Origin: Deltaproteobacteria bacterium
GTDB taxonomy: Bacteria > Desulfobacterota > Desulfobulbia > Desulfobulbales > Desulfobulbaceae
Assembly: GCA_024280455.1 (NCBI GenBank)
Contig: JAJRQC010000039.1
Location: 1 to 52,692 of the forward strand
Reading direction: 5' to 3'
Length of the DNA: 52,692 bases
Shown here: positions 1-52,692 of the stretch, one piece after another
How the letters are laid out: every line of letters begins with the position of its first letter
Numbering within the stretch: position 1 is the stretch's first letter
Position numbers and translations under genes: made by a program
Notes under the pieces: model-generated
Told to the model about the DNA's origin: nothing
What the model saw: only the letters and a program-made list of their open reading frames with translations
Databases searched by the model: none

Positions 1-48
1 AACCGTCGTTATACGATGACCCCGTCTCTGATAATGCGCTGGAAGATG

Positions 49-432
49 TTAAATTAATCCTCTTACAATCGTCGGCATCACCGACGAAAAAAGGGTAGCG
101 GATACGTCTTTGTTCTTGACAAGTGTCAACCATATCAGTGCCTTGAGGCCGGTGTCTCGAAAACTGTTTGGATAGTGTTTTCTGAGCACAGTTTCCGAAC
201 CAAGAGGCTGCAACGATCCGTGCAGATCAATGCCGCCGGTTTCCGGCAGAAAAAACGTTGCCCCGGGCTGCACCGAGATATGCTGCAGGTATACAACCGG
301 CAGCTCAAGCTGTCGACAGTGTTGAAGCAGTTCCTGCGCCCTGGCGGCCGCTGCCTCGGCACCAACCAGTTCCATTCGACCTTCCGGGAAATAATCCTTT
401 TGAAAATCAATCATGACCAGTGCCGTATCCAT
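49..432 (-). pseudogene. isochorismatase-like cysteine hydrolase, 3'-truncated
   Basis: The first ~95 residues read as the N-terminal half of an isochorismatase/nicotinamidase-family hydrolase: the catalytic aspartate lies in MIDFQKDYF (D9) and the lysine region is RKHYPNSFRDTGL (about 84-96). Family members then continue to a cysteine nucleophile in a motif like MTHMCVDAT. Here, from about position 145 down to the stop, the sequence becomes unrelated (KALIWLTLVKN...) and ends at 127 residues instead of about 180-200, so the nucleophile is lost. The start has a strong GGAGGAG ribosome binding site, so the 5' end is intact. I infer a gene cut by a rearrangement near position 145. It is probably non-functional. 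Confidence 0.7.
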
Positions 433-598
433 TCACTCCTCCCTGGAAAAATTTATTCAATTGGTTGATTATGTACTACCAATTTACGGCAGGGAAATCT
501 CATAGTACTGGAGAATATCACCAGATCCGGTTCTTTTCCTTGTCTCATCTGCCCTCCATGTATAGAGTAACAAATATCGCTACTGTTCAAGAATATAA

Positions 599-767
599 AT
601 GAGTCTGTTGATTAATGAGGATTTTCGTTCAAGGTCAAGGCATACGAAAATTTTTACCACAGGCATATAGTTGATATTCCGAGGATAAAAATTTTCGTAT
701 ACCGCAGAGATCGCTGAACGATCAAGTCGTCCGTCTGGGCGAAAATACCATTAATCAACGGGCTCAT
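599..767. repeat. nested foldback repeat (MITE-like)
   Basis: An outer inverted repeat (599-617 against 749-767, 17 of 19 bases paired) encloses an inner one (642-660 against 681-700, core ATACGAAAATTTTTA). The right arm carries about 25 extra bases, so the two sides are not symmetrical. It fills most of the gene-free stretch 433-789, directly before the GH15 pseudogene. A related piece of its right arm (GGTATTTTCGCCCAG then CGGACG) recurs at 17313-17340, which suggests a dispersed family. No ORF is inside. In the rest of 433-598 I see nothing except the promoter side of the isochorismatase remnant. Confidence 0.65.
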
Positions 768-789
768 AAATCAGGTACCGGGATATGCT

Positions 790-1442
790 ATGCCAAGAGA
801 CCTTCCCGTTGGTAACGGATCACTGCTGATCAACTTTGACTCCACCGGGCAGGTTCGCGATATATTCTGGCCCCACGTGGGCCAGGAAAATCATACCAGC
901 GGCAGGGTCTGCCGACTGGGGGTATGGGTCGACAACCGATTCAGCTGGCTGAATGTGTCAAACGCCATTACCGGGGCCTGGTTATCCGGGCCGCGGAGTG
1001 GATCTGCTACGTCGACGAAGACACCGGCCTGCCGCGCCCCTCATGGGATCTCTGGGAAGAACGGTATGGGGTCCACAGCTGGACCGTGGCAACGGTCTGG
1101 GCCGGGGTCGGCGGCATGGCCCGCTACGAAAACGACTCCTACCATCAAATCAGCGTGGACACGGCCAGGGTTCCGGGTAATCCGTGGTTTATCCGTACCC
1201 TCTGGCTGGCCCAGTGGTTCATCACCACCGCCACCAGTGAAAAAGACCTGCAGGCGGCACTGGAATGCATTGAATGGGTGGCCGACCACACCCTGGAATC
1301 AGGAGTTATGGCTGAACAGGTACACCCCTACACCAACGAACCCCTCTCGGTCAGTCCCCTGACCTGGAGCCACGCCACCTATGTGGATACTCTGCTGAAA
1401 TATCACAAAAAAGACATGGAGCTGGCCGGTGACAACCACTAA
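790..1442 (+). pseudogene. GH15 glucoamylase-like protein, internal deletion plus frameshift
   Basis: Two parts of one glycoside hydrolase family 15 protein lie in different frames. Residues 1-54 from position 790 (MPRDLPVGNGSLLINFD, then FWPHVGQENHTSG and FGVWVD-like GVWVDNRFSWL) match the N-terminal domain. From about 978 another frame encodes the C-terminal catalytic half: EDTGLPRPSWDLWEER, GVHSWTVATVWAG and the ending SPLTWSHATYVDTLLKY, up to the stop at 1442. Full-length relatives are about 600-650 residues, so roughly 400 residues of the middle, including much of the (alpha/alpha)6 barrel, are missing at a junction between 951 and 978. The enzyme would release glucose from alpha-glucans or trehalose, which fits the glucokinase gene that overlaps its end. 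The remnant cannot be active. Confidence 0.85.
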
Positions 1443-2427
1443 ACTGCTGCTGGCCGGTGATATCGGCGGCACCAAGACAACCCTGGCCCTGTATAGAGCA
1501 GAGAGCAGGCCTGCATCACCTGTTCGTGAGCAGACGTTTCAAAACCGTCAGGCAAGCGGCCTGGCCCAACTAATCACAACTTTTCTGGGGCAGGAAAAAG
1601 AGCTGCCCGCTGTCGGCTGCTTCGGGGTTGCCGGGCCGGTTCGGGACGGCCGGGTCAAAATGACCAACCTGGACTGGCGGATTGACGAGCTGGAGATTGC
1701 CCGGACATGCGGGCTTGAACGGGCCATTCTGATAAATGATCTGGTGGCTACGGCCGTGGGCGCAGTTCTTCTGCCCCGGGATGAGCTTTTCCCCATCAAC
1801 CAGGGAAAGCCCTGGGATGAAGGCACCATCAGCGTGCTGGCCCCCGGCACCGGACTGGGCGAGGCCTTTGTCCTCCAGCAGGACAGCCGGTCGATACCGG
1901 TGGCCTCGGAAGGGGGCCATGCAAGTTTTGCCCCCCGCAACAAGGATCAGCTCGAGCTCCTTGCGTTTCTTCTGCAAAAGGAGCAGCATGTCTCGGTGGA
2001 AAAGGTCTGTTCAGGCTTAGGCATCCCCAACATTTACGCTTTTTTAACGACCCGTATTCAGCCACCGGAAGGGCTGCAGCAGAAGGTTGCCGTAGCTGCC
2101 GATCCAACGCCGATCCTGGTTCAGACCGCCCTGAAGGCGCTTGAGGATGGAGATCTGCACCATATCTGCGTTAAGACCCTGCACCTTTTTGTTGATATCC
2201 TGGCCGCAGAGACGGCCAATCTGACCCTCAAGGTGATGGCCACCGGCGGGGTGTTTCTCGGCGGTGGCCTCCCGCCCCGGATTCTTCCTTTTTTTGAGCC
2301 GGAACGGTTTATGACTGTCTTTGCCCGGGGGGCGTATCAAAAGATGCTTGCCGAGATACCGGTTCATATCCTGCTCAACCCGAAAACCGCCCTGATCGGT
2401 GCCGCGGCCTCTGGCATGAATCGATAA
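1429..2427 (+). CDS. glk: glucokinase
   Basis: ATP-dependent glucokinase (Glk, PF02685 type), phosphorylating glucose to glucose-6-phosphate in the cytoplasm. The N-terminal phosphate-binding loop GDIGGTKTTLALY starts at residue 10. Further family blocks are the LINDL segment, LAPGTGLGEAF, SEGGHASFAP (glucose-binding region), VEKVCSGLGI and ATGGVFLGGG near the C-terminus. The length of 332 residues is normal. The start is GTG at 1429, overlapping the end of the GH15 pseudogene by 14 bases, so it was probably translationally coupled to that gene. gnd follows after 24 bases, so glucose release, phosphorylation and the oxidative pentose phosphate step were once encoded in a row. Confidence 0.93.
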   Translation: MTTTKLLLAGDIGGTKTTLALYRAESRPASPVREQTFQNRQASGLAQLITTFLGQEKELPAVGCFGVAGPVRDGRVKMTNLDWRIDELEIARTCGLERAILINDLVATAVGAVLLPRDELFPINQGKPWDEGTISVLAPGTGLGEAFVLQQDSRSIPVASEGGHASFAPRNKDQLELLAFLLQKEQHVSVEKVCSGLGIPNIYAFLTTRIQPPEGLQQKVAVAADPTPILVQTALKALEDGDLHHICVKTLHLFVDILAAETANLTLKVMATGGVFLGGGLPPRILPFFEPERFMTVFARGAYQKMLAEIPVHILLNPKTALIGAAASGMNR

Positions 2428-2451
2428 AAAAAACATTTTGGAGAATACACA

Positions 2452-3900
2452 ATGCAACATGCTGACATCGGCCTGATCGGCCTTGCCGTTATGGGCCAGA
2501 ACCTGGTTCTGAATATGAATGATCACGGGTACACGGTTGCCGTTTTTAACCGCACCACGTCCAAAGTTGATGCCTTCCTTGAAGGCCCCGCCAAGGGGAC
2601 CGCTATCATTGCTACCCACTCCATCAGGGAACTCGTTAATTCATTAGAAAAGCCGCGCAAGGTCATGATGATGGTCAAGGCCGGAGAAGTGGTTGATCTC
2701 TTTATCGACCAGCTGCTTCCATATCTCGATCCCGGCGACATCATCATTGACGGTGGCAACTCTCTTTATACTGATACCGAACGCCGTACCAAAACGCTTT
2801 CAGAACAGGGTCTTTTGTATATCGGCACCGGAATTTCCGGCGGGGAAGAGGGGGCAAGGAAAGGCCCCTCCATCATGCCCGGCGGTAACCCCGAGGCCTG
2901 GCCACAGGTTAAAGAAATTTTTCAGGCCATTGCCGCCAAAGTCGATGGCGTGCCCTGCTGTGACTGGGTCGGCGAGGGGGGAGCCGGACATTTTGTCAAG
3001 ATGGTCCATAATGGGATCGAGTATGGTGATATGCAGCTCATCTGCGAGGCCTACGACTTCATGTCCCGGGGACTGGGAATGGATGAGGACGGCATTGCCG
3101 ATATATTCGGCCAGTGGAACAACGGTCTACTCAGTTCCTATCTTATTGAAATTTCATCCCATATATTTGCCACCAAAGACACGGATGGAGAACCCCTGGT
3201 CCGCAAAATTCTTGATACCGCCGGTCAGAAGGGAACCGGCAAATGGACCGGAATCAATGCCCTGGAGTTAGGCATTCCCCTGACCCTGATTGCCGAGGCC
3301 GTCTTTGCCAGGTGCCTGTCGGCCCTGAAAGAGGAACGGGTTCGGGCCGCCGCCGTCCTGACCGGTCCGGAACCGAAAGTTGCCGGTGACCGGGAAGCAC
3401 TGATTAAAGATATCCATGATGGCCTGTACGCAGCCAAAATCATTTCCTACACTCAAGGCTATATGCTCATGCGGGAGGCGGCCCGGGAACACGACTGGAA
3501 TCTGCAATACGGAAACATCGCCCTGATGTGGCGCGGAGGCTGTATCATCCGCAGCGTCTTTCTCGACAATATCCAACAGGCCTTTACAAAAAATCCCGGG
3601 CTCGACAACCTGCTGCTCGATGATTTTTTTCATCAGACCGTGAACAAAGCCCAGGACGGCTGGCGCCGGATCATTGTGAAAGGTGTGGAGATGGGTATCC
3701 CCCTGCCCGCCATTTCAGCTGGTCTGGCCTATTACGACGGCTATCGCAGTGCACGCCTGCCCGCCAACCTGCTGCAGGCCCAGCGTGATTATTTCGGGGC
3801 CCACACCTATGAACGGGTCGACAGCCCCAGAGGCGAGTTTTTCCATACCAACTGGACCGGAACCGGCGGTAAGGTCTCCTCAAGCACCTACACAGTGTGA
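2452..3900 (+). CDS. gnd: 6-phosphogluconate dehydrogenase (decarboxylating)
   Basis: Catalyses oxidative decarboxylation of 6-phosphogluconate to ribulose-5-phosphate with NADP+ reduction. The dinucleotide fold is at the N-terminus (GLIGLAVMG, residues 7-15) with the NADP-type motif NRT at 33-35. The substrate block GISGGEEGARKGPSIMPGG follows near 127-145, then KMVHNGIEYGD with the catalytic K183 and E190 at the same numbers as in the Escherichia coli enzyme. The C-terminus ends with RVDSPRGEFFHTNW. The 482 residues are typical of the long bacterial form. An SD (GGAGA) precedes the ATG. It lies 24 bases after glk and is followed within 5 bases by the TVP38 gene. Confidence 0.97.
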   Translation: MQHADIGLIGLAVMGQNLVLNMNDHGYTVAVFNRTTSKVDAFLEGPAKGTAIIATHSIRELVNSLEKPRKVMMMVKAGEVVDLFIDQLLPYLDPGDIIIDGGNSLYTDTERRTKTLSEQGLLYIGTGISGGEEGARKGPSIMPGGNPEAWPQVKEIFQAIAAKVDGVPCCDWVGEGGAGHFVKMVHNGIEYGDMQLICEAYDFMSRGLGMDEDGIADIFGQWNNGLLSSYLIEISSHIFATKDTDGEPLVRKILDTAGQKGTGKWTGINALELGIPLTLIAEAVFARCLSALKEERVRAAAVLTGPEPKVAGDREALIKDIHDGLYAAKIISYTQGYMLMREAAREHDWNLQYGNIALMWRGGCIIRSVFLDNIQQAFTKNPGLDNLLLDDFFHQTVNKAQDGWRRIIVKGVEMGIPLPAISAGLAYYDGYRSARLPANLLQAQRDYFGAHTYERVDSPRGEFFHTNWTGTGGKVSSSTYTV

Positions 3901-3904
3901 GTCT

Positions 3905-4669
3905 ATGCAAAAAAAAATGCTGCAGAAGATCTTCCTTCTCGGGGGGATCGCTGTATTCATCGTCCTGTTCAAAGTTTTTGACCTGCAGCAGTATCTGAGT
4001 CTGGACTATATCAAGGCCCAGCAGGAAAATTTTTCTGCTCTCTACCAGATCCGGCCGGTTTCGGTGATTGCGGCCTACATGCTGATCTATATTGTGGTGA
4101 CCGCCCTGTCTCTGCCCGGAGCAGCGGTCATGACCCTGGCCGGAGGCGCGCTCTTCGGTCTGGCCACGGCCACCGTTGCCGTCTCCTTTGCCTCCACCAT
4201 CGGGGCGACATTTGCCTGCATCGTCTCCCGCTACCTGCTCAGGGACTGGGTCCAGAAAAAATTTGGCGACAAACTGGCCAAGATCAACCAGGGCATGGAA
4301 AAAGAGGGCGGATTTTATCTCTTTTCCCTGCGGCTGGTGCCGATTTTTCCTTTTTTTATTATCAATCTGGCCATGGGACTCACCCCCATCAAAATCCCTA
4401 CCTATTACTGGGTCTCCCAGCTCGGGATGCTGCCGGCAACCATTGTCTTTGTCAATGCCGGTACCCAGCTGGCCAAAATTGACAGTCTGGCCGGTATTCT
4501 TTCCCCGGGCCTGATCCTCTCCTTTGTACTTCTCGGCCTTTTCCCGGTACTCAGTAAAAAACTGCTCGCACTGTATACGAACAAAAAAAAACTCACAGGT
4601 GAAGGAGTAATCCTATGGCATCCTATGACTACGATATCGCAATCATCGGCGGCGGGGCTGCCGGTCTGA
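3905..4669 (+). CDS. TVP38/TMEM64 family (DedA-like) membrane protein
   Basis: Integral membrane protein of about 254 residues with an N-terminal hydrophobic helix and several further segments. It has the family signature: LSLPGAAVMTLAGGALFG, GATFACIVSRYLLRDWV, and FYLFSLRLVPIFPFF followed by NLAMGLT. The ATG at 3905 was chosen because the longer open frame runs back through gnd. The reading frame continues 55 bases into the next gene. The last ~20 residues (from LTGEGVILW) are encoded by that gene's ribosome binding site and 5' end and look unnatural. A run of nine A at 4583-4591 precedes this tail. A one-base slip there would give a stop at 4600-4602. In many bacteria TVP38 proteins are fused to or adjacent to an FAD oxidoreductase like the next gene. 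Confidence 0.85.
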   Translation: MQKKMLQKIFLLGGIAVFIVLFKVFDLQQYLSLDYIKAQQENFSALYQIRPVSVIAAYMLIYIVVTALSLPGAAVMTLAGGALFGLATATVAVSFASTIGATFACIVSRYLLRDWVQKKFGDKLAKINQGMEKEGGFYLFSLRLVPIFPFFIINLAMGLTPIKIPTYYWVSQLGMLPATIVFVNAGTQLAKIDSLAGILSPGLILSFVLLGLFPVLSKKLLALYTNKKKLTGEGVILWHPMTTISQSSAAGLPV

Positions 4670-6084
4670 CCGTCACCGCGGGAGCGGCCCAGCTTGATGC
4701 CCGCACCCTGCTCATTGAAAAAGAACCGGCCCTGGGAGGTGACTGTCTCCACTTTGGCTGCGTGCCCAGCAAGACCCTAATCAAGACCGCCCATGTCTAT
4801 CATCAGGTCAAACAAACAAAAAAATTCGGCCTGCCGACAGCGACTATCGGGCCGGTTGATTATCGTGATATAGCCACCAGAATCCAAAATGTGATTGCAA
4901 AAATACAAATCCACGATTCCGTGGAACGTTTCTGTACACTTGGCGCTCAGGTGGAATTCGGTGCCCCTGAATTTGTTGATGAACACGCTGTGAGATTAAA
5001 TGGTTCAACCATTTCAGCAAAACACTGGCTCATTGCAACCGGATCTTCCCCGGCCCCACCCAGGCTAGAGGTGTTAACCAATATTGATTACTTAACAAAC
5101 AGGGAGATTTTTTCTCTGGATGCCCTGCCGAAATCCATGATCGTACTCGGGGCCGGTCCCATTGCCATGGAGATGGCCCAGGCCTTCTGCAGGCTCGGTA
5201 CCACAGTTCAGGTCATCCAGCGTTCCGGCCAGATCCTCTCAAAGGAAGACAAAGACATGGCCGATACTATTATGGCCAACATGGCGCAGGAGGGGGTGCA
5301 GTTTTTTCTCAACGCAACAGTTGTTGATGCGGTGAAAAAAAAAAGCATAAAAGAGATCACCCTGGAGCAGCAGGATGGATCAAAAAAAGTCCTGAGAGCA
5401 GAAGCCGTCCTTCTTGCCCAGGGACGAACCCCAAACACAGACGGCCTGGGCCTGGATGGTATCGATGTTCTCCATGACGCGCGCGGCATCAAGGTGGACA
5501 ACCGGATGCGGACCAACCATAGGCATATCTATGCGGCCGGTGATGTCAACGGTGGTTTCCAGTTTACCCATGCCGCAGGCTATGAGGGCGGGATCGTGAT
5601 CACCAATGCCATCTTTCACCTGCCGCGCAAGGCCGATTATACCTGGATGCCCTGGTGTACCTACACCGACCCGGAGCTGGCCTCCATAGGCATGAATGAA
5701 AAAGCCGCCCGCAAAGCAGGTATTGAATATACCCTGTGGACCGAAGAGTTTGCAGGCAATGACCGGGCCCTGGCTGAAGGTTCGGAGCACGGCAAAATTA
5801 AAATGCTACTCAATGAAAAAGAAAAGGTCATCGGGGTGCAGATTGCCGGACCGCGGGCAGGGGATCTGATCGGTGAATGGGCGGCCATCCTCGGCGGCGG
5901 AGTTAAGCTCTCGACCTTGGCGGGTATTGTCCATCCCTACCCGACGCTCGGCGAGATCAATAAACGGGTGGCCGGAACCATGCTCTCTGCCAAAATATTT
6001 TCCAACACCGTCAAGAAAGGGCTCAAGTTCTTTTTTCAACTCAAAGGACCGGTCAAGGATCCGTGCAGCCGGAGTGATCCCTGA
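4615..6084 (+). CDS. FAD-dependent disulfide oxidoreductase (dihydrolipoyl dehydrogenase/mercuric reductase-like)
   Basis: Class I pyridine nucleotide-disulfide oxidoreductase of 489 residues. The FAD-binding GGGAAG is at 12-17. The redox-active pair is in GGDCLHFGCVPSK (C44 and C49). A second Rossmann motif binds NAD(P)H (VLGAGPIAMEMAQAF), and the FAD ribityl motif is IYAAGDVNG. The dimerisation domain ends with VHPYPTLGEINKR. It has no N-terminal heavy-metal domain and no C-terminal cysteine pair, so it is not a true MerA. Its substrate is unknown. Pairing with a TVP38/TMEM64 membrane protein is recurrent and sometimes fused, which suggests a membrane-linked redox role. The SD GAAGGAG lies 7 bases before the ATG, inside the preceding gene. 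Confidence 0.9.
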   Translation: MASYDYDIAIIGGGAAGLTVTAGAAQLDARTLLIEKEPALGGDCLHFGCVPSKTLIKTAHVYHQVKQTKKFGLPTATIGPVDYRDIATRIQNVIAKIQIHDSVERFCTLGAQVEFGAPEFVDEHAVRLNGSTISAKHWLIATGSSPAPPRLEVLTNIDYLTNREIFSLDALPKSMIVLGAGPIAMEMAQAFCRLGTTVQVIQRSGQILSKEDKDMADTIMANMAQEGVQFFLNATVVDAVKKKSIKEITLEQQDGSKKVLRAEAVLLAQGRTPNTDGLGLDGIDVLHDARGIKVDNRMRTNHRHIYAAGDVNGGFQFTHAAGYEGGIVITNAIFHLPRKADYTWMPWCTYTDPELASIGMNEKAARKAGIEYTLWTEEFAGNDRALAEGSEHGKIKMLLNEKEKVIGVQIAGPRAGDLIGEWAAILGGGVKLSTLAGIVHPYPTLGEINKRVAGTMLSAKIFSNTVKKGLKFFFQLKGPVKDPCSRSDP

Positions 6085-6353
6085 ATAACTTGAACCACGG
6101 ATGCACACGGATTTTTTTCCACCAGCATACGGGATATGCCGGTGATTTTTATGTAGTGAACCTAAACTGTTTGGTTTCAGTTTCGTATCCGCACCGACCC
6201 TGCTGCGTGGTTACCAAAATCGGTCTTTATCCGAAAATAGCCCACGAAGTGATACCGCATCAGGCTATTTTCATCCGTGGTTGTGGCTGTGACGTTAAAA
6301 ATCCTGGTCCAGCCATGCTGGTTTATCCGTGTTAATCTGTGTGGATCCGTGTT
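6085..6353. other. intergenic spacer with dispersed short repeat
   Basis: No gene is visible. Near both ends are variants of a short word often scattered in bacterial genomes: AACCACGGATGCACACGGAT at 6091-6110, and related words (ATCCGTGGTTGTGG; GTTAATCTGTGTGGATCCGTG) near 6274 and 6333 in the opposite orientation. This makes an imperfect inverted repeat across the spacer between two converging genes. No terminator with a clear U-run is seen. Confidence 0.4.
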
Positions 6354-6620
6354 TCATTTTTTCTTAGCCTGCTCAATCATCTCCACCAGAGAGACCATTT
6401 TTGGTTTTCCCGGGTTCTCGAACAGTTCAACCCACTCTTCCGAGGTCAACTCCTGCCTGAAGAACTCTTCAACCTTAAAGTAGGGATACCAGCAGTCTAG
6501 CACCTTGAAACAGGGCTGGCCCATGTTTTCCCGGCGGCAGTACTGAAAATAAATTTCATGGCCAAGGCGGGGGCAGCGGACCTGGACGCTCTTCCCCGGC
6601 AGGGTTGCAGGACGGGCCAT
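6354..6620 (-). CDS. conserved small cysteine-containing protein
   Basis: An 88-residue soluble protein of unknown function. It carries four cysteines in a compact core: VRCPRLGHEIYFQYCRRENMGQPCFKVLDCWYP (one before GHEI, one in YCR, one in QPC, one in DCWY), then a charged helical tail. The spacing suggests metal or iron-sulfur binding, but this is inference. The internal ATG at 6620 was chosen over the longer frame because it directly follows the stop of the upstream small gene and begins the conserved part. The two genes look like one transcript on the minus strand. Confidence 0.6.
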   Translation of the reverse strand: MARPATLPGKSVQVRCPRLGHEIYFQYCRRENMGQPCFKVLDCWYPYFKVEEFFRQELTSEEWVELFENPGKPKMVSLVEMIEQAKKK

Positions 6621-6621
6621 A

Positions 6622-6825
6622 TCAGGCCTGCCCTCTCCCTTTGCCGGTTGCAAACAGCTCGAACATCTTTTCAAAAACGACTGGAATGGAAGATGCCTGC
6701 GCACCGGCAGAACCGGCATAGGTTTTCGTCAACTCAAAGGCCCGTTCAAAGGCCTCAACATATCTTGTATCCTCCTCAGGCTGTTGTACTACCTTGACCA
6801 ACTCCTGGGCCAACTGATCATCCAT
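6622..6825 (-). CDS. small helical protein of unknown function
   Basis: A 67-residue protein (MDDQLAQELVKVVQQPEED...) with mostly charged and helical composition and no recognisable domain. The ATG at 6825 is preceded by GGAGG at five bases, which decides it over an upstream TTG at 6837. The stop lies 1 base before the start of the small cysteine protein downstream, so the two are almost certainly co-translated. I do not recognise the family. Confidence 0.55.
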   Translation of the reverse strand: MDDQLAQELVKVVQQPEEDTRYVEAFERAFELTKTYAGSAGAQASSIPVVFEKMFELFATGKGRGQA

Positions 6826-7223
6826 GTCTGCCTCCAAAGAAATAATAGTCCGCTACTCATCGCCCAACCCAACAAGTAGATTATCAAGGCCATTGCATGG
6901 CGCCATGCAATACCCTGAGAAGAATGAGCGTATCGTCATGAACACGGTATGGGAGAAGGTATGTGTAATACATTTCTCTATCTATAAACAGTCTGTTTCT
7001 ATTTTTTTGGTTTCACACGCCCAGCTCTTTACCGTTACCCTGAACCTCGTTGACGAAACGCCTATACAATGTGCCGATCAAACCATGTATCCGGGTAAAA
7101 ATTACCCACAAGCACATTACAGCTGTGTAATTCTTTTACAATACAGTATTCGCTCCCAAGAAGAAAAAACGACATCAACAGATCAATCCTTGTAATTTCA
7201 ATAAATTACATTTTTTAAACTTT

Positions 7224-7240
7224 CTGGCACGGTACTGGCA
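7224..7240 (+). promoter_or_regulatory. sigma-54 (-24/-12) promoter
   Basis: CTGGCACGGTACTGGCA shows the -24 GG (7226-7227) and the -12 GC (7238-7239) with exactly ten bases between, and the -24 element TGGCAC is perfect. The -12 element is TGGC instead of TTGC. The start of transcription would be near 7251. It sits in the 670-bp gap before the DegP gene and points toward a rho-independent terminator about 100 bases downstream. The remaining gap 6826-7220 shows no supported gene. Confidence 0.6.
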
Positions 7241-7250
7241 TTAATCAAAG

Positions 7251-7372
7251 CAAATGACAACGACAGGCAGACGGAAGACATTGATGCCTGCGGCAACAAG
7301 TTGACATTTTGTGATCTTTTCTTCCTTTTGCCCCGGCAGGTTCCCCCTCCTTTTCCTGCCGGGGTTTTTTTT
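7251..7372 (+). ncRNA. candidate sigma-54-dependent small RNA
   Basis: A transcript from the predicted sigma-54 start to the strong terminator at 7331-7372 would be about 120 nt. The segment has no convincing ORF: an ATG at 7254 gives only 16 codons without an SD. Its middle is a pyrimidine-rich single-stranded-looking stretch (TTTTCTTCCTTTTG), of the kind that could pair with SD sequences. This is inferred from the promoter and terminator only. The alternative is a leader attenuator for the protease gene at 7497. Confidence 0.45.
7331..7372 (+). terminator. rho-independent terminator
   Basis: CCCCGGCAGG (7331-7340) pairs perfectly with CCTGCCGGGG (7355-7364), with a 14-base pyrimidine-rich loop, followed by eight T. 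No gene on the plus strand ends nearby, which is why it suggests a short transcript of its own. Confidence 0.85.
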
Positions 7373-7496
7373 ATTTTTTTTTCAGTACCCATTCCGATGA
7401 AATTCTTCCCCTACCCGCCTTGACTAAATTAACCGTAAGTATAATTGTACCATTAGTAATTCCATATACTTTTGAACCATTGTTTGGAGAAAACTC

Positions 7497-8978
7497 ATGA
7501 GACCAACAGCAAATCCTGTCCGGCACACACTGGTGACGGCCTTTATTGTTTATCTGGCTCTTTTCCTGACAGCCGGAAGTGTTTTCGCCGGGGATGACGA
7601 AAACATAGCCCTGCTTGCCCGCTCTGCCAAGGCCTTTGCCGCTGTTGTAAAAAAGGCGGGGCCGGCCGTAGTACATATAAAAGTAGAAAAATCAGTGCAG
7701 GCAGTCAGAGGAAAGGGCGGCCCCGGGCCCAACCCCTATGATTTTTTTAACGACCCGCTCTTTGAACGATTTTTCGGGCCGCAGTTCAAGCATCCGCAAA
7801 TTCCGGGCGGGCAACAGCCGCGCCGATTCAAGCAACAGGCTGCGGGCTCCGGCTTTATCATCAGCAGCGACGGCCACATCCTGACCAACAACCACGTGGT
7901 AGAGGATGCCGACAAGATAACGGTTCGCCTGGATGATGAACGTGAATTTGAAGCTGAAGTCGTGGGCACTGATCCCCAGTCCGATGTAGCCCTGATCAAA
8001 ATTAACGGCAAGAACCTGCCGACCCTGCCCCTTGGAAATTCCGATAAACTTGAAGTCGGCGAATGGGTCATTGCTATCGGCAGCCCCTTTGAGCTCAACC
8101 AGACCGTTACCGTGGGAGTGGTCAGCGCCAAGGGCCGCAACCGGATGGGCATTAACGATTACGAAAATTTCATCCAGACCGATGCCGCCATTAATCCGGG
8201 CAACTCCGGCGGGCCTCTCTTAAATATCCGTGGTGAGGCAATTGGCATAAATACAGCTATCTTCTCCCGCAGCGGTGGCTACATGGGCATCGGCTTTGCC
8301 ATTCCCATCAACATGGCCAAAAACATCGAACAGCAGCTCCTCAAGCACGGTAAGGTCACCCGCGGCTGGCTCGGAGTTATGATACAGGACGTGGATAAAG
8401 ACCTTGCAAAATCATTTGACCTTGACACCACCCAGGGCGTACTCATCTCCGGAGTGACTGAAAAATCTCCAGCTGAAAAATCCGGCATGAAGCAGGGTGA
8501 TGTGATCATCGCCATTGACGAAAAACCGCTGGCCAATGTTGCCGAGCTCCGGAACGCCATAGCCATGACCGCCCCGGAAACCAAGATTATCCTGACAATC
8601 ATCCGCGACGGCAAGGAACGAAAACTTCCGGTGACTATTGGTGAGCAGCCCTCTGATTTCGGCTCGGTGGCAAAACAATCCGGCAAATCACCGCTGGGCA
8701 AAATGGGCCTTTCACTCCAGGATCTGACCCCGGAACTGGCCGATCAATTCGGGTACCGGAAAGATCAGGGCGTCCTGATAGCCGGTGTTGAGCCGGACAG
8801 CCCTGCCGGACGGGTTGGCCTGCAGGCCGGGCAGCTTATTGAAGAGGTCAACAAAACTCCGGTGAAAAACCTGAACCAACTCCAACAGGTTCTTGCAAAA
8901 TCGAAAAACCCGAAACAGGTCCTCCTGCGGGTCAGGGCCGGTGAGTACAGCCAGTATGTTGTCCTGCGGGTCGAATAG
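7497..8978 (+). CDS. degP: DegP/HtrA (Do family) periplasmic serine protease-chaperone
   Basis: Degrades or refolds misfolded envelope proteins in the periplasm. A signal peptide (residues 1-31, ending GSVFA) is followed by the trypsin-like domain with the triad H133 (ILTNNHVV), D163 (SDVALIK) and S237 (NPGNSGGP). A long glycine/proline loop (about 70-113) resembles the LA loop region of DegP. PDZ1 follows from about 290 (RGWLGVMIQDV, GVLISGV) and PDZ2 from about 400 to the end. The 493 residues are usual. The ATG at 7497 has the SD TTGGAGA. Transcription probably ends at the hairpin at 8999-9034. It stands alone, with neighbours on separate transcripts. Confidence 0.95.
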   Translation: MRPTANPVRHTLVTAFIVYLALFLTAGSVFAGDDENIALLARSAKAFAAVVKKAGPAVVHIKVEKSVQAVRGKGGPGPNPYDFFNDPLFERFFGPQFKHPQIPGGQQPRRFKQQAAGSGFIISSDGHILTNNHVVEDADKITVRLDDEREFEAEVVGTDPQSDVALIKINGKNLPTLPLGNSDKLEVGEWVIAIGSPFELNQTVTVGVVSAKGRNRMGINDYENFIQTDAAINPGNSGGPLLNIRGEAIGINTAIFSRSGGYMGIGFAIPINMAKNIEQQLLKHGKVTRGWLGVMIQDVDKDLAKSFDLDTTQGVLISGVTEKSPAEKSGMKQGDVIIAIDEKPLANVAELRNAIAMTAPETKIILTIIRDGKERKLPVTIGEQPSDFGSVAKQSGKSPLGKMGLSLQDLTPELADQFGYRKDQGVLIAGVEPDSPAGRVGLQAGQLIEEVNKTPVKNLNQLQQVLAKSKNPKQVLLRVRAGEYSQYVVLRVE

Positions 8979-8998
8979 TTCTTTATATTTTCTCATTC

Positions 8999-9034
8999 AC
9001 CTCCGGTATCCACAAGGATGCCGGAGGTTTTTTT
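8999..9034 (+). terminator. rho-independent terminator after degP
   Basis: ACCTCCGG pairs with CCGGAGGT around a 14-base loop, followed by eight T. It lies 20 bases after the protease stop codon and closes that transcript. Confidence 0.88.
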
Positions 9035-9056
9035 TAATTCTTTTTCCTGGCCTCTT

Positions 9057-9419
9057 ATGTCCGACTCCTTAGAGCACCTTATCCTTGCCATCCGGAGCTT
9101 TGCCGATGACCGAAACTGGGAACAGTTCCACAGCCCGAAAAATCTGGCCACGGCTCTGGTGGTCGAAGCCGGTGAACTGGTGGAACATTTTCAGTGGCTC
9201 ACCCAGGATCAGAGCCGTGCCCTTTCAACAGAGACAAAAGAAGCTGTTGCCATGGAAATGGCCGATGTGCTGATTTACCTGTGCCGGTTAAGTGATCAGC
9301 TGGATATTGACCTGCCGGCAGCTGCTGAGAAAAAAATGGCCATCAATGGGAAAAAATACCCGGTTGAACAGGCCATTGACAGTGCTGAAAAATATACCAC
9401 CTGGAAAAAGAAATCGTGA
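9057..9419 (+). CDS. MazG-like nucleotide pyrophosphohydrolase
   Basis: A 120-residue all-alpha NTP pyrophosphatase of the MazG-like/RS21-C6 type, which hydrolyses dCTP or other (possibly modified) NTPs to NMP and PPi. The start of the helical core is FHSPKNLATALVVEAGELVEHFQWL, and the metal-binding acidic motif comes from EAGELVE and EMADVLIYL (ExxE...ExxD pattern). The ATG at 9057 was chosen over a longer frame that reads through the upstream terminator. Its TGA overlaps the GTG start of the next gene by four bases, so the two are translationally coupled. Confidence 0.88.
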   Translation: MSDSLEHLILAIRSFADDRNWEQFHSPKNLATALVVEAGELVEHFQWLTQDQSRALSTETKEAVAMEMADVLIYLCRLSDQLDIDLPAAAEKKMAINGKKYPVEQAIDSAEKYTTWKKKS

Positions 9420-10522
9420 AGCCGGAGCAGCAGGCCGTTTCTTTCTTTTTTCCTGATCAGGAAATCCAACAACTCACCCCCGTCGGCAGCGGCAACGTCA
9501 ACGACACCTGGCTGGTTCGGCTTTCTTCTGGAACATCCTATATTCTTCAGAAACTCAGCCCGGCCGTCTTTCCCGACCCGGCTCTGGTCACGGCCAACCT
9601 GAAAGCGGTAACCAACCACCTGCACCTGGAGTTGAAGAAAAAGAACGATACATCCATCCAGATCCCGCAACTTCTGCATTCCCCAGCTGGTGAGACAAAC
9701 TTCCTCGACCACCAGGGCAACCATTGGCGAATGCTCTCTTATATCCCCGATTCCAGGACATTGACGGTGCTGAATCCACCTGTTCAGGCCAGGGAAATCG
9801 GCCGGTTACTGGGCTGTTTCCACCAGCTGCTCTCCACCCTTGAGCCGACTGATCTACATGACCCCCTGCCCGGCTTTCATGTGACCAGCCGCTACCTGAA
9901 AGACTATGACGACATCCGTCGACGCAATGCACGCCCTACCGGTACACAGGAAAAAGAATGTGCCTCTATAATTAAACGATTCCGCAACCGGGCGGACATT
10001 CTTGAACGCCACCGGGCAGAGCTAGGTAGCGGAATAATCCACGGCGATCCCAAGGTCGCAAATTTTCTTTTTTCTCGTGAGAGCGATACAGTAATCAGTC
10101 TTATTGATCTAGATACGGTTATGCCCGGTCTCCTGCTCCATGATCTCGGCGACTGTCTCCGTTCCTGCTGCAATCCAGTGGGTGAGGAAATTGGAGATCC
10201 GGAAGAAATTACCTTTGATGAAAAACTTTTTACCGCAGTTATGGAAGGCTACTGCAGTCAGGCGTCCGACCTGCTCGGTCCAAAAGATCAGCAACTGCTC
10301 ATTGATGCGGCCTGGTTGATCAGCTTTGAGCTCGGCCTGCGTTTTTTTACTGATCATCTTGCAGGTAATCACTATTTCAAGGTCCAGCGCCCGGGCCAGA
10401 ACCTGCACCGGGCCCTTGTCCAGTTCCACCTTGCCCAGTCCATTCTCAAGCAGCGCAGCAGGCTTGATCTTTTATGGCAACAGATTATGATAACCCAAAA
10501 AAATTCAACTCCAAGTTTCTGA
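9416..10522 (+). CDS. APH-family (aminoglycoside phosphotransferase-like) kinase
   Basis: A 368-residue small-molecule kinase with the APH/choline-kinase fold. The glycine-containing N-lobe is near GSGNVNDTW (24-32), followed by a lysine in ILQKLSP. The catalytic loop is IIHGDPKVANFLF (H209, D211, N216) and the metal-binding motif is LIDLDTV (D231). The sequence resembles sugar/hexosamine 1-kinase-like proteins more than antibiotic kinases, so the substrate is probably a sugar or amino alcohol, but this is uncertain. The GTG start overlaps the previous stop (GTGA). The downstream LysE gene is about 46 bases further on. Confidence 0.8.
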   Translation: MKPEQQAVSFFFPDQEIQQLTPVGSGNVNDTWLVRLSSGTSYILQKLSPAVFPDPALVTANLKAVTNHLHLELKKKNDTSIQIPQLLHSPAGETNFLDHQGNHWRMLSYIPDSRTLTVLNPPVQAREIGRLLGCFHQLLSTLEPTDLHDPLPGFHVTSRYLKDYDDIRRRNARPTGTQEKECASIIKRFRNRADILERHRAELGSGIIHGDPKVANFLFSRESDTVISLIDLDTVMPGLLLHDLGDCLRSCCNPVGEEIGDPEEITFDEKLFTAVMEGYCSQASDLLGPKDQQLLIDAAWLISFELGLRFFTDHLAGNHYFKVQRPGQNLHRALVQFHLAQSILKQRSRLDLLWQQIMITQKNSTPSF

Positions 10523-10568
10523 TGGGTTAAACTTCGTCCAGCCCACTGGAAACTTGAACGAAAAATAT

Positions 10569-11207
10569 ATGCATCCCTATCTTACGCAGTTTATGACTAT
10601 TGCCGTTGTCCACCTGCTGGCGGTGGCAAGTCCGGGCCCGGACTTTGCAGTTGTTGTTCGCCAGTCCATCACCTACGGTCGGAGAACCGCCCTGTGGACC
10701 AGTTTAGGTATCGGCTGCGGAATTTTAATTCATATCGGCTATTCACTGCTTGGTATCGGTCTGATCGTCTCCCAGTCCATTGCTCTGTTCAGTGTCATGA
10801 AAATAATCGGTGCCCTGTATCTTATCTGGCTCGGCACAAAAGCAATTCGGGCAAAACCGATGAACAGCGCCGAAATCTACACCCGGGAGAATCAAAAAAC
10901 CCTGCCGACAACCCTGCAGGCCATGCGCACGGGTTTCTTCACCAACGGCCTTAACCCGAAGGCAACACTCTTTTTTCTTTCCCTGTTTACGGTGGTGATT
11001 GATCCAGCCACCCCGCTTGCTGTCCAGGCAGGATACGGCCTGTACATGGTCGTGGCTACAGGTGTCTGGTTTTCCGGCCTGTCCCTGCTCTTTGGTCACA
11101 GCTCAGTACGCCGCAGATTTCTTCAGATCGGCCACTGGTTTGACCGGTTGACCGGGGTAGTGCTGATCGGCCTTGGCCTGAAGCTGGCCCTGACCGGACG
11201 CAACTGA
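10569..11207 (+). CDS. LysE/RhtB family amino-acid exporter
   Basis: Inner-membrane exporter of about 212 residues with six hydrophobic segments. The family signature is at the N-terminus: HLLAVASPGPDFAVVVR. It is followed by the GRRTALWTSLGIGCG segment, YLIWLGTKAIR, the FTNGLNPKATLFFLSLF block, and a C-terminal helix with GVVLIGLGLKLAL. It exports amino acids or derivatives; the substrate cannot be read. A TTG at 10554 would add five residues; ATG 10569 is preferred because family proteins begin close to this point. Confidence 0.88.
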   Translation: MHPYLTQFMTIAVVHLLAVASPGPDFAVVVRQSITYGRRTALWTSLGIGCGILIHIGYSLLGIGLIVSQSIALFSVMKIIGALYLIWLGTKAIRAKPMNSAEIYTRENQKTLPTTLQAMRTGFFTNGLNPKATLFFLSLFTVVIDPATPLAVQAGYGLYMVVATGVWFSGLSLLFGHSSVRRRFLQIGHWFDRLTGVVLIGLGLKLALTGRN

Positions 11208-11230
11208 AATTTCAGCACAGAGGATTCAAA

Positions 11231-12759
<1,529 letters not shown>

Positions 12760-12825
12760 AATCGGTGTTGGTGTGTGGTTGGAACCAGCGTCTACTCAAA
12801 TCTTATCTAACAGGGAGAAACCCAA

Positions 12826-13167
12826 ATGACTGGAATTGCCTATGCACAGGGTGCAGGAGCGGGAGTAGGAGCAGCTAGTGGCATCGCTTCCTTTGTGCCC
12901 CTTATCCTTATTTTTGTTGTCTTTTATTTTCTGCTCATCCGGCCCCAGCAGAAAAAAGCCAAGGAACATCAGGCCTATCTCAATGATCTGAAAAAAGGGG
13001 AAAAAGTCATCACCGGCGGTGGAATTCATGGTCGGATCACCGGCCTGACCGACTCCACAGTTACCCTTGAAATTGCCGAAAATGTCCGGATCAAGGTGAC
13101 CCGGAGTTCCATCATGGGTTCGGCCGAGGCCATGGCAAACGCTCCAGCCAAAAAAGGTGGGAGTTGA
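12826..13167 (+). CDS. yajC: YajC, preprotein translocase accessory subunit
   Basis: A 113-residue single-pass protein with a hydrophobic helix (FVPLILIFVVFYFLLIRPQQKK, about 24-45) and the YajC domain (LKKGEKVITGGGIHGRITGL). It associates with SecDF in the inner membrane. The N-terminus is glycine/alanine-rich. An SD (AGGGAG) precedes the ATG. secD and secF do not follow; instead a terminator closes the transcript at 13256, which departs from the usual yajC-secD-secF order. Confidence 0.93.
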   Translation: MTGIAYAQGAGAGVGAASGIASFVPLILIFVVFYFLLIRPQQKKAKEHQAYLNDLKKGEKVITGGGIHGRITGLTDSTVTLEIAENVRIKVTRSSIMGSAEAMANAPAKKGGS

Positions 13168-13212
13168 GGAATAGGCGGTTGCTGACACCTTCATCGTGCA
13201 TGAAGACAGTAC

Positions 13213-13256
13213 AGGCCGACAAACCGGGATACACCCGGTTCGTCGGCCTTTTTTAT
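13213..13256 (+). terminator. rho-independent terminator after yajC
   Basis: AGGCCGACAAACCGGG pairs with CCCGGTT-CGTCGGCCT across an ATACA-type loop, followed by TTTTTTA. It ends the slyD-tgt-yajC transcript and separates it from the next gene. Confidence 0.85.
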
Positions 13257-13270
13257 TGGCGTACTGAAGT

Positions 13271-14062
13271 ATGGAAAAAATTGTCTTTCAGGGAACGAAC
13301 AGCGACCACCCTCTGATCGTTTCCGACCAGTATCCTCTGCGCAGCCTGCGCTTTACCGGCGAGTCACGGCAAAGCTGCATCAATGTGCATGAACCTCATG
13401 TCCTCCAGCTTGCCTATACCCGCTGGATGATGTCCGCCCTGCTCTTCAGCGGCCCTCCGAAGCGCATACTTCTCCTTGGACTCGGCGGCGGAGCTCTGGT
13501 TCACTTTCTGCTCCACAATCACCCGCATCTGCAGATCGATGTGGTTGAAAAATCTGAGAAAGTTATAGACCTGGCCCGAAAATATTTCGGGCTTCCCTTC
13601 CAAAAACATCTGCATATACACACTCAAGATGCCGAATCCTACTGTCATCGGTTAAAAAAAACTCCGACAACCGGGTTCGATCATATCCTGATCGATATCT
13701 TTGACGCTGATGCCATGGCTCCATCCATGAACCAACAGAACTTTTACAGCGACCTCTGTATGCTCCTGACAAAAAAAGGCGTGCTCGCCGCCAACCTCTG
13801 GGGTGCAAACAAGACCGAGTTTACCCGGGCACGGAAGGCGATGCAGGTGGGCTGCAACCGACATGTCCTGCAGCTGAAGGTACCGGAAAAAGGAAATATT
13901 ATCTGCCTCGGCTTCAGACAGCTGATCACCCGGCAGGTTCTTTCTCAGGCCCGAAACAAAATTCCCGCAAGTGAACAACAATATGGCTTGCCGTTTCGTC
14001 GCTACTGGAAACGACTGCTCCTCGACAACCCCATTCTCTTTTTTCGCCTGTTGATGCCGTAA
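13271..14062 (+). CDS. spermidine synthase-like (polyamine synthase fold) protein
   Basis: A 263-residue Rossmann-fold protein related to spermidine synthases. The N-terminal beta region has LRSLRFTGESRQSCINV. The cofactor loop is ILLLGLGGGALVHFLL (about 74-89), then IDVVEKSEKVIDLARKYFGL (an acidic ribose-binding residue in VVEKSE) and FDHILIDIFDADAMAPSMN with the catalytic-type aspartates. Proteins of this group without the full active site may be methyltransferase-like or act on unknown amines. No speD partner is nearby, so polyamine synthesis is not proven. Confidence 0.72.
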   Translation: MEKIVFQGTNSDHPLIVSDQYPLRSLRFTGESRQSCINVHEPHVLQLAYTRWMMSALLFSGPPKRILLLGLGGGALVHFLLHNHPHLQIDVVEKSEKVIDLARKYFGLPFQKHLHIHTQDAESYCHRLKKTPTTGFDHILIDIFDADAMAPSMNQQNFYSDLCMLLTKKGVLAANLWGANKTEFTRARKAMQVGCNRHVLQLKVPEKGNIICLGFRQLITRQVLSQARNKIPASEQQYGLPFRRYWKRLLLDNPILFFRLLMP

Positions 14063-14069
14063 TCACATT

Positions 14070-14226
14070 TTAATAGTGCTCTCTGGTGACCGGTACCAGT
14101 TCACCGCATTTGAGGCACTGCAGATGCAGGTGGTCGCCATGGATTTCAAGCACCCTTGTATTGCCGGCCAGCTGATGCAGGTTGTCAACATTCTGGGTTA
14201 TGACCCCGCGTAGTTTTGGAAGCACT
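14070..14226 (-). pseudogene. sirtuin (Sir2) fragment
   Basis: On the minus strand a 50-codon stretch reads [19 protein letters not shown] then [17 protein letters not shown], ending REHY and a stop at 14070-14072. This is the central catalytic part of an NAD-dependent deacylase: the TQNVDNLH motif, the catalytic histidine in EIHG, and the first Zn-binding CxxC. There is no start codon, no N-terminal NAD-binding half and no second CxxC, so only a remnant is left. Upstream homology stops at a hairpin (14235-14259). Confidence 0.78.
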
Positions 14227-14234
14227 CCAACGTC

Positions 14235-14259
14235 ATGCCCGAGTGTTGTTGTCGGGCAT
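14235..14259. repeat. short hairpin next to the sirtuin remnant
   Basis: ATGCCCGA (14235-14242) pairs with TCGGGCAT (14252-14259) around a nine-base loop. It marks where homology of the sirtuin fragment ends. Hairpins of this wording are of the kind repeated in genomes, but only one copy is in this window. The rest of 14260-14392 shows no gene. Confidence 0.5.
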
Positions 14260-14392
14260 CTAGAAATATTGGGCCGGCTACAGAATATATCCTGGATCGA
14301 AGTCTGCGCTTCTCCTGCCCAACAGCCTTCGGAAATAACAGAAAGTTGGTCGCCGGTACAATAGCGAAACGAAGCTGAGCTTCAATAAAAAA

Positions 14393-16534
14393 TTATTTCG
14401 GCTCCGGTAAAATAACCTTATCAATCCCGTGTGTTTTGCGATAGCTTGCAACAAGGTCGACAAGTTCCCGGCCGTATTTCTCAATTGTTTTTTTGCCGAC
14501 GCCTTTTATTTTTTCAAGATCCGGGCAGTTCTCGGGCAAAAAAATCGCTATCTGGATTAAAACCCGCTGGTGCATAATTTGAAAATGTGGCACTTTCAGC
14601 TCACCGGCTTTTTGTGAACGCCACTCTTTCAGACTTTGGAACAGTTCAGGGTGGCCGACATCAGCCTCACTGTACATTGGAGGCTCAGACTTTTTCACCT
14701 TGTCCGGTTTAAAATCAATTTCAGCCGCCGAAAGCGCGCGGAGATACTTTGACGGGGAAAAACCGTTGGCACAACACTTGACTCCGGCCAGCTTGACGAT
14801 AATTTCTTTTTTTAGAGCATTCAGGGTATTAGAGATCTTTTTTCGAAGCACCGCATTATCGGTTTCCACAAGCATTGTCTGCACCGAACCACCAAAGATA
14901 ACCGAAAATTTTTCCTGAAACCATAGCGATGCCTTGCCGATCCGCTCTACAATATACGGGTCGGATTCAGGTAGGCTGCCGGCCTTAAAAAGTGCCAGTA
15001 ACTGTTGCCTGAAATTTTCACTGACAACAAAAATATCTTCCCGGGCCGTTTTCTCCAGTTGGCCGATATCGGCAACACCTGAAACCTGAACCACTCCGGC
15101 ATTACCAAGCACAAGGCGAACAAGATAATTGAGACGATTGCGGATCTGTTGAAAATCGAAACACTCCAGGAGCAACTGCTGCTGGTAGCTGATTTTTGCG
15201 GCCTGAAGCTGACTTGCAGACGGCGGGTTTTGGAGAGCCTTTTCGTCAAAATCCAGGACTGCTTCATCCGTTTCCACTCCCCGGGAGGAAATGGGAGAAC
15301 TGAACACCATCCCCTCCAACGTTTTACAGCGGCTCAAGGCAACATACACCTGACCATGGGTAAAGGCGGCCTCGACATCAATAACGGCTTTGTCAAAAGT
15401 CAGCCCCTGGCTCTTGTGAATGGTGATTGCCCAGGCAAGCTTCAAAGGGTATTGTTCAAATTTGCCGATGGTTTCTTCGGTAATCTCTCTGTTTTCCTGG
15501 CTCAGGGTGTATTTAATATTTTCCCAACCGACCGGTTCCACGACAATTTCATCCCTGTCACCGGGGCAGCGAACGCTGATGGTTTTACCGGAAATATCAG
15601 TAATTTTCCCTATTTTTCCATTGTAATACAGTTTATCCCCGGAGGGATCATTACGAACAAACATCACCTGAGCCCTTTCTTTAAGCACAAGATCGGCCGG
15701 AGCCGGGTACATCTGTTCCGGAAAATCTCCGGAAATTTCTGCCTTGAAGCGGTGTTCCTTTTCGGTCAGGGTCTGCAGCCTTTTCCGGTTGATGGCGTCG
15801 GCACTGCTGTTATGAGTGGTCAGGGTAATATAGCCCTGGTCATCATCCGGCGTAAACTCCTGAATATATCGCTGGTTCAGTTCTGCCATCGAAGAGGAAT
15901 CAAGCCTGTTATCACGGACGAGGTTCAGCAGCTTGATAAAACGGGCGTCCGATTGGCGGTAAATATGCTGCAGTTCAATGGTCACCAGTTCCGTACGGGC
16001 AAGAGCCTTGCTGCTGAAAAAGTACACCGATGCATACTGTTGTTGTAACAGCTGCCATTCATCGTGCCTGGCCACCGGGGAAAGCTGGTGCAGATCACCG
16101 ATCATCAGCAACTGCACTCCGCCAAAAGGACGATCATTGCGACGATGGCGGCGTAGAACCGCATCCACCGCGTCAAGCAGGTCGGCCCGGACCATACTGA
16201 TTTCATCAATGACCAGCAGGTCAAGACTTTGGATAATCCGCTTCTTTTCTTTGCTGAATCTGAACTGGCGCTGCTTATTCCTCTCAAAGGTCTCACTGCC
16301 CGGGACAAACGGACCAAAGGGGAGCTGGAAAAAAGAATGCAGGGTTACTCCGCCGGCATTGATAGCCGCAACACCGGTGGGTGCTGTGACAATCATCCGT
16401 TTTGACGGGTTCTCCTGCAGGGTATGGAGAAAGGTCGTCTTGCCGGTACCGGCCTTACCGGTCAGAAAGATATTGCGATTGGTGTGACGGACGAAATCGT
16501 CTGCAAGAAGCAGTTCATGGTTTGCAGATGCCAT
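14393..16534 (-). CDS. Pif1/RecD-like SF1 helicase with probable HRDC tail
   Basis: A 713-residue ATP-dependent helicase. Motif I is FLTGKAGTGKTTFL (G26-T33), motif Ia APTGVAAINAGGVTLHSFF, motif II LLVIDEISMV, motif III LLMIGDLHQLSPV, and the late motifs are AITIHKSQGLTFDKA and VYVALSRCKTLEGM. These are the signature blocks of the Pif1 family. The C-terminal ~80 residues (SLKEWRSQKAGELKVPHFQIM..., then IKGVGKKTIEKYG) look like an HRDC-type nucleic-acid-binding domain, as in RecQ. It likely unwinds DNA during replication or repair. The gene stands alone on this strand. Confidence 0.9.
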   Translation of the reverse strand: MASANHELLLADDFVRHTNRNIFLTGKAGTGKTTFLHTLQENPSKRMIVTAPTGVAAINAGGVTLHSFFQLPFGPFVPGSETFERNKQRQFRFSKEKKRIIQSLDLLVIDEISMVRADLLDAVDAVLRRHRRNDRPFGGVQLLMIGDLHQLSPVARHDEWQLLQQQYASVYFFSSKALARTELVTIELQHIYRQSDARFIKLLNLVRDNRLDSSSMAELNQRYIQEFTPDDDQGYITLTTHNSSADAINRKRLQTLTEKEHRFKAEISGDFPEQMYPAPADLVLKERAQVMFVRNDPSGDKLYYNGKIGKITDISGKTISVRCPGDRDEIVVEPVGWENIKYTLSQENREITEETIGKFEQYPLKLAWAITIHKSQGLTFDKAVIDVEAAFTHGQVYVALSRCKTLEGMVFSSPISSRGVETDEAVLDFDEKALQNPPSASQLQAAKISYQQQLLLECFDFQQIRNRLNYLVRLVLGNAGVVQVSGVADIGQLEKTAREDIFVVSENFRQQLLALFKAGSLPESDPYIVERIGKASLWFQEKFSVIFGGSVQTMLVETDNAVLRKKISNTLNALKKEIIVKLAGVKCCANGFSPSKYLRALSAAEIDFKPDKVKKSEPPMYSEADVGHPELFQSLKEWRSQKAGELKVPHFQIMHQRVLIQIAIFLPENCPDLEKIKGVGKKTIEKYGRELVDLVASYRKTHGIDKVILPEPK

Positions 16535-16832
16535 TTTTTTTATAATCAGTCCACGTGTCGAACTTGACTCAACCCCATTAGAATAACTTTACATTCAAGG
16601 AATACAGCGATCAGGAAACTTGAGTTGCCAGTGAAGACCGGGGAGATCATCCCGCAGCGAACCGACGTTGAAGTATAACTCTTTTCTTCACAAATGTCAG
16701 GTCCGCAAGTTACGAAACTCCAGACAAGAGATAACCGAAAACGCAGAGGAACGAGTGGTGGGAGAATACATCCTGCTGCCTGCCGATACCGTAATCGTAA
16801 GGCAGGCAGACGATGTGAGGAATATTATTTAA
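16535..16832. other. intergenic spacer with one inverted repeat
   Basis: No gene is visible. CTGCCTGCC (16776-16784) pairs with GGCAGGCAG (16801-16809) around a 16-base loop. On the minus strand this lies just after the universal stress gene, but no U-run follows, so it looks more like a REP-type hairpin than a terminator. Confidence 0.45.
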
Positions 16833-17279
16833 TCAGCTGAAAGGATTGAATACCAGCACCGGGCAGGGAGCTTTTTTAACCCCCCGGTCAGCGGTGGAGC
16901 CGAGGAGGCTTTTTTCCAGGCCCTTGACGCCATGGGTTCCAATGATAATCATGTCCACCCGTTCCAGTTTTGCGTAATCGATTATTTCATCAGCGGCATC
17001 ACCTATAACCACATGCCCGCGTACCCCGTTTTCACGTTGTTGATAATCCTTGACCAGATTTGCCATCCGCTCTTCCGCCTTCTGCTCAAGATCCTTGGTC
17101 ATGCCGATAAAAGACGGATGCACCAGCATCATATCATAGCCCTGAAAATCATTGATCACGTGCAGAAACAGGACCTCGGCCCCGAGTTTATCGGCCACCG
17201 ACACTCCATAGTCGACCACCTTATTCATGTTGCTGGAAAAATCTACAGGGACAACCACTTTCTTAAAATCAGCCATCAT
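16833..17279 (-). CDS. universal stress protein (UspA family, ATP-binding type)
   Basis: A single-domain cytoplasmic universal stress protein of 148 residues. It begins KKVVVPVDFSSNMNKVVDYG (the aspartate near position 13 that contacts adenine). It ends with the ATP-binding pattern GTHGVKGLEKSLLGS, matching G-x2-G-x9-G-S, so it should bind ATP. Such proteins respond to starvation, redox or energy stress; the partner is unknown. The start has a GGAGG-like SD (ACTCCTCC on the plus strand). It is monocistronic, between the helicase and the export operon, and is the first of three Usp genes in this window. Confidence 0.92.
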   Translation of the reverse strand: MMADFKKVVVPVDFSSNMNKVVDYGVSVADKLGAEVLFLHVINDFQGYDMMLVHPSFIGMTKDLEQKAEERMANLVKDYQQRENGVRGHVVIGDAADEIIDYAKLERVDMIIIGTHGVKGLEKSLLGSTADRGVKKAPCPVLVFNPFS

Positions 17280-17312
17280 ACTCCTCCGCTAAGTTAGTGT
17301 CAGTCCAGAAAC

Positions 17313-17340
17313 GGTATTTTCGCCCAGCCGGACGGCTCGA
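17313..17340. repeat. partial copy of the repeat at 599-767
   Basis: The words GGTATTTTCGCCCAG and CGGACG, separated by two bases, match the reverse complement of 723-750 at about 24 of 28 positions. Only the arm is present here. The remainder of the spacer 17280-17540 holds a hairpin (17407-17430) and no gene. Confidence 0.4.
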
Positions 17341-17406
17341 AGTCACGCTTATCTGACCTGGAACAAAAAAATTCATTTCTCAACAGGCACAAGTTAAAAA
17401 ACAACA

Positions 17407-17430
17407 ATGAACCCTCTCCTCAGGGTTCAT
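17407..17430 (-). terminator. candidate terminator of the export operon
   Basis: ATGAACCCT and AGGGTTCAT form a perfect nine-base stem with a six-base loop. On the minus strand it is followed by TGTTGTTTTTT. It lies about 110 bases after the stop of the last permease gene, the end of the operon running from 25283 to 17541. Confidence 0.6.
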
Positions 17431-17540
17431 TTATCCTTCCCGCCTATAAAAAAGATGTACACGCTTTTGCTCTTGTCAACCGATTGTCTTATTTTTTAAC
17501 AAAAAAAACCGGATTCAACCAGGGCAAGTAAAAATCCAGG

Positions 17541-18656
17541 TCAATACATTCGGCGGCGGAACATGAGTGCCGCCGTACTCAGGGTGACGAGTCCGATCAC
17601 GGCCATGGGCCAGAACTGGGACCATAACAGGTCAAAGGAGGCGCCCTGCAGAAAAATCGAGCGGACAATGATCAGAAAATAGCGCATGGGGGTGAGATAG
17701 GTCAGCCACTGGACCAGTTGCGGCATATTTTCGATCGGGGTGGCAAAGCCGGACAGGATAACCGCCGGAACCAGAAAGAGAAAAGCGCCCATCAGCCCCT
17801 GCTGCTGGGTTGCGGACAGGGACGAAATCATAAGGCCGATACCGATTGCCGAGAGCAGAAAGAGAAACAGGCCAAAGTACAGGGCGGCCAGACTGCCGCG
17901 CAGGGGCACGTGAAACCAGAAGACAATAATGGCAATAACCAGGGTAGCTTCAAGAACCCCGATGATCAGCCCGGGCAGGGATTTACCGACCAGGATTTCA
18001 AAGGGGGTCATGGGGGTGACCAGCAGCTGGTCAAAGGTTCCGGCCTCCCGTTCCCGGGCAACGGAGAGTGCAGTCACCTCCAGGGTAACGACTAGATTCA
18101 GGAGGGCAACGATGCCGATAATGATAAACCAGTGGGAGTTGAGCGTCCTGTTGAACCAGGCCCGCTGCACCAGGATGGCCGGGGGGCCACGCCGTCCCTG
18201 TCGGGCATTCCAGTCGCGGTTAAAGGCCAGGACCACCGACTGTACATAGTTGAGGGCCACCATGGCGGTATTGGAGTTGCGACCGTCCAGGATAACCTGC
18301 AGGGAGGCGGATGTTCCACTGAGCAGGTCCCTGGAAAAGGTCGGTGGGATATGCAGCACCAGCATCGCTTTTTTCTGTTCGACAAGAGGTGCGATTTCAC
18401 TTTCTCTGGTGACGGCTCCCTGGCCGGCAAACACATCCGAGCCCTCGAATCCGGCCAGCAGCTGCCGCGAGAGAACACCCCGATCCTCATTGAACACGGC
18501 ATAGGTGACCCGGCTCAGGTCATAACTTGCCGCATAGCCAAAAACAATAATCTGGGCTATCGGCGGAACAATGATGACCATTCTGCTTTTTTTGTCCGTG
18601 AGCAGGGTACGAAATTCCTTGATCATCAGCGAAACAATTCTTCTGAGCATCAACAT
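17541..18656 (-). CDS. ABC-2 type transporter permease
   Basis: A 371-residue inner-membrane permease of the YbhS/YbhR/YhhJ kind. One N-terminal helix (near 25-45) is followed by a long extracytoplasmic domain (about 50-170), then five or six helices. The family region is SVAREREAGTFDQLLVTPMTPFEILVGKSLPGLIIG. The C-terminus has LSGFATPIENMPQLVQWLTYL. It forms a heterodimer with the preceding permease (gap of three bases) and is driven by the double-ATPase protein upstream. The substrate is unknown; related systems export drugs or hydrophobic compounds. Confidence 0.9.
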   Translation of the reverse strand: MLMLRRIVSLMIKEFRTLLTDKKSRMVIIVPPIAQIIVFGYAASYDLSRVTYAVFNEDRGVLSRQLLAGFEGSDVFAGQGAVTRESEIAPLVEQKKAMLVLHIPPTFSRDLLSGTSASLQVILDGRNSNTAMVALNYVQSVVLAFNRDWNARQGRRGPPAILVQRAWFNRTLNSHWFIIIGIVALLNLVVTLEVTALSVAREREAGTFDQLLVTPMTPFEILVGKSLPGLIIGVLEATLVIAIIVFWFHVPLRGSLAALYFGLFLFLLSAIGIGLMISSLSATQQQGLMGAFLFLVPAVILSGFATPIENMPQLVQWLTYLTPMRYFLIIVRSIFLQGASFDLLWSQFWPMAVIGLVTLSTAALMFRRRMY

Positions 18657-18659
18657 GAT

Positions 18660-19814
18660 CTATTGCAGCCGCTTATGTGATTTTTTCCTGATGATCAACA
18701 GAAAAAAAACCGCCATGATCATCAGGGCACTGGAGTTGAGGATAAAAATCGGCCAGATATCGCCGGCCAGAAAACTGGTTTGTAAAATAGCGACAAAATA
18801 ACGAGCCGGGACAAGAAAGGTAATACCCTGAATCACCGCCGGCATGGAGCCGATATCAAAAATAAAGCCGGACAGGATAAAAGCCGGTAGAAAGGTAACC
18901 ACAATGGCAATCTGCCCGGCCACAAACTGGCTGTCGGCAACCGTTGAGATCAGCAGCCCCATGGCAATGGCCGTCAGCATGAACAGAGCCGAAGCCCCGG
19001 TGAGTGCCACCAGAGAACCATGCAGGGGGACCTGGAAGAGAAACACGGCCATGACCACGGACAGGGCCATGCCGCCCATGCCGAGAATAAAATAGGGCAC
19101 GATCTTGCCGATCAGAATTTCCCGGATCGAGACCGGGGTGACCAGCAGGGCCTCCATGGTGCCCCGTTCCCATTCCCGGGCCACGACCATGGAGGTAAGC
19201 ATGGCTCCAATCAGGGTCATGATTACGGCAATCAGGCCGGGCACCAGGTAATCGCGACTGCGGACCGCCGGGTTAAACCAGATACGCTGTTCAACCTGGA
19301 CCGGAATATCCAGAGGCCGGCTCAGCTCTTCCGACATCCTTTTGAGCCAGGTCAGCCAGACCCCGCCCACGTAACCCTCGATCAGCCGGGCCTTGTTGGC
19401 GTCGACTCCGTTGACAATAACGCCCACCGGGGCGGTCGCACCGGAGAGCAGCTGCCGGGAAAAATCGCCGCGCAGCCAGACAATGCCATCCACCCGGCGT
19501 TCCATCATGGCGCGCTCCGCCTCCTGGATGGAAGACATCACCCGAGGGGCAAAGTACTCGGAATGGCGGAAACCGCTGACCAGCTGTGATGCCTCCACTC
19601 CCGGTTTTTCCACCACAATGGCAATATTGACGTTTCTGGCATCCAGCGACACCCCATAGCCGAAGATAAGCAGCAACAGGACCGGCAGGACAAAGGCGAT
19701 GCCGATACTCGATGGATCACGGATAATCTGCAGGCTTTCCTTGCGGATCAGGCCGCCCAGCCGCATGAAATTTATCCTGCCGTCCCCCGGTTTTTCAATG
19801 CTGGCCAGGCTCAT
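18660..19814 (-). CDS. ABC-2 type transporter permease
   Basis: A 384-residue paralogue of the next permease, with the same layout: helix near 30-50, a large periplasmic domain to about 180, then a membrane domain with MVVAREWERGTMEALLVTPVSIREILIGK and ILSGFIFDIGSMPAVIQGIT. The start overlaps the end of the ATPase gene by four bases, so production of the two is coupled. Two permeases plus one two-domain ATPase plus an HlyD-type adaptor is the composition of the YbhG-YbhFSR type efflux systems. Confidence 0.9.
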   Translation of the reverse strand: MSLASIEKPGDGRINFMRLGGLIRKESLQIIRDPSSIGIAFVLPVLLLLIFGYGVSLDARNVNIAIVVEKPGVEASQLVSGFRHSEYFAPRVMSSIQEAERAMMERRVDGIVWLRGDFSRQLLSGATAPVGVIVNGVDANKARLIEGYVGGVWLTWLKRMSEELSRPLDIPVQVEQRIWFNPAVRSRDYLVPGLIAVIMTLIGAMLTSMVVAREWERGTMEALLVTPVSIREILIGKIVPYFILGMGGMALSVVMAVFLFQVPLHGSLVALTGASALFMLTAIAMGLLISTVADSQFVAGQIAIVVTFLPAFILSGFIFDIGSMPAVIQGITFLVPARYFVAILQTSFLAGDIWPIFILNSSALMIMAVFFLLIIRKKSHKRLQ

Positions 19815-21601
19815 ACCGCCTCCTGCTGGAGATCAAACTGTTCGATCAGATTGATAAAGGTATCCTCCATGGTCGGATCGGGCTGTTCGGGGGTTGCCGC
19901 ATTTTTTTTAAGATCCTGCGGGTCACCGGCCGCCAGCACCTGGCCGCTGGCCATGATCACCAGCCGGTCGCAGTACTCCGCCTCTTCCATGAAATGGGTT
20001 GTTACCAGCACCGTGACCCCGGCCCGGGACAGGGCATTGATCTGGTGCCAGAATTCACGCCGGGCCAGCGGGTCAACTCCGGAGGTCGGTTCATCAAGAA
20101 AAAGGATCTCCGGCTCATGCATCAGAGCGGCTGCCAGGGCTAGCCGCTGCTTGTAGCCCAGGGGCAGGTCACCGCTGGTACTGTCCCTGACGTCCTGGAG
20201 CTCAAAAGATTCAAGGGCCCAGCCGATACGCTCTTTCTGTCGTTTGCCGGACAGGCCATAGGCACTGGAAAAAAACTTCAGATTCTGGAATACGGTCAGA
20301 CCGGCATAGAGGGAAAACTTCTGAGCCATGTAGCCGATATGGCCGCGGGCCTCGGCCCGGGCCACCCGCAGGTCACGGCCGGCAACCTGCAGGGTGCCGC
20401 CGGAGGCGGGAAGCAGACCGCAGAGCATACGAAAGGTGGTGGATTTCCCGGCGCCATTGGCACCGAGCAGACCAAATATTTCACCCCGCCTGACTGTAAA
20501 GGAGAGATTTTTTACCGCGTAAAAATCTCCAAAACGACGCTGCAGATTTTTTGTGATGATAACATCTTCGCTCCGCTCCCTTTCAACCGTACCGGGGGTA
20601 ATGACCTTGACCGCGCTCCGGCCCGCCCTTTCCTGCTCCCGGCGGAGCAGGGTTATAAAGGCATCTTCAAAACGGGGTTCAACCGGTTCGACTTCAAGCT
20701 GTTCTCCAGGCCTGGCCAATGCAGCTGCCAGGGCCTTGGCCTGCTCCGGTGCGCGGGTGACAACCCGAACCCGGTCACCCAGGATAATGGCATCGACAAT
20801 AGTATTGTTATGACTAAGCCGCTCCTGCAGGTCCCGCCTGGACTGCTGATCGCTTCGGGCCATGAAGCTGTGTCCCTGCAGTTCTTTCTCAAACTCCTGC
20901 GGCGGATTCTGCCCCAGTACCCTGCCCTCAAACATGAGCACGACCTCTGCGCAGCGCTCGGCCTCATCAAGATAGGCTGTGGACAGCAGGACCGTCATTC
21001 CCTCCTCTTGCACCTGATGATAAACAATAGACCAGAGCTCACGCCGTGAAACCGGATCCACGCCAACGGTTGGTTCGTCAAGCAGCAGCAGGGCTGGCGG
21101 TTTGATCAGAGTACAGGCCAGACCGAGTTTCTGTTTCATGCCCCCGGACAGACGACCGGCAAGCCGACCGGTAAAGGGGGCCAGCCCGGTCATCTCCATC
21201 AGCTGCCCGTAACGGGCCTTGCGATCCGCCCGGGCCACTCCCTGCAGATCCGCATACAGATCCAGGTTTTCCTGAACAGTCAGGTCTTCATACAGACCAA
21301 AACGCTGCGGCATGTACCCCAGCATGGACTGAACTTCAATGGAGCGCTGGGTCGCATCAATGCCGTGCACCAGCACCCTGCCACTCTCAGGGACCAGCAA
21401 CCCGGCCACAACCCGCATCAGGGTGGTCTTGCCCGCACCATCTGGTCCGATCAACCCGGTCACCTGTCCGGGTTGAATGGTAAAGGAGACCGCGTCCAGG
21501 GCGTTCACAACATGATCGCCGACCTGGAACCGCTTGCCGAGTTCCTCAACCTGCAGAACCATTGAACCGGAAGATGCCGGGGCCGTCGTCACTGTCCACA
21601 C
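19811..21601 (-). CDS. ABC transporter ATP-binding protein with two nucleotide-binding domains
   Basis: A 596-residue cytoplasmic protein with two ABC domains. Domain 1 has Walker A GLIGPDGAGKTTLM, signature LSGGMKQKLGLA and Walker B LLLLDEPTVGVD. Domain 2 has LLGANGAGKSTT, a degenerate signature LPLGYKQRLALA, and ILFLDEPTSGVD, with switch histidines in both. This is the arrangement of YbhF/RbbA-type proteins that energise two ABC-2 permeases. The start is GTG at 21601, overlapping the adaptor gene by 13 bases; an ATG at 21562 is an alternative and would remove only the unconserved first residues. Confidence 0.93.
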   Translation of the reverse strand: MWTVTTAPASSGSMVLQVEELGKRFQVGDHVVNALDAVSFTIQPGQVTGLIGPDGAGKTTLMRVVAGLLVPESGRVLVHGIDATQRSIEVQSMLGYMPQRFGLYEDLTVQENLDLYADLQGVARADRKARYGQLMEMTGLAPFTGRLAGRLSGGMKQKLGLACTLIKPPALLLLDEPTVGVDPVSRRELWSIVYHQVQEEGMTVLLSTAYLDEAERCAEVVLMFEGRVLGQNPPQEFEKELQGHSFMARSDQQSRRDLQERLSHNNTIVDAIILGDRVRVVTRAPEQAKALAAALARPGEQLEVEPVEPRFEDAFITLLRREQERAGRSAVKVITPGTVERERSEDVIITKNLQRRFGDFYAVKNLSFTVRRGEIFGLLGANGAGKSTTFRMLCGLLPASGGTLQVAGRDLRVARAEARGHIGYMAQKFSLYAGLTVFQNLKFFSSAYGLSGKRQKERIGWALESFELQDVRDSTSGDLPLGYKQRLALAAALMHEPEILFLDEPTSGVDPLARREFWHQINALSRAGVTVLVTTHFMEEAEYCDRLVIMASGQVLAAGDPQDLKKNAATPEQPDPTMEDTFINLIEQFDLQQEAV

Positions 21602-22611
21602 ACTGCTTTACCAGGAGTTTCCGTCCGGTCAAGGTCAAAGATCACGGTGGCCGGCATGCCCAGGCGGAGTTGATGCTCCGGATTGCAGGCAAAGACTCGG
21701 ACCTGATAGACAAGCCGGGTGCGCAGAGCCGGAGTTTCCACAGTCTTGGGGGTAAACTCGGCTGTCGGTGAAATATAGCCGACCCAGCCCTGATACGTTT
21801 TGTCCGGGAAGCTGTCGGTATGGATGCCCGCCGCCATACCCGGACGTATCTTGCCGAGATCCGATTCCGGTATATAGGCCCGTACCCAGAGAGGATCGGT
21901 CAGGGCCAGAGTCAGGACCGGGGTGGCGGGAAAGGCCATGTCGCCAGGTTCCAGGATACGATCCCGAATAATACCGGCTGACGGCGCATATATACTGGTG
22001 TCGGCCAGTTCCTGTCTGGCCAGGGTCACGGCAGCCTCCTTTGCCCGCAGAGACGCTTTGGCGGCAGCAATATCTTCGACCCGCGGCCCCTGGATCACAA
22101 GATCCAGCGTCTGCCTGACCGCGTTCAAATCCGCCTGGGCCGATAAATAGGCTGCCCGGGCATCATCTACCTGCTGTTTGGAGGCCCCTTTCTGCTGCTG
22201 CAGTCGCTGCAGGCGTTCAAAGGTCACCGTGGTTTCCTGCAATCGGGCCTCCCTGGCCTTGACCCGGGCCCTGGCCTCCTCAATTTCCTGGGGCCGGGAA
22301 CCGTTTTCCAGCCGGGCCACCACCTGCTGCTGGGCGGAAACTTCCGCCTGCAGCCGTTGCAGGGTGGCCTGATAGCGAACCGGGTCAACAGAGCCCAGCA
22401 GTTGACCGGCCTTGACCTGATCACCTTCCCGGACCAGGATCCGATCAATCCGCCCGGTGCTGTGAAAGGCCAGTTGCACCTGACGGATATCCACGTTGCC
22501 ATAGAGCAAAAGCTGATTTTCCGGTTCTTTCTCCATGGTCCGAAAATACCAATACCCGCCACCCGCCAGGGCCGCGATCACCACCAGTCCAACCAGCCGT
22601 TGTATCTTCAT
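21589..22611 (-). CDS. HlyD-family membrane fusion (adaptor) protein
   Basis: A 340-residue periplasmic adaptor anchored by an N-terminal helix (residues 6-25). The lipoyl-like half motif is GRIDRILVREGDQVKAGQLLGSVD near 53-76. A long coiled coil with many Q, R and E follows (about 80-205). Then come the second lipoyl half (TSIYAPSAGIIRDRILEPGDM) and beta-barrel segments. It links an inner-membrane ABC exporter to an outer-membrane channel. Its ATG shares one base with the stop of the SulP gene. No TolC gene is present in this window. Confidence 0.92.
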   Translation of the reverse strand: MKIQRLVGLVVIAALAGGGYWYFRTMEKEPENQLLLYGNVDIRQVQLAFHSTGRIDRILVREGDQVKAGQLLGSVDPVRYQATLQRLQAEVSAQQQVVARLENGSRPQEIEEARARVKAREARLQETTVTFERLQRLQQQKGASKQQVDDARAAYLSAQADLNAVRQTLDLVIQGPRVEDIAAAKASLRAKEAAVTLARQELADTSIYAPSAGIIRDRILEPGDMAFPATPVLTLALTDPLWVRAYIPESDLGKIRPGMAAGIHTDSFPDKTYQGWVGYISPTAEFTPKTVETPALRTRLVYQVRVFACNPEHQLRLGMPATVIFDLDRTETPGKAVCGQ

Positions 22612-24308
22612 TATTTTTCCGTCTCCTTCTGTTCGGGCAGTTGTACAAACCTCTGCACCGCCTCGGTCACCGACGGATACAGATGCTCCATGAGCAGCAC
22701 TCTGCCCATATTAAATTTCCTCAACCGGTCAACAACCGGATCCTGCATCTGGGCGATCCACAGCTCAATCCCCTTCCGTTTCAACTTGTGCTGCAGACGA
22801 ATCAGCAGCATGGCCCCGGTCACATCGATATCATTTATGGTTTCCGCATTGATTAACAAAACCCGAACCGGGGTTTGTGCGGCCTTGACCTGGCGCAGAG
22901 CTTCACGCAGAAAGAAACGGCTGCTGGGGAAGACCAGTTCCGCATCAAAACGAAAGATCAGCAGGCCGGGCACGGTCACCGCCTCCGGATGACGACGGAT
23001 ATCCCGGTAGGTGTCAATTCCGGGAATCCTGCCGATCACCGCCGTACCGGGATGACTTGCCCGTTCAAGCAACATGATGATGGACAGGACGACCCCGATG
23101 CCGATTCCCTCAATGACACCAAAAAGAAGAACACCGCCAAAGGCGATCAGGGCAACACAACCCTCAAGAGGGCTGAAGCTGAACACCCGCCGGATCGTTG
23201 CGCTCTGATCCAGGCCGATCATAGCTTCAATGACAATGGCGGCCAGGGCGGCATGGGGCAGGTTCTGCAGCAGAGGCATGAGGAAAAGCAGGGTGAACAG
23301 GGCGAGCAGGCCGCTGACCAGATAGGCCAGCTGAGTCTTTGCTCCGGCTTCCATGGCAACCGAGGTCTTGGACAGACTACCGACGGCGACAAAGCCCGAA
23401 GAGATCGCCGCCCCGATATTGCAGGCGCCCAGGGCAACCAGTTCCTGATTCGGATCAATATCGTGATCATCCTTCAGGCTCGCTCCCTCGGCCGCGCCCA
23501 GGGTTTCGACATAGCCGAGCAGGGCAATAACAAGGGCTCCGGGGACAAGCTGCATATATTCGGAGATTTTCACATCAGGAAGATGCAGGGGCGGCAGACT
23601 GGTGGCCAGGGTTCCGGTCAGCTGCACACCGCGTGCATCAAGATCAAACAGGCTGGCCGCAACGATGGCCAGGATCACCGTCACCATGGCCGCCGGTAGA
23701 CGCGGCATCTTTTTTTTCAGGAGAATAAGGACAAGCAGGCTGGACAGGCCGACAGCGACCGTGGCAGGGTGTATTGTAGAGAGTTGTCCCGCATATCCGG
23801 CCAGTCGCTGAAAAAAATGCCCGTGCTCGCCCTCGATGCCGAGCAGAGCCGGTACCTGGCCGAGAATGGTCACCAGGACAATCCCCTGCAGAAAACCACT
23901 CATTACCGGTTTTGAGACCAGGTTGGCCAGCCAGCCCAGGCGAAACAGGCCGACCAGCAGAAAAAAAATACCCACCATCAGGGCCAGAGCCGAAGTCAGG
24001 GCATAGAAGTGCGGACTTTCCGATATGGCCATTGCCCCGACCACACCGGCCGAGAGCAGAGCGGTTGCCGAATCCGGACCCACGACCAGCTGCCGTGAGG
24101 TGCCAAGCAGGATATACAGAAACAGGGGAATGGGTACCGTGTACAGCCCCATGAGCGGTGGGACCCCGGCAATACCGGCATAGGCCAGGGCCTCGGGCAC
24201 CAGAATGGCCCAGACGGTTATCCCGGCCACAAGGTCGGAACGCAGCCATTCTCTGCGGTACCGCGGCAGCCAGTGGAGAATGGGCAGGTATTGGCTGGTA
24301 AAGCTCAT
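22611..24308 (-). CDS. SulP family anion transporter with STAS domain
   Basis: A 565-residue inner-membrane protein. It opens YLPILHWLPRYRREWLRSDLVAGITVWAILVPEALAYAGIAG, a SulP hallmark, followed by about 12 hydrophobic segments and PHAALAAIVIEAMIGL. A cytoplasmic STAS domain occupies about 440-550 (GLLIFRFDAELVF..., then LLINAETINDIDVTGAMLL). It transports sulfate, bicarbonate or related anions, probably by proton or sodium symport; the substrate cannot be read. Sulfate would fit a sulfate-reducing host. It sits between a LOG-family gene (3-base gap) and an efflux adaptor (1-base overlap), an unusual combination. Confidence 0.92.
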   Translation of the reverse strand: MSFTSQYLPILHWLPRYRREWLRSDLVAGITVWAILVPEALAYAGIAGVPPLMGLYTVPIPLFLYILLGTSRQLVVGPDSATALLSAGVVGAMAISESPHFYALTSALALMVGIFFLLVGLFRLGWLANLVSKPVMSGFLQGIVLVTILGQVPALLGIEGEHGHFFQRLAGYAGQLSTIHPATVAVGLSSLLVLILLKKKMPRLPAAMVTVILAIVAASLFDLDARGVQLTGTLATSLPPLHLPDVKISEYMQLVPGALVIALLGYVETLGAAEGASLKDDHDIDPNQELVALGACNIGAAISSGFVAVGSLSKTSVAMEAGAKTQLAYLVSGLLALFTLLFLMPLLQNLPHAALAAIVIEAMIGLDQSATIRRVFSFSPLEGCVALIAFGGVLLFGVIEGIGIGVVLSIIMLLERASHPGTAVIGRIPGIDTYRDIRRHPEAVTVPGLLIFRFDAELVFPSSRFFLREALRQVKAAQTPVRVLLINAETINDIDVTGAMLLIRLQHKLKRKGIELWIAQMQDPVVDRLRKFNMGRVLLMEHLYPSVTEAVQRFVQLPEQKETEK

Positions 24309-24311
24309 CTC

Positions 24312-25283
24312 TTATTCATCGAGTGCCGGAAGAAACGATTCACCACCGGCTTCATACCAGTGGTTCAACCCCTGCCAGATCTCATCGGCGGTTTCGGCAA
24401 ACCAGAACAGTTCTTTATCCTCGGCATCAATTACCCCTTCATCAGCCAGAAAATCCACATCAAAGGCACCGCGCCAGAACTTTTCACCGACCAGAACAAC
24501 GGGCAGAGGATCGATCTTGCGGGTCTGAATCAGGGTCAGGGTTTCAAACAGCTCATCAAAGGTGCCGAATCCGCCCGGAAAGGCGACCAGGGCACGGGCG
24601 CGGAGGAGAAAGTGGAGCTTGCGGATGGCAAAATAATGAAAACGAAAGCAGAGTTCCGGGGTAATATACGGATTAGGGTACTGTTCATGGGGCAGGGTAA
24701 TGTTAAGCCCAATGGACCGTGCCCCTGCATCAAAGGCCCCGCGGTTGGAGGCCTCCATGATCCCCGGCCCGCCACCGGTCACCAGCATGACCCGGTTATC
24801 TCCAGGTCCATTCCCGGCCCGGCCGACGATTTTCCCAAACTCTCTGGCAACGTCATAGTAGCGGCTCTTGGCCAGCAGCCGTTCAAGAACGACAAGCCGG
24901 CGCTGCCGTTTTCGGTCTTCCGGAGCGTCTTCAAGTTGGGTTCGAATCCGGGCCAGATCACGCTTGAGGGTTGCTGGTTCATGAATGCGGGTGGAGCCGA
25001 AGGCGACAATGGTATGTTGTATTCCATGCTGCTCGAGCAGTGATTCCGCCTTCAGATAATCCAGCTGCAGCCGTATGCCCCGAGTTGTATCGGAGCGACC
25101 GAGAAACTCCACATCCTCGTCCGCCTGCAGGTAGCCCGGACTCGCCATGATGGCTTCCAGCCGTTTCAGGGCACCGGGGTCATCTTCTTTTGCCTTGGGG
25201 GCCTGCCAGGGCAAGGGCTCTTTTCGAGCGCCGGGACGGGAGGGAACAGACTGTTCTCCTGATTTTCTGCTGCTGTCTTTCAT
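24312..25283 (-). CDS. LOG-family protein (putative nucleotide 5'-monophosphate phosphoribohydrolase)
   Basis: A Rossmann-type protein of 323 residues of the LONELY GUY/TIGR00730 group. Such enzymes release the base from nucleoside monophosphates, or have other lysine-decarboxylase-like annotations. The diagnostic motifs are MLVTGGGPGIMEASNRGAF (170-182) and PGGFGTFDELFE (236-247). The length, with an N-terminal extension of about 90 residues (charged, rich in E/K/R), matches the longer bacterial type. It is the first gene of the SulP/HlyD/ABC operon and starts 83 bases after the Usp fusion gene, so read-through from that gene is possible. Confidence 0.85.
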   Translation of the reverse strand: MKDSSRKSGEQSVPSRPGARKEPLPWQAPKAKEDDPGALKRLEAIMASPGYLQADEDVEFLGRSDTTRGIRLQLDYLKAESLLEQHGIQHTIVAFGSTRIHEPATLKRDLARIRTQLEDAPEDRKRQRRLVVLERLLAKSRYYDVAREFGKIVGRAGNGPGDNRVMLVTGGGPGIMEASNRGAFDAGARSIGLNITLPHEQYPNPYITPELCFRFHYFAIRKLHFLLRARALVAFPGGFGTFDELFETLTLIQTRKIDPLPVVLVGEKFWRGAFDVDFLADEGVIDAEDKELFWFAETADEIWQGLNHWYEAGGESFLPALDE

Positions 25284-25366
25284 TGGATAAACCAGTATAG
25301 CTGGATCTGATTGATTAACGTCACAGTCACAACAAAGAATAAAAACAGTCTGATCTTACGGGAGTC

Positions 25367-26206
25367 TTAAGTTTGTTTCAAGTGTACGGCCAGGACATCA
25401 CAATCAGCTCGATTGGTGATGCCGGCGGCAACGGAACCCAGGAGTCGATCCAGCCCCCGGCGACCATGACTGCCCAGGACAATCAGGTCAACCTCCTTCT
25501 CTCCGGCGAAACGAAGGAGTTCATCCCTGGGTGAGCCGCCAAGCAGATGGACTTCGGCACGGTCCTGCACTCCCATCCGGTCAACCAGTTTGTCAAGTAA
25601 CTGCCGGGATGAGGTTTCCAGTTCCTGATACAGGCTGACCTGATCAATGACAACCGGCTCGATAAAACCGTCATAGAGAATCATATTGTCGAGCACATGC
25701 ACTATGCTCAATTTTGCCCCATATTTATCCACCATCTCTAGTGCCCGCCTTGCGGCCAGTTCGGCATGGGGGGAAAAATCAGTAGCAAGCAGGATATGGC
25801 TGTACGGCCTGAATGGTTTTTCCTCTTCCCGCGCAGCCTCATCTTCCCTGCCCTCCTGTAACCAATCCATGGCCTCCTGTTTTTCTTCAACAGGAAAATA
25901 CCGCATATCCGCTGTAAAAAAAATGTTGGAAACTTTGACCATCCACTGCTGCCATTTACTGTTACCGACCACGGCGATTCGGTCAAAATCAATATCATGG
26001 GCAATACCGAATTTCAGATCGTCCCAGGCGGCCTTTGCCTCCCACCTCTTGAAATCCTGCATATCCACATAGGCCGAAATCGGCCCTTCCCGTTCAATAA
26101 GCTGCTCAAGTTCAGGCAGAAAGTCCTGGTAATCGGCATCGGTCAACACCCCCGCCGCCCGAACGGCAATAATATGATCAGCATTCACCGGTATTTTTTC
26201 AAACAT
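25367..26206 (-). CDS. SpoIIAA-like (STAS) domain fused to a universal stress protein
   Basis: A 279-residue two-domain protein. Residues 1-118 match the SpoIIAA-like family (PF11964 type): IIAVRAAGVLTDADYQDFLPELEQL, ISAYVDMQDFKRWEAKAAWDDLKFG and DRIAVVGNSKWQQWMVKVSNIFF. After a short charged linker (about 119-132) a UspA domain begins (HILLATDFSPHAELAARRALEM) and ends with the ATP motif GSHGRRGLDRLLGS. Each domain alone is common; their fusion in one chain is less usual and suggests a membrane-stress sensor coupled to ATP binding. A strong SD (AGGAGGTAGGTC) lies before the ATG. A candidate sigma-70 promoter is at 26268-26294. Confidence 0.88.
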   Translation of the reverse strand: MFEKIPVNADHIIAVRAAGVLTDADYQDFLPELEQLIEREGPISAYVDMQDFKRWEAKAAWDDLKFGIAHDIDFDRIAVVGNSKWQQWMVKVSNIFFTADMRYFPVEEKQEAMDWLQEGREDEAAREEEKPFRPYSHILLATDFSPHAELAARRALEMVDKYGAKLSIVHVLDNMILYDGFIEPVVIDQVSLYQELETSSRQLLDKLVDRMGVQDRAEVHLLGGSPRDELLRFAGEKEVDLIVLGSHGRRGLDRLLGSVAAGITNRADCDVLAVHLKQT

Positions 26207-26267
26207 GACCTACCTCCTGTGCAGTGCACAACAAAAATTGAGCGCAAACCTTTCCCGTACCGGAAAA

Positions 26268-26294
26268 CCATAGACATAAATATCCGCTTGTCAA
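26268..26294 (-). promoter_or_regulatory. sigma-70 promoter of the Usp fusion gene
   Basis: On the minus strand TTGACA (26294-26289) is followed after 16 bases by TATGGT (26273-26268). The -35 is flanked by a perfect 11-bp inverted repeat: ATATCCGCTTG at 26280-26290 and CAAGCGGATAT at 26357-26367. The distance to the start codon is about 55 bases. The inverted repeat overlapping the -35 could be an operator half. Confidence 0.5.
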
Positions 26295-26500
26295 AGGTTT
26301 TGCGCGCCTGCGCATAATTTTTCCAACTAAATTATTCATCGGAAGGTAACACGTATCAAGCGGATATAACGATTTAAAAAATAAAACCACCCTCAAGTTC
26401 TCCTCAACAATCAGGGTTTGTTTTTGTTCATCCTCTTAACAGAAGACCTAACCATGCTTATTTTTCAGAAGTCGGGAAGACAAAACTCGTAAAGGTAGCT

Positions 26501-26683
26501 TTAAGCCGCATATTTCACAAAGGTCGTCGCGAAAAGTCTGAAAGTGCCGGAGATACAGTGTTTCGCGCCGAAAAATAATTGCAGGCATATTGGCAATATG
26601 TCGAAAGTATTTTTCAAGAGAAACGATGAAGATTCGATGCTTTCAGACGTTGCAGCAGACCGCTTGTGAAATATGCGGGCTAA
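26501..26683. repeat. 183-bp element with 20-bp terminal inverted repeats (MITE-like)
   Basis: The ends are inverted copies of each other: 26501-26520 (TTAAGCCGCATATTTCACAA) and 26664-26683 pair at 18 of 20 positions. Inside is a second inverted pair, GTCTGAAAG (near 26536) and CTTTCAGAC (near 26640). No ORF lies within. This fills much of the spacer 26207-26731 between two genes in opposite directions. The structure is that of a non-autonomous mobile element, though no target-site duplication is obvious. Confidence 0.6.
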
Positions 26684-26731
26684 GCCTGGATCGAACGATT
26701 CAGGTCGGACTTAAACCAGGGAGGTAACACC

Positions 26732-27058
26732 ATGCCGAGAAAAAAACTCGAAGAACCGGAATATGAGGCCTATTTTGACACCCTGTCCAAGGGGTTGAAA
26801 AATCAGGTTGCGGAAATTGAGATTATAGCAGTCGGTATCATGGACAAGGAACAGACCGACTATATCCCCTTTTATGGAATCAGCTATGATCCGTCGGAAA
26901 AATCCATTTCCATCATCTGCGAGTATATAGACCATCGTATTAAAAAACCCCGTGAGGTCTGGGTCAAGGAAAACGAAACCGGTATTGCGGCCATAGAGAT
27001 AACCGGAGGAGACGGATATACCCACCTGCTCAAATTTAAAGAGCCCATCGCCGGATAG
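26732..27058 (+). CDS. DUF5335-like protein
   Basis: A 108-residue soluble protein. The pattern PFYGISYDPSEKSISIICEYIDHRIKKPREVWVKENETGIAAIEI matches the DUF5335-type family, in which a GISYD block and a PREIWV-like block are conserved; the function is unknown. A strong SD (GGGAGGTAACACC) precedes the ATG. It lies upstream of the H+-ATPase gene, separated by a structured spacer that may terminate or attenuate transcription. Confidence 0.7.
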   Translation: MPRKKLEEPEYEAYFDTLSKGLKNQVAEIEIIAVGIMDKEQTDYIPFYGISYDPSEKSISIICEYIDHRIKKPREVWVKENETGIAAIEITGGDGYTHLLKFKEPIAG

Positions 27059-27071
27059 CCCTTCTTCTGTT

Positions 27072-27150
27072 GCCACGAATAGCGTGTAATCACCCTGCGG
27101 ACACTTCCCCTCCGCTGTTTGGGTGACCACGGTATTCGTGGTTTTTCTTT
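27072..27150 (+). terminator. long nested hairpin with U-rich tail (terminator or attenuator)
   Basis: The outer arms CCACGAATA (27073-27081) and TATTCGTGG (27133-27141) enclose ATCACCC/GGGTGAC and then GCGGA/TCCGC, giving a three-tier stem. TTTTTCTTTTT follows. It ends the DUF5335 transcript, or could be an attenuator in the leader of the H+-ATPase gene, whose SD is 30 bases downstream. Confidence 0.65.
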
Positions 27151-27193
27151 TTCTCTCCAGTACTACATATTGTGTTTTCGTGGAGGATTCACT

Positions 27194-29674
27194 ATGGCGG
27201 CATCAACCTCAACCACCGATTCGACGACGTGGAACAACAATGGCCTCAGCTCCGAAGAAGCAAACAAAAGGCTGCAGCAATACGGGCCCAACGCCTTAGA
27301 GGAAAAAAAGGTTTCCTTTATCCTGCTGCTGCTTGGCTATTTCTGGGGACCGATTCCCTGGATGATCGAAGTTGCGGCCATTCTTTCGGCTGTTGTTCAG
27401 CATTGGCCTGATTTCTTTATTATTCTCGCTCTGCTGCTCTTTAACGCCGGGGTAGGATTCTGGCAGGAATACACCGCCGGTAATGCGGTTGAGGCCCTGA
27501 AAAAAGAGCTGGCCCAGAAGGCACGGGTTCTGCGTGACGGGGCCTGGCTGGTCATTGACGCCGCCGGGCTGGTGCCGGGCGATATTGTCCGCATTCGGCT
27601 TGGCGACGTGGTTCCTGCCGATGCCAGGCTGGTTGACGGTGACTACCTCAGTGTGGATCAGTCCGCCCTGACCGGAGAATCGCTGCCGGTTATAAAAAAT
27701 AACGGGGAAGAAGTCTTTTCAGGCACGGTGGTCAAACAGGGTGAGGTGCTGGCCGAAGTCACCGCGACCGGTTCAACGACCCGTTTCGGCAAGACCGCCG
27801 GACTGGTAGAGCAGGCGAAAACCGTGTCCCATTTCCAGAAGGCCGTCCTCACCATCGGCAACTACCTCATCTATGTCAGCCTGGTGCTGGTGGCCATTCT
27901 GGTGCTGGTCCAACTCCACCGCCATGAACCCTGGCTTGATCTGATCCAGTTTGCCCTCATTCTGACCGTGGCCTCCATCCCGGTGGCCATGCCTGCGGTC
28001 CTGTCCATGACCATGGCGGTTGGGGCAATGCTGCTCTCTAAAAAGAAAGCCATCGTCACCCGGCTCGAATCCATCGAGGAAATGGCCAGCATGGACATCC
28101 TCTGCTCAGATAAGACCGGGACCCTGACCCAGAACAAACTGACCCTGGGTGATGTCATTCCCTTTAAGGCTGCAGACTCCCAGGAGGTCCTGTTAATGGC
28201 CTCTCTGGCCTCGCGGGAAGAGAACAGGGATGCAATTGACGAAGCCGTCCTCAAGGGGATGGAGGCAAAGCAGCAGTTGTCCTCATTCAAGCAGACAAAA
28301 TTTGTGCCCTTTGATCCGGTCCATAAACGAACCGAGGCCACGATTCGGGACGCTGACGGAAACGTCTTCCAGGTCGCCAAAGGCGCACCGCAAGTAATCA
28401 TGGAACTTGCCGCTCTTTCCGGAGCCGACCTTGACAAGGCGAATACAGCGGTCAATGACTTTGCCGCCCAGGGGTATCGTGCCCTTGGCGTCGGCATAAA
28501 AGAAGAAGGAGAGGAAAACTGGACTTTTGTCGGCATTCTTTCCCTGTTTGATCCCCCCAGGGAAGACTCGGCCCAGACCATTGACCGGGCCGGCAAGTAC
28601 GGAGTCAGGGTCAAGATGGTAACCGGAGATAATTTGGCCATCGGCAATCAGATCGCCGGACAGCTGGGCCTGGGAACAAACCTCCTTAAATCGGATATTA
28701 TTCCAACAGGGGAAAACCTGAAAGTCGACAATGCAATAGGAGAGAAAATTGAGCAGGCCGACGGCTTTGCCGAGGTTTTTCCCGAGCACAAGTTTGCGAT
28801 CGTCAAGATTCTCCAGAGCCGCGACCATATTACCGGCATGACCGGTGACGGGGTCAATGATGCGCCTGCCCTGAAGCAGGCCGATGTAGGTATTGCCGTA
28901 AGCGGCGCCACCGATGCAGCCCGTGCCGCGGCGGATCTGGTGCTGACCTCGCCGGGCCTGTCGGTTATCATCACCGCCATTGAGGAGGCGCGGCGGATCT
29001 TTGAGAGGATGAACAGCTACGCGATCTACCGAATCAGCGAAACCATCCGGATCATGTTTTTTGTAGTGCTAGCCATGATATTTTTCAACTTCTATCCCAT
29101 CACTGCCATCATGATCATCCTGCTTGCCTTTTTAAACGACATTCCGATCATGGCCATTGCTTACGACCATACCGGGCTGGAGGAAAACCCGGTGCGCTGG
29201 AACATGCATCAGGTGATTGTTGTGGCCACGGCCATGGGTATTGTCGGGGTAGTGGGTAGTTTTGGTATGCTGCTGATTGCCATCGACTGGCTCCACTTAA
29301 GCGTGCCCCAGATTCAGACCTATGTTTTTCTGAAAATGGCAGTGGCCGGGCATCTGGTTCTTTTTGTCGCCCGCAGCAAAGAACATTTCTGGAAACGCCC
29401 CTGGCCGGCACCGGTCATGATATGGTCGGCCGTGATAACCAAGCTGGCTGCGACTCTTATGGCAGCCTACGGCTTTGGCTTCATCACCCCGATCACCTGG
29501 CCTGAAATAGCTCTTATATGGCTCTACTCCATCTTCTCAGCCCTGATAACCGATCTGGTCAAGGTCCAGATCTATCGCCACCTGCAGAACCGGCTGCCGG
29601 GACAACGTACGTTTCTGAAAAAAATCAGAGCGTCTTTTTCCCCCGGAAACTTCGGTGCTGCGGGGAGCAAATAA
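27194..29674 (+). CDS. plasma-membrane-type (P3A) H+-exporting P-type ATPase
   Basis: An 826-residue proton pump of the P-type IIIA group, which exports H+ using ATP. Seen: the actuator-domain TGES motif (160-163), PVAMP in M4 (263-267), and the phosphorylation site SDKTGTLT (D306). The hinge MTGDGVNDAPALKQADVGIAV is followed by hydrophobic M5-M10. The short N-terminus and the absence of a heavy-metal domain exclude metal-exporting P1B pumps. The ATG at 27194 follows SD TGGAGGA; the open frame upstream to 27119 is not coding. Such pumps occur in archaea and some anaerobes and help acid tolerance or pH control. Confidence 0.93.
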   Translation: MAASTSTTDSTTWNNNGLSSEEANKRLQQYGPNALEEKKVSFILLLLGYFWGPIPWMIEVAAILSAVVQHWPDFFIILALLLFNAGVGFWQEYTAGNAVEALKKELAQKARVLRDGAWLVIDAAGLVPGDIVRIRLGDVVPADARLVDGDYLSVDQSALTGESLPVIKNNGEEVFSGTVVKQGEVLAEVTATGSTTRFGKTAGLVEQAKTVSHFQKAVLTIGNYLIYVSLVLVAILVLVQLHRHEPWLDLIQFALILTVASIPVAMPAVLSMTMAVGAMLLSKKKAIVTRLESIEEMASMDILCSDKTGTLTQNKLTLGDVIPFKAADSQEVLLMASLASREENRDAIDEAVLKGMEAKQQLSSFKQTKFVPFDPVHKRTEATIRDADGNVFQVAKGAPQVIMELAALSGADLDKANTAVNDFAAQGYRALGVGIKEEGEENWTFVGILSLFDPPREDSAQTIDRAGKYGVRVKMVTGDNLAIGNQIAGQLGLGTNLLKSDIIPTGENLKVDNAIGEKIEQADGFAEVFPEHKFAIVKILQSRDHITGMTGDGVNDAPALKQADVGIAVSGATDAARAAADLVLTSPGLSVIITAIEEARRIFERMNSYAIYRISETIRIMFFVVLAMIFFNFYPITAIMIILLAFLNDIPIMAIAYDHTGLEENPVRWNMHQVIVVATAMGIVGVVGSFGMLLIAIDWLHLSVPQIQTYVFLKMAVAGHLVLFVARSKEHFWKRPWPAPVMIWSAVITKLAATLMAAYGFGFITPITWPEIALIWLYSIFSALITDLVKVQIYRHLQNRLPGQRTFLKKIRASFSPGNFGAAGSK

Positions 29675-29754
29675 AGCAGGTGCCGGCACTCAAACCGGAT
29701 GGGATACTCTGCGCTTTGCATGGTATCCCTTCCGGGATATGTAATGAGCACCCT

Positions 29755-30541
29755 CTACTCTTTCAACGTCTCTTCAAATTCTTCGATTTCCCGAAATATC
29801 CACCGGCGCTTACTGAAAATAAATTCGGCGCAGAAAACAGCTAAATACAGGCCGCCGATCCAATACAGGCTGGTCCGGCTCGATCGGTAGAGGTAGATCA
29901 GCAGGGTCAGCCAGGAGGCCAGCGAGCAGATTAATCCGGATAACGCCACACCGATACCGGCCTTGATACGGCGGTGCAGACGCAAAGCAGAAAGGTTGAT
30001 GGCGGCAAAAATCAGCAGAAAAGTCGAACTGGCAAAGGAGGAGATAATGCGATAACCAGCTCACTGGAACCGCTGGCCTTGACCCCGTAGAGATTGACCC
30101 CTAAAAAAGCAAGTAAAATCAAAGTTTCCAGCAGGTGATGCATGGCCGAGCCATGGAGACCGCCGCCCAGCATTGCGATGCCGTAGACTCCGTAGGTGAA
30201 GGCATACAGGGCCATGGTGCCGATATAGCCGACCAGCAGGAGCCAGCCCCCCATTCCTGAAATATTGGGATGGGCAAAGGCATGCTCAAGATAGGTAAAC
30301 GAACCGCCGTCCGAATGAAAGGCGACCCCGAGACGGGCATAGGAAAGGCCGGTGAGCAGGGCCACTATCCCGCTGATCGTAAAGGCAATGGGTGCGGCAT
30401 GCCCGGCCTGGGCAATGGCCAGACGAGAACCGAAAAAATTCCACCGCCCACCATTCCGCCCACCCCCATGGCAATGACTTCTTTCAAACTCAACAGCTCT
30501 TCAGGCGGTCTCTCTACGGTTTGCGGTGTGGGTTCCATCAT
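29755..30541 (-). pseudogene. APC-family amino-acid permease, decayed
   Basis: Read on the minus strand, the start (SD GAGGGAAT, ATG 30541) gives an N-terminus with LLSLKEVIAMGVGGMVGGGIFSVL, the first helix of an APC permease. At about 30427 one base is missing; the next frame continues IVALLTGLSYARLGVAFHSDGGSFTYLEHAF and later helices to SELVIAL. Near 30047 a second base is missing; the last frame gives RLHRRIKAG...LTLLIYLYRSS and the end. The total of about 260 codons is far below the usual 420-450, so about 150 codons of the middle are also deleted. Three lesions make this a clear pseudogene. Confidence 0.85.
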
Positions 30542-30838
30542 ATTCCCTCTGTCTTAGACTCAACAAAGATTCCGATGAGTCTCCAGGCCTGTTTGTTAGT
30601 GGTTTGCATGCCCATCGCCTGGAGCCCTGGCGGACAGAACACCATGTGCTTGATACGCTACAGCGTGGTTACAGAGTATCTCTGTTACTCTGATTTGACA
30701 ACGATTTCATGAAATACTTCCATCGTCCGAAATGATGACAAAGAAAAAAACATGACTTCACATATTGCAAAACATGTTTATATTTTTGATATTCAGGTGT
30801 TTTACAGCAGGAAAAGATCGGACAAGGGGGAGCAGGCT
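30542..30838 (+). other. intergenic spacer with possible promoter
   Basis: A stretch of about 300 bases without a gene. TTGCAA (30765-30770) and GATATT (30788-30793) are 17 bases apart and point toward the following operon, a reasonable but weak sigma-70 promoter. No operator is seen. Confidence 0.35.
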
Positions 30839-31798
30839 ATGCATATCGTTATTCTCGGCGCCGGGGCTATCGGCCGTCTATTCGGGGTCTATCTCGGCAG
30901 GGCCGGGCACCGGGTGACCCTGGTTGATCCTGACCAGGCAATCGTTGATGCCATCCATGAACACGGCCTGGGATTTATGGAGCAGGGGGGGAATGATCCC
31001 GATGCGGTGTCGTTTGTGCCGGCCCGGGCGGTTCCCCATGCCGGAGAAATCCGGAAAACCGAGTTGACCCTGCTGGCGGTTAAATCCTTTGATACCCTGA
31101 CCGCGGTTCAATCCGCGTCCCACCTGATTGGTGATGGCGCCCCGATACTCACCCTGCAGACCGGGCTGGGCAATATTGAACGGCTGGAACGGGTGGTACA
31201 AAGTGAGCATATTGTCGGCGGCTTTACCTTTATGGCAGCAGCAAGCCTGGGCCCTGGTACCGTCAGACAGGGGGGGCTCGGCAAAACCTACCTTGGTGAA
31301 ATCAACGGTCCTGTGAGTGAAAGAATACGGCATATTGCCCGGGTATTCACCGAGGCCGGGCTGGTCTGTACGCCGGTCCACCGAATTATCGGCCGCCTCT
31401 GGTGCAAGGTGATTATCTTTTCCGCCATCAACTCCGTGTCCGCCATCCTCCAGGTAAAAAACGGCCACCTGCTTGAATCCATGGAGGCCGTCACCCTGAT
31501 GAAACGACTTATCGACGAGGGACGACTTGTTGCCGAGGCCCATGGCATTGACCTGGTTTTTCCCGACCTGTACGAACTGCTCTTTGAGGCCTGCCGCCGG
31601 ACCGGACAGAATATCTCCTCCATGCTGCAGGATATTCTCAACGGCCACAGAAGCGAAATCGAGGCTCAATGCGGCGCCCTGGTCCGATACGGAGAACAGG
31701 CCGGAGTAGCTGCGCCGACCCAGCAGACCATGGTTGACCTGGTCAAACTCATGGAGAAGAAGGCGGCCGGTGCCTGGGCGGAGGAGGAGGGACGATGA
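30839..31798 (+). CDS. ketopantoate reductase family protein (2-dehydropantoate 2-reductase-like)
   Basis: A 319-residue NADPH-dependent reductase of the ApbA/PanE type. The cofactor loop IVILGAGAIGRLFGVYL lies at residues 3-19. Near 82 comes LLAVKSFDT, then ILTLQTGLGNIERL and the C-terminal helical domain with LWCKVIIFSAINSVSAIL (catalytic-type lysine and asparagine). Ketopantoate reduction in coenzyme A synthesis is the known role, but many paralogues act on other 2-oxoacids. ATG 30839 was chosen because GGGGGAG precedes it and the motif starts at once. It overlaps the next gene by four bases (ATGA). Confidence 0.85.
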   Translation: MHIVILGAGAIGRLFGVYLGRAGHRVTLVDPDQAIVDAIHEHGLGFMEQGGNDPDAVSFVPARAVPHAGEIRKTELTLLAVKSFDTLTAVQSASHLIGDGAPILTLQTGLGNIERLERVVQSEHIVGGFTFMAAASLGPGTVRQGGLGKTYLGEINGPVSERIRHIARVFTEAGLVCTPVHRIIGRLWCKVIIFSAINSVSAILQVKNGHLLESMEAVTLMKRLIDEGRLVAEAHGIDLVFPDLYELLFEACRRTGQNISSMLQDILNGHRSEIEAQCGALVRYGEQAGVAAPTQQTMVDLVKLMEKKAAGAWAEEEGR

Positions 31799-32250
31799 AC
31801 GACTGGAAAAATGTCCTCATAGCTGTTGCCGATACCCCGACTTCGAACAAGGGTATCGAGTATGCAGCACATATTCTAGGTCAGCTTAAAGGCGTTCAGA
31901 TCTGCCTGCTCCATATCTATCCGGAACCACCGCCCGATTATTACAGCTCAGGCGGTTCCCTAACCGACTATAAAGAACAGCAGCACAAGACCGCCTCGGC
32001 TCTGCTCGACCGGTCAGCAGCCATACTGATGGATTTTGGTCTGCCGGAACAGGCCATCAGCCGGGATATCCGGATGGCTGAGCAGAAAACCATCAGTCAG
32101 GCCATTCTTGATGTCCAGGAAGAGGGAAACTTCGGCACCGTTGTCGTCGGCAAACGCGGGCTGTCCAAGGCCGAGGAATTCCTGTTCGGCTCCATCTCAA
32201 ACGCCCTGGTTCATCATACCCGCAACTGCACGGTCTGGGTGGTCGGCTGA
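31795..32250 (+). CDS. universal stress protein
   Basis: A UspA-type single-domain protein of 151 residues. It starts WKNVLIAVADTPTSNKGIEYAAHILG and ends with a nucleotide-binding-like pattern GKRGLSKAEEFLFGSISNAL (GxxG then GS). It overlaps the reductase gene by four bases and is separated from the kinase-like gene by two bases, so the three are one translational unit. Its distinctive N-terminal acidic residue and the loop EPPPDYYSSGGS are unlike the other two Usp proteins of the window, which indicates a separate lineage. Confidence 0.88.
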   Translation: MNDWKNVLIAVADTPTSNKGIEYAAHILGQLKGVQICLLHIYPEPPPDYYSSGGSLTDYKEQQHKTASALLDRSAAILMDFGLPEQAISRDIRMAEQKTISQAILDVQEEGNFGTVVVGKRGLSKAEEFLFGSISNALVHHTRNCTVWVVG

Positions 32251-32252
32251 CT

Positions 32253-33233
32253 ATGGAACTCTCCGACCTGCCCGCAGCGATCCGCGAGCGTCTGCGCGAG
32301 CACCGGGTCACCCGGAGTCTGCGGAGAAAGTCCCGCGTCTACAGTGACACAACGGATTTCACCTCCATTGATTACGGTGATATAATTCTTGTCGACGGCC
32401 GGTATTTTCTGGTGACCGGATATACTCGGGAGGGACGGTTCGGGGTCGATGATCAGATCAAATCCTGGGTGCCGAGGGTGGAAGATCTCGCCACCGGTGA
32501 AAAACAGATCCTGAAACTGGAGTTTCACGAGACCTTTGACATCAAGATGGGCCCCTTCTCCATCCACTGTTACCGCAACCCGGAGAAAGAGGCGAGAATC
32601 CTTGAACTCGTCCGGGGACACGCCCATTTCATGCAGGGCGAGGCTGTCCTTGATGAAGCCGGTAATCTGGTCCGGGTCCTGGATATTATCAACGGCTCAC
32701 GCCTGGACAAGGTGATCCATCGCAGCAAGGTCAGCCACAAACACTATTTCCATGAGGAGCTGCCCGCCATCCTGGAGCACTACCTGCCCTGTGTCGAGGC
32801 CATCGGGTTCCTCCATAAACACGGCTTTCGACATGGCGATGTCCGCCGGGACCATATTTTTGTCGAACGGAAAACCGGGCTCTATCGCTGGATCGATTTT
32901 GACTACGATTTTTACATGCCGGAAACCCCTTTTGCCCTGGATCTCTATGAGCTCGGCAACGCCCTGATGTATCTGACCGTTCGCGGCAACTTCTATATCC
33001 GCGATATTCTTGCTGACCAGACTCTGGGGCAAGCGGTTGCCGACACCATCGTTGCCGGCGATTTTTCCCTGCTCTCCAGAAACAGGATCGTCAACCTGCT
33101 GAAGATTTTTCCCTATATTCCCACAGCGCTCAACAATATTTTTCTCCATTTTTCCCTGGGCACCGAGGTATTTTATGACACCGTTGAAGAGCTGTATACG
33201 GACTTAGCCGAGGTGGTAAACCGGGACTGGTAG
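32253..33233 (+). CDS. protein-kinase-fold protein
   Basis: A 326-residue protein with kinase-like motifs. There is a lysine in QILKLEF (K88), a catalytic-loop-like GFRHGDVRRDHIFVERKTG (H194, D196) and a metal-binding-like RWIDFDYDF (D215). The usual asparagine of the HxDxxxxN motif is replaced by histidine (HGDVRRDH). The N-terminal ~45 residues are charged. It could phosphorylate a protein or small molecule, or be a degenerate regulator. It is the last gene of the reductase-Usp-kinase operon. A second, broken copy of its 3' end lies at 35199-35267. Confidence 0.72.
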   Translation: MELSDLPAAIRERLREHRVTRSLRRKSRVYSDTTDFTSIDYGDIILVDGRYFLVTGYTREGRFGVDDQIKSWVPRVEDLATGEKQILKLEFHETFDIKMGPFSIHCYRNPEKEARILELVRGHAHFMQGEAVLDEAGNLVRVLDIINGSRLDKVIHRSKVSHKHYFHEELPAILEHYLPCVEAIGFLHKHGFRHGDVRRDHIFVERKTGLYRWIDFDYDFYMPETPFALDLYELGNALMYLTVRGNFYIRDILADQTLGQAVADTIVAGDFSLLSRNRIVNLLKIFPYIPTALNNIFLHFSLGTEVFYDTVEELYTDLAEVVNRDW

Positions 33234-33235
33234 AA

Positions 33236-33763
33236 ACTCAAATGGTCATAAGATTCAGAACAAACAGAATTTTGACCCTGGCTTTGCCAAACAACGTGCT
33301 CAATTCTCACATATTATGTCCGGGGAGCGGTTCAATGAGTATAGCCGGATGTTGGCAAAAATTAAAAAAGAAGCTGCCGACCGGAATATGCTGTTTGAAT
33401 ATCGCGGTCCCGGCCTTGATGAAACTTCCCGCTTTTGTCCCGAAAATGTTTATCAGGCAGGTGTTATCACATGTGGCAGGCGAGGTGGGGCCCTGTGTTT
33501 TCAGCAATCTGAATCTGTCGGAAAGCTCCGGAAAAACAGCAGGCAAGCAGATGTCAGCCATCTTTAAAGACCAGCCGATTCCTTTAGAGACCTTCTCTTT
33601 CGGGAACATTAAAAACGAAAACCTTGCCCGAATTTGGCGAAGTAAAACATACTGGGAATTCAGAAAAATCTTTGATCCTGATACCAGACTTTCTTCGGAG
33701 CAGGTTTTGACAGAAATGCCGTCATCCTGCCGGACATGCTGCAAGCGGATGGTGTCTTCCTGA
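33236..33763 (+). pseudogene. radical SAM/SPASM protein, C-terminal remnant with frameshift
   Basis: The plus strand keeps only the C-terminal part of a radical SAM protein. One frame reads SGERFNEYSRMLAKIKKEA, then LFEYRGPGLDETSRFCPENVYQAGVI. Near 33475 a frame change gives GEVGPCVFSNLNLSE, FSFGNIKNENLARIWRSKTYWEFRKIF and the ending MPSSCRTCCKRM. CPE..., GPCVF and CRTCCK are the cysteine motifs of a SPASM/twitch auxiliary iron-sulfur domain. The CxxxCxxC core and the whole barrel are missing. The 5' end lies directly after the kinase stop codon. Confidence 0.72.
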
Positions 33764-33861
33764 GTTTACGATCATTTAGCGGAAGCCTATTTTGAATCAG
33801 AGTGATACCGGTATATGGTCTCAATGCTTTCGTACAAGGACAGGTTAACAGGGTTCTCCGC

Positions 33862-34377
33862 CTACCTTGATCTCTGTTCCATCACCTCAAATACCCAACC
33901 CTGGATCAGGGCACCAATCAGAATGTAGAACGACAACACCAAAGTAAAGATCAATCCGAAATAATCGATCATCATCGGTAGAAGTGGAATTTTAATGGTC
34001 CTGGAAGCAAAAAAGACCACAATTAATCCGTCCCGCATACCGTGCTTGCGCAGATCTTCAAGCAGTGGGTACCAGGCATACATTGGTCCATGGCTGATCA
34101 CTCCGGCTGCCAGGGCCCATAACCAACCCTTGCAACCACTTTCCCGACCGAGATGTTTAGCGATTTGTCTGGGCTGTAAAAAATAGTTGAGCAAGGCAGT
34201 AAACAAGATAACTACGACAAAAACAGGTAGAATTTTCAATAGAATACCGCCACTTTTACGCATGGCCAGCTGGGCGGATTGACTGCTCACAAAAAAAAGC
34301 ACACCATAGAGAATGAGGACGACAAGAAAAAGGTATTTACCGCGAAAGGCAAAGGGCTTGTCCGGTTGTTTCTTCAT
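33862..34377 (-). CDS. half-size permease, C-terminal-half-like subunit
   Basis: A 171-residue membrane protein with about four hydrophobic segments. It belongs to the permease group related to ArsP/DUF318 (PF03773), but in half length: WALAAGVISHGPMYAWYPLLEDLRKHG is the conserved loop, followed by FFASRTIKIPLLPMMIDYFG. It overlaps the preceding gene by four bases (ATGA). The two short proteins probably pair to make one transporter, the counterpart of the single 364-residue permease at 50278. The substrate is unknown; relatives transport metal or arsenic compounds. Confidence 0.75.
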   Translation of the reverse strand: MKKQPDKPFAFRGKYLFLVVLILYGVLFFVSSQSAQLAMRKSGGILLKILPVFVVVILFTALLNYFLQPRQIAKHLGRESGCKGWLWALAAGVISHGPMYAWYPLLEDLRKHGMRDGLIVVFFASRTIKIPLLPMMIDYFGLIFTLVLSFYILIGALIQGWVFEVMEQRSR

Positions 34378-34844
34378 GACAACACCTGCAGGGTAAGGGT
34401 GGTCAGTGCCGCAATGAGCATGGTAAAGATAAAGGACAGAATATTACGATACAGGGTGAAGTGGCCACCGAACACCTCCACCTCAGCCGGTAGCTGGATA
34501 AAACCCAGGGTCACCCAGGACAGGATAAAGGCGCTCACCGCATAGAGCGAGATTCCCTGGCCGAGCAGCTCACCTCCGATCAGATAACTGACTATCGGGT
34601 TTCCAGCTGCTATGGAACCGATCAGGGTGCCGATCAGGGTGTCGAGCAGGGAATTACCTCGAAATAAGGAGGCAAGCATCTTCGGGGTCACCAGGACTTG
34701 AAAAAGACCAACCAGGCCGATGACCCCCAACAGCAGGGGCGCCATGGCCCAGAATGAAAGGCCGCTTTTTTGCAAAACCTTGCTGAAGACAGGCCGTTGT
34801 GTCGATTGTTTATGTTGTTTCTTCTTTATGGCCGAATTTTTCAT
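34374..34844 (-). CDS. half-size permease, N-terminal-half-like subunit
   Basis: A 156-residue protein with four hydrophobic segments. A basic tail (residues 1-25) is followed by LSFWAMAPLLLGVIGLVGLF and then LLDTLIGTLIGSIAAGNPIVSYLIGGELLGQG. The motif GSIAAGNPIVSYLIGGELL takes the place of the CSC motif (FCSCSAVPLFLG) of the full-length permease, so it lacks those cysteines. It is co-translated with the gene after it. The FeoA remnant just upstream suggests this was a metal-transport locus. Confidence 0.72.
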   Translation of the reverse strand: MKNSAIKKKQHKQSTQRPVFSKVLQKSGLSFWAMAPLLLGVIGLVGLFQVLVTPKMLASLFRGNSLLDTLIGTLIGSIAAGNPIVSYLIGGELLGQGISLYAVSAFILSWVTLGFIQLPAEVEVFGGHFTLYRNILSFIFTMLIAALTTLTLQVLS

Positions 34845-34889
34845 TTTTTTTCACTGGTGTGTTTCGGTACGCCTCTTCCTTCACGTCAG

Positions 34890-35018
34890 TCAGTGACCTG
34901 GTAAAATTCCCCTCTGGGCCAGCCGCTGGGCGATTTTCTCATCAGGTCCCAGCGAGCGGATGATACATTCGCTCCGGGCCTGCAGGGCGAATACCGGCAT
35001 ATGTTGAGCTATTGTCAT
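34890..35018 (-). pseudogene. FeoA-like fragment
   Basis: From ATG 35018 the minus strand gives MPVFALQARSECIIRSLG, then DEKIAQRLAQRGILPG and a stop, which corresponds to the first half of the ferrous-iron transport SH3-like protein FeoA. The second half (a GDPxxxxVxGY-type block) is missing. Upstream in the same frame, HILVQGQLRLVLSKAG looks like the C-terminus of another FeoA, so two tandem copies may have collapsed. No feoB is nearby. I infer a non-functional remnant, although a very short peptide cannot be excluded. Confidence 0.5.
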
Positions 35019-35198
35019 GTTGTTTTCCTGCCCTACTCCTGCTTTTGATAGAACCAATCTCAACTGTCCCTGTACAAGAATATGTCCCTGCATGGCTTGG
35101 AGAAGAGAAAACCGGCACCACAATGAACAAATGCACAAAATCCACCTTGTGACTTATCTAAATTCTGGATACTGTTCATCGATTCCCGCTTAGCGGGA

Positions 35199-35267
35199 AC
35201 CGAGGTATTTTGTGGCCCAGTTGAAGAGCCGGACGGACTTAGCGAGGTTGTGAACCGAGGCTGGTAA
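35199..35267 (+). pseudogene. remnant copy of the 3' end of the kinase-fold gene
   Basis: These 69 bases match 33162-33233, the last 24 codons of the kinase-like gene. Both read TEVF, then VEE, then EVVNR and a tryptophan before the stop. The remnant has lost three bases in the middle and its identity is roughly 75-80 percent. Nothing upstream of it matches the kinase. With the intact copy it brackets about 2 kb that hold the radical SAM remnant, the half permeases and the FeoA fragment. Confidence 0.7.
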
Positions 35268-35293
35268 TTGTTTGATCCTGTGAGAAACCATCG

Positions 35294-35353
35294 TTAACAA
35301 GGCACCGGGAACAGCTCGTTATCCTCGGCATCGTTACCACCTTTCAGCAACAG
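35294..35353 (-). pseudogene. possible LOG-family fragment
   Basis: The minus strand reads LLLKGGNDAEDNELFPVPC and a stop. This resembles the end of LOG-family proteins: the gene at 24312 has ADEGVIDAEDKELFWF at the equivalent place, and the bases CTCGTTATCCTCGGCATCGTT resemble 24410-24432. It is too short to be sure, but it fits the other fragments packed in this 0.5-kb gap (34845-35360). Confidence 0.3.
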
Positions 35354-35360
35354 GAAAAGA

Positions 35361-35768
35361 TCAGGAAGAGACCGTATTCCTGGGCTCAGGGAGGGCATAC
35401 TTTTTAGTAATTATGTCCAATTGTCTCTTTTGAAGGGCTGAAAGATGAATAAATTTCAGGCCGTACCTTCTTGAGGCTTCATCAATGGTCTCCTTGTTGG
35501 TCAGGCTTATTTCACATGTAAAAATAACCCGGCCTGCAAGAGATCGAAGAATGACCTGCTCCCGGTCGGAGATGAGATCAAATATGATAAATTTGCCGGC
35601 CGGTTCTCTGCCCTTGCATACAGAGAAAAAACCGACCCCATTGCTATTAAAATCAACTACACTGGCAAGATCTTCGAAATAATTCCCCTGAATGGCGACG
35701 AAAATATTTTCTTTGAGTTGGTATCGAACATGACCCCGTTGTTCCAATGAGCGGTTCTCAGTCGGCAT
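35361..35768 (-). CDS. PilZ-domain-like protein
   Basis: A 135-residue soluble protein. The c-di-GMP-binding pattern is partly visible: QRGHVRYQL gives an RxxxR-type motif (R11...R15), and VVDFNSNGVGFF gives the (D/N)xSxxG motif. This is followed by beta strands (IIFDLISDREQVILRSLAGRVIF) and a C-terminal helix. It would relay cyclic di-GMP to an unknown partner. It is monocistronic; its terminator region holds gene fragments. Confidence 0.72.
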   Translation of the reverse strand: MPTENRSLEQRGHVRYQLKENIFVAIQGNYFEDLASVVDFNSNGVGFFSVCKGREPAGKFIIFDLISDREQVILRSLAGRVIFTCEISLTNKETIDEASRRYGLKFIHLSALQKRQLDIITKKYALPEPRNTVSS

Positions 35769-36080
35769 GACAAATCCTCCATAGGGGCGTATTCAGTAAG
35801 CTGCTAAAAAAATACCGTTTTCTCTTCAGAAAACTCTTCTCCCGATAGAAAAAACTCCACAGAATAATAAGATATAAAGACATAACTCTCTTTCATTAAA
35901 GAGGAAGGGGAAGACAAAAGGCAAGGAAATAAAAATTTCTTTTGAAAAAAATTACCCCGGTCCGATCCCATTTCATCCTTGTACAAGTTGTCGAGGATAA
36001 AGCCCCTCTTTCTTCCTTCAGGCTACATTCTCGCGTACGTGGCCACAGGTACCGCCGCAGAATCAGACACTCTGGGTGGA
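35769..36080. other. intergenic spacer, nothing clear
   Basis: About 310 bases, AT-rich (lower GC than the neighbouring genes) near 35800-35960. A six-base stem CTCTTT/AAAGAG (35888-35903) is the only structure. I see no gene, terminator or clear promoter. The promoter of the PilZ gene should lie here. Confidence 0.35.
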
Positions 36081-37811
36081 TCACATCCTCACTGCAGGCT
36101 CCTGTGGTCGTTCCTGTTCCTCTTCCAAGAGTTCCTTTACGTCCATGGCATGGTCGAACTCATAGATATCTTCCTCTCTAAGAAGCAGGTCTTTCAGGGC
36201 GAAGACCTGCAGACGGCAGGACTGGCTGAAAAGACGGTTGGCCATGAGCAGGGAGGCAATCTCCATCTTATTAATGTCTCCATGGGCAGCCTTCTCCATC
36301 ACCGTCTGAACAAACCGCTTATCCATCTGCTCTATATGCAGCACGGTTCGCAGCAAGCTGCGGAACTGCTCCTGTACAGTCCCGATCTCCAGGAAGTGGT
36401 TGATGTCGTGGTATAGTTCCACCAGACGACGACGGAACAGCCTGTACTGGTAATTCAGGTATTCATTGTCCGAACCATCGAACTCGTCCAGGTCATGACT
36501 GAGTCCCTTGATGTTTTTGATGGAGTTCATGATATTACGCGAGGCATAGATCATCCGTTCCAGTTCCCTGGCCTCGGCCTCCTCAAGCTGGGCATTGAGG
36601 AGCTTTGCGTAAAACTCGATGATCTCTCCATGGAGAAGCTTCACATTTTCGTAAAAATCAGGGCGACTGCCGATCTTGACCAGATTTTTTTCAAAGGGGA
36701 GGGCATGATCAAAGATCAGCTTGTCATCGATCCTGAAGGTCCTGAGGCTGTAGAGCTGACACTCTTCAAAGAGGTGAAGGATCTCATTGCGCAGGGAGGC
36801 GATGGCCGCATCCGTAACTTCCGTGGGCGTATTGTTGAGATATACAGTGAGAACTTCTTTGTGATCGGGAAAAGCCCGAATCAGGAAGCGGGCAAGGAGT
36901 CCGATAAAGGGAAAGAAGACGATCACGCCGATAAAGTTGAAAAGAGTATGAAAGAGGGCCAGGGCCATAACCGCGTTGGTGGCGGTATCAAAGAAGTGAA
37001 CAACCAGCCAGGATAGAGGCTTGAGGGCGGCAAAAGCAATAATACCGGTCGTCAAATTAAAAATGAGATGACTGATACTCACCCGTTTCTTGGACTGAAT
37101 CCCTCCTATGGAACCGAGGAGGACGGTAACGGTGGTGCCGATATTTGCACCGATGACCATGGCTACCGAGGTCTCGAAACTGATCAGACCGCTGTTGAGT
37201 GAGGTGAGAACGATGGCAATGGACGCCGAGCTCGACTGCATGAGGGCGGTGATCAGAATACCGAAAAGGAGGTAGAGCCAGAGCCCGTAATCAGCAATGG
37301 AACTGAGATCAATATGCCGGGCATAGTTTTCCACACTGGTCTTCATAAAATCGAGACCTAGAAAGAGAAAACCGAAGCCGATCAGCATCCTGCTTCCCTG
37401 AAAAAACTTTGAGGATGGACCAAAGGCAATGAACATGAGCCCCCCGCCTGCGATCAGAGGCAAAGCAAAACTTTCAATCTTCAGCTTAAAACCGAATACG
37501 GCCACAATCCAGGAAGTGACGGTGGTACCGAGATTAGCACCCATCATCACTCCGATTCCGTTTTCCATAGTCATCACTCCGGCCCCGACAAAGGCAAGGA
37601 CCATGAGGGAGACCGCAGAGCTGGACTGGAGGATGGCGGTTATGAAGGCACCGCTGCCGATGGAGCGTAGGCGGCTGTTGGTATACTGCCGGATCATCTT
37701 TCGGAAAACCCTGCCGGATATGGCCTTGATCGAATCCTCCAGAAGAAACATGCCATAGAGGAAAATGGCGAGCCCGGCCAGCAATTTCCAGAAATCTAAA
37801 GAACCATCCAT
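36081..37811 (-). CDS. Na+/Pi-cotransporter family protein with PhoU-like C-terminus
   Basis: A 576-residue membrane protein. Two inverted repeats of the Na/Pi cotransporter domain (PF02690) carry the QSSSA motifs: AILQSSSAVSLMVLAFVGAG near 60-80 and ALMQSSSASIAIVLTSLNSG near 190-210. Each is followed by GANLGTTVT or GANIGTTVT. After the membrane part (to about 310) a helical PhoU-like domain of about 200 residues occupies the C-terminus, rich in charged residues. It imports phosphate with sodium, or modulates such uptake. The start is ATG 37811. Confidence 0.93.
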   Translation of the reverse strand: MDGSLDFWKLLAGLAIFLYGMFLLEDSIKAISGRVFRKMIRQYTNSRLRSIGSGAFITAILQSSSAVSLMVLAFVGAGVMTMENGIGVMMGANLGTTVTSWIVAVFGFKLKIESFALPLIAGGGLMFIAFGPSSKFFQGSRMLIGFGFLFLGLDFMKTSVENYARHIDLSSIADYGLWLYLLFGILITALMQSSSASIAIVLTSLNSGLISFETSVAMVIGANIGTTVTVLLGSIGGIQSKKRVSISHLIFNLTTGIIAFAALKPLSWLVVHFFDTATNAVMALALFHTLFNFIGVIVFFPFIGLLARFLIRAFPDHKEVLTVYLNNTPTEVTDAAIASLRNEILHLFEECQLYSLRTFRIDDKLIFDHALPFEKNLVKIGSRPDFYENVKLLHGEIIEFYAKLLNAQLEEAEARELERMIYASRNIMNSIKNIKGLSHDLDEFDGSDNEYLNYQYRLFRRRLVELYHDINHFLEIGTVQEQFRSLLRTVLHIEQMDKRFVQTVMEKAAHGDINKMEIASLLMANRLFSQSCRLQVFALKDLLLREEDIYEFDHAMDVKELLEEEQERPQEPAVRM

Positions 37812-37882
37812 AGACGTGAGTTGAGTTGAAGGAGATCTTGTTTTTGATCAACGTTTATCCGCTCGATTTCCACCCGACTCGA

Positions 37883-37902
37883 AACGACAAACGACAAACG
37901 AC
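37883..37902. repeat. short tandem repeat
   Basis: The heptamer AACGACA occurs about three times in a row upstream of the cotransporter gene. It is a simple sequence repeat with no evident role. Confidence 0.5.
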
Positions 37903-37937
37903 GGCTAAAACAGGTCGAACAGGAAACTGAATCTTAA

Positions 37938-38040
37938 TGGACTCGTAAAAAGTCAAGTACGCCTGTTGCATAATATGGAAAACCAACAGGTTATTACCTC
38001 TCCGCCGTCGGTGGCGAGGCTTTTTGCGACACCGACAATC
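37938..38040. repeat. 103-bp dispersed foldback repeat, copy 1
   Basis: It matches 41539-41641 over the full 103 bases with about 12 differences. Internal pairs give three hairpins: CTCGTAAAAAG with the CTTTTTGCGA end, CCTGTTG with CAACAGG, and CCTCTCCGCC with GGTGGCGAGG. It abuts the stop codon of the toroid-like gene exactly (TAA complement at 38040-38042). It has no ORF. Confidence 0.85.
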
Positions 38041-39218
38041 TAACGCAGCAGCAGATACCCATCCGGCCCCAGACTTGTGGCTAACATAACACTGTTGATG
38101 TCAATATGTTCTAGCCAGGTACTGCTTTTCTGATTTTCCGGGGTCAGCCAGAACTGTTCAATTTTTTCCTTTAAGGGGAGATACTGCGAGAAGTCAGCAA
38201 GCTGCGCAGTCAATGCGGTCTGTTGTGGAAAATGTTGTGGATGCTGCTTGATCATCAGCGCCATTTTTTCAATCGCATGGAGCGCAATAGAAAGACCCAG
38301 TTCACGAAATGCGAGACGATATTCAGCCGGGTGATTGAGCGTGTCCGTCATAACAAAGGTGTCCATACCACCTTTGGCATCATGCAGGAGCCGGGAGAGC
38401 ATGTCGGCCAGAGAAAAATTGTTGTAAAGTATCAACTGCGTCAATCTGCATGCATCGGTGAGAAGGCCACCGATTCCCAGGGGATCATCGGTAAACCAGT
38501 TTACACCTTCACACATGACTGCAGCCTCTGTGATCTCCGTATCCAGGTTGAGCTCAGAAGGTATTTCCGGATCCACAGCAGCGGTAGCTGTAAGTTGAAG
38601 ATAGGTGATAAGACCATCAAGAGCATCATGCTGGCCCATGGAGGCAACCAGAGGGCGGGAGAGATCGATGCTCATCTTCCAATACATCCGTTTCTCCCGG
38701 GAAGGTGATTCGGTATGGGTAAACCGTGCATGGGCGGTTTTGGCAAGTTCCAGGGCCCACCGGTTATAGTGTACCTTGCCGGTAACCTGTGCAACCCGGT
38801 TGAGGGCATGCATCCATTTTGTCAGGTAGTGGAAGTATTGCCCGTCCCGATCCCACTCTAAACGTTCATCATACGGTTCACCGGGACTTCGTTCGTTCAA
38901 CTTCTTGCCGATTCTTAAGCCACCGACAGTGGGATGCCGCCTGCCCTCTTCTTCATCAAGGCCGCTTATCCATCCGCTGCGGGGATCATCGTCACGGTGT
39001 CTTCCCAGGATAGTATGCACTTGATTGATAAGGGCGAAGGCCTCGTCTCGATACCTCTGCTCACCTGTCTGCTGAAAAAGCTCCAGAAAATTACAAACGG
39101 CAAAGGCATCGGTCCATAAATAGCGTTTTGGTGCATGGCTGCCGGCTGCCAGACCGGTGCGGGTAGTAAAATCGATCATGATCTCCCGGATTATTGCTCT
39201 ATCCTTTGTCATTGCCAT
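38040..39218 (-). CDS. conserved protein with probable alpha/alpha-toroid fold
   Basis: A 392-residue soluble protein, mostly alpha-helical, of a conserved group of unknown function. Striking blocks are APKRYLWTDAFAVCNFLELFQQTGE near 27-51, the acidic/basic block DDPRSGWISGLDEEEGRRHPTVGGLRIGKKL, LEWDRDGQYFHYLTKWMHALNR, and YWKMSIDLSRPLVASMGQHDALDGL. Repeated helix pairs with W, H and D/E clusters suggest a six-hairpin glycosidase-like toroid, but the catalytic residues are not proven. No signal peptide is visible. The gene ends in the 103-bp repeat. Confidence 0.65.
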   Translation of the reverse strand: MAMTKDRAIIREIMIDFTTRTGLAAGSHAPKRYLWTDAFAVCNFLELFQQTGEQRYRDEAFALINQVHTILGRHRDDDPRSGWISGLDEEEGRRHPTVGGLRIGKKLNERSPGEPYDERLEWDRDGQYFHYLTKWMHALNRVAQVTGKVHYNRWALELAKTAHARFTHTESPSREKRMYWKMSIDLSRPLVASMGQHDALDGLITYLQLTATAAVDPEIPSELNLDTEITEAAVMCEGVNWFTDDPLGIGGLLTDACRLTQLILYNNFSLADMLSRLLHDAKGGMDTFVMTDTLNHPAEYRLAFRELGLSIALHAIEKMALMIKQHPQHFPQQTALTAQLADFSQYLPLKEKIEQFWLTPENQKSSTWLEHIDINSVMLATSLGPDGYLLLR

Positions 39219-39383
39219 TATCTCATTGACAGGTTGCCGTGATATGGCTGCATTGAAACAGTCTGGTAGTTACGACAGCGGCCAATGGCAGCTGCCGGGA
39301 GTTCGAGCTTTTCCCGGGGAGGTTTCATGGGGCAGCCTTCAGTTGTTATGACCCACCGGACAATCCCCGGAGTCACATGGCAA

Positions 39384-40397
39384 TCAGGCCCACACTCCAG
39401 CAATATCCTGACCACATTTTCCGCAGCGACCGTCAGTCAGGTCGTTCTGCCGGATACTGAAACCATAGCGGCTGATCAGCTCGACGCCACATCCCGGGCA
39501 GTAGGTGTTTTCCCCGCCCTCGCCGGGGATATTGCCCTCATAGACATAGTGCAGCCCTTCTTCAAGGCCGATTTTTCGCGCCTTGCGCAAGGTGGCCACC
39601 GGTGTGGGTTCCCGATCCAGCATCTTATAGGTGGGATAAAAGGCCGTTACATGCCAGGGAATGGTGGGAGAAACCGATTTGACAAACCGGGCAATATCAC
39701 GCAACTCTTCCGGCGAATCGTTCAAGCCCGGGATGATAAGCGTGGTCACCTCCACCCAAACCCCGAGTTCATGCATGAGCTTAACGTTATCCAGAACGGG
39801 CTGCAGCTTGGCCTTACAGACCTTTTTATAAAAATCGTCGGTAAATCCCTTGATATCAATATTGATACCGTCCAGGACCGTGGCCAGATGTCTGGTGACT
39901 TCCGGGGTCATGTAGCCGTTGCTGACAAAGACATTTTTCAGCTGCTGCTCACGGGCAAGCACCGAACAGTCGTAGGCAAATTCATAGAAAATTGTCGGCT
40001 CCACGTACGTGTAACAGACACTGGCACACCCGGTTTGCACGGCTTCCTCAACAACCTCTTCGGCCGTTCGTTCATTGCCGGTTATCTCGCCGTTGTGGGA
40101 ATGAGGATATTGAGAGATATCGAAGTTTTGACAGTGGAGACAACGGAAATTGCAGCCGACGGTGGAAATTGAAAAGGCCCTGCTGCCGGGCAGAAAATTG
40201 AACAAAGGCTTTTTTTCAATAGGATCGATACGTTCTGAAACCAATCGCCCGTAGACAAGACTGTATAAAACACCATTCCTGTTTTCCCGCACCCCACAGA
40301 TGCCTTGTTTCCCCTCTTTTATGTGACAATGATGGTTGCACAGCCCACAGATAACCTCGTTTTCTTTTCCTGATTGATAAAACATCGCCTCTTTCAC
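39384..40397 (-). CDS. amrS: AmmeMemoRadiSam system radical SAM enzyme
   Basis: A 337-residue radical SAM protein of the AmrS group. The 4Fe-4S/SAM motif is STVGCNFRCLHCQNFDISQ with C82, C86 and C89 (CxxxCxxC). A cysteine cluster precedes it (CGLCNHHC, residues 17-24, and GICGVREN near 34). Later come CYTYVEPTIFYEF and NGYMTPEVTRHL. The other two members of the usual trio, AmmeMemoRadiSam proteins A and B, are not in the window. It lies on the minus strand just after pcm. Its substrate is unknown. Confidence 0.9.
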   Translation of the reverse strand: MKEAMFYQSGKENEVICGLCNHHCHIKEGKQGICGVRENRNGVLYSLVYGRLVSERIDPIEKKPLFNFLPGSRAFSISTVGCNFRCLHCQNFDISQYPHSHNGEITGNERTAEEVVEEAVQTGCASVCYTYVEPTIFYEFAYDCSVLAREQQLKNVFVSNGYMTPEVTRHLATVLDGINIDIKGFTDDFYKKVCKAKLQPVLDNVKLMHELGVWVEVTTLIIPGLNDSPEELRDIARFVKSVSPTIPWHVTAFYPTYKMLDREPTPVATLRKARKIGLEEGLHYVYEGNIPGEGGENTYCPGCGVELISRYGFSIRQNDLTDGRCGKCGQDIAGVWA

Positions 40398-40521
40398 GTG
40401 TCCGCCCCCCTTCTAGTCTTTTCGTCATGGAACCGTCCATGCAAAAAAAATCATGAAAAAAATGGTGTGTTACATCAGGTTCATGATGTTCGTTTCAATT
40501 CTTGATCAACTTGTTCCTTTT

Positions 40522-41190
40522 TTAATCGGTATTCAACCTGCCGGTAAATGGGACAAAAGAGACCGGCAGGATGTTTTTACTGGTAAATCCACCTTGTTCG
40601 TCTTTTTGAACCAGCAAAAGTTCCTGGGGCTGATGAGGACGGCCAACAGGGATAACAAGTCTGCCGCAGGGCTTAAGCTGTTCTTTTAAAGCCGGTGGTA
40701 TATGAGCGGCAGCAGCCGTGACGATGATTCCGTCAAAAGGGGCATGTTCCGGCCATCCGCTGGCAGCGTCTCCCTGGCGTATTTCCACATTCCGGTAGCC
40801 GAGTTTTTTAATGATCTGTTCCGCCTTCAGCGCCAGGGCCGGGACGATTTCAATCGTATAGATCTTTTTAACCAGTTGAGAAAGTACTGCTGCCTGATAC
40901 CCTGATCCGGCACCCACTTCCAGGATTACATCGTCCTTATCCGGACAAAGCAGGTCGGTCATCAGGGCAACAATGAAAGGTTGGGAGATTGTCTGTTCGT
41001 TACCAATGGGTAAGGGTATGTTCTCATACGCCCATGGTTTCAGCTTGTCCGGCATGAATTCATCCCGTGGCACCCTGGCAATGGCCGCCATAACCTCGGG
41101 CATAAATGCAGATATTCCCGTGAAATGCCGGGTAGCTCGGCAATCCGCATCAATACTTCGCAACATTGCATTGACTTGCTGTTGACCCAT
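40522..41190 (-). CDS. pcm: protein-L-isoaspartate O-methyltransferase
   Basis: Methylates L-isoaspartyl residues of aged proteins for repair. A 222-residue class I SAM methyltransferase. The substrate loop is PIGNEQTISQPFIVALMTDLL, the SAM loop DVILEVGAGSGYQAAVLSQLV, and further YTIEIVPALALKAEQIIKKLGY and APFDGIIVTAAAAHIP. The start at 41190 was chosen because the family begins here; the longer open frame is not conserved. A probable sigma-70 promoter on the same strand lies at 41338-41365. The amrS gene follows on the same strand about 125 bases on. Confidence 0.94.
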   Translation of the reverse strand: MGQQQVNAMLRSIDADCRATRHFTGISAFMPEVMAAIARVPRDEFMPDKLKPWAYENIPLPIGNEQTISQPFIVALMTDLLCPDKDDVILEVGAGSGYQAAVLSQLVKKIYTIEIVPALALKAEQIIKKLGYRNVEIRQGDAASGWPEHAPFDGIIVTAAAAHIPPALKEQLKPCGRLVIPVGRPHQPQELLLVQKDEQGGFTSKNILPVSFVPFTGRLNTD

Positions 41191-41337
41191 TAATCTATCA
41201 CCTGAAATTCTCCGTTTGTTTTTCCAGGGGCTGACTGCCGACCCGGGTGGCGGAACCAACAAGATAAATTGCAGGCTCTATTGTTGAATTTTACCCAGAG
41301 AGATGAATATCTTATTCGTGTATTATCGATATGTTAT

Positions 41338-41365
41338 ATAATAAGCATCCTTGGTCTGCTGTCAA
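41338..41365 (-). promoter_or_regulatory. pcm: sigma-70 promoter for pcm
   Basis: On the minus strand TTGACA (41365-41360) and TATTAT (41343-41338) are 16 bases apart. The start codon of pcm is about 150 bases downstream, leaving a leader of about 140 nt with no evident structure. Confidence 0.55.
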
Positions 41366-41538
41366 GTCGGGAAAATAGCGATACAAGGGTCTGCAGCAGC
41401 CTAGCCTATCAGCTTCATGGCCAATGGCCGTGGCATGATGTGTTTTTCCAAGTCCTCCGGGGGACAGCCTGTACCATCTGTTGCCCATTGGCTGGTTACT
41501 TTTCTTTTATGTCCCCCTTTTGTGAAAAAAAATTCCGA

Positions 41539-41641
41539 TGGTCTCGTAAAAAGTCAAATACGCCTGTTGCACGATACGAAAAATCAACAGGTTATAACCT
41601 CTCCGCCGTCGGTGGCGAGGCTTTTTACGACACCGACAATT
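41539..41641. repeat. 103-bp dispersed foldback repeat, copy 2
   Basis: Same element as 37938-38040, same length and orientation, with the same three hairpins (TCGTAAAAAG pairs with CTTTTTACGA here). The copies bracket 3.5 kb that contain the toroid-like gene, amrS and pcm, so they could recombine. Confidence 0.85.
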
Positions 41642-41720
41642 CCTGCAATAATACATGCAATCAGTACCCGCAAAAACACAGAGTTACAAATCCACTGACG
41701 AATTGCGGTTCATTTGCAAG

Positions 41721-41749
41721 TTGACAGTTGAACCCCTGGCCTGTAAAGT
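41721..41749 (+). promoter_or_regulatory. nikA: sigma-70 promoter of the nickel operon
   Basis: TTGACA (41721-41726) and TAAAGT (41744-41749) are separated by exactly 17 bases. The -10 overlaps the left arm of the operator at 41748, so a bound repressor would block RNA polymerase. The start codon is about 150 bases downstream. Confidence 0.7.
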
Positions 41750-41774
41750 GTTACGAAATATGAAAAAGTAACAC
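41748..41774 (+). promoter_or_regulatory. NikR-type operator
   Basis: GTGTTAC-N13-GTAACAC is a perfect seven-base inverted repeat (41748-41754 and 41768-41774). It agrees with the NikR-site form GTGTTAC-N13/14-GTAACAC that I recall for deltaproteobacteria. It sits over the -10 of the operon promoter, the expected place for nickel-dependent repression. The nikR gene itself is not in this window. Confidence 0.75.
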
Positions 41775-41902
41775 TAGCGGTTTTATCAGGGTTATTTCAG
41801 GTAATTTCTCACAGCACTTTCAATTCAATGTTTAACGGCTAACCCGTGAGCAGCAAATCTCAGCCTGCTCAAAATTTGAACCTTAATTTCATGGAGATAA
41901 AA

Positions 41903-43450
41903 ATGATACTGAACAACAAAAACATTCCAATTCTTTTGTTGTGTATACTTCTCATACTGGGGGCTGGCCAGGTGCTGGCTTCACAACCTGACAGACCTCT
42001 GGTTGTGGTGTCTCCGTGGGGGGCAAAGGGTATGGATCCGTTGGTTTCCGGGTTCATCTTTACCCGGATGGGTTGCCTCGAGACCCTGGTGACAACCGAT
42101 GGCAAGGGCAAGGGGGGGCTTACACCACTGCTTGCCAGCAAATGGAGTGTTTCTGAAGACAAATTGACCTGGACCTTCACCGTAAAGGATGGTGTCTTCT
42201 TCCATGACGGTACCCCGCTTACAGGAGAAAACACGGCCCTTGCCCTGGAGCGGATATTTGCCAACGGTAAGTTGTTCAAGGGATCTCCAGTGGAATCTGT
42301 ACGTGGTTCCGGACAAAAGGTTATTATCAAAACCTCAACCCCCTTTTCCGCCCTACCAGCCTATCTGGCCCATTCCAGTACTGCAATCATGCCCCCGGCA
42401 GCCTTTGCGGATGACGGTACGGTCAAAAAAATCATCGGTACCGGATTTTACAGGCTTGCAGATACAGACGGCAAAACTGTTTTCAACTTTACCGCCTTTG
42501 CTGATTACTGGGGGGAGAAGGCCAAAATCGAAAAGGCTCGTTACCTTGCCGTAAGCGATGGAGAAACCAGAGCCTTGATGGCAGAATCAGGAGATGCGGA
42601 TATTGCCCTCACTCTTTCTGCAACTGCTGCCAGGCGGTTGCGGGACCAAGCCAATGTACAGATAAACAGTACCGCGATTCCACGTGTACGTGAGATAACC
42701 CTTAACGCCAATCTGGTTTTTTTCGATAGCGCAGTTGAGAGGCTGGCCCTGTCCATGGCCATTGACCGTCAAGGGATCGCCCAGGCAATTCTGAAAAATC
42801 CGGAAACAGCTGCAACCCAGCTTATGCCCGCAGTCTCCATGTGGCATAACCCCGGGCTTACTCCGCTTGCCCATAACCCTGAAAAAGCACGCCAACTGCT
42901 TGAAAAGGCAGGATGGACGAAAAACAAAAATGGCATTTATGCTCAAGATGGGCAGGATTTTTCCTTTGACTTGCTCACCTACTCCACCCGTCCCATGCTT
43001 CCTGTCGTCGCCGAAGCCCTCCAATCTCAGTTTGCGGAGATAGGGGTAAGGATGAATATTGTCGTAGGTAAATCATCGCAGATACCGGCAAGATACAAGG
43101 ACGGAACCCTGGAAGCTGCCCTGGTTGGACGCAATTTCGGTCTGGTTCCTGATTCGATAGGGACCATAAAGTCCGACTTCGGTCCAGCCGGCGCCAGAGG
43201 ATCCTGGGGTTCACTCGGCTGGAAATCCGGAAAACTGAATGGATTGATTGACCAGTACCTGGCAACCTTTGAGGAGAAAAAAGCTGCAGTGATACGGGGA
43301 AAGATAGCTGAAATTCTGCAAAAAGAACTGCCGGTTATTCCGGTCTCCTGGTATGACCACCATGTTGCGGTGAGTAAAAAGATCAGCGGGGTACAACTTG
43401 ACCCCTATGAAATCAAGCCATATACCAAAGGAGTTTCATGGGTCAGGTAG
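41903..43450 (+). CDS. nikA: nickel/peptide ABC transporter substrate-binding protein
   Basis: A 515-residue periplasmic solute-binding protein of family 5 (SBP_bac_5). A signal peptide (residues 1-26, ending GQVLA) is followed by LVVVSPWGAKGMDPL, then KWSVSEDKLTWTFTVKDGVFFHDGTPL, the SBP_bac_5 hallmark. Later come KIIGTGFYRL and LALSMAIDRQGIAQAIL. The start ATG at 41903 fits the SD TGGAGAT, while an upstream ATG at 41891 lies within that SD. Family members bind nickel or a nickel-chelator complex, or peptides; the NikR-type operator argues for nickel. Confidence 0.85.
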   Translation: MILNNKNIPILLLCILLILGAGQVLASQPDRPLVVVSPWGAKGMDPLVSGFIFTRMGCLETLVTTDGKGKGGLTPLLASKWSVSEDKLTWTFTVKDGVFFHDGTPLTGENTALALERIFANGKLFKGSPVESVRGSGQKVIIKTSTPFSALPAYLAHSSTAIMPPAAFADDGTVKKIIGTGFYRLADTDGKTVFNFTAFADYWGEKAKIEKARYLAVSDGETRALMAESGDADIALTLSATAARRLRDQANVQINSTAIPRVREITLNANLVFFDSAVERLALSMAIDRQGIAQAILKNPETAATQLMPAVSMWHNPGLTPLAHNPEKARQLLEKAGWTKNKNGIYAQDGQDFSFDLLTYSTRPMLPVVAEALQSQFAEIGVRMNIVVGKSSQIPARYKDGTLEAALVGRNFGLVPDSIGTIKSDFGPAGARGSWGSLGWKSGKLNGLIDQYLATFEEKKAAVIRGKIAEILQKELPVIPVSWYDHHVAVSKKISGVQLDPYEIKPYTKGVSWVR

Positions 43451-44394
43451 TCAGGAGCATCTGTACCCATCTGTTCCAGGGGATCAGCGTTGCCCTGATT
43501 GTCGCGACACTGGGGTTCCTTGCCGTCAACCTGACCCGTGGCGACACCGCTCTGGATATTGCCATTGCCCGCTACAGCGAAGACCTGGCTGATGAGAGAG
43601 TTGTTGAGCTGGTTCGCAGGGAAGAGGGGCTGGATCAGCCCCTCTTCGTGCAATACTGCCAATGGGTGGGCCGTATCCTGACCCTTGACCTTGGCAGATC
43701 TCTGGTCAGCAGGGAACCGGTTACCGCTTTGCTGATCCATCATTTTCATTACACTTTTCTGCTGGCAACAGCGGCAATAGCAGTTTCGCTGCTTATCGCC
43801 CTGCCATGGGGAGTCCTGTGTGGGATCTATCCCGGCGGGACTTTTGACCATATCTCATCAATGATCTGCAGCGCACTGGTCTCTGTACCCCAGTTCGTCA
43901 TCGGACTGCTGCTGATCCTGGCCCTTGCAATCAGGCTGCACTGGTTTCCGGTGGCCGGTTTTTTCTCTCCGGCCCATCTGGTCCTGCCGGCCATAACTCT
44001 CGGAATCGGACTGGCCGCTGTTTCCAGCCGGGTCATTGCCACCTCCCTGGCTGAAGTTCGCGGGTCTTTGTTTTACAGGTTCGGAGCCATGAAAGGGTTG
44101 TCACCGTTCAGGGTGTTTACGGCCCATGGCATTAGAAACGCCTCTATCCCGGTGGTAACCTATATCAGTGTGCAGGCTGCTCACCTGCTGGACGGGGTCG
44201 TGGTGGTGGAGACACTGTTTGCCTGGCCGGGACTTGGAAAACTGTTGCTGGATTCCGTGCTTGCCCGTGATATTCCGGTCATTCAGGGAGCCTGCCTGCT
44301 GATCGGTATTCTCTATGTCGCCGTCAATATAACGGTTGACCTGATCTGTCTTGTCCTTGATCCACGCCGCAGAAACCGGTTGGCTACCAGTTGA
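43438..44394 (+). CDS. nikB: nickel ABC transporter permease, NikB-like
   Basis: A 318-residue inner-membrane permease of the DppB/OppB type. There are about six hydrophobic segments, the N-terminal FFxxNLTRGD-like VNLTRGDTALDIA loop, and the EAA-type cytoplasmic loop (SLAEVRGSLFYRFGAMKGLSPFRVFTAHGIRNA) that docks on the ATPase. It overlaps the end of nikA by 13 bases. A nickel-specific role follows from the operon only; the family also moves peptides. Confidence 0.87.
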   Translation: MGQVVRSICTHLFQGISVALIVATLGFLAVNLTRGDTALDIAIARYSEDLADERVVELVRREEGLDQPLFVQYCQWVGRILTLDLGRSLVSREPVTALLIHHFHYTFLLATAAIAVSLLIALPWGVLCGIYPGGTFDHISSMICSALVSVPQFVIGLLLILALAIRLHWFPVAGFFSPAHLVLPAITLGIGLAAVSSRVIATSLAEVRGSLFYRFGAMKGLSPFRVFTAHGIRNASIPVVTYISVQAAHLLDGVVVVETLFAWPGLGKLLLDSVLARDIPVIQGACLLIGILYVAVNITVDLICLVLDPRRRNRLATS

Positions 44395-44399
44395 GTCCA

Positions 44400-45209
44400 A
44401 TGGAAACACAGAAGAAAAACGAACAGTGGCAGGTGATTTCCGGCTTGCTGATTCTCAGCATAATCGGTCTGTTTGTGGTTATTGGACCCTTTTTGACTCC
44501 CGATCCCTGCAGGCAGAATCTGACTCAGGTCTTTACCCAGCCCGGTACGCCCTATCTGCTGGGAGCCGATCATCTCGGCAGGAGTGTCGCCGCCCGACTG
44601 GCAGGGGGAGGAATGAACACCCTTTCTTTCAGCCTGCTGTGTGTTGCAGGTTCGGTCCTTTCCGGGGTCGGGCTTGGGCTGGCTGCCGCCTGGTGCGGCG
44701 GCTTGACGGATACGCTCATTATGCGACTTGTGGATATCACCATGGCGTTTCCGGGTATTATTCTGGCCCTTCTGATTGCCGGAGTGGTCGGAGGCGGGCC
44801 CGTGGCGGTCATTATCGCCTTGATGCTCACCGGCTGGCCCGAATACTGCCGTATCAGCAGAGCCGTTGGACTGAACACAATGTCCCGTCCCTATGTGGAG
44901 GCCGGAGTGCTGGCAGGGTTTTCAGGTTTTTTTATCCTGAGGAAATACATCATTGCAGAAGTACTGCCCCAGATAACGGTTCTTGCCCCCCTCGGACTTG
45001 GCCGAACCGTCCTGAATATATCTTCACTGGGATTTCTCGGCATCGGCCTGGCTCCGCCTGAACCTGAATGGGGGGCCATGATTGCCGAGTCTCTGCCCTA
45101 CTTAAGGCAATCGCCTCATCTGGTGCTGGTTCCGGCAACAGCACTGTCCCTGACGGTCTTTGCCTTCTTTCTGATCGGCCGTCCTCTGGGCCGGAGGGTG
45201 AGAAAATGA
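44400..45209 (+). CDS. nikC: nickel ABC transporter permease, NikC-like
   Basis: A 269-residue permease, partner of NikB. The conserved N-terminal block TPYLLGADHLGRSVAARLAGGGMNTL is followed by six helices and the EAA-type loop (YCRISRAVGLNTMSRPYVEAGVLAGFSG...). The ATG at 44400 is chosen; a TTG at 44391, overlapping the nikB stop, would add three residues. The gene overlaps the next one by four bases (ATGA). Confidence 0.87.
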   Translation: METQKKNEQWQVISGLLILSIIGLFVVIGPFLTPDPCRQNLTQVFTQPGTPYLLGADHLGRSVAARLAGGGMNTLSFSLLCVAGSVLSGVGLGLAAAWCGGLTDTLIMRLVDITMAFPGIILALLIAGVVGGGPVAVIIALMLTGWPEYCRISRAVGLNTMSRPYVEAGVLAGFSGFFILRKYIIAEVLPQITVLAPLGLGRTVLNISSLGFLGIGLAPPEPEWGAMIAESLPYLRQSPHLVLVPATALSLTVFAFFLIGRPLGRRVRK

Positions 45210-46039
45210 GAACTCCCCTGCTCCAGGTGAATGATCTGACAATCCGCTCTGTTGCGCAGAGAAAACGACTGGTTGCCGATGTCAGCTTTACCGTTTCCAG
45301 GGGAGAGGCCTTTACCCTGATAGGAGAGACTGGTTCCGGAAAAACACTGGTGGCCCAGGCCGTGTGCAGCTGCTTGCCGGAAGAACTTGTCGCCGGCGGA
45401 GCAGTTGATTTCAAAGGCGTTAATCTTGCCCGGCTTCCTGCAAAGGAAAAGCGACGCATTTATGGAAAAGAATTATTTCTACTTCCCCAGGAGCCGAACT
45501 CGGCTCTTGACCCGGTTATGCTGGTGGCAGGCCAGGTATCCGAAATATTCAGGTATGTACGAAGGTATGATCCTCAAGAGCTGCGCCATACGCTTGCAGC
45601 ACTTTTTTCCGACCTTGGCCTCTCCCTTTCAGGCAACGGAAGGCTTTACCCCTGTCAGCTCTCCGGGGGGATGCAACAGCGAATACTTCTGGCAATTGGA
45701 CTTGCGGTTCCTGCTGAATTTATTGTTGTTGATGAGCCGACCAAGGGGCTTGATGCAATCTCCAGAGCATCAGCAGTGAAGAAGCTGAAAAACCTGCTCA
45801 GCAAAGGAAAAACCCTGCTCTGCATAACCCATGACCTGTCGGTGGCCCGTGCGCTTGGCGGCCGGATGGCCGTGATGTACGGCGGGTATATCGTCGAGTC
45901 AGGGGACGTTTGGCAACTGCTTGATGCACCAAAGCATCCCTATACCAGGGGGCTGGTCAATGCCGCCCCTGAAAACGGCCTGATTCCCATAGCTGAAGAA
46001 GTACTGGCCGCCATGAAAACTGCCTGGCAGAATGGCTGA
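45206..46039 (+). CDS. nikD: nickel ABC transporter ATP-binding protein, NikD-like
   Basis: A 277-residue ATPase. Walker A is LIGETGSGKTLVAQAV, the Q-loop is LLPQEPNSALDP, the signature LSGGMQQRILLA, Walker B FIVVDEPTKGLD, the switch CITHDLSVA, and a C-terminal oligopeptide-permease tail with HPYTRGLVNAAP is present. The start at 45206 follows the nikC overlap. A longer frame upstream is shadow sequence in nikC. Confidence 0.88.
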   Translation: MRTPLLQVNDLTIRSVAQRKRLVADVSFTVSRGEAFTLIGETGSGKTLVAQAVCSCLPEELVAGGAVDFKGVNLARLPAKEKRRIYGKELFLLPQEPNSALDPVMLVAGQVSEIFRYVRRYDPQELRHTLAALFSDLGLSLSGNGRLYPCQLSGGMQQRILLAIGLAVPAEFIVVDEPTKGLDAISRASAVKKLKNLLSKGKTLLCITHDLSVARALGGRMAVMYGGYIVESGDVWQLLDAPKHPYTRGLVNAAPENGLIPIAEEVLAAMKTAWQNG

Positions 46040-46754
46040 ACAGCGGGTGGAAAAGATGGCTGATTACTGTATCAGAGCGGAAAATCTGACAAAATCTTTT
46101 TCAGGAAAAGGCAGGAACAACAGCAAGGTGCTGTATCGGGACCTTTCACTTGCTGTCAGGCCGGGAGAGATTGTCGGCCTTTTCGGTCCCTCCGGTTGCG
46201 GCAAGTCAACCCTGGGAGATATTCTTCTTTCCCTCCAGTTACCTGACCGGGGAAATGTTTTCTGGAACGGGGTCAATGTACTTCAGGCCGGCAGAAAAAA
46301 GCGAAAGGCCCTGCGGCCCCTTTTTCAAAAAATACACCAGGATCCCGGCTCCTCTTTCCCGCCCCATCAGCTGGTTGGAGAAGCCCTGTATGATATTGTC
46401 AGACTCAGAAACCCAGCCCTTGCCGGAGAGGGTTACCGGCAACAGATGGCAGCGGCTGCCCAGGAGGTACACCTGGATGAAAAGTTGCTTGACCGTTACC
46501 CGATCCAGCTCTCCGGTGGAGAAATACAACGGTTCGCCCTGGCACGGGCTCTGCTGAACAATCCGGTTTTCCTGGTGGCTGATGAGCCCACCTCGCGGCT
46601 GGATTACTCGGTACAGGCTAATATAATACGGCTGCTGATGCGGCTTGCCGAAAAACGGAGAATAGGAATACTGCTGATCAGCCACGACCGCTCACTTCTC
46701 CAGGTTGCCTGTGAACGGATTATGACTTTGAAAGAGGAGGACAACAAAATTTGA
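46032..46754 (+). CDS. nikE: nickel ABC transporter ATP-binding protein, NikE-like
   Basis: A 240-residue ATPase forming a pair with the upstream ATPase. Walker A is LFGPSGCGKSTLGDIL, the Q-loop FQKIHQDPGSSFPP, the signature LSGGEIQRFALA, Walker B FLVADEPTSRLD, and the switch LLISHDRSLL. It starts eight bases before the end of nikD. The C-terminal OPP tail is short, as is usual for the second ATPase of these systems. Confidence 0.88.
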   Translation: MAEQRVEKMADYCIRAENLTKSFSGKGRNNSKVLYRDLSLAVRPGEIVGLFGPSGCGKSTLGDILLSLQLPDRGNVFWNGVNVLQAGRKKRKALRPLFQKIHQDPGSSFPPHQLVGEALYDIVRLRNPALAGEGYRQQMAAAAQEVHLDEKLLDRYPIQLSGGEIQRFALARALLNNPVFLVADEPTSRLDYSVQANIIRLLMRLAEKRRIGILLISHDRSLLQVACERIMTLKEEDNKI

Positions 46755-47482
46755 TGAACCATACAGAGTTAATGCAATCTATTCGGACATACTGGGACTG
46801 GCGAGCCTCCTCTTTTGACAACACTTCCGCCCGGCAGCAAAGTTGGTGGCAGGTTTACAACCATATACTGAATGGTTCAGCAAGGCAATGTATACTGGAT
46901 GCCGGTACAGGCACAGGCTTTATTGCCACCGGACTGGCGGAGAAAGGCCACATGGTAACCGGTATTGACCTTTCCCCGGTCATGTTACAACTGGCCAGGG
47001 CAGCAACTGCCGAAAAAAAAATCAACCTGCAATTCCTCGCAGCCGACGCCGTTGATCCCCCCTTCAGACCGGAAAGTTTTGATGCGGTTGTCTGCCGAAA
47101 CCTGCTCTGGACCATTCCCGATCCCGGTCTTGCCTTACGGCGGTGGCACAAGATCCTCAAATCCGGCGGGAAACTTGTCGTCTCCGATGGCATCTGGCGG
47201 AGTAGCGGCTTTAAAGGAGTATTGAACCAATATGTACGCCTGATATTCTCTGTCATGAAGAAAGGTTTTTCCAGCTCCACCCCGCTTCGCTTTGCTGTGG
47301 CTTACGGCTCATGCAGGGATAAACTCCCATACCTGAACGGTATCCACGCAGATGCGGCCCGGGAACTGCTGCTTGGCTCAGGTTTCAGCCAACCGGTTCA
47401 GCACGAACACCTCTTTACCCGGCATCCCTATCCGACAGGTTACGGCTCCCGTTTTTTTGTCATCAGTGCCGCCCGGCCATGA
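46754..47482 (+). CDS. class I SAM-dependent methyltransferase at the end of the nickel operon
   Basis: A 242-residue methyltransferase. The SAM loop is CILDAGTGTGFIATGLAEKG, followed by VTGIDLSPVMLQLARAA, then FDAVVCRNLLWTIPDPGLALRRWHKILKSGGKLVVSDG (motif II and post-II). It lacks recognisable substrate domains. Its ATG shares one base with the nikE stop, so it is co-expressed with the transporter under the same operator. A role in making or modifying a nickel-chelating metabolite, or in a nickel-dependent pathway, is inference; the substrate is unknown. Confidence 0.82.
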   Translation: MNHTELMQSIRTYWDWRASSFDNTSARQQSWWQVYNHILNGSARQCILDAGTGTGFIATGLAEKGHMVTGIDLSPVMLQLARAATAEKKINLQFLAADAVDPPFRPESFDAVVCRNLLWTIPDPGLALRRWHKILKSGGKLVVSDGIWRSSGFKGVLNQYVRLIFSVMKKGFSSSTPLRFAVAYGSCRDKLPYLNGIHADAARELLLGSGFSQPVQHEHLFTRHPYPTGYGSRFFVISAARP

Positions 47483-47643
47483 TTGCCTGTGTATGCAAAC
47501 CAGGCTTACCTGCCTCAACGTTCTCAGTGCATAGGTTCAAAAGGCACCCCATCTTCGGAGTCTACGTACCTGCCCGGTCGCATTTGCCCGCATAGAGGGT
47601 GACACCAGACACCGCTTCGCTGTTACGCTGTTATAGCGAGCAA

Positions 47644-47802
47644 ATGCGACTGTACAACATTCTGATAGTCGGCATCTGGATGCTTTGGATGCTTAGACAG
47701 TACCTGCGGGGAAACGGTGGTCATTATCATTTTCACCTTTTCGGCCAAACTCACAGCCATACAAAAAAACGTACGCAAGCACCCCTTGTTCATCCCCCTT
47801 GA
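47644..47802 (+). CDS. possible small histidine-rich membrane peptide
   Basis: A 52-codon frame: a hydrophobic helix (LYNILIVGIWMLWMLRQYL) then GNGGHYHFHLFGQTHSH, with five histidines. The helix plus histidine cluster resembles the metal-binding loop of NicO/UreH-type nickel transporters, and the position right after the nickel operon is suggestive. It has no strong SD and overlaps the ftsH stop (opposite strand) by 13 bases. It could be a real small protein or a remnant of a nickel permease. GTCGCATTTGC (47577-47587) and GCAAATGCGAC (47640-47650) form an inverted repeat across its start. The rest of 47483-47789 holds no gene. Confidence 0.35.
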   Translation: MRLYNILIVGIWMLWMLRQYLRGNGGHYHFHLFGQTHSHTKKRTQAPLVHPP

Positions 47803-49688
47803 GTCTCGGCAGCAGCAATAACCTCTTTCACCTCTTCACCGCTGATAACCTCCTTCTCTTCAAGACGGACGGCAAGGGCTTCAAGAATCTTGCGCTTTTC
47901 GTTGAGGATCTCCGTGGCCTGCTGATGCTGCTCTTCTACAATCTGCCGCGTTTCCTCATCGATCATCTGGGCAGTGGCCTCGCTGAAATTGCGCTCTTCC
48001 TGGCCCTGGATGCCGAGATACTGCAGATCCTGCGACCTTCCATAGGTAATAGGCCCGAGTTTTTTACTCATGCCCAGGCGGGTAATCATTGAGCGGGCAA
48101 TCTCCGAGGCCCGTTCCAGATCATTGGAGGCGCCGCTGGAGCTGTCCCCGAAAACAATCTCCTCGGCCACCCGGCCGCCGAGGAGAATGGCAATCTGATC
48201 CTTGAGCTCAGCCTCGGTGGAAAGAAATTTTTCATCCACCGGCAGCTGCATGGTGTAGCCCAGGGCCGCAATCCCCCTGGGAATAATGGAGACCTTGTGT
48301 ACCGGTTCACCGGTGGGCACGGTTACCGCCATCAGGGTATGACCGGACTCATGAAAGGCAATCCGATGTTTTTCCTCAGGGTTCAGGACCCGGTGTTTTT
48401 TCTCAGGTCCGGCAACGATCCGGTCAATGGCAGCTTCAAAATCCTTCATGGTCACGGCCTTGCCCTTACGCCGCAGGGCCTGAATAGCGGCCTCGTTGCA
48501 GATATTTTCCAGATCGGCTCCGGTAAAACCCGGGGTACGCTGGGCAACTACGGTCAAATCCACATCATCGCCCATCTCCAGTTTCCTCGAATGCAGCTTC
48601 AAAATTGCGGCACGATCCCTGAGATCCGGTTTGTCCACCAGCACCTGGCGGTCAAAACGACCGGCCCGCAGCAGGGCCTTATCCAGAATCTCCGGCCGAT
48701 TGGTGGCAGCCATTACCACCACGCCGGTGTAGGGATCAAAACCGTCCATCTCGGTGAGAATCTGGTTGAGGGTCTGTTCCCGCTCATCATGACCGCCCAT
48801 GACCGGTCCGGCACCACGAGCCCGGCCTATGGCGTCGAGCTCGTCGATAAAAATAATACAGGGCGCCTTCTTTCGGGCCTGCTCAAAAAGCTCCCTGACT
48901 CGGGCCGCACCGACACCGACAAACATCTCAATAAATTCGGAACCACTGATGGCAAAAAACGGCACGCCGGATTCGCCGGAGACGGCACGGGCCAGCAGGG
49001 TTTTACCGGTACCGGGAGGACCGACCATCAACACCCCTTTGGGCATTCGGCCACCCAATGCCTGAATCTGGGTCGGATCTTTGAGAAAATCCACGCTCTC
49101 CTTCAGTTCCTGTTTGGCCTCTTCCGCCCCGGCCACATCATCAAAGGTGACCCTGGGCTGATCATCGGGATGGATATGAATCTTGTTGCCGATATTGAGC
49201 ACTCCCTGGCCCATGGAGCCCATACGCTTGGCCATCCAACCCCAGAACAGAAAAAGCAGACCAAAGGGCAGGACCCAGTTGACCAGAAATTTTCCCAGCC
49301 AGTTGGTATTCTGACGCACGGTATACTTGACCCCCTGTTTTTCCAGGGTCATTGCCAGATCATTATTCCACATCAACGGCACGGTAATGAACCGACGGGG
49401 CTGATTGGTTTTTTCATCCTTCAGGGTCAGAGTACCGGTGATCACCTGGTCGGTAACCACTGCTTCGGCCACTTCATGCTTATTCACATAGGTCAGGAAT
49501 TCACTGTACGGGATCTCCTGCTGCCGGGCCTGTTGATAGCCCTGATACAACTGAAAGGAAATCAGGATAAAAATAAGATAGAGCCAGAAGGTGAAATTCG
49601 GGTTCTGCCAGAACTTTTCACGACTGGTCTTATTGATCTCGATTTCCGGTTTTTTACCGTTCCCGAACATAAAATTGGCTTTCTTCAT
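47790..49688 (-). CDS. ftsH: FtsH ATP-dependent zinc metalloprotease
   Basis: A 632-residue membrane-anchored AAA+ protease. After a 30-residue cytosolic tail, the first transmembrane helix is at 32-48 ([17 protein letters not shown]), then a periplasmic domain and a second helix near 134-152. The AAA domain follows: Walker A GPPGTGKT (223-230), Walker [17 protein letters not shown], second region of homology [22 protein letters not shown]. The zinc site is HESGH (446-450). The C-terminus is helical. It degrades unassembled membrane proteins. It is convergent with the nickel operon. Confidence 0.96.
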
Positions 49689-49851
49689 TCCTTATCCTCA
49701 TCTCTTTATCATGGGAAATATAAGATACTTTTTTCGTAGCAGACTCAAGAGAACAATAAACCAAAACCGCAAAAAGGCAAGCCGGGGACGAGAATATTCA
49801 AAGAGCCGACCACAACACCTGCCGCAGGCTATTGCGCCGGAAAAAAATCAT

Positions 49852-49880
49852 TGACAAAAAGAACGCCAGCCTCTACAATA
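49852..49880 (+). promoter_or_regulatory. sigma-70 promoter of the arsR gene
   Basis: TTGACA (49852-49857) and TACAAT (49875-49880) are separated by 17 bases, an almost ideal promoter. It is 38 bases before the ATG and directly upstream of a palindromic operator. Confidence 0.75.
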
Positions 49881-49881
49881 A

Positions 49882-49897
49882 TCGCTAAATAGCGATA
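49882..49897 (+). promoter_or_regulatory. probable ArsR-family operator
   Basis: ATCGCT-AAAT-AGCGAT is a perfect inverted repeat between the -10 and the start codon, where ArsR-family repressors bind. An AT-rich stretch (TATATGAATATA) follows at 49897-49908 and could belong to the same site. Autoregulation is inferred. Confidence 0.6.
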
Positions 49898-49917
49898 TAT
49901 GAATATAGAGGAAAAAC

Positions 49918-50268
49918 ATGAAAGCATTTATTCGAGTGGCAAAGGCCCTGTCCGACCCCAACCGGGTTCGGGTTCTGAAACTCCTGCAGGAAGGTGAACT
50001 CTGTGTCTGTGAAATCCAGAAGGTTCTGGGGCTGGCCCAGTCGACGGTCTCCAAGCATATGAAACTTCTTGAAGATGCCGGCCTGGTGAACAGGAGACGT
50101 CAGGGAACATGGATACTCTACAGCTTGGCCGACGGCAGCGAATCAGAGTATGCAAAGGTCATGCTTGCCGAGTTGGCGCACTGGCTGGATGACGATGCGG
50201 AACTGAACCAGATGCGCGAGATCCTGCCGGAAGCTGCGGTATTGCGTGACTGTAAGACTAAAAACTAA
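49918..50268 (+). CDS. ArsR family metal-responsive repressor
   Basis: A 116-residue winged-helix repressor. The first helices start KALSDPNRVRVLKLLQEG, followed by ELCVCEIQ with the metal-binding pair C29 and C31 (the ELCVCD-type motif of arsenic-sensing ArsR). The recognition helix is LAQSTVSKHMKLLEDAGLV, then the wing RRRQGTWILYSL. It would sense As(III) or a related metal and repress the genes that follow. The SD AGAGGAAA lies 5 bases before the ATG. Confidence 0.87.
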   Translation: MKAFIRVAKALSDPNRVRVLKLLQEGELCVCEIQKVLGLAQSTVSKHMKLLEDAGLVNRRRQGTWILYSLADGSESEYAKVMLAELAHWLDDDAELNQMREILPEAAVLRDCKTKN

Positions 50269-50277
50269 AGGAAGATC

Positions 50278-51372
50278 ATGGAACCAATCCAACCCTCCGG
50301 CTGCGGCTGCACAAAACCGGACAACGGCCATGCGGCCGGAACAACACAAAACATGAGCCCGGGAAAAGCAGCCTTTTTCGGCCTGATCGGCTTTGCCCTC
50401 TGGTATGTGGTCTATAAACAGCTTGAGCCGTTCTCTCACTTTTTCGCCTACTCTCTACTCGGCCTGGAGAGGGAAAGTCATTTCGGCGAGGCAATCCAGT
50501 TCTTCATCTACGACACCCCCAAGGTCATGATGCTGTTAACCCTGGTTGTTTTTGTTATCGGCATGCTGCGCTCGTTTTTTACCCAGGAACGCACCCGCAA
50601 ATACCTGGCCGGAAAACGGGAAACCGCCGGCAACGTTATGGCGGCCCTGTTGGGTATCGTCACTCCGTTCTGTTCCTGTTCAGCCGTACCGCTGTTCTTA
50701 GGCTTTGTCCAGGCCGGTGTCCCGCTGGGTGTAACCTTTTCCTTTCTCATTGCCGCTCCCATGGTCAATGAAATCGCCCTGATTCTCCTCTACGGTCTGC
50801 TCGGCTGGAAGATTGCGGCCCTGTATCTCGGCACCGGTTTACTCATCGCCATTCTTGCCGGCTGGGTTATCGGCCGCTTTAAACTGGAGCACTGGATTGA
50901 AGACTGGGTTCAGGAGTTACGGGCCGCAGAGGCAGTGGTGATCGAAGAGAAACCGTCCTGGGCCGACCGCATCGAACGCGGTCGTGAGGCGGTGCGCGAT
51001 ATCGTTGGTAAAGTCTGGATCTATGTGGTTGCCGGTATTGCCGTCGGGGCACTGATCCACGGCTACGTGCCCGAAACCCTGATGGCCTCGATCATGGGTA
51101 AAGATGCCTGGTGGTCGGTTCCGGCCGCCGTTGTGGTCGGCATCCCCATGTATTCCAATGCCGCCGGCATCGTCCCGGTGGTTGAAGCACTGCTGGGCAA
51201 AGGTGCAGCCCTGGGTACGGTGCTGGCCTTCATGATGAGTGTCATCGCCCTGTCCCTGCCGGAGATGGTTATTCTGCGCAAGGTCTTAAAACCTAAGCTC
51301 ATCGCTGTCTTTATTGCGGTGGTTGGGACCGGTATTCTGTTTACAGGTTTTTTGTTTAATATGGTTATTTAA
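50278..51372 (+). CDS. permease of the ArsP/DUF318 group
   Basis: A 364-residue membrane permease with about eight hydrophobic segments. The key motif TPFCSCSAVPLFLGFVQAGVPLG holds two cysteines in a CSC triplet, as in ArsP and related permeases. A cysteine-containing tail (SGCGC) begins the protein. The second half repeats the fold (VGIPMYSNAAGIVPVVEALL). It sits nine bases after the ArsR-type gene, so it is very likely an efflux permease for arsenic or a related compound. The half-size pair at 33862-34844 are distant relatives. Confidence 0.85.
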   Translation: MEPIQPSGCGCTKPDNGHAAGTTQNMSPGKAAFFGLIGFALWYVVYKQLEPFSHFFAYSLLGLERESHFGEAIQFFIYDTPKVMMLLTLVVFVIGMLRSFFTQERTRKYLAGKRETAGNVMAALLGIVTPFCSCSAVPLFLGFVQAGVPLGVTFSFLIAAPMVNEIALILLYGLLGWKIAALYLGTGLLIAILAGWVIGRFKLEHWIEDWVQELRAAEAVVIEEKPSWADRIERGREAVRDIVGKVWIYVVAGIAVGALIHGYVPETLMASIMGKDAWWSVPAAVVVGIPMYSNAAGIVPVVEALLGKGAALGTVLAFMMSVIALSLPEMVILRKVLKPKLIAVFIAVVGTGILFTGFLFNMVI

Positions 51373-51418
51373 ACCCGAAAACATTACTCCAAAACACAAT
51401 CAAGAGAGGAAAATATTC

Positions 51419-51649
51419 ATGGAAATCAAAGTATGCGGCCCCGGATGTCCGTCCTGTGAGCAGGCCCAAAAAATTGTTGAGGCTGCCGTTGCCGCTACAG
51501 GGGTGAAGGCCACCATCACCAAGGTGACGGATTTTCAGGAGATTGCCAAGCTGGGTATTTTCTCCACCCCGGCAGTAGTCGTCGACGGAGGGGTTAAGTG
51601 CGTGGGCCGGGTGCCCAAACAGGCCGAGATTGAAGGGTGGATCCGCTGA
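51419..51649 (+). CDS. small thioredoxin-like (redox-active disulfide) protein
   Basis: A 76-residue thioredoxin-fold protein. The redox motif is CPSC (C10-C13) in KVCGPGCPSCEQAQK, with a third cysteine at position 6. It is followed by ITKVTDFQEIAKLGIFSTPAVVVDG (the cis-proline region) and KCVGRVPKQAEIEGWI. It belongs to the short MTH895-type group often found next to permeases of the CSC-motif kind. It probably serves metal or thiol chemistry of this operon. The start was fixed by the SD AGAGAGGA. Confidence 0.83.
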   Translation: MEIKVCGPGCPSCEQAQKIVEAAVAATGVKATITKVTDFQEIAKLGIFSTPAVVVDGGVKCVGRVPKQAEIEGWIR

Positions 51650-51710
51650 AGGTATGTCGTCCGCTCGGAGTTCTCACGTATCTCATCACAGGGTTTATAA
51701 CGGTGTGGTT

Positions 51711-52193
51711 TCAGCTGTCAAAAAACTTGTAAGTGGTCAGGGGTACGTCATCATCCCGGGTTTTGGGGTTTTGGATACTCTCGGGCAGGCTTTCGACAAA
51801 TTCCTTAATCTCATCCCGCACCCTGCGGTAATGATCCATGGCTTCTTCTTCTGTTGCAGTACTTGCTGCCAGCCTGGGCGGGTCGTCAAAACCCCGGTGT
51901 ACAATCCGGGCCTGACCGGGAAAAATGGGACAGGATTCATGGGCATGATCACAGACCGTGATCACATAATCAAATTCACGGTTCGACAGTTCGTCGATCA
52001 GCTTTGACCGGTGCTCTGAAATATCCACCCCGGCCTCGGCCATCACCCGGATTGCATTTTCATTCATACCATGCTTTTCAATCCCGGCCGAATAGGGCTC
52101 AATCACGTCGCCTTTCAGATGTCCGGCCCAGCCTTCCGCCATCTGGCTGCGGCAGGAGTTACCGGTACAGAGAAAGAGTATTTTTGTTTTCAC
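51711..52193 (-). CDS. arsC: arsenate reductase, thioredoxin-coupled (LMW-PTPase type)
   Basis: A 160-residue enzyme reducing arsenate to arsenite. The phosphatase loop is ILFLCTGNSCRSQMAEGW, giving CX5R with C9 and R15. The redox pair comes in TVCDHAHESCPIFPG, two cysteines seven residues apart, as C82 and C89 in the Staphylococcus pI258 enzyme. GTG 52193 is preferred for its SD (AAGAGGA) and because the family starts here; ATG 52211 would add six residues. It opposes the arsR-permease-thioredoxin genes, with stops about 60 bases apart. Confidence 0.88.
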   Translation of the reverse strand: MKTKILFLCTGNSCRSQMAEGWAGHLKGDVIEPYSAGIEKHGMNENAIRVMAEAGVDISEHRSKLIDELSNREFDYVITVCDHAHESCPIFPGQARIVHRGFDDPPRLAASTATEEEAMDHYRRVRDEIKEFVESLPESIQNPKTRDDDVPLTTYKFFDS

Positions 52194-52224
52194 GGATTCC
52201 TCTTCGGTCATCCTACTTCCATTC

Positions 52225-52539
52225 TCAGCAGCAGGGGTTCCCCTTTGCGGTGGATGAACAGCCACAACTCTCACCAGCAGGTGCCGTAGCCAGGCTTACA
52301 GGTTCCCGCTTCGCTTCAGTGGGCACAAAGACAGTGTCAAATTCGCTGTCGAGCATCTGACCGGCTTCATCCCGTAAATGACGGGAAATATCCACCACCA
52401 GATCAATCTTGTCAGTAGATACTCCGTATCCCTGCAGACGTTCAAGCTGGCAGAGTCCTTTTTTGGGGTGATTTGAGGCAATGTTGGCAGCAAGTGAAAC
52501 CAGTGCCAGGGTGACGGGATCTAAAGCGCAGTCAGACAT
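52225..52539 (-). CDS. small protein with cysteine-rich C-terminus
   Basis: A 104-residue soluble protein of unknown function. It has an N-terminal helical part (DPVTLALVSLAANIASNHPKKGLCQLERL) slightly reminiscent of a carboxymuconolactone-decarboxylase-type helix, and a C-terminal tail with GESCGCSSTAKGNPCC, five cysteines that could bind As(III) or another soft metal. The start at 52539 follows an AGGAG SD. It is upstream of arsC on the same strand. I do not recognise a named family. Confidence 0.55.
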   Translation of the reverse strand: MSDCALDPVTLALVSLAANIASNHPKKGLCQLERLQGYGVSTDKIDLVVDISRHLRDEAGQMLDSEFDTVFVPTEAKREPVSLATAPAGESCGCSSTAKGNPCC

Positions 52540-52595
52540 TTCAAGCTCCTGTTTTATCCGAAAATATGGGTAGTTATTTGGCAAAGTTGGCGCAG

Positions 52596-52657
52596 GTATC
52601 CATTATTGGCTGCGGCAGCAGCCAATAATGGATACTCGACCGCATCGCGGGCGAGTA
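52596..52657. repeat. tandem strong hairpins
   Basis: GTATCCATTATTGGCTGC (52596-52613) pairs perfectly with 52618-52635, an 18-bp stem with a four-base loop. Directly after, TACTCGACCGC (52633-52643) pairs with GCGGGCGAGTA (52647-52657) at 10 of 11 positions. The two stems overlap by three bases. Neither is followed by a U-run, so they look like a regulatory or repeat structure upstream of the small cysteine gene. Confidence 0.65.
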
Positions 52658-52692
52658 GTATGTCTGTCATGTTTCCTCTCCTTTTCTCAGGC

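Follow-up and report, generated by a model that had tools for sequence, protein, structure and literature searches.

The NikR signal of delta-proteobacteria, GTGTTAC-[N13/14]-GTAACAC, has been in print since 2004 (Rodionov et al., PMC545781), where the everted form is also recorded, in Desulfotalea psychrophila and at D. vulgaris nikK. As described in passages of that paper, the regulon comprises nikMNQO-type and hydrogenase genes; two types of nickel transporter were then known, NikABCD among them, and the genomes studied had neither. In E. coli a NikR box is found at the five-gene nikABCDE operon, and passages of PMC7055735 give it as GTATGA-N16-TCATAC. NikABCDE systems controlled by B12 riboswitches are also known, according to part of PMC2667541. 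The Nik/Opp/Dpp operons described in cable bacteria (PMC11247825) are Nik-type ABC operons like the one reported here, and probably from the same order; in the part of that account used here the binding protein is an Opp1A orthologue, and such genes were not found in other Desulfobulbales.

We analysed a 52,692-nucleotide stretch of a Desulfobulbaceae genome, from a relative of sulfate reducers (contig JAJRQC010000039.1; the window), for which an earlier note had proposed NikR control of an ABC operon. The locus has half-sites, spacing and regulator in common with the published delta-proteobacterial regulon, but here the box precedes a Nik ABC operon. As in E. coli, five Nik ABC genes lie in one operon behind a NikR box; the differences are the box itself, a nikR gene unlinked to the operon and an added methyltransferase gene.

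A Nik-like ABC operon with a methyltransferase gene

The operon consists of nikABCDE and a methyltransferase gene (Table 1) and ends at 47482. The encoded binding protein, two permeases and two ATPases place it among the ABC importers of the Nik/Opp/Dpp class. The earlier note had described a six-gene ABC operon with five overlapping ABC genes; five ABC genes were indeed present and neighbours mostly overlap, but the sixth gene lies outside the ABC class, and nikB and nikC are separated by five bases if nikC begins at its ATG and not at the alternative TTG start at 44391.

Table 1. Features of the nikA operon and its upstream region in the window (G046 and G111 are genomes of relatives, L091 a locus)
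Feature	Position	Strand	Evidence or comparison
Sigma-70-like promoter TTGACA-N17-TAAAGT	41721..41749	+	same hexamers in G046
Predicted NikR operator GTGTTAC-N13-GTAACAC	41748..41774	.	motif search and conservation
nikA-like family 5 substrate-binding protein	41903..43450	+	profiles, sequence and fold comparison
nikB-like permease	43438..44394	+	Opp2B 285.6 bits, cut-off 350
nikC-like permease	44400..45209	+	Opp2C 229.1 bits, cut-off 300
nikD-like ATPase	45206..46039	+	best model CntF, 181.7 bits, cut-off 385
nikE-like ATPase	46032..46754	+	best model NikE, 166.1 bits, cut-off 354
Class I SAM-dependent methyltransferase	46754..47482	+	kept in G046, L091 and G111 operons

The earlier note expected that homology alone would call the transporter a peptide importer. 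This was not the case: the best NCBIfam matches of NikA, NikB, NikC and NikE are nickel models, and among solved chains S. aureus CntA and E. coli NikA come closest in sequence to the window NikA. The best model for NikD is CntF, of staphylopine uptake. All of the NCBIfam scores lie below the curated cut-offs, and the proteins are therefore called Nik-like here and are not filed as E. coli-type NikABCDE equivalogs. In a low-identity phmmer alignment, R137 of E. coli NikA falls near H157 of the window protein and H416 is not kept; we take these two E. coli residues to belong to the nickel pocket. In an alignment of four sequences, H157 and H315 of the window protein are invariant. An AlphaFold model of the window NikA (mean pLDDT 90.1) was compared with known folds, including by Foldseek, and gave Z 39.5 for S. 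aureus NikA (rmsd 3.6 over 461), 38.5 for E. coli YliB (rmsd 2.4 over 467) and 37.2 for E. coli DppA (rmsd 2.3 over 469). Since nickel- and dipeptide-binding proteins are nearly equal in Z, the modelled fold does not decide the substrate.

Among the 25 matches listed for the methyltransferase, no NCBIfam family scored above its cut-off. The protein is 70-71% identical in the G046 and L091 operons and 44% identical in G111, where its gene is placed ahead of nikA, and weak homologues (30-36%) lie near Nik-type genes in Desulfovibrio, a SAR324 bacterium and Granulicatella. It may have a role in the function of the operon.

A predicted NikR operator at the nikA promoter

The upstream box reads GTGTTAC-GAAATATGAAAAA-GTAACAC, a perfect repeat with a 13-base spacer, and shares two bases with the -10 hexamer of a promoter matching the sigma-70 hexamers at 10 of 12 positions (41721-41726 and 41744-41749, 17 bases between them). 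The arrangement is as the earlier note had described it, and its statement that this spacing is the delta-proteobacterial NikR form is borne out by passages of PMC545781. The two halves of the operator are each GTRWYAC half-sites, with centres 20 bp apart.

Within the 4.15-Mb genome, a search at spacers 12-15 found a single perfect GTGTTAC/GTAACAC copy, that of the window; base composition predicts 0.00017 perfect copies at spacer 13 per window and 0.014 per genome. Inverted repeats as such are less rare: when 180-base upstream stretches were shuffled, a perfect 7-base repeat occurred in 1.3% of them at a 13-base spacer and in 18% at any spacer from 3 to 20, and the weight of the box therefore rests on its match to the published motif and on conservation. 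The latter figure, together with a dipeptide-binding protein almost as close to the NikA model as the nickel proteins, would suit a transporter of peptides whose upstream inverted repeat arose by chance; the exact match to a known motif so rarely expected, and the boxes of orthologous operons described below, make this very improbable. Weak matches alone carry no meaning, since up to three mismatches gave 64 places in the genome and 164 for a reversed control pattern. Two one-mismatch places were judged by their context (below), and no everted copy with up to two mismatches was found in this genome.

A NikR homologue, a second box and hydrogenases in the same genome

The earlier note proposed a search of the genome for nikR and for further copies of the site, and both were found. 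A nikR homologue lies on contig C169 (3521-3931) and scores 122.5 bits against TIGR02793. This is below the cut-off of 175.45 bits, which one of 14 control genomes passes while six respond at all, so the protein is a NikR homologue outside this narrow equivalog. In an alignment to solved NikR chains, it has all four nickel ligands, H76, H87, H89 and C95 (E. coli numbering), at the same spacing. The further copy is a one-mismatch box, GTATTAC-N13-GTAACAC (C123:1258-1284), ten bases before the genome's own nikM (PF01891). Downstream of this nikM come a putative nikL, which has no match in Pfam and is named by its place, then a gene of the CbiQ family and one for an ATPase.

The genome also has ten matches to PF00374, the strongest two (732 and 665 bits) being [NiFe]-hydrogenase large subunits. 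Stop codons lie inside some of these matches (C20:29217-29681, C76:27784-28083 and C76:15833-17371), with TGA in two and TAG in the strongest; the TGA codons possibly encode selenocysteine.

A second NikR-like gene, with a NikR_C domain, was observed on contig C60 (L002:1438-1965) beside a DUF1989 gene, with ABC transport genes nearby by eye. The presence of this second NikR_C-domain protein raises the prospect that the operator serves another regulator. However, the C60 protein has R, N, L and S at the aligned positions of the four nickel ligands, none of which is kept, and it lies beside the genes just named; we give this prospect hardly any credence.

The second one-mismatch place (C61:9913-9939; L053:7914-7940) is a convergent box that separates two divergently transcribed genes for multihaem cytochromes c, and G003, a genome of the same genus, has a perfect box at the same place (L218:688-714). 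As the place is boxed in both genomes, a cytochrome may be a NikR target.

Orthologous operons and the case for cobalt

Seven of the 257 genomes of the order, own included, have a NikA homologue at E <=1e-60, as does one of eight of the genus. A box precedes three of the six orthologous operons, with one mismatch in two of them. In G046 (NikA 81% identical) it is everted, exact to GTRWYAC, and at the same place in an alignable promoter as that of the window. In G012 (47%) it is everted with one mismatch; no nikB-E hit was obtained in the 20 kb fetched there, which is close to a match for a group II intron. In G111 (67%) a direct-repeat box with one mismatch stands 30 bases before the methyltransferase gene that precedes nikA, and there is none directly before nikA. 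Such pairs at one mismatch occurred in 23 of 8000 shuffled stretches. The expectation that orthologous operons would carry the site thus held for these three, but not for G115 (81%; same contig as L091, judging by length and place), with no box within the 128 visible upstream bases, nor for G031 and G069 (37-38%), where cobalamin riboswitches (122.8 and 119.7 bits) were found and neither a box nor a methyltransferase hit.

These riboswitches bear on the metal. NikR may control the operon while the main substrate is cobalt, or while cobalt and nickel are both taken up. This would fit the riboswitch-controlled homologues, and also cbiK and a gene for a periplasmic binding protein, with which the operons of G046 and L091 continue. 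Against this, the window has no Rfam match at gathering score, and NikR-type boxes are found in the window, G046, G012 and G111; we consider a mainly cobalt or two-metal transporter unlikely, if less so than the alternatives above. The cbiK and binding-protein continuation, assigned by Pfam in G046 (L048:8266-10013) and by likeness of reading frames in L091 (5764-7773), is not seen in the window. Known Nik-type ABC systems are likewise divided between nickel and cobalt control, as far as part of PMC2667541 describes them; here the division falls within one homologue group (37-81% NikA identity) in one order.

Outside the order, loci L093-L107 (Psychrobacter, Pasteurellaceae, Alphaproteobacteria and Micromonospora; 35-41%) lacked both a box, with up to two mismatches allowed, and a cobalamin riboswitch reaching the gathering score; at five of them the neighbouring genes, inspected by eye, held no hint of a metal. 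Among more distant loci only L120 (Desulfovibrio, 26%) had an everted box, at two mismatches.

Half-site pairs at fixed spacing in several orientations

We scanned regions upstream of nikM, which was found in 51 of 57 genomes, at 30 fetched loci (own included in both counts). With up to two mismatches, 13 of the 30 had a convergent box and none an everted one, where shuffles predict 0.04 and 0.08. The degenerate pair GTRWYAC-N13-GTRWYAC was present in 14 regions, own included, always at spacer 13: in the same regions neither the other spacers between 6 and 22 nor five control half-sites gave any pair, and 16 had no strict box. The start of each of the 14 pairs lies 57-65 bases from the end of the scanned region, in which 20 bases of coding sequence are included. 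Nine are convergent, and the others are direct repeats, three of one sense (G030, G012, G038) and two of the other (G034, G019).

Upstream of nikR, 36 loci were tried and 35 had a hit (own included, two places seen twice). Everted boxes with up to two mismatches were found at four places (G012, G046, G041, G048), and no convergent box in the 35 loci scanned. Across the 257 genomes, exact convergent boxes occurred in 23 (control pattern 9) and exact everted boxes in 32 (control 4). Fifteen of 22 fetched convergent loci of relatives adjoin a nikM, nikR or nikL homologue, and 14 of 30 fetched everted loci, from the 32 genomes, adjoin a nikM, nikR or nikA homologue. Some of the remaining loci face TonB-receptor-like and NikK-like genes (by eye) and some no nameable gene.

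Several individual loci were also recorded. Exact everted boxes lie upstream of TonB-receptor-like genes, by eye, at L238, L239 and L248, and an identical everted box occurs at such loci in two genera (G030, G005). More distant NikA-like genes stand behind exact everted boxes at L240, L242 and L246. Two tandem exact everted boxes precede another family 5 binding protein in G046 (C51:10416-10614), and in G144 (L228:1501-1610) exact convergent and everted boxes, 56 bases apart, precede one gene.

We considered whether orientation is a trait of the resident NikR, as nikA boxes match the nikM or nikR boxes in three genomes (the window's own, convergent; G046 and G012, everted). This was rejected as a strict rule: five of the 257 genomes have exact boxes of both orientations (G005, G035, G097, G101, G144), a direct-repeat box is also found at the nikM of G012, and orientation does not follow the N-terminal strand of NikR, the own protein and that of G041 both reading MLKRFSIS with boxes of opposite form.

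The occurrence of convergent, everted and direct-repeat forms at orthologous promoters, the self-complementarity of GTRWYAC and the everted box of G046 at the promoter position of the window box appear to be new. The passages of PMC545781 used here do not speak of direct repeats. Among the matches listed in a literature search that mostly covered papers outside subscription, none dealt with direct-repeat NikR boxes or with the methyltransferase of the operon. For the NikR of Geobacter uraniireducens, a 2010 paper by Benanti and Chivers reportedly, going by its title, describes a distinct DNA-binding mode, and it may cover half-site symmetry.

Patchy distribution of the operon

In G003 the genes that flank the operon are about 640 bases apart, compared with 6.7 kb in the window. 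The flanks are ftsH on one side and, on the other, a pcm remnant followed by radical-SAM and glycosidase-like genes (by eye). The operon is thus a cassette of roughly 6 kb, absent between the same neighbours in G003. Five other stretches were fetched (four of the same genus, one of the same family) and matched at ftsH only, which leaves G003 as the sole junction comparison. Mis-binning of the contig as a cause of the patchiness was rejected, as both flanks match G003 (87% DNA identity). The operon proteins of the window genome and G046 are 68-82% identical, compared with 60% for NikR and 54% for NikM, which suggests transfer of the operon between families; loss in G003 is the alternative there.

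Proposed regulation and significance

Taken together, NikR very probably controls this operon and nickel is among the substrates, an estimate that overlaps with the cobalt or two-metal reading above. The perfect published motif, the ligand-bearing NikR, the nikM box here and in relatives, the orthologue boxes, the hydrogenase genes and the closeness in sequence of NikA to solved CntA and NikA chains largely support the NikR control proposed in the earlier note. G115, unboxed over its 128 visible upstream bases, the below-cut-off NikR and NikA-E scores and the pocket residues not kept count against it, as do the 16 nikM regions with no strict box, the lack of a convergent box before nikR in 35 loci and a modelled fold shared by nickel and peptide binders. 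We infer that nickel, or a nickel chelate, is transported, and that NikR would bind the box and repress.

NikR is a tetramer of two ribbon-helix-helix dimers. With nickel plentiful, Ni-NikR would sit on both half-sites, across the -10 hexamer and the start site, and nikABCDE and the methyltransferase gene would be off; with nickel scarce, the operon would be on and supply the [NiFe] hydrogenases. We regard this conventional reading as the best one. Each GTRWYAC half-site would suit the twofold axis of one dimer. As a pattern GTRWYAC is its own reverse complement, so a symmetric dimer could accept a half-site either way round without loss. The promoters show the 20-bp spacing of centres fixed and the orientation of each half-site free. 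The wider joint proposal, which we hold with about even confidence, is that NikR of this order reads GTRWYAC pairs with the spacing of 13 fixed and orientation free, that operators flip in place, and that the transporter group is split into a nickel branch, with a NikR box and usually its own methyltransferase, and a cobalt branch with a B12 riboswitch.

The analysis proposes a metal and a regulator for a transporter whose scores against family models fall short of the cut-offs, and would extend the delta-type NikR regulon to a Nik-type ABC operon. The window and G046 would provide natural operator variants, with the same promoter and flipped half-sites, and the group offers paired nickel and cobalt transporters for comparison. 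If the split into nickel and cobalt branches is true, the residues that set specificity would be directly readable.
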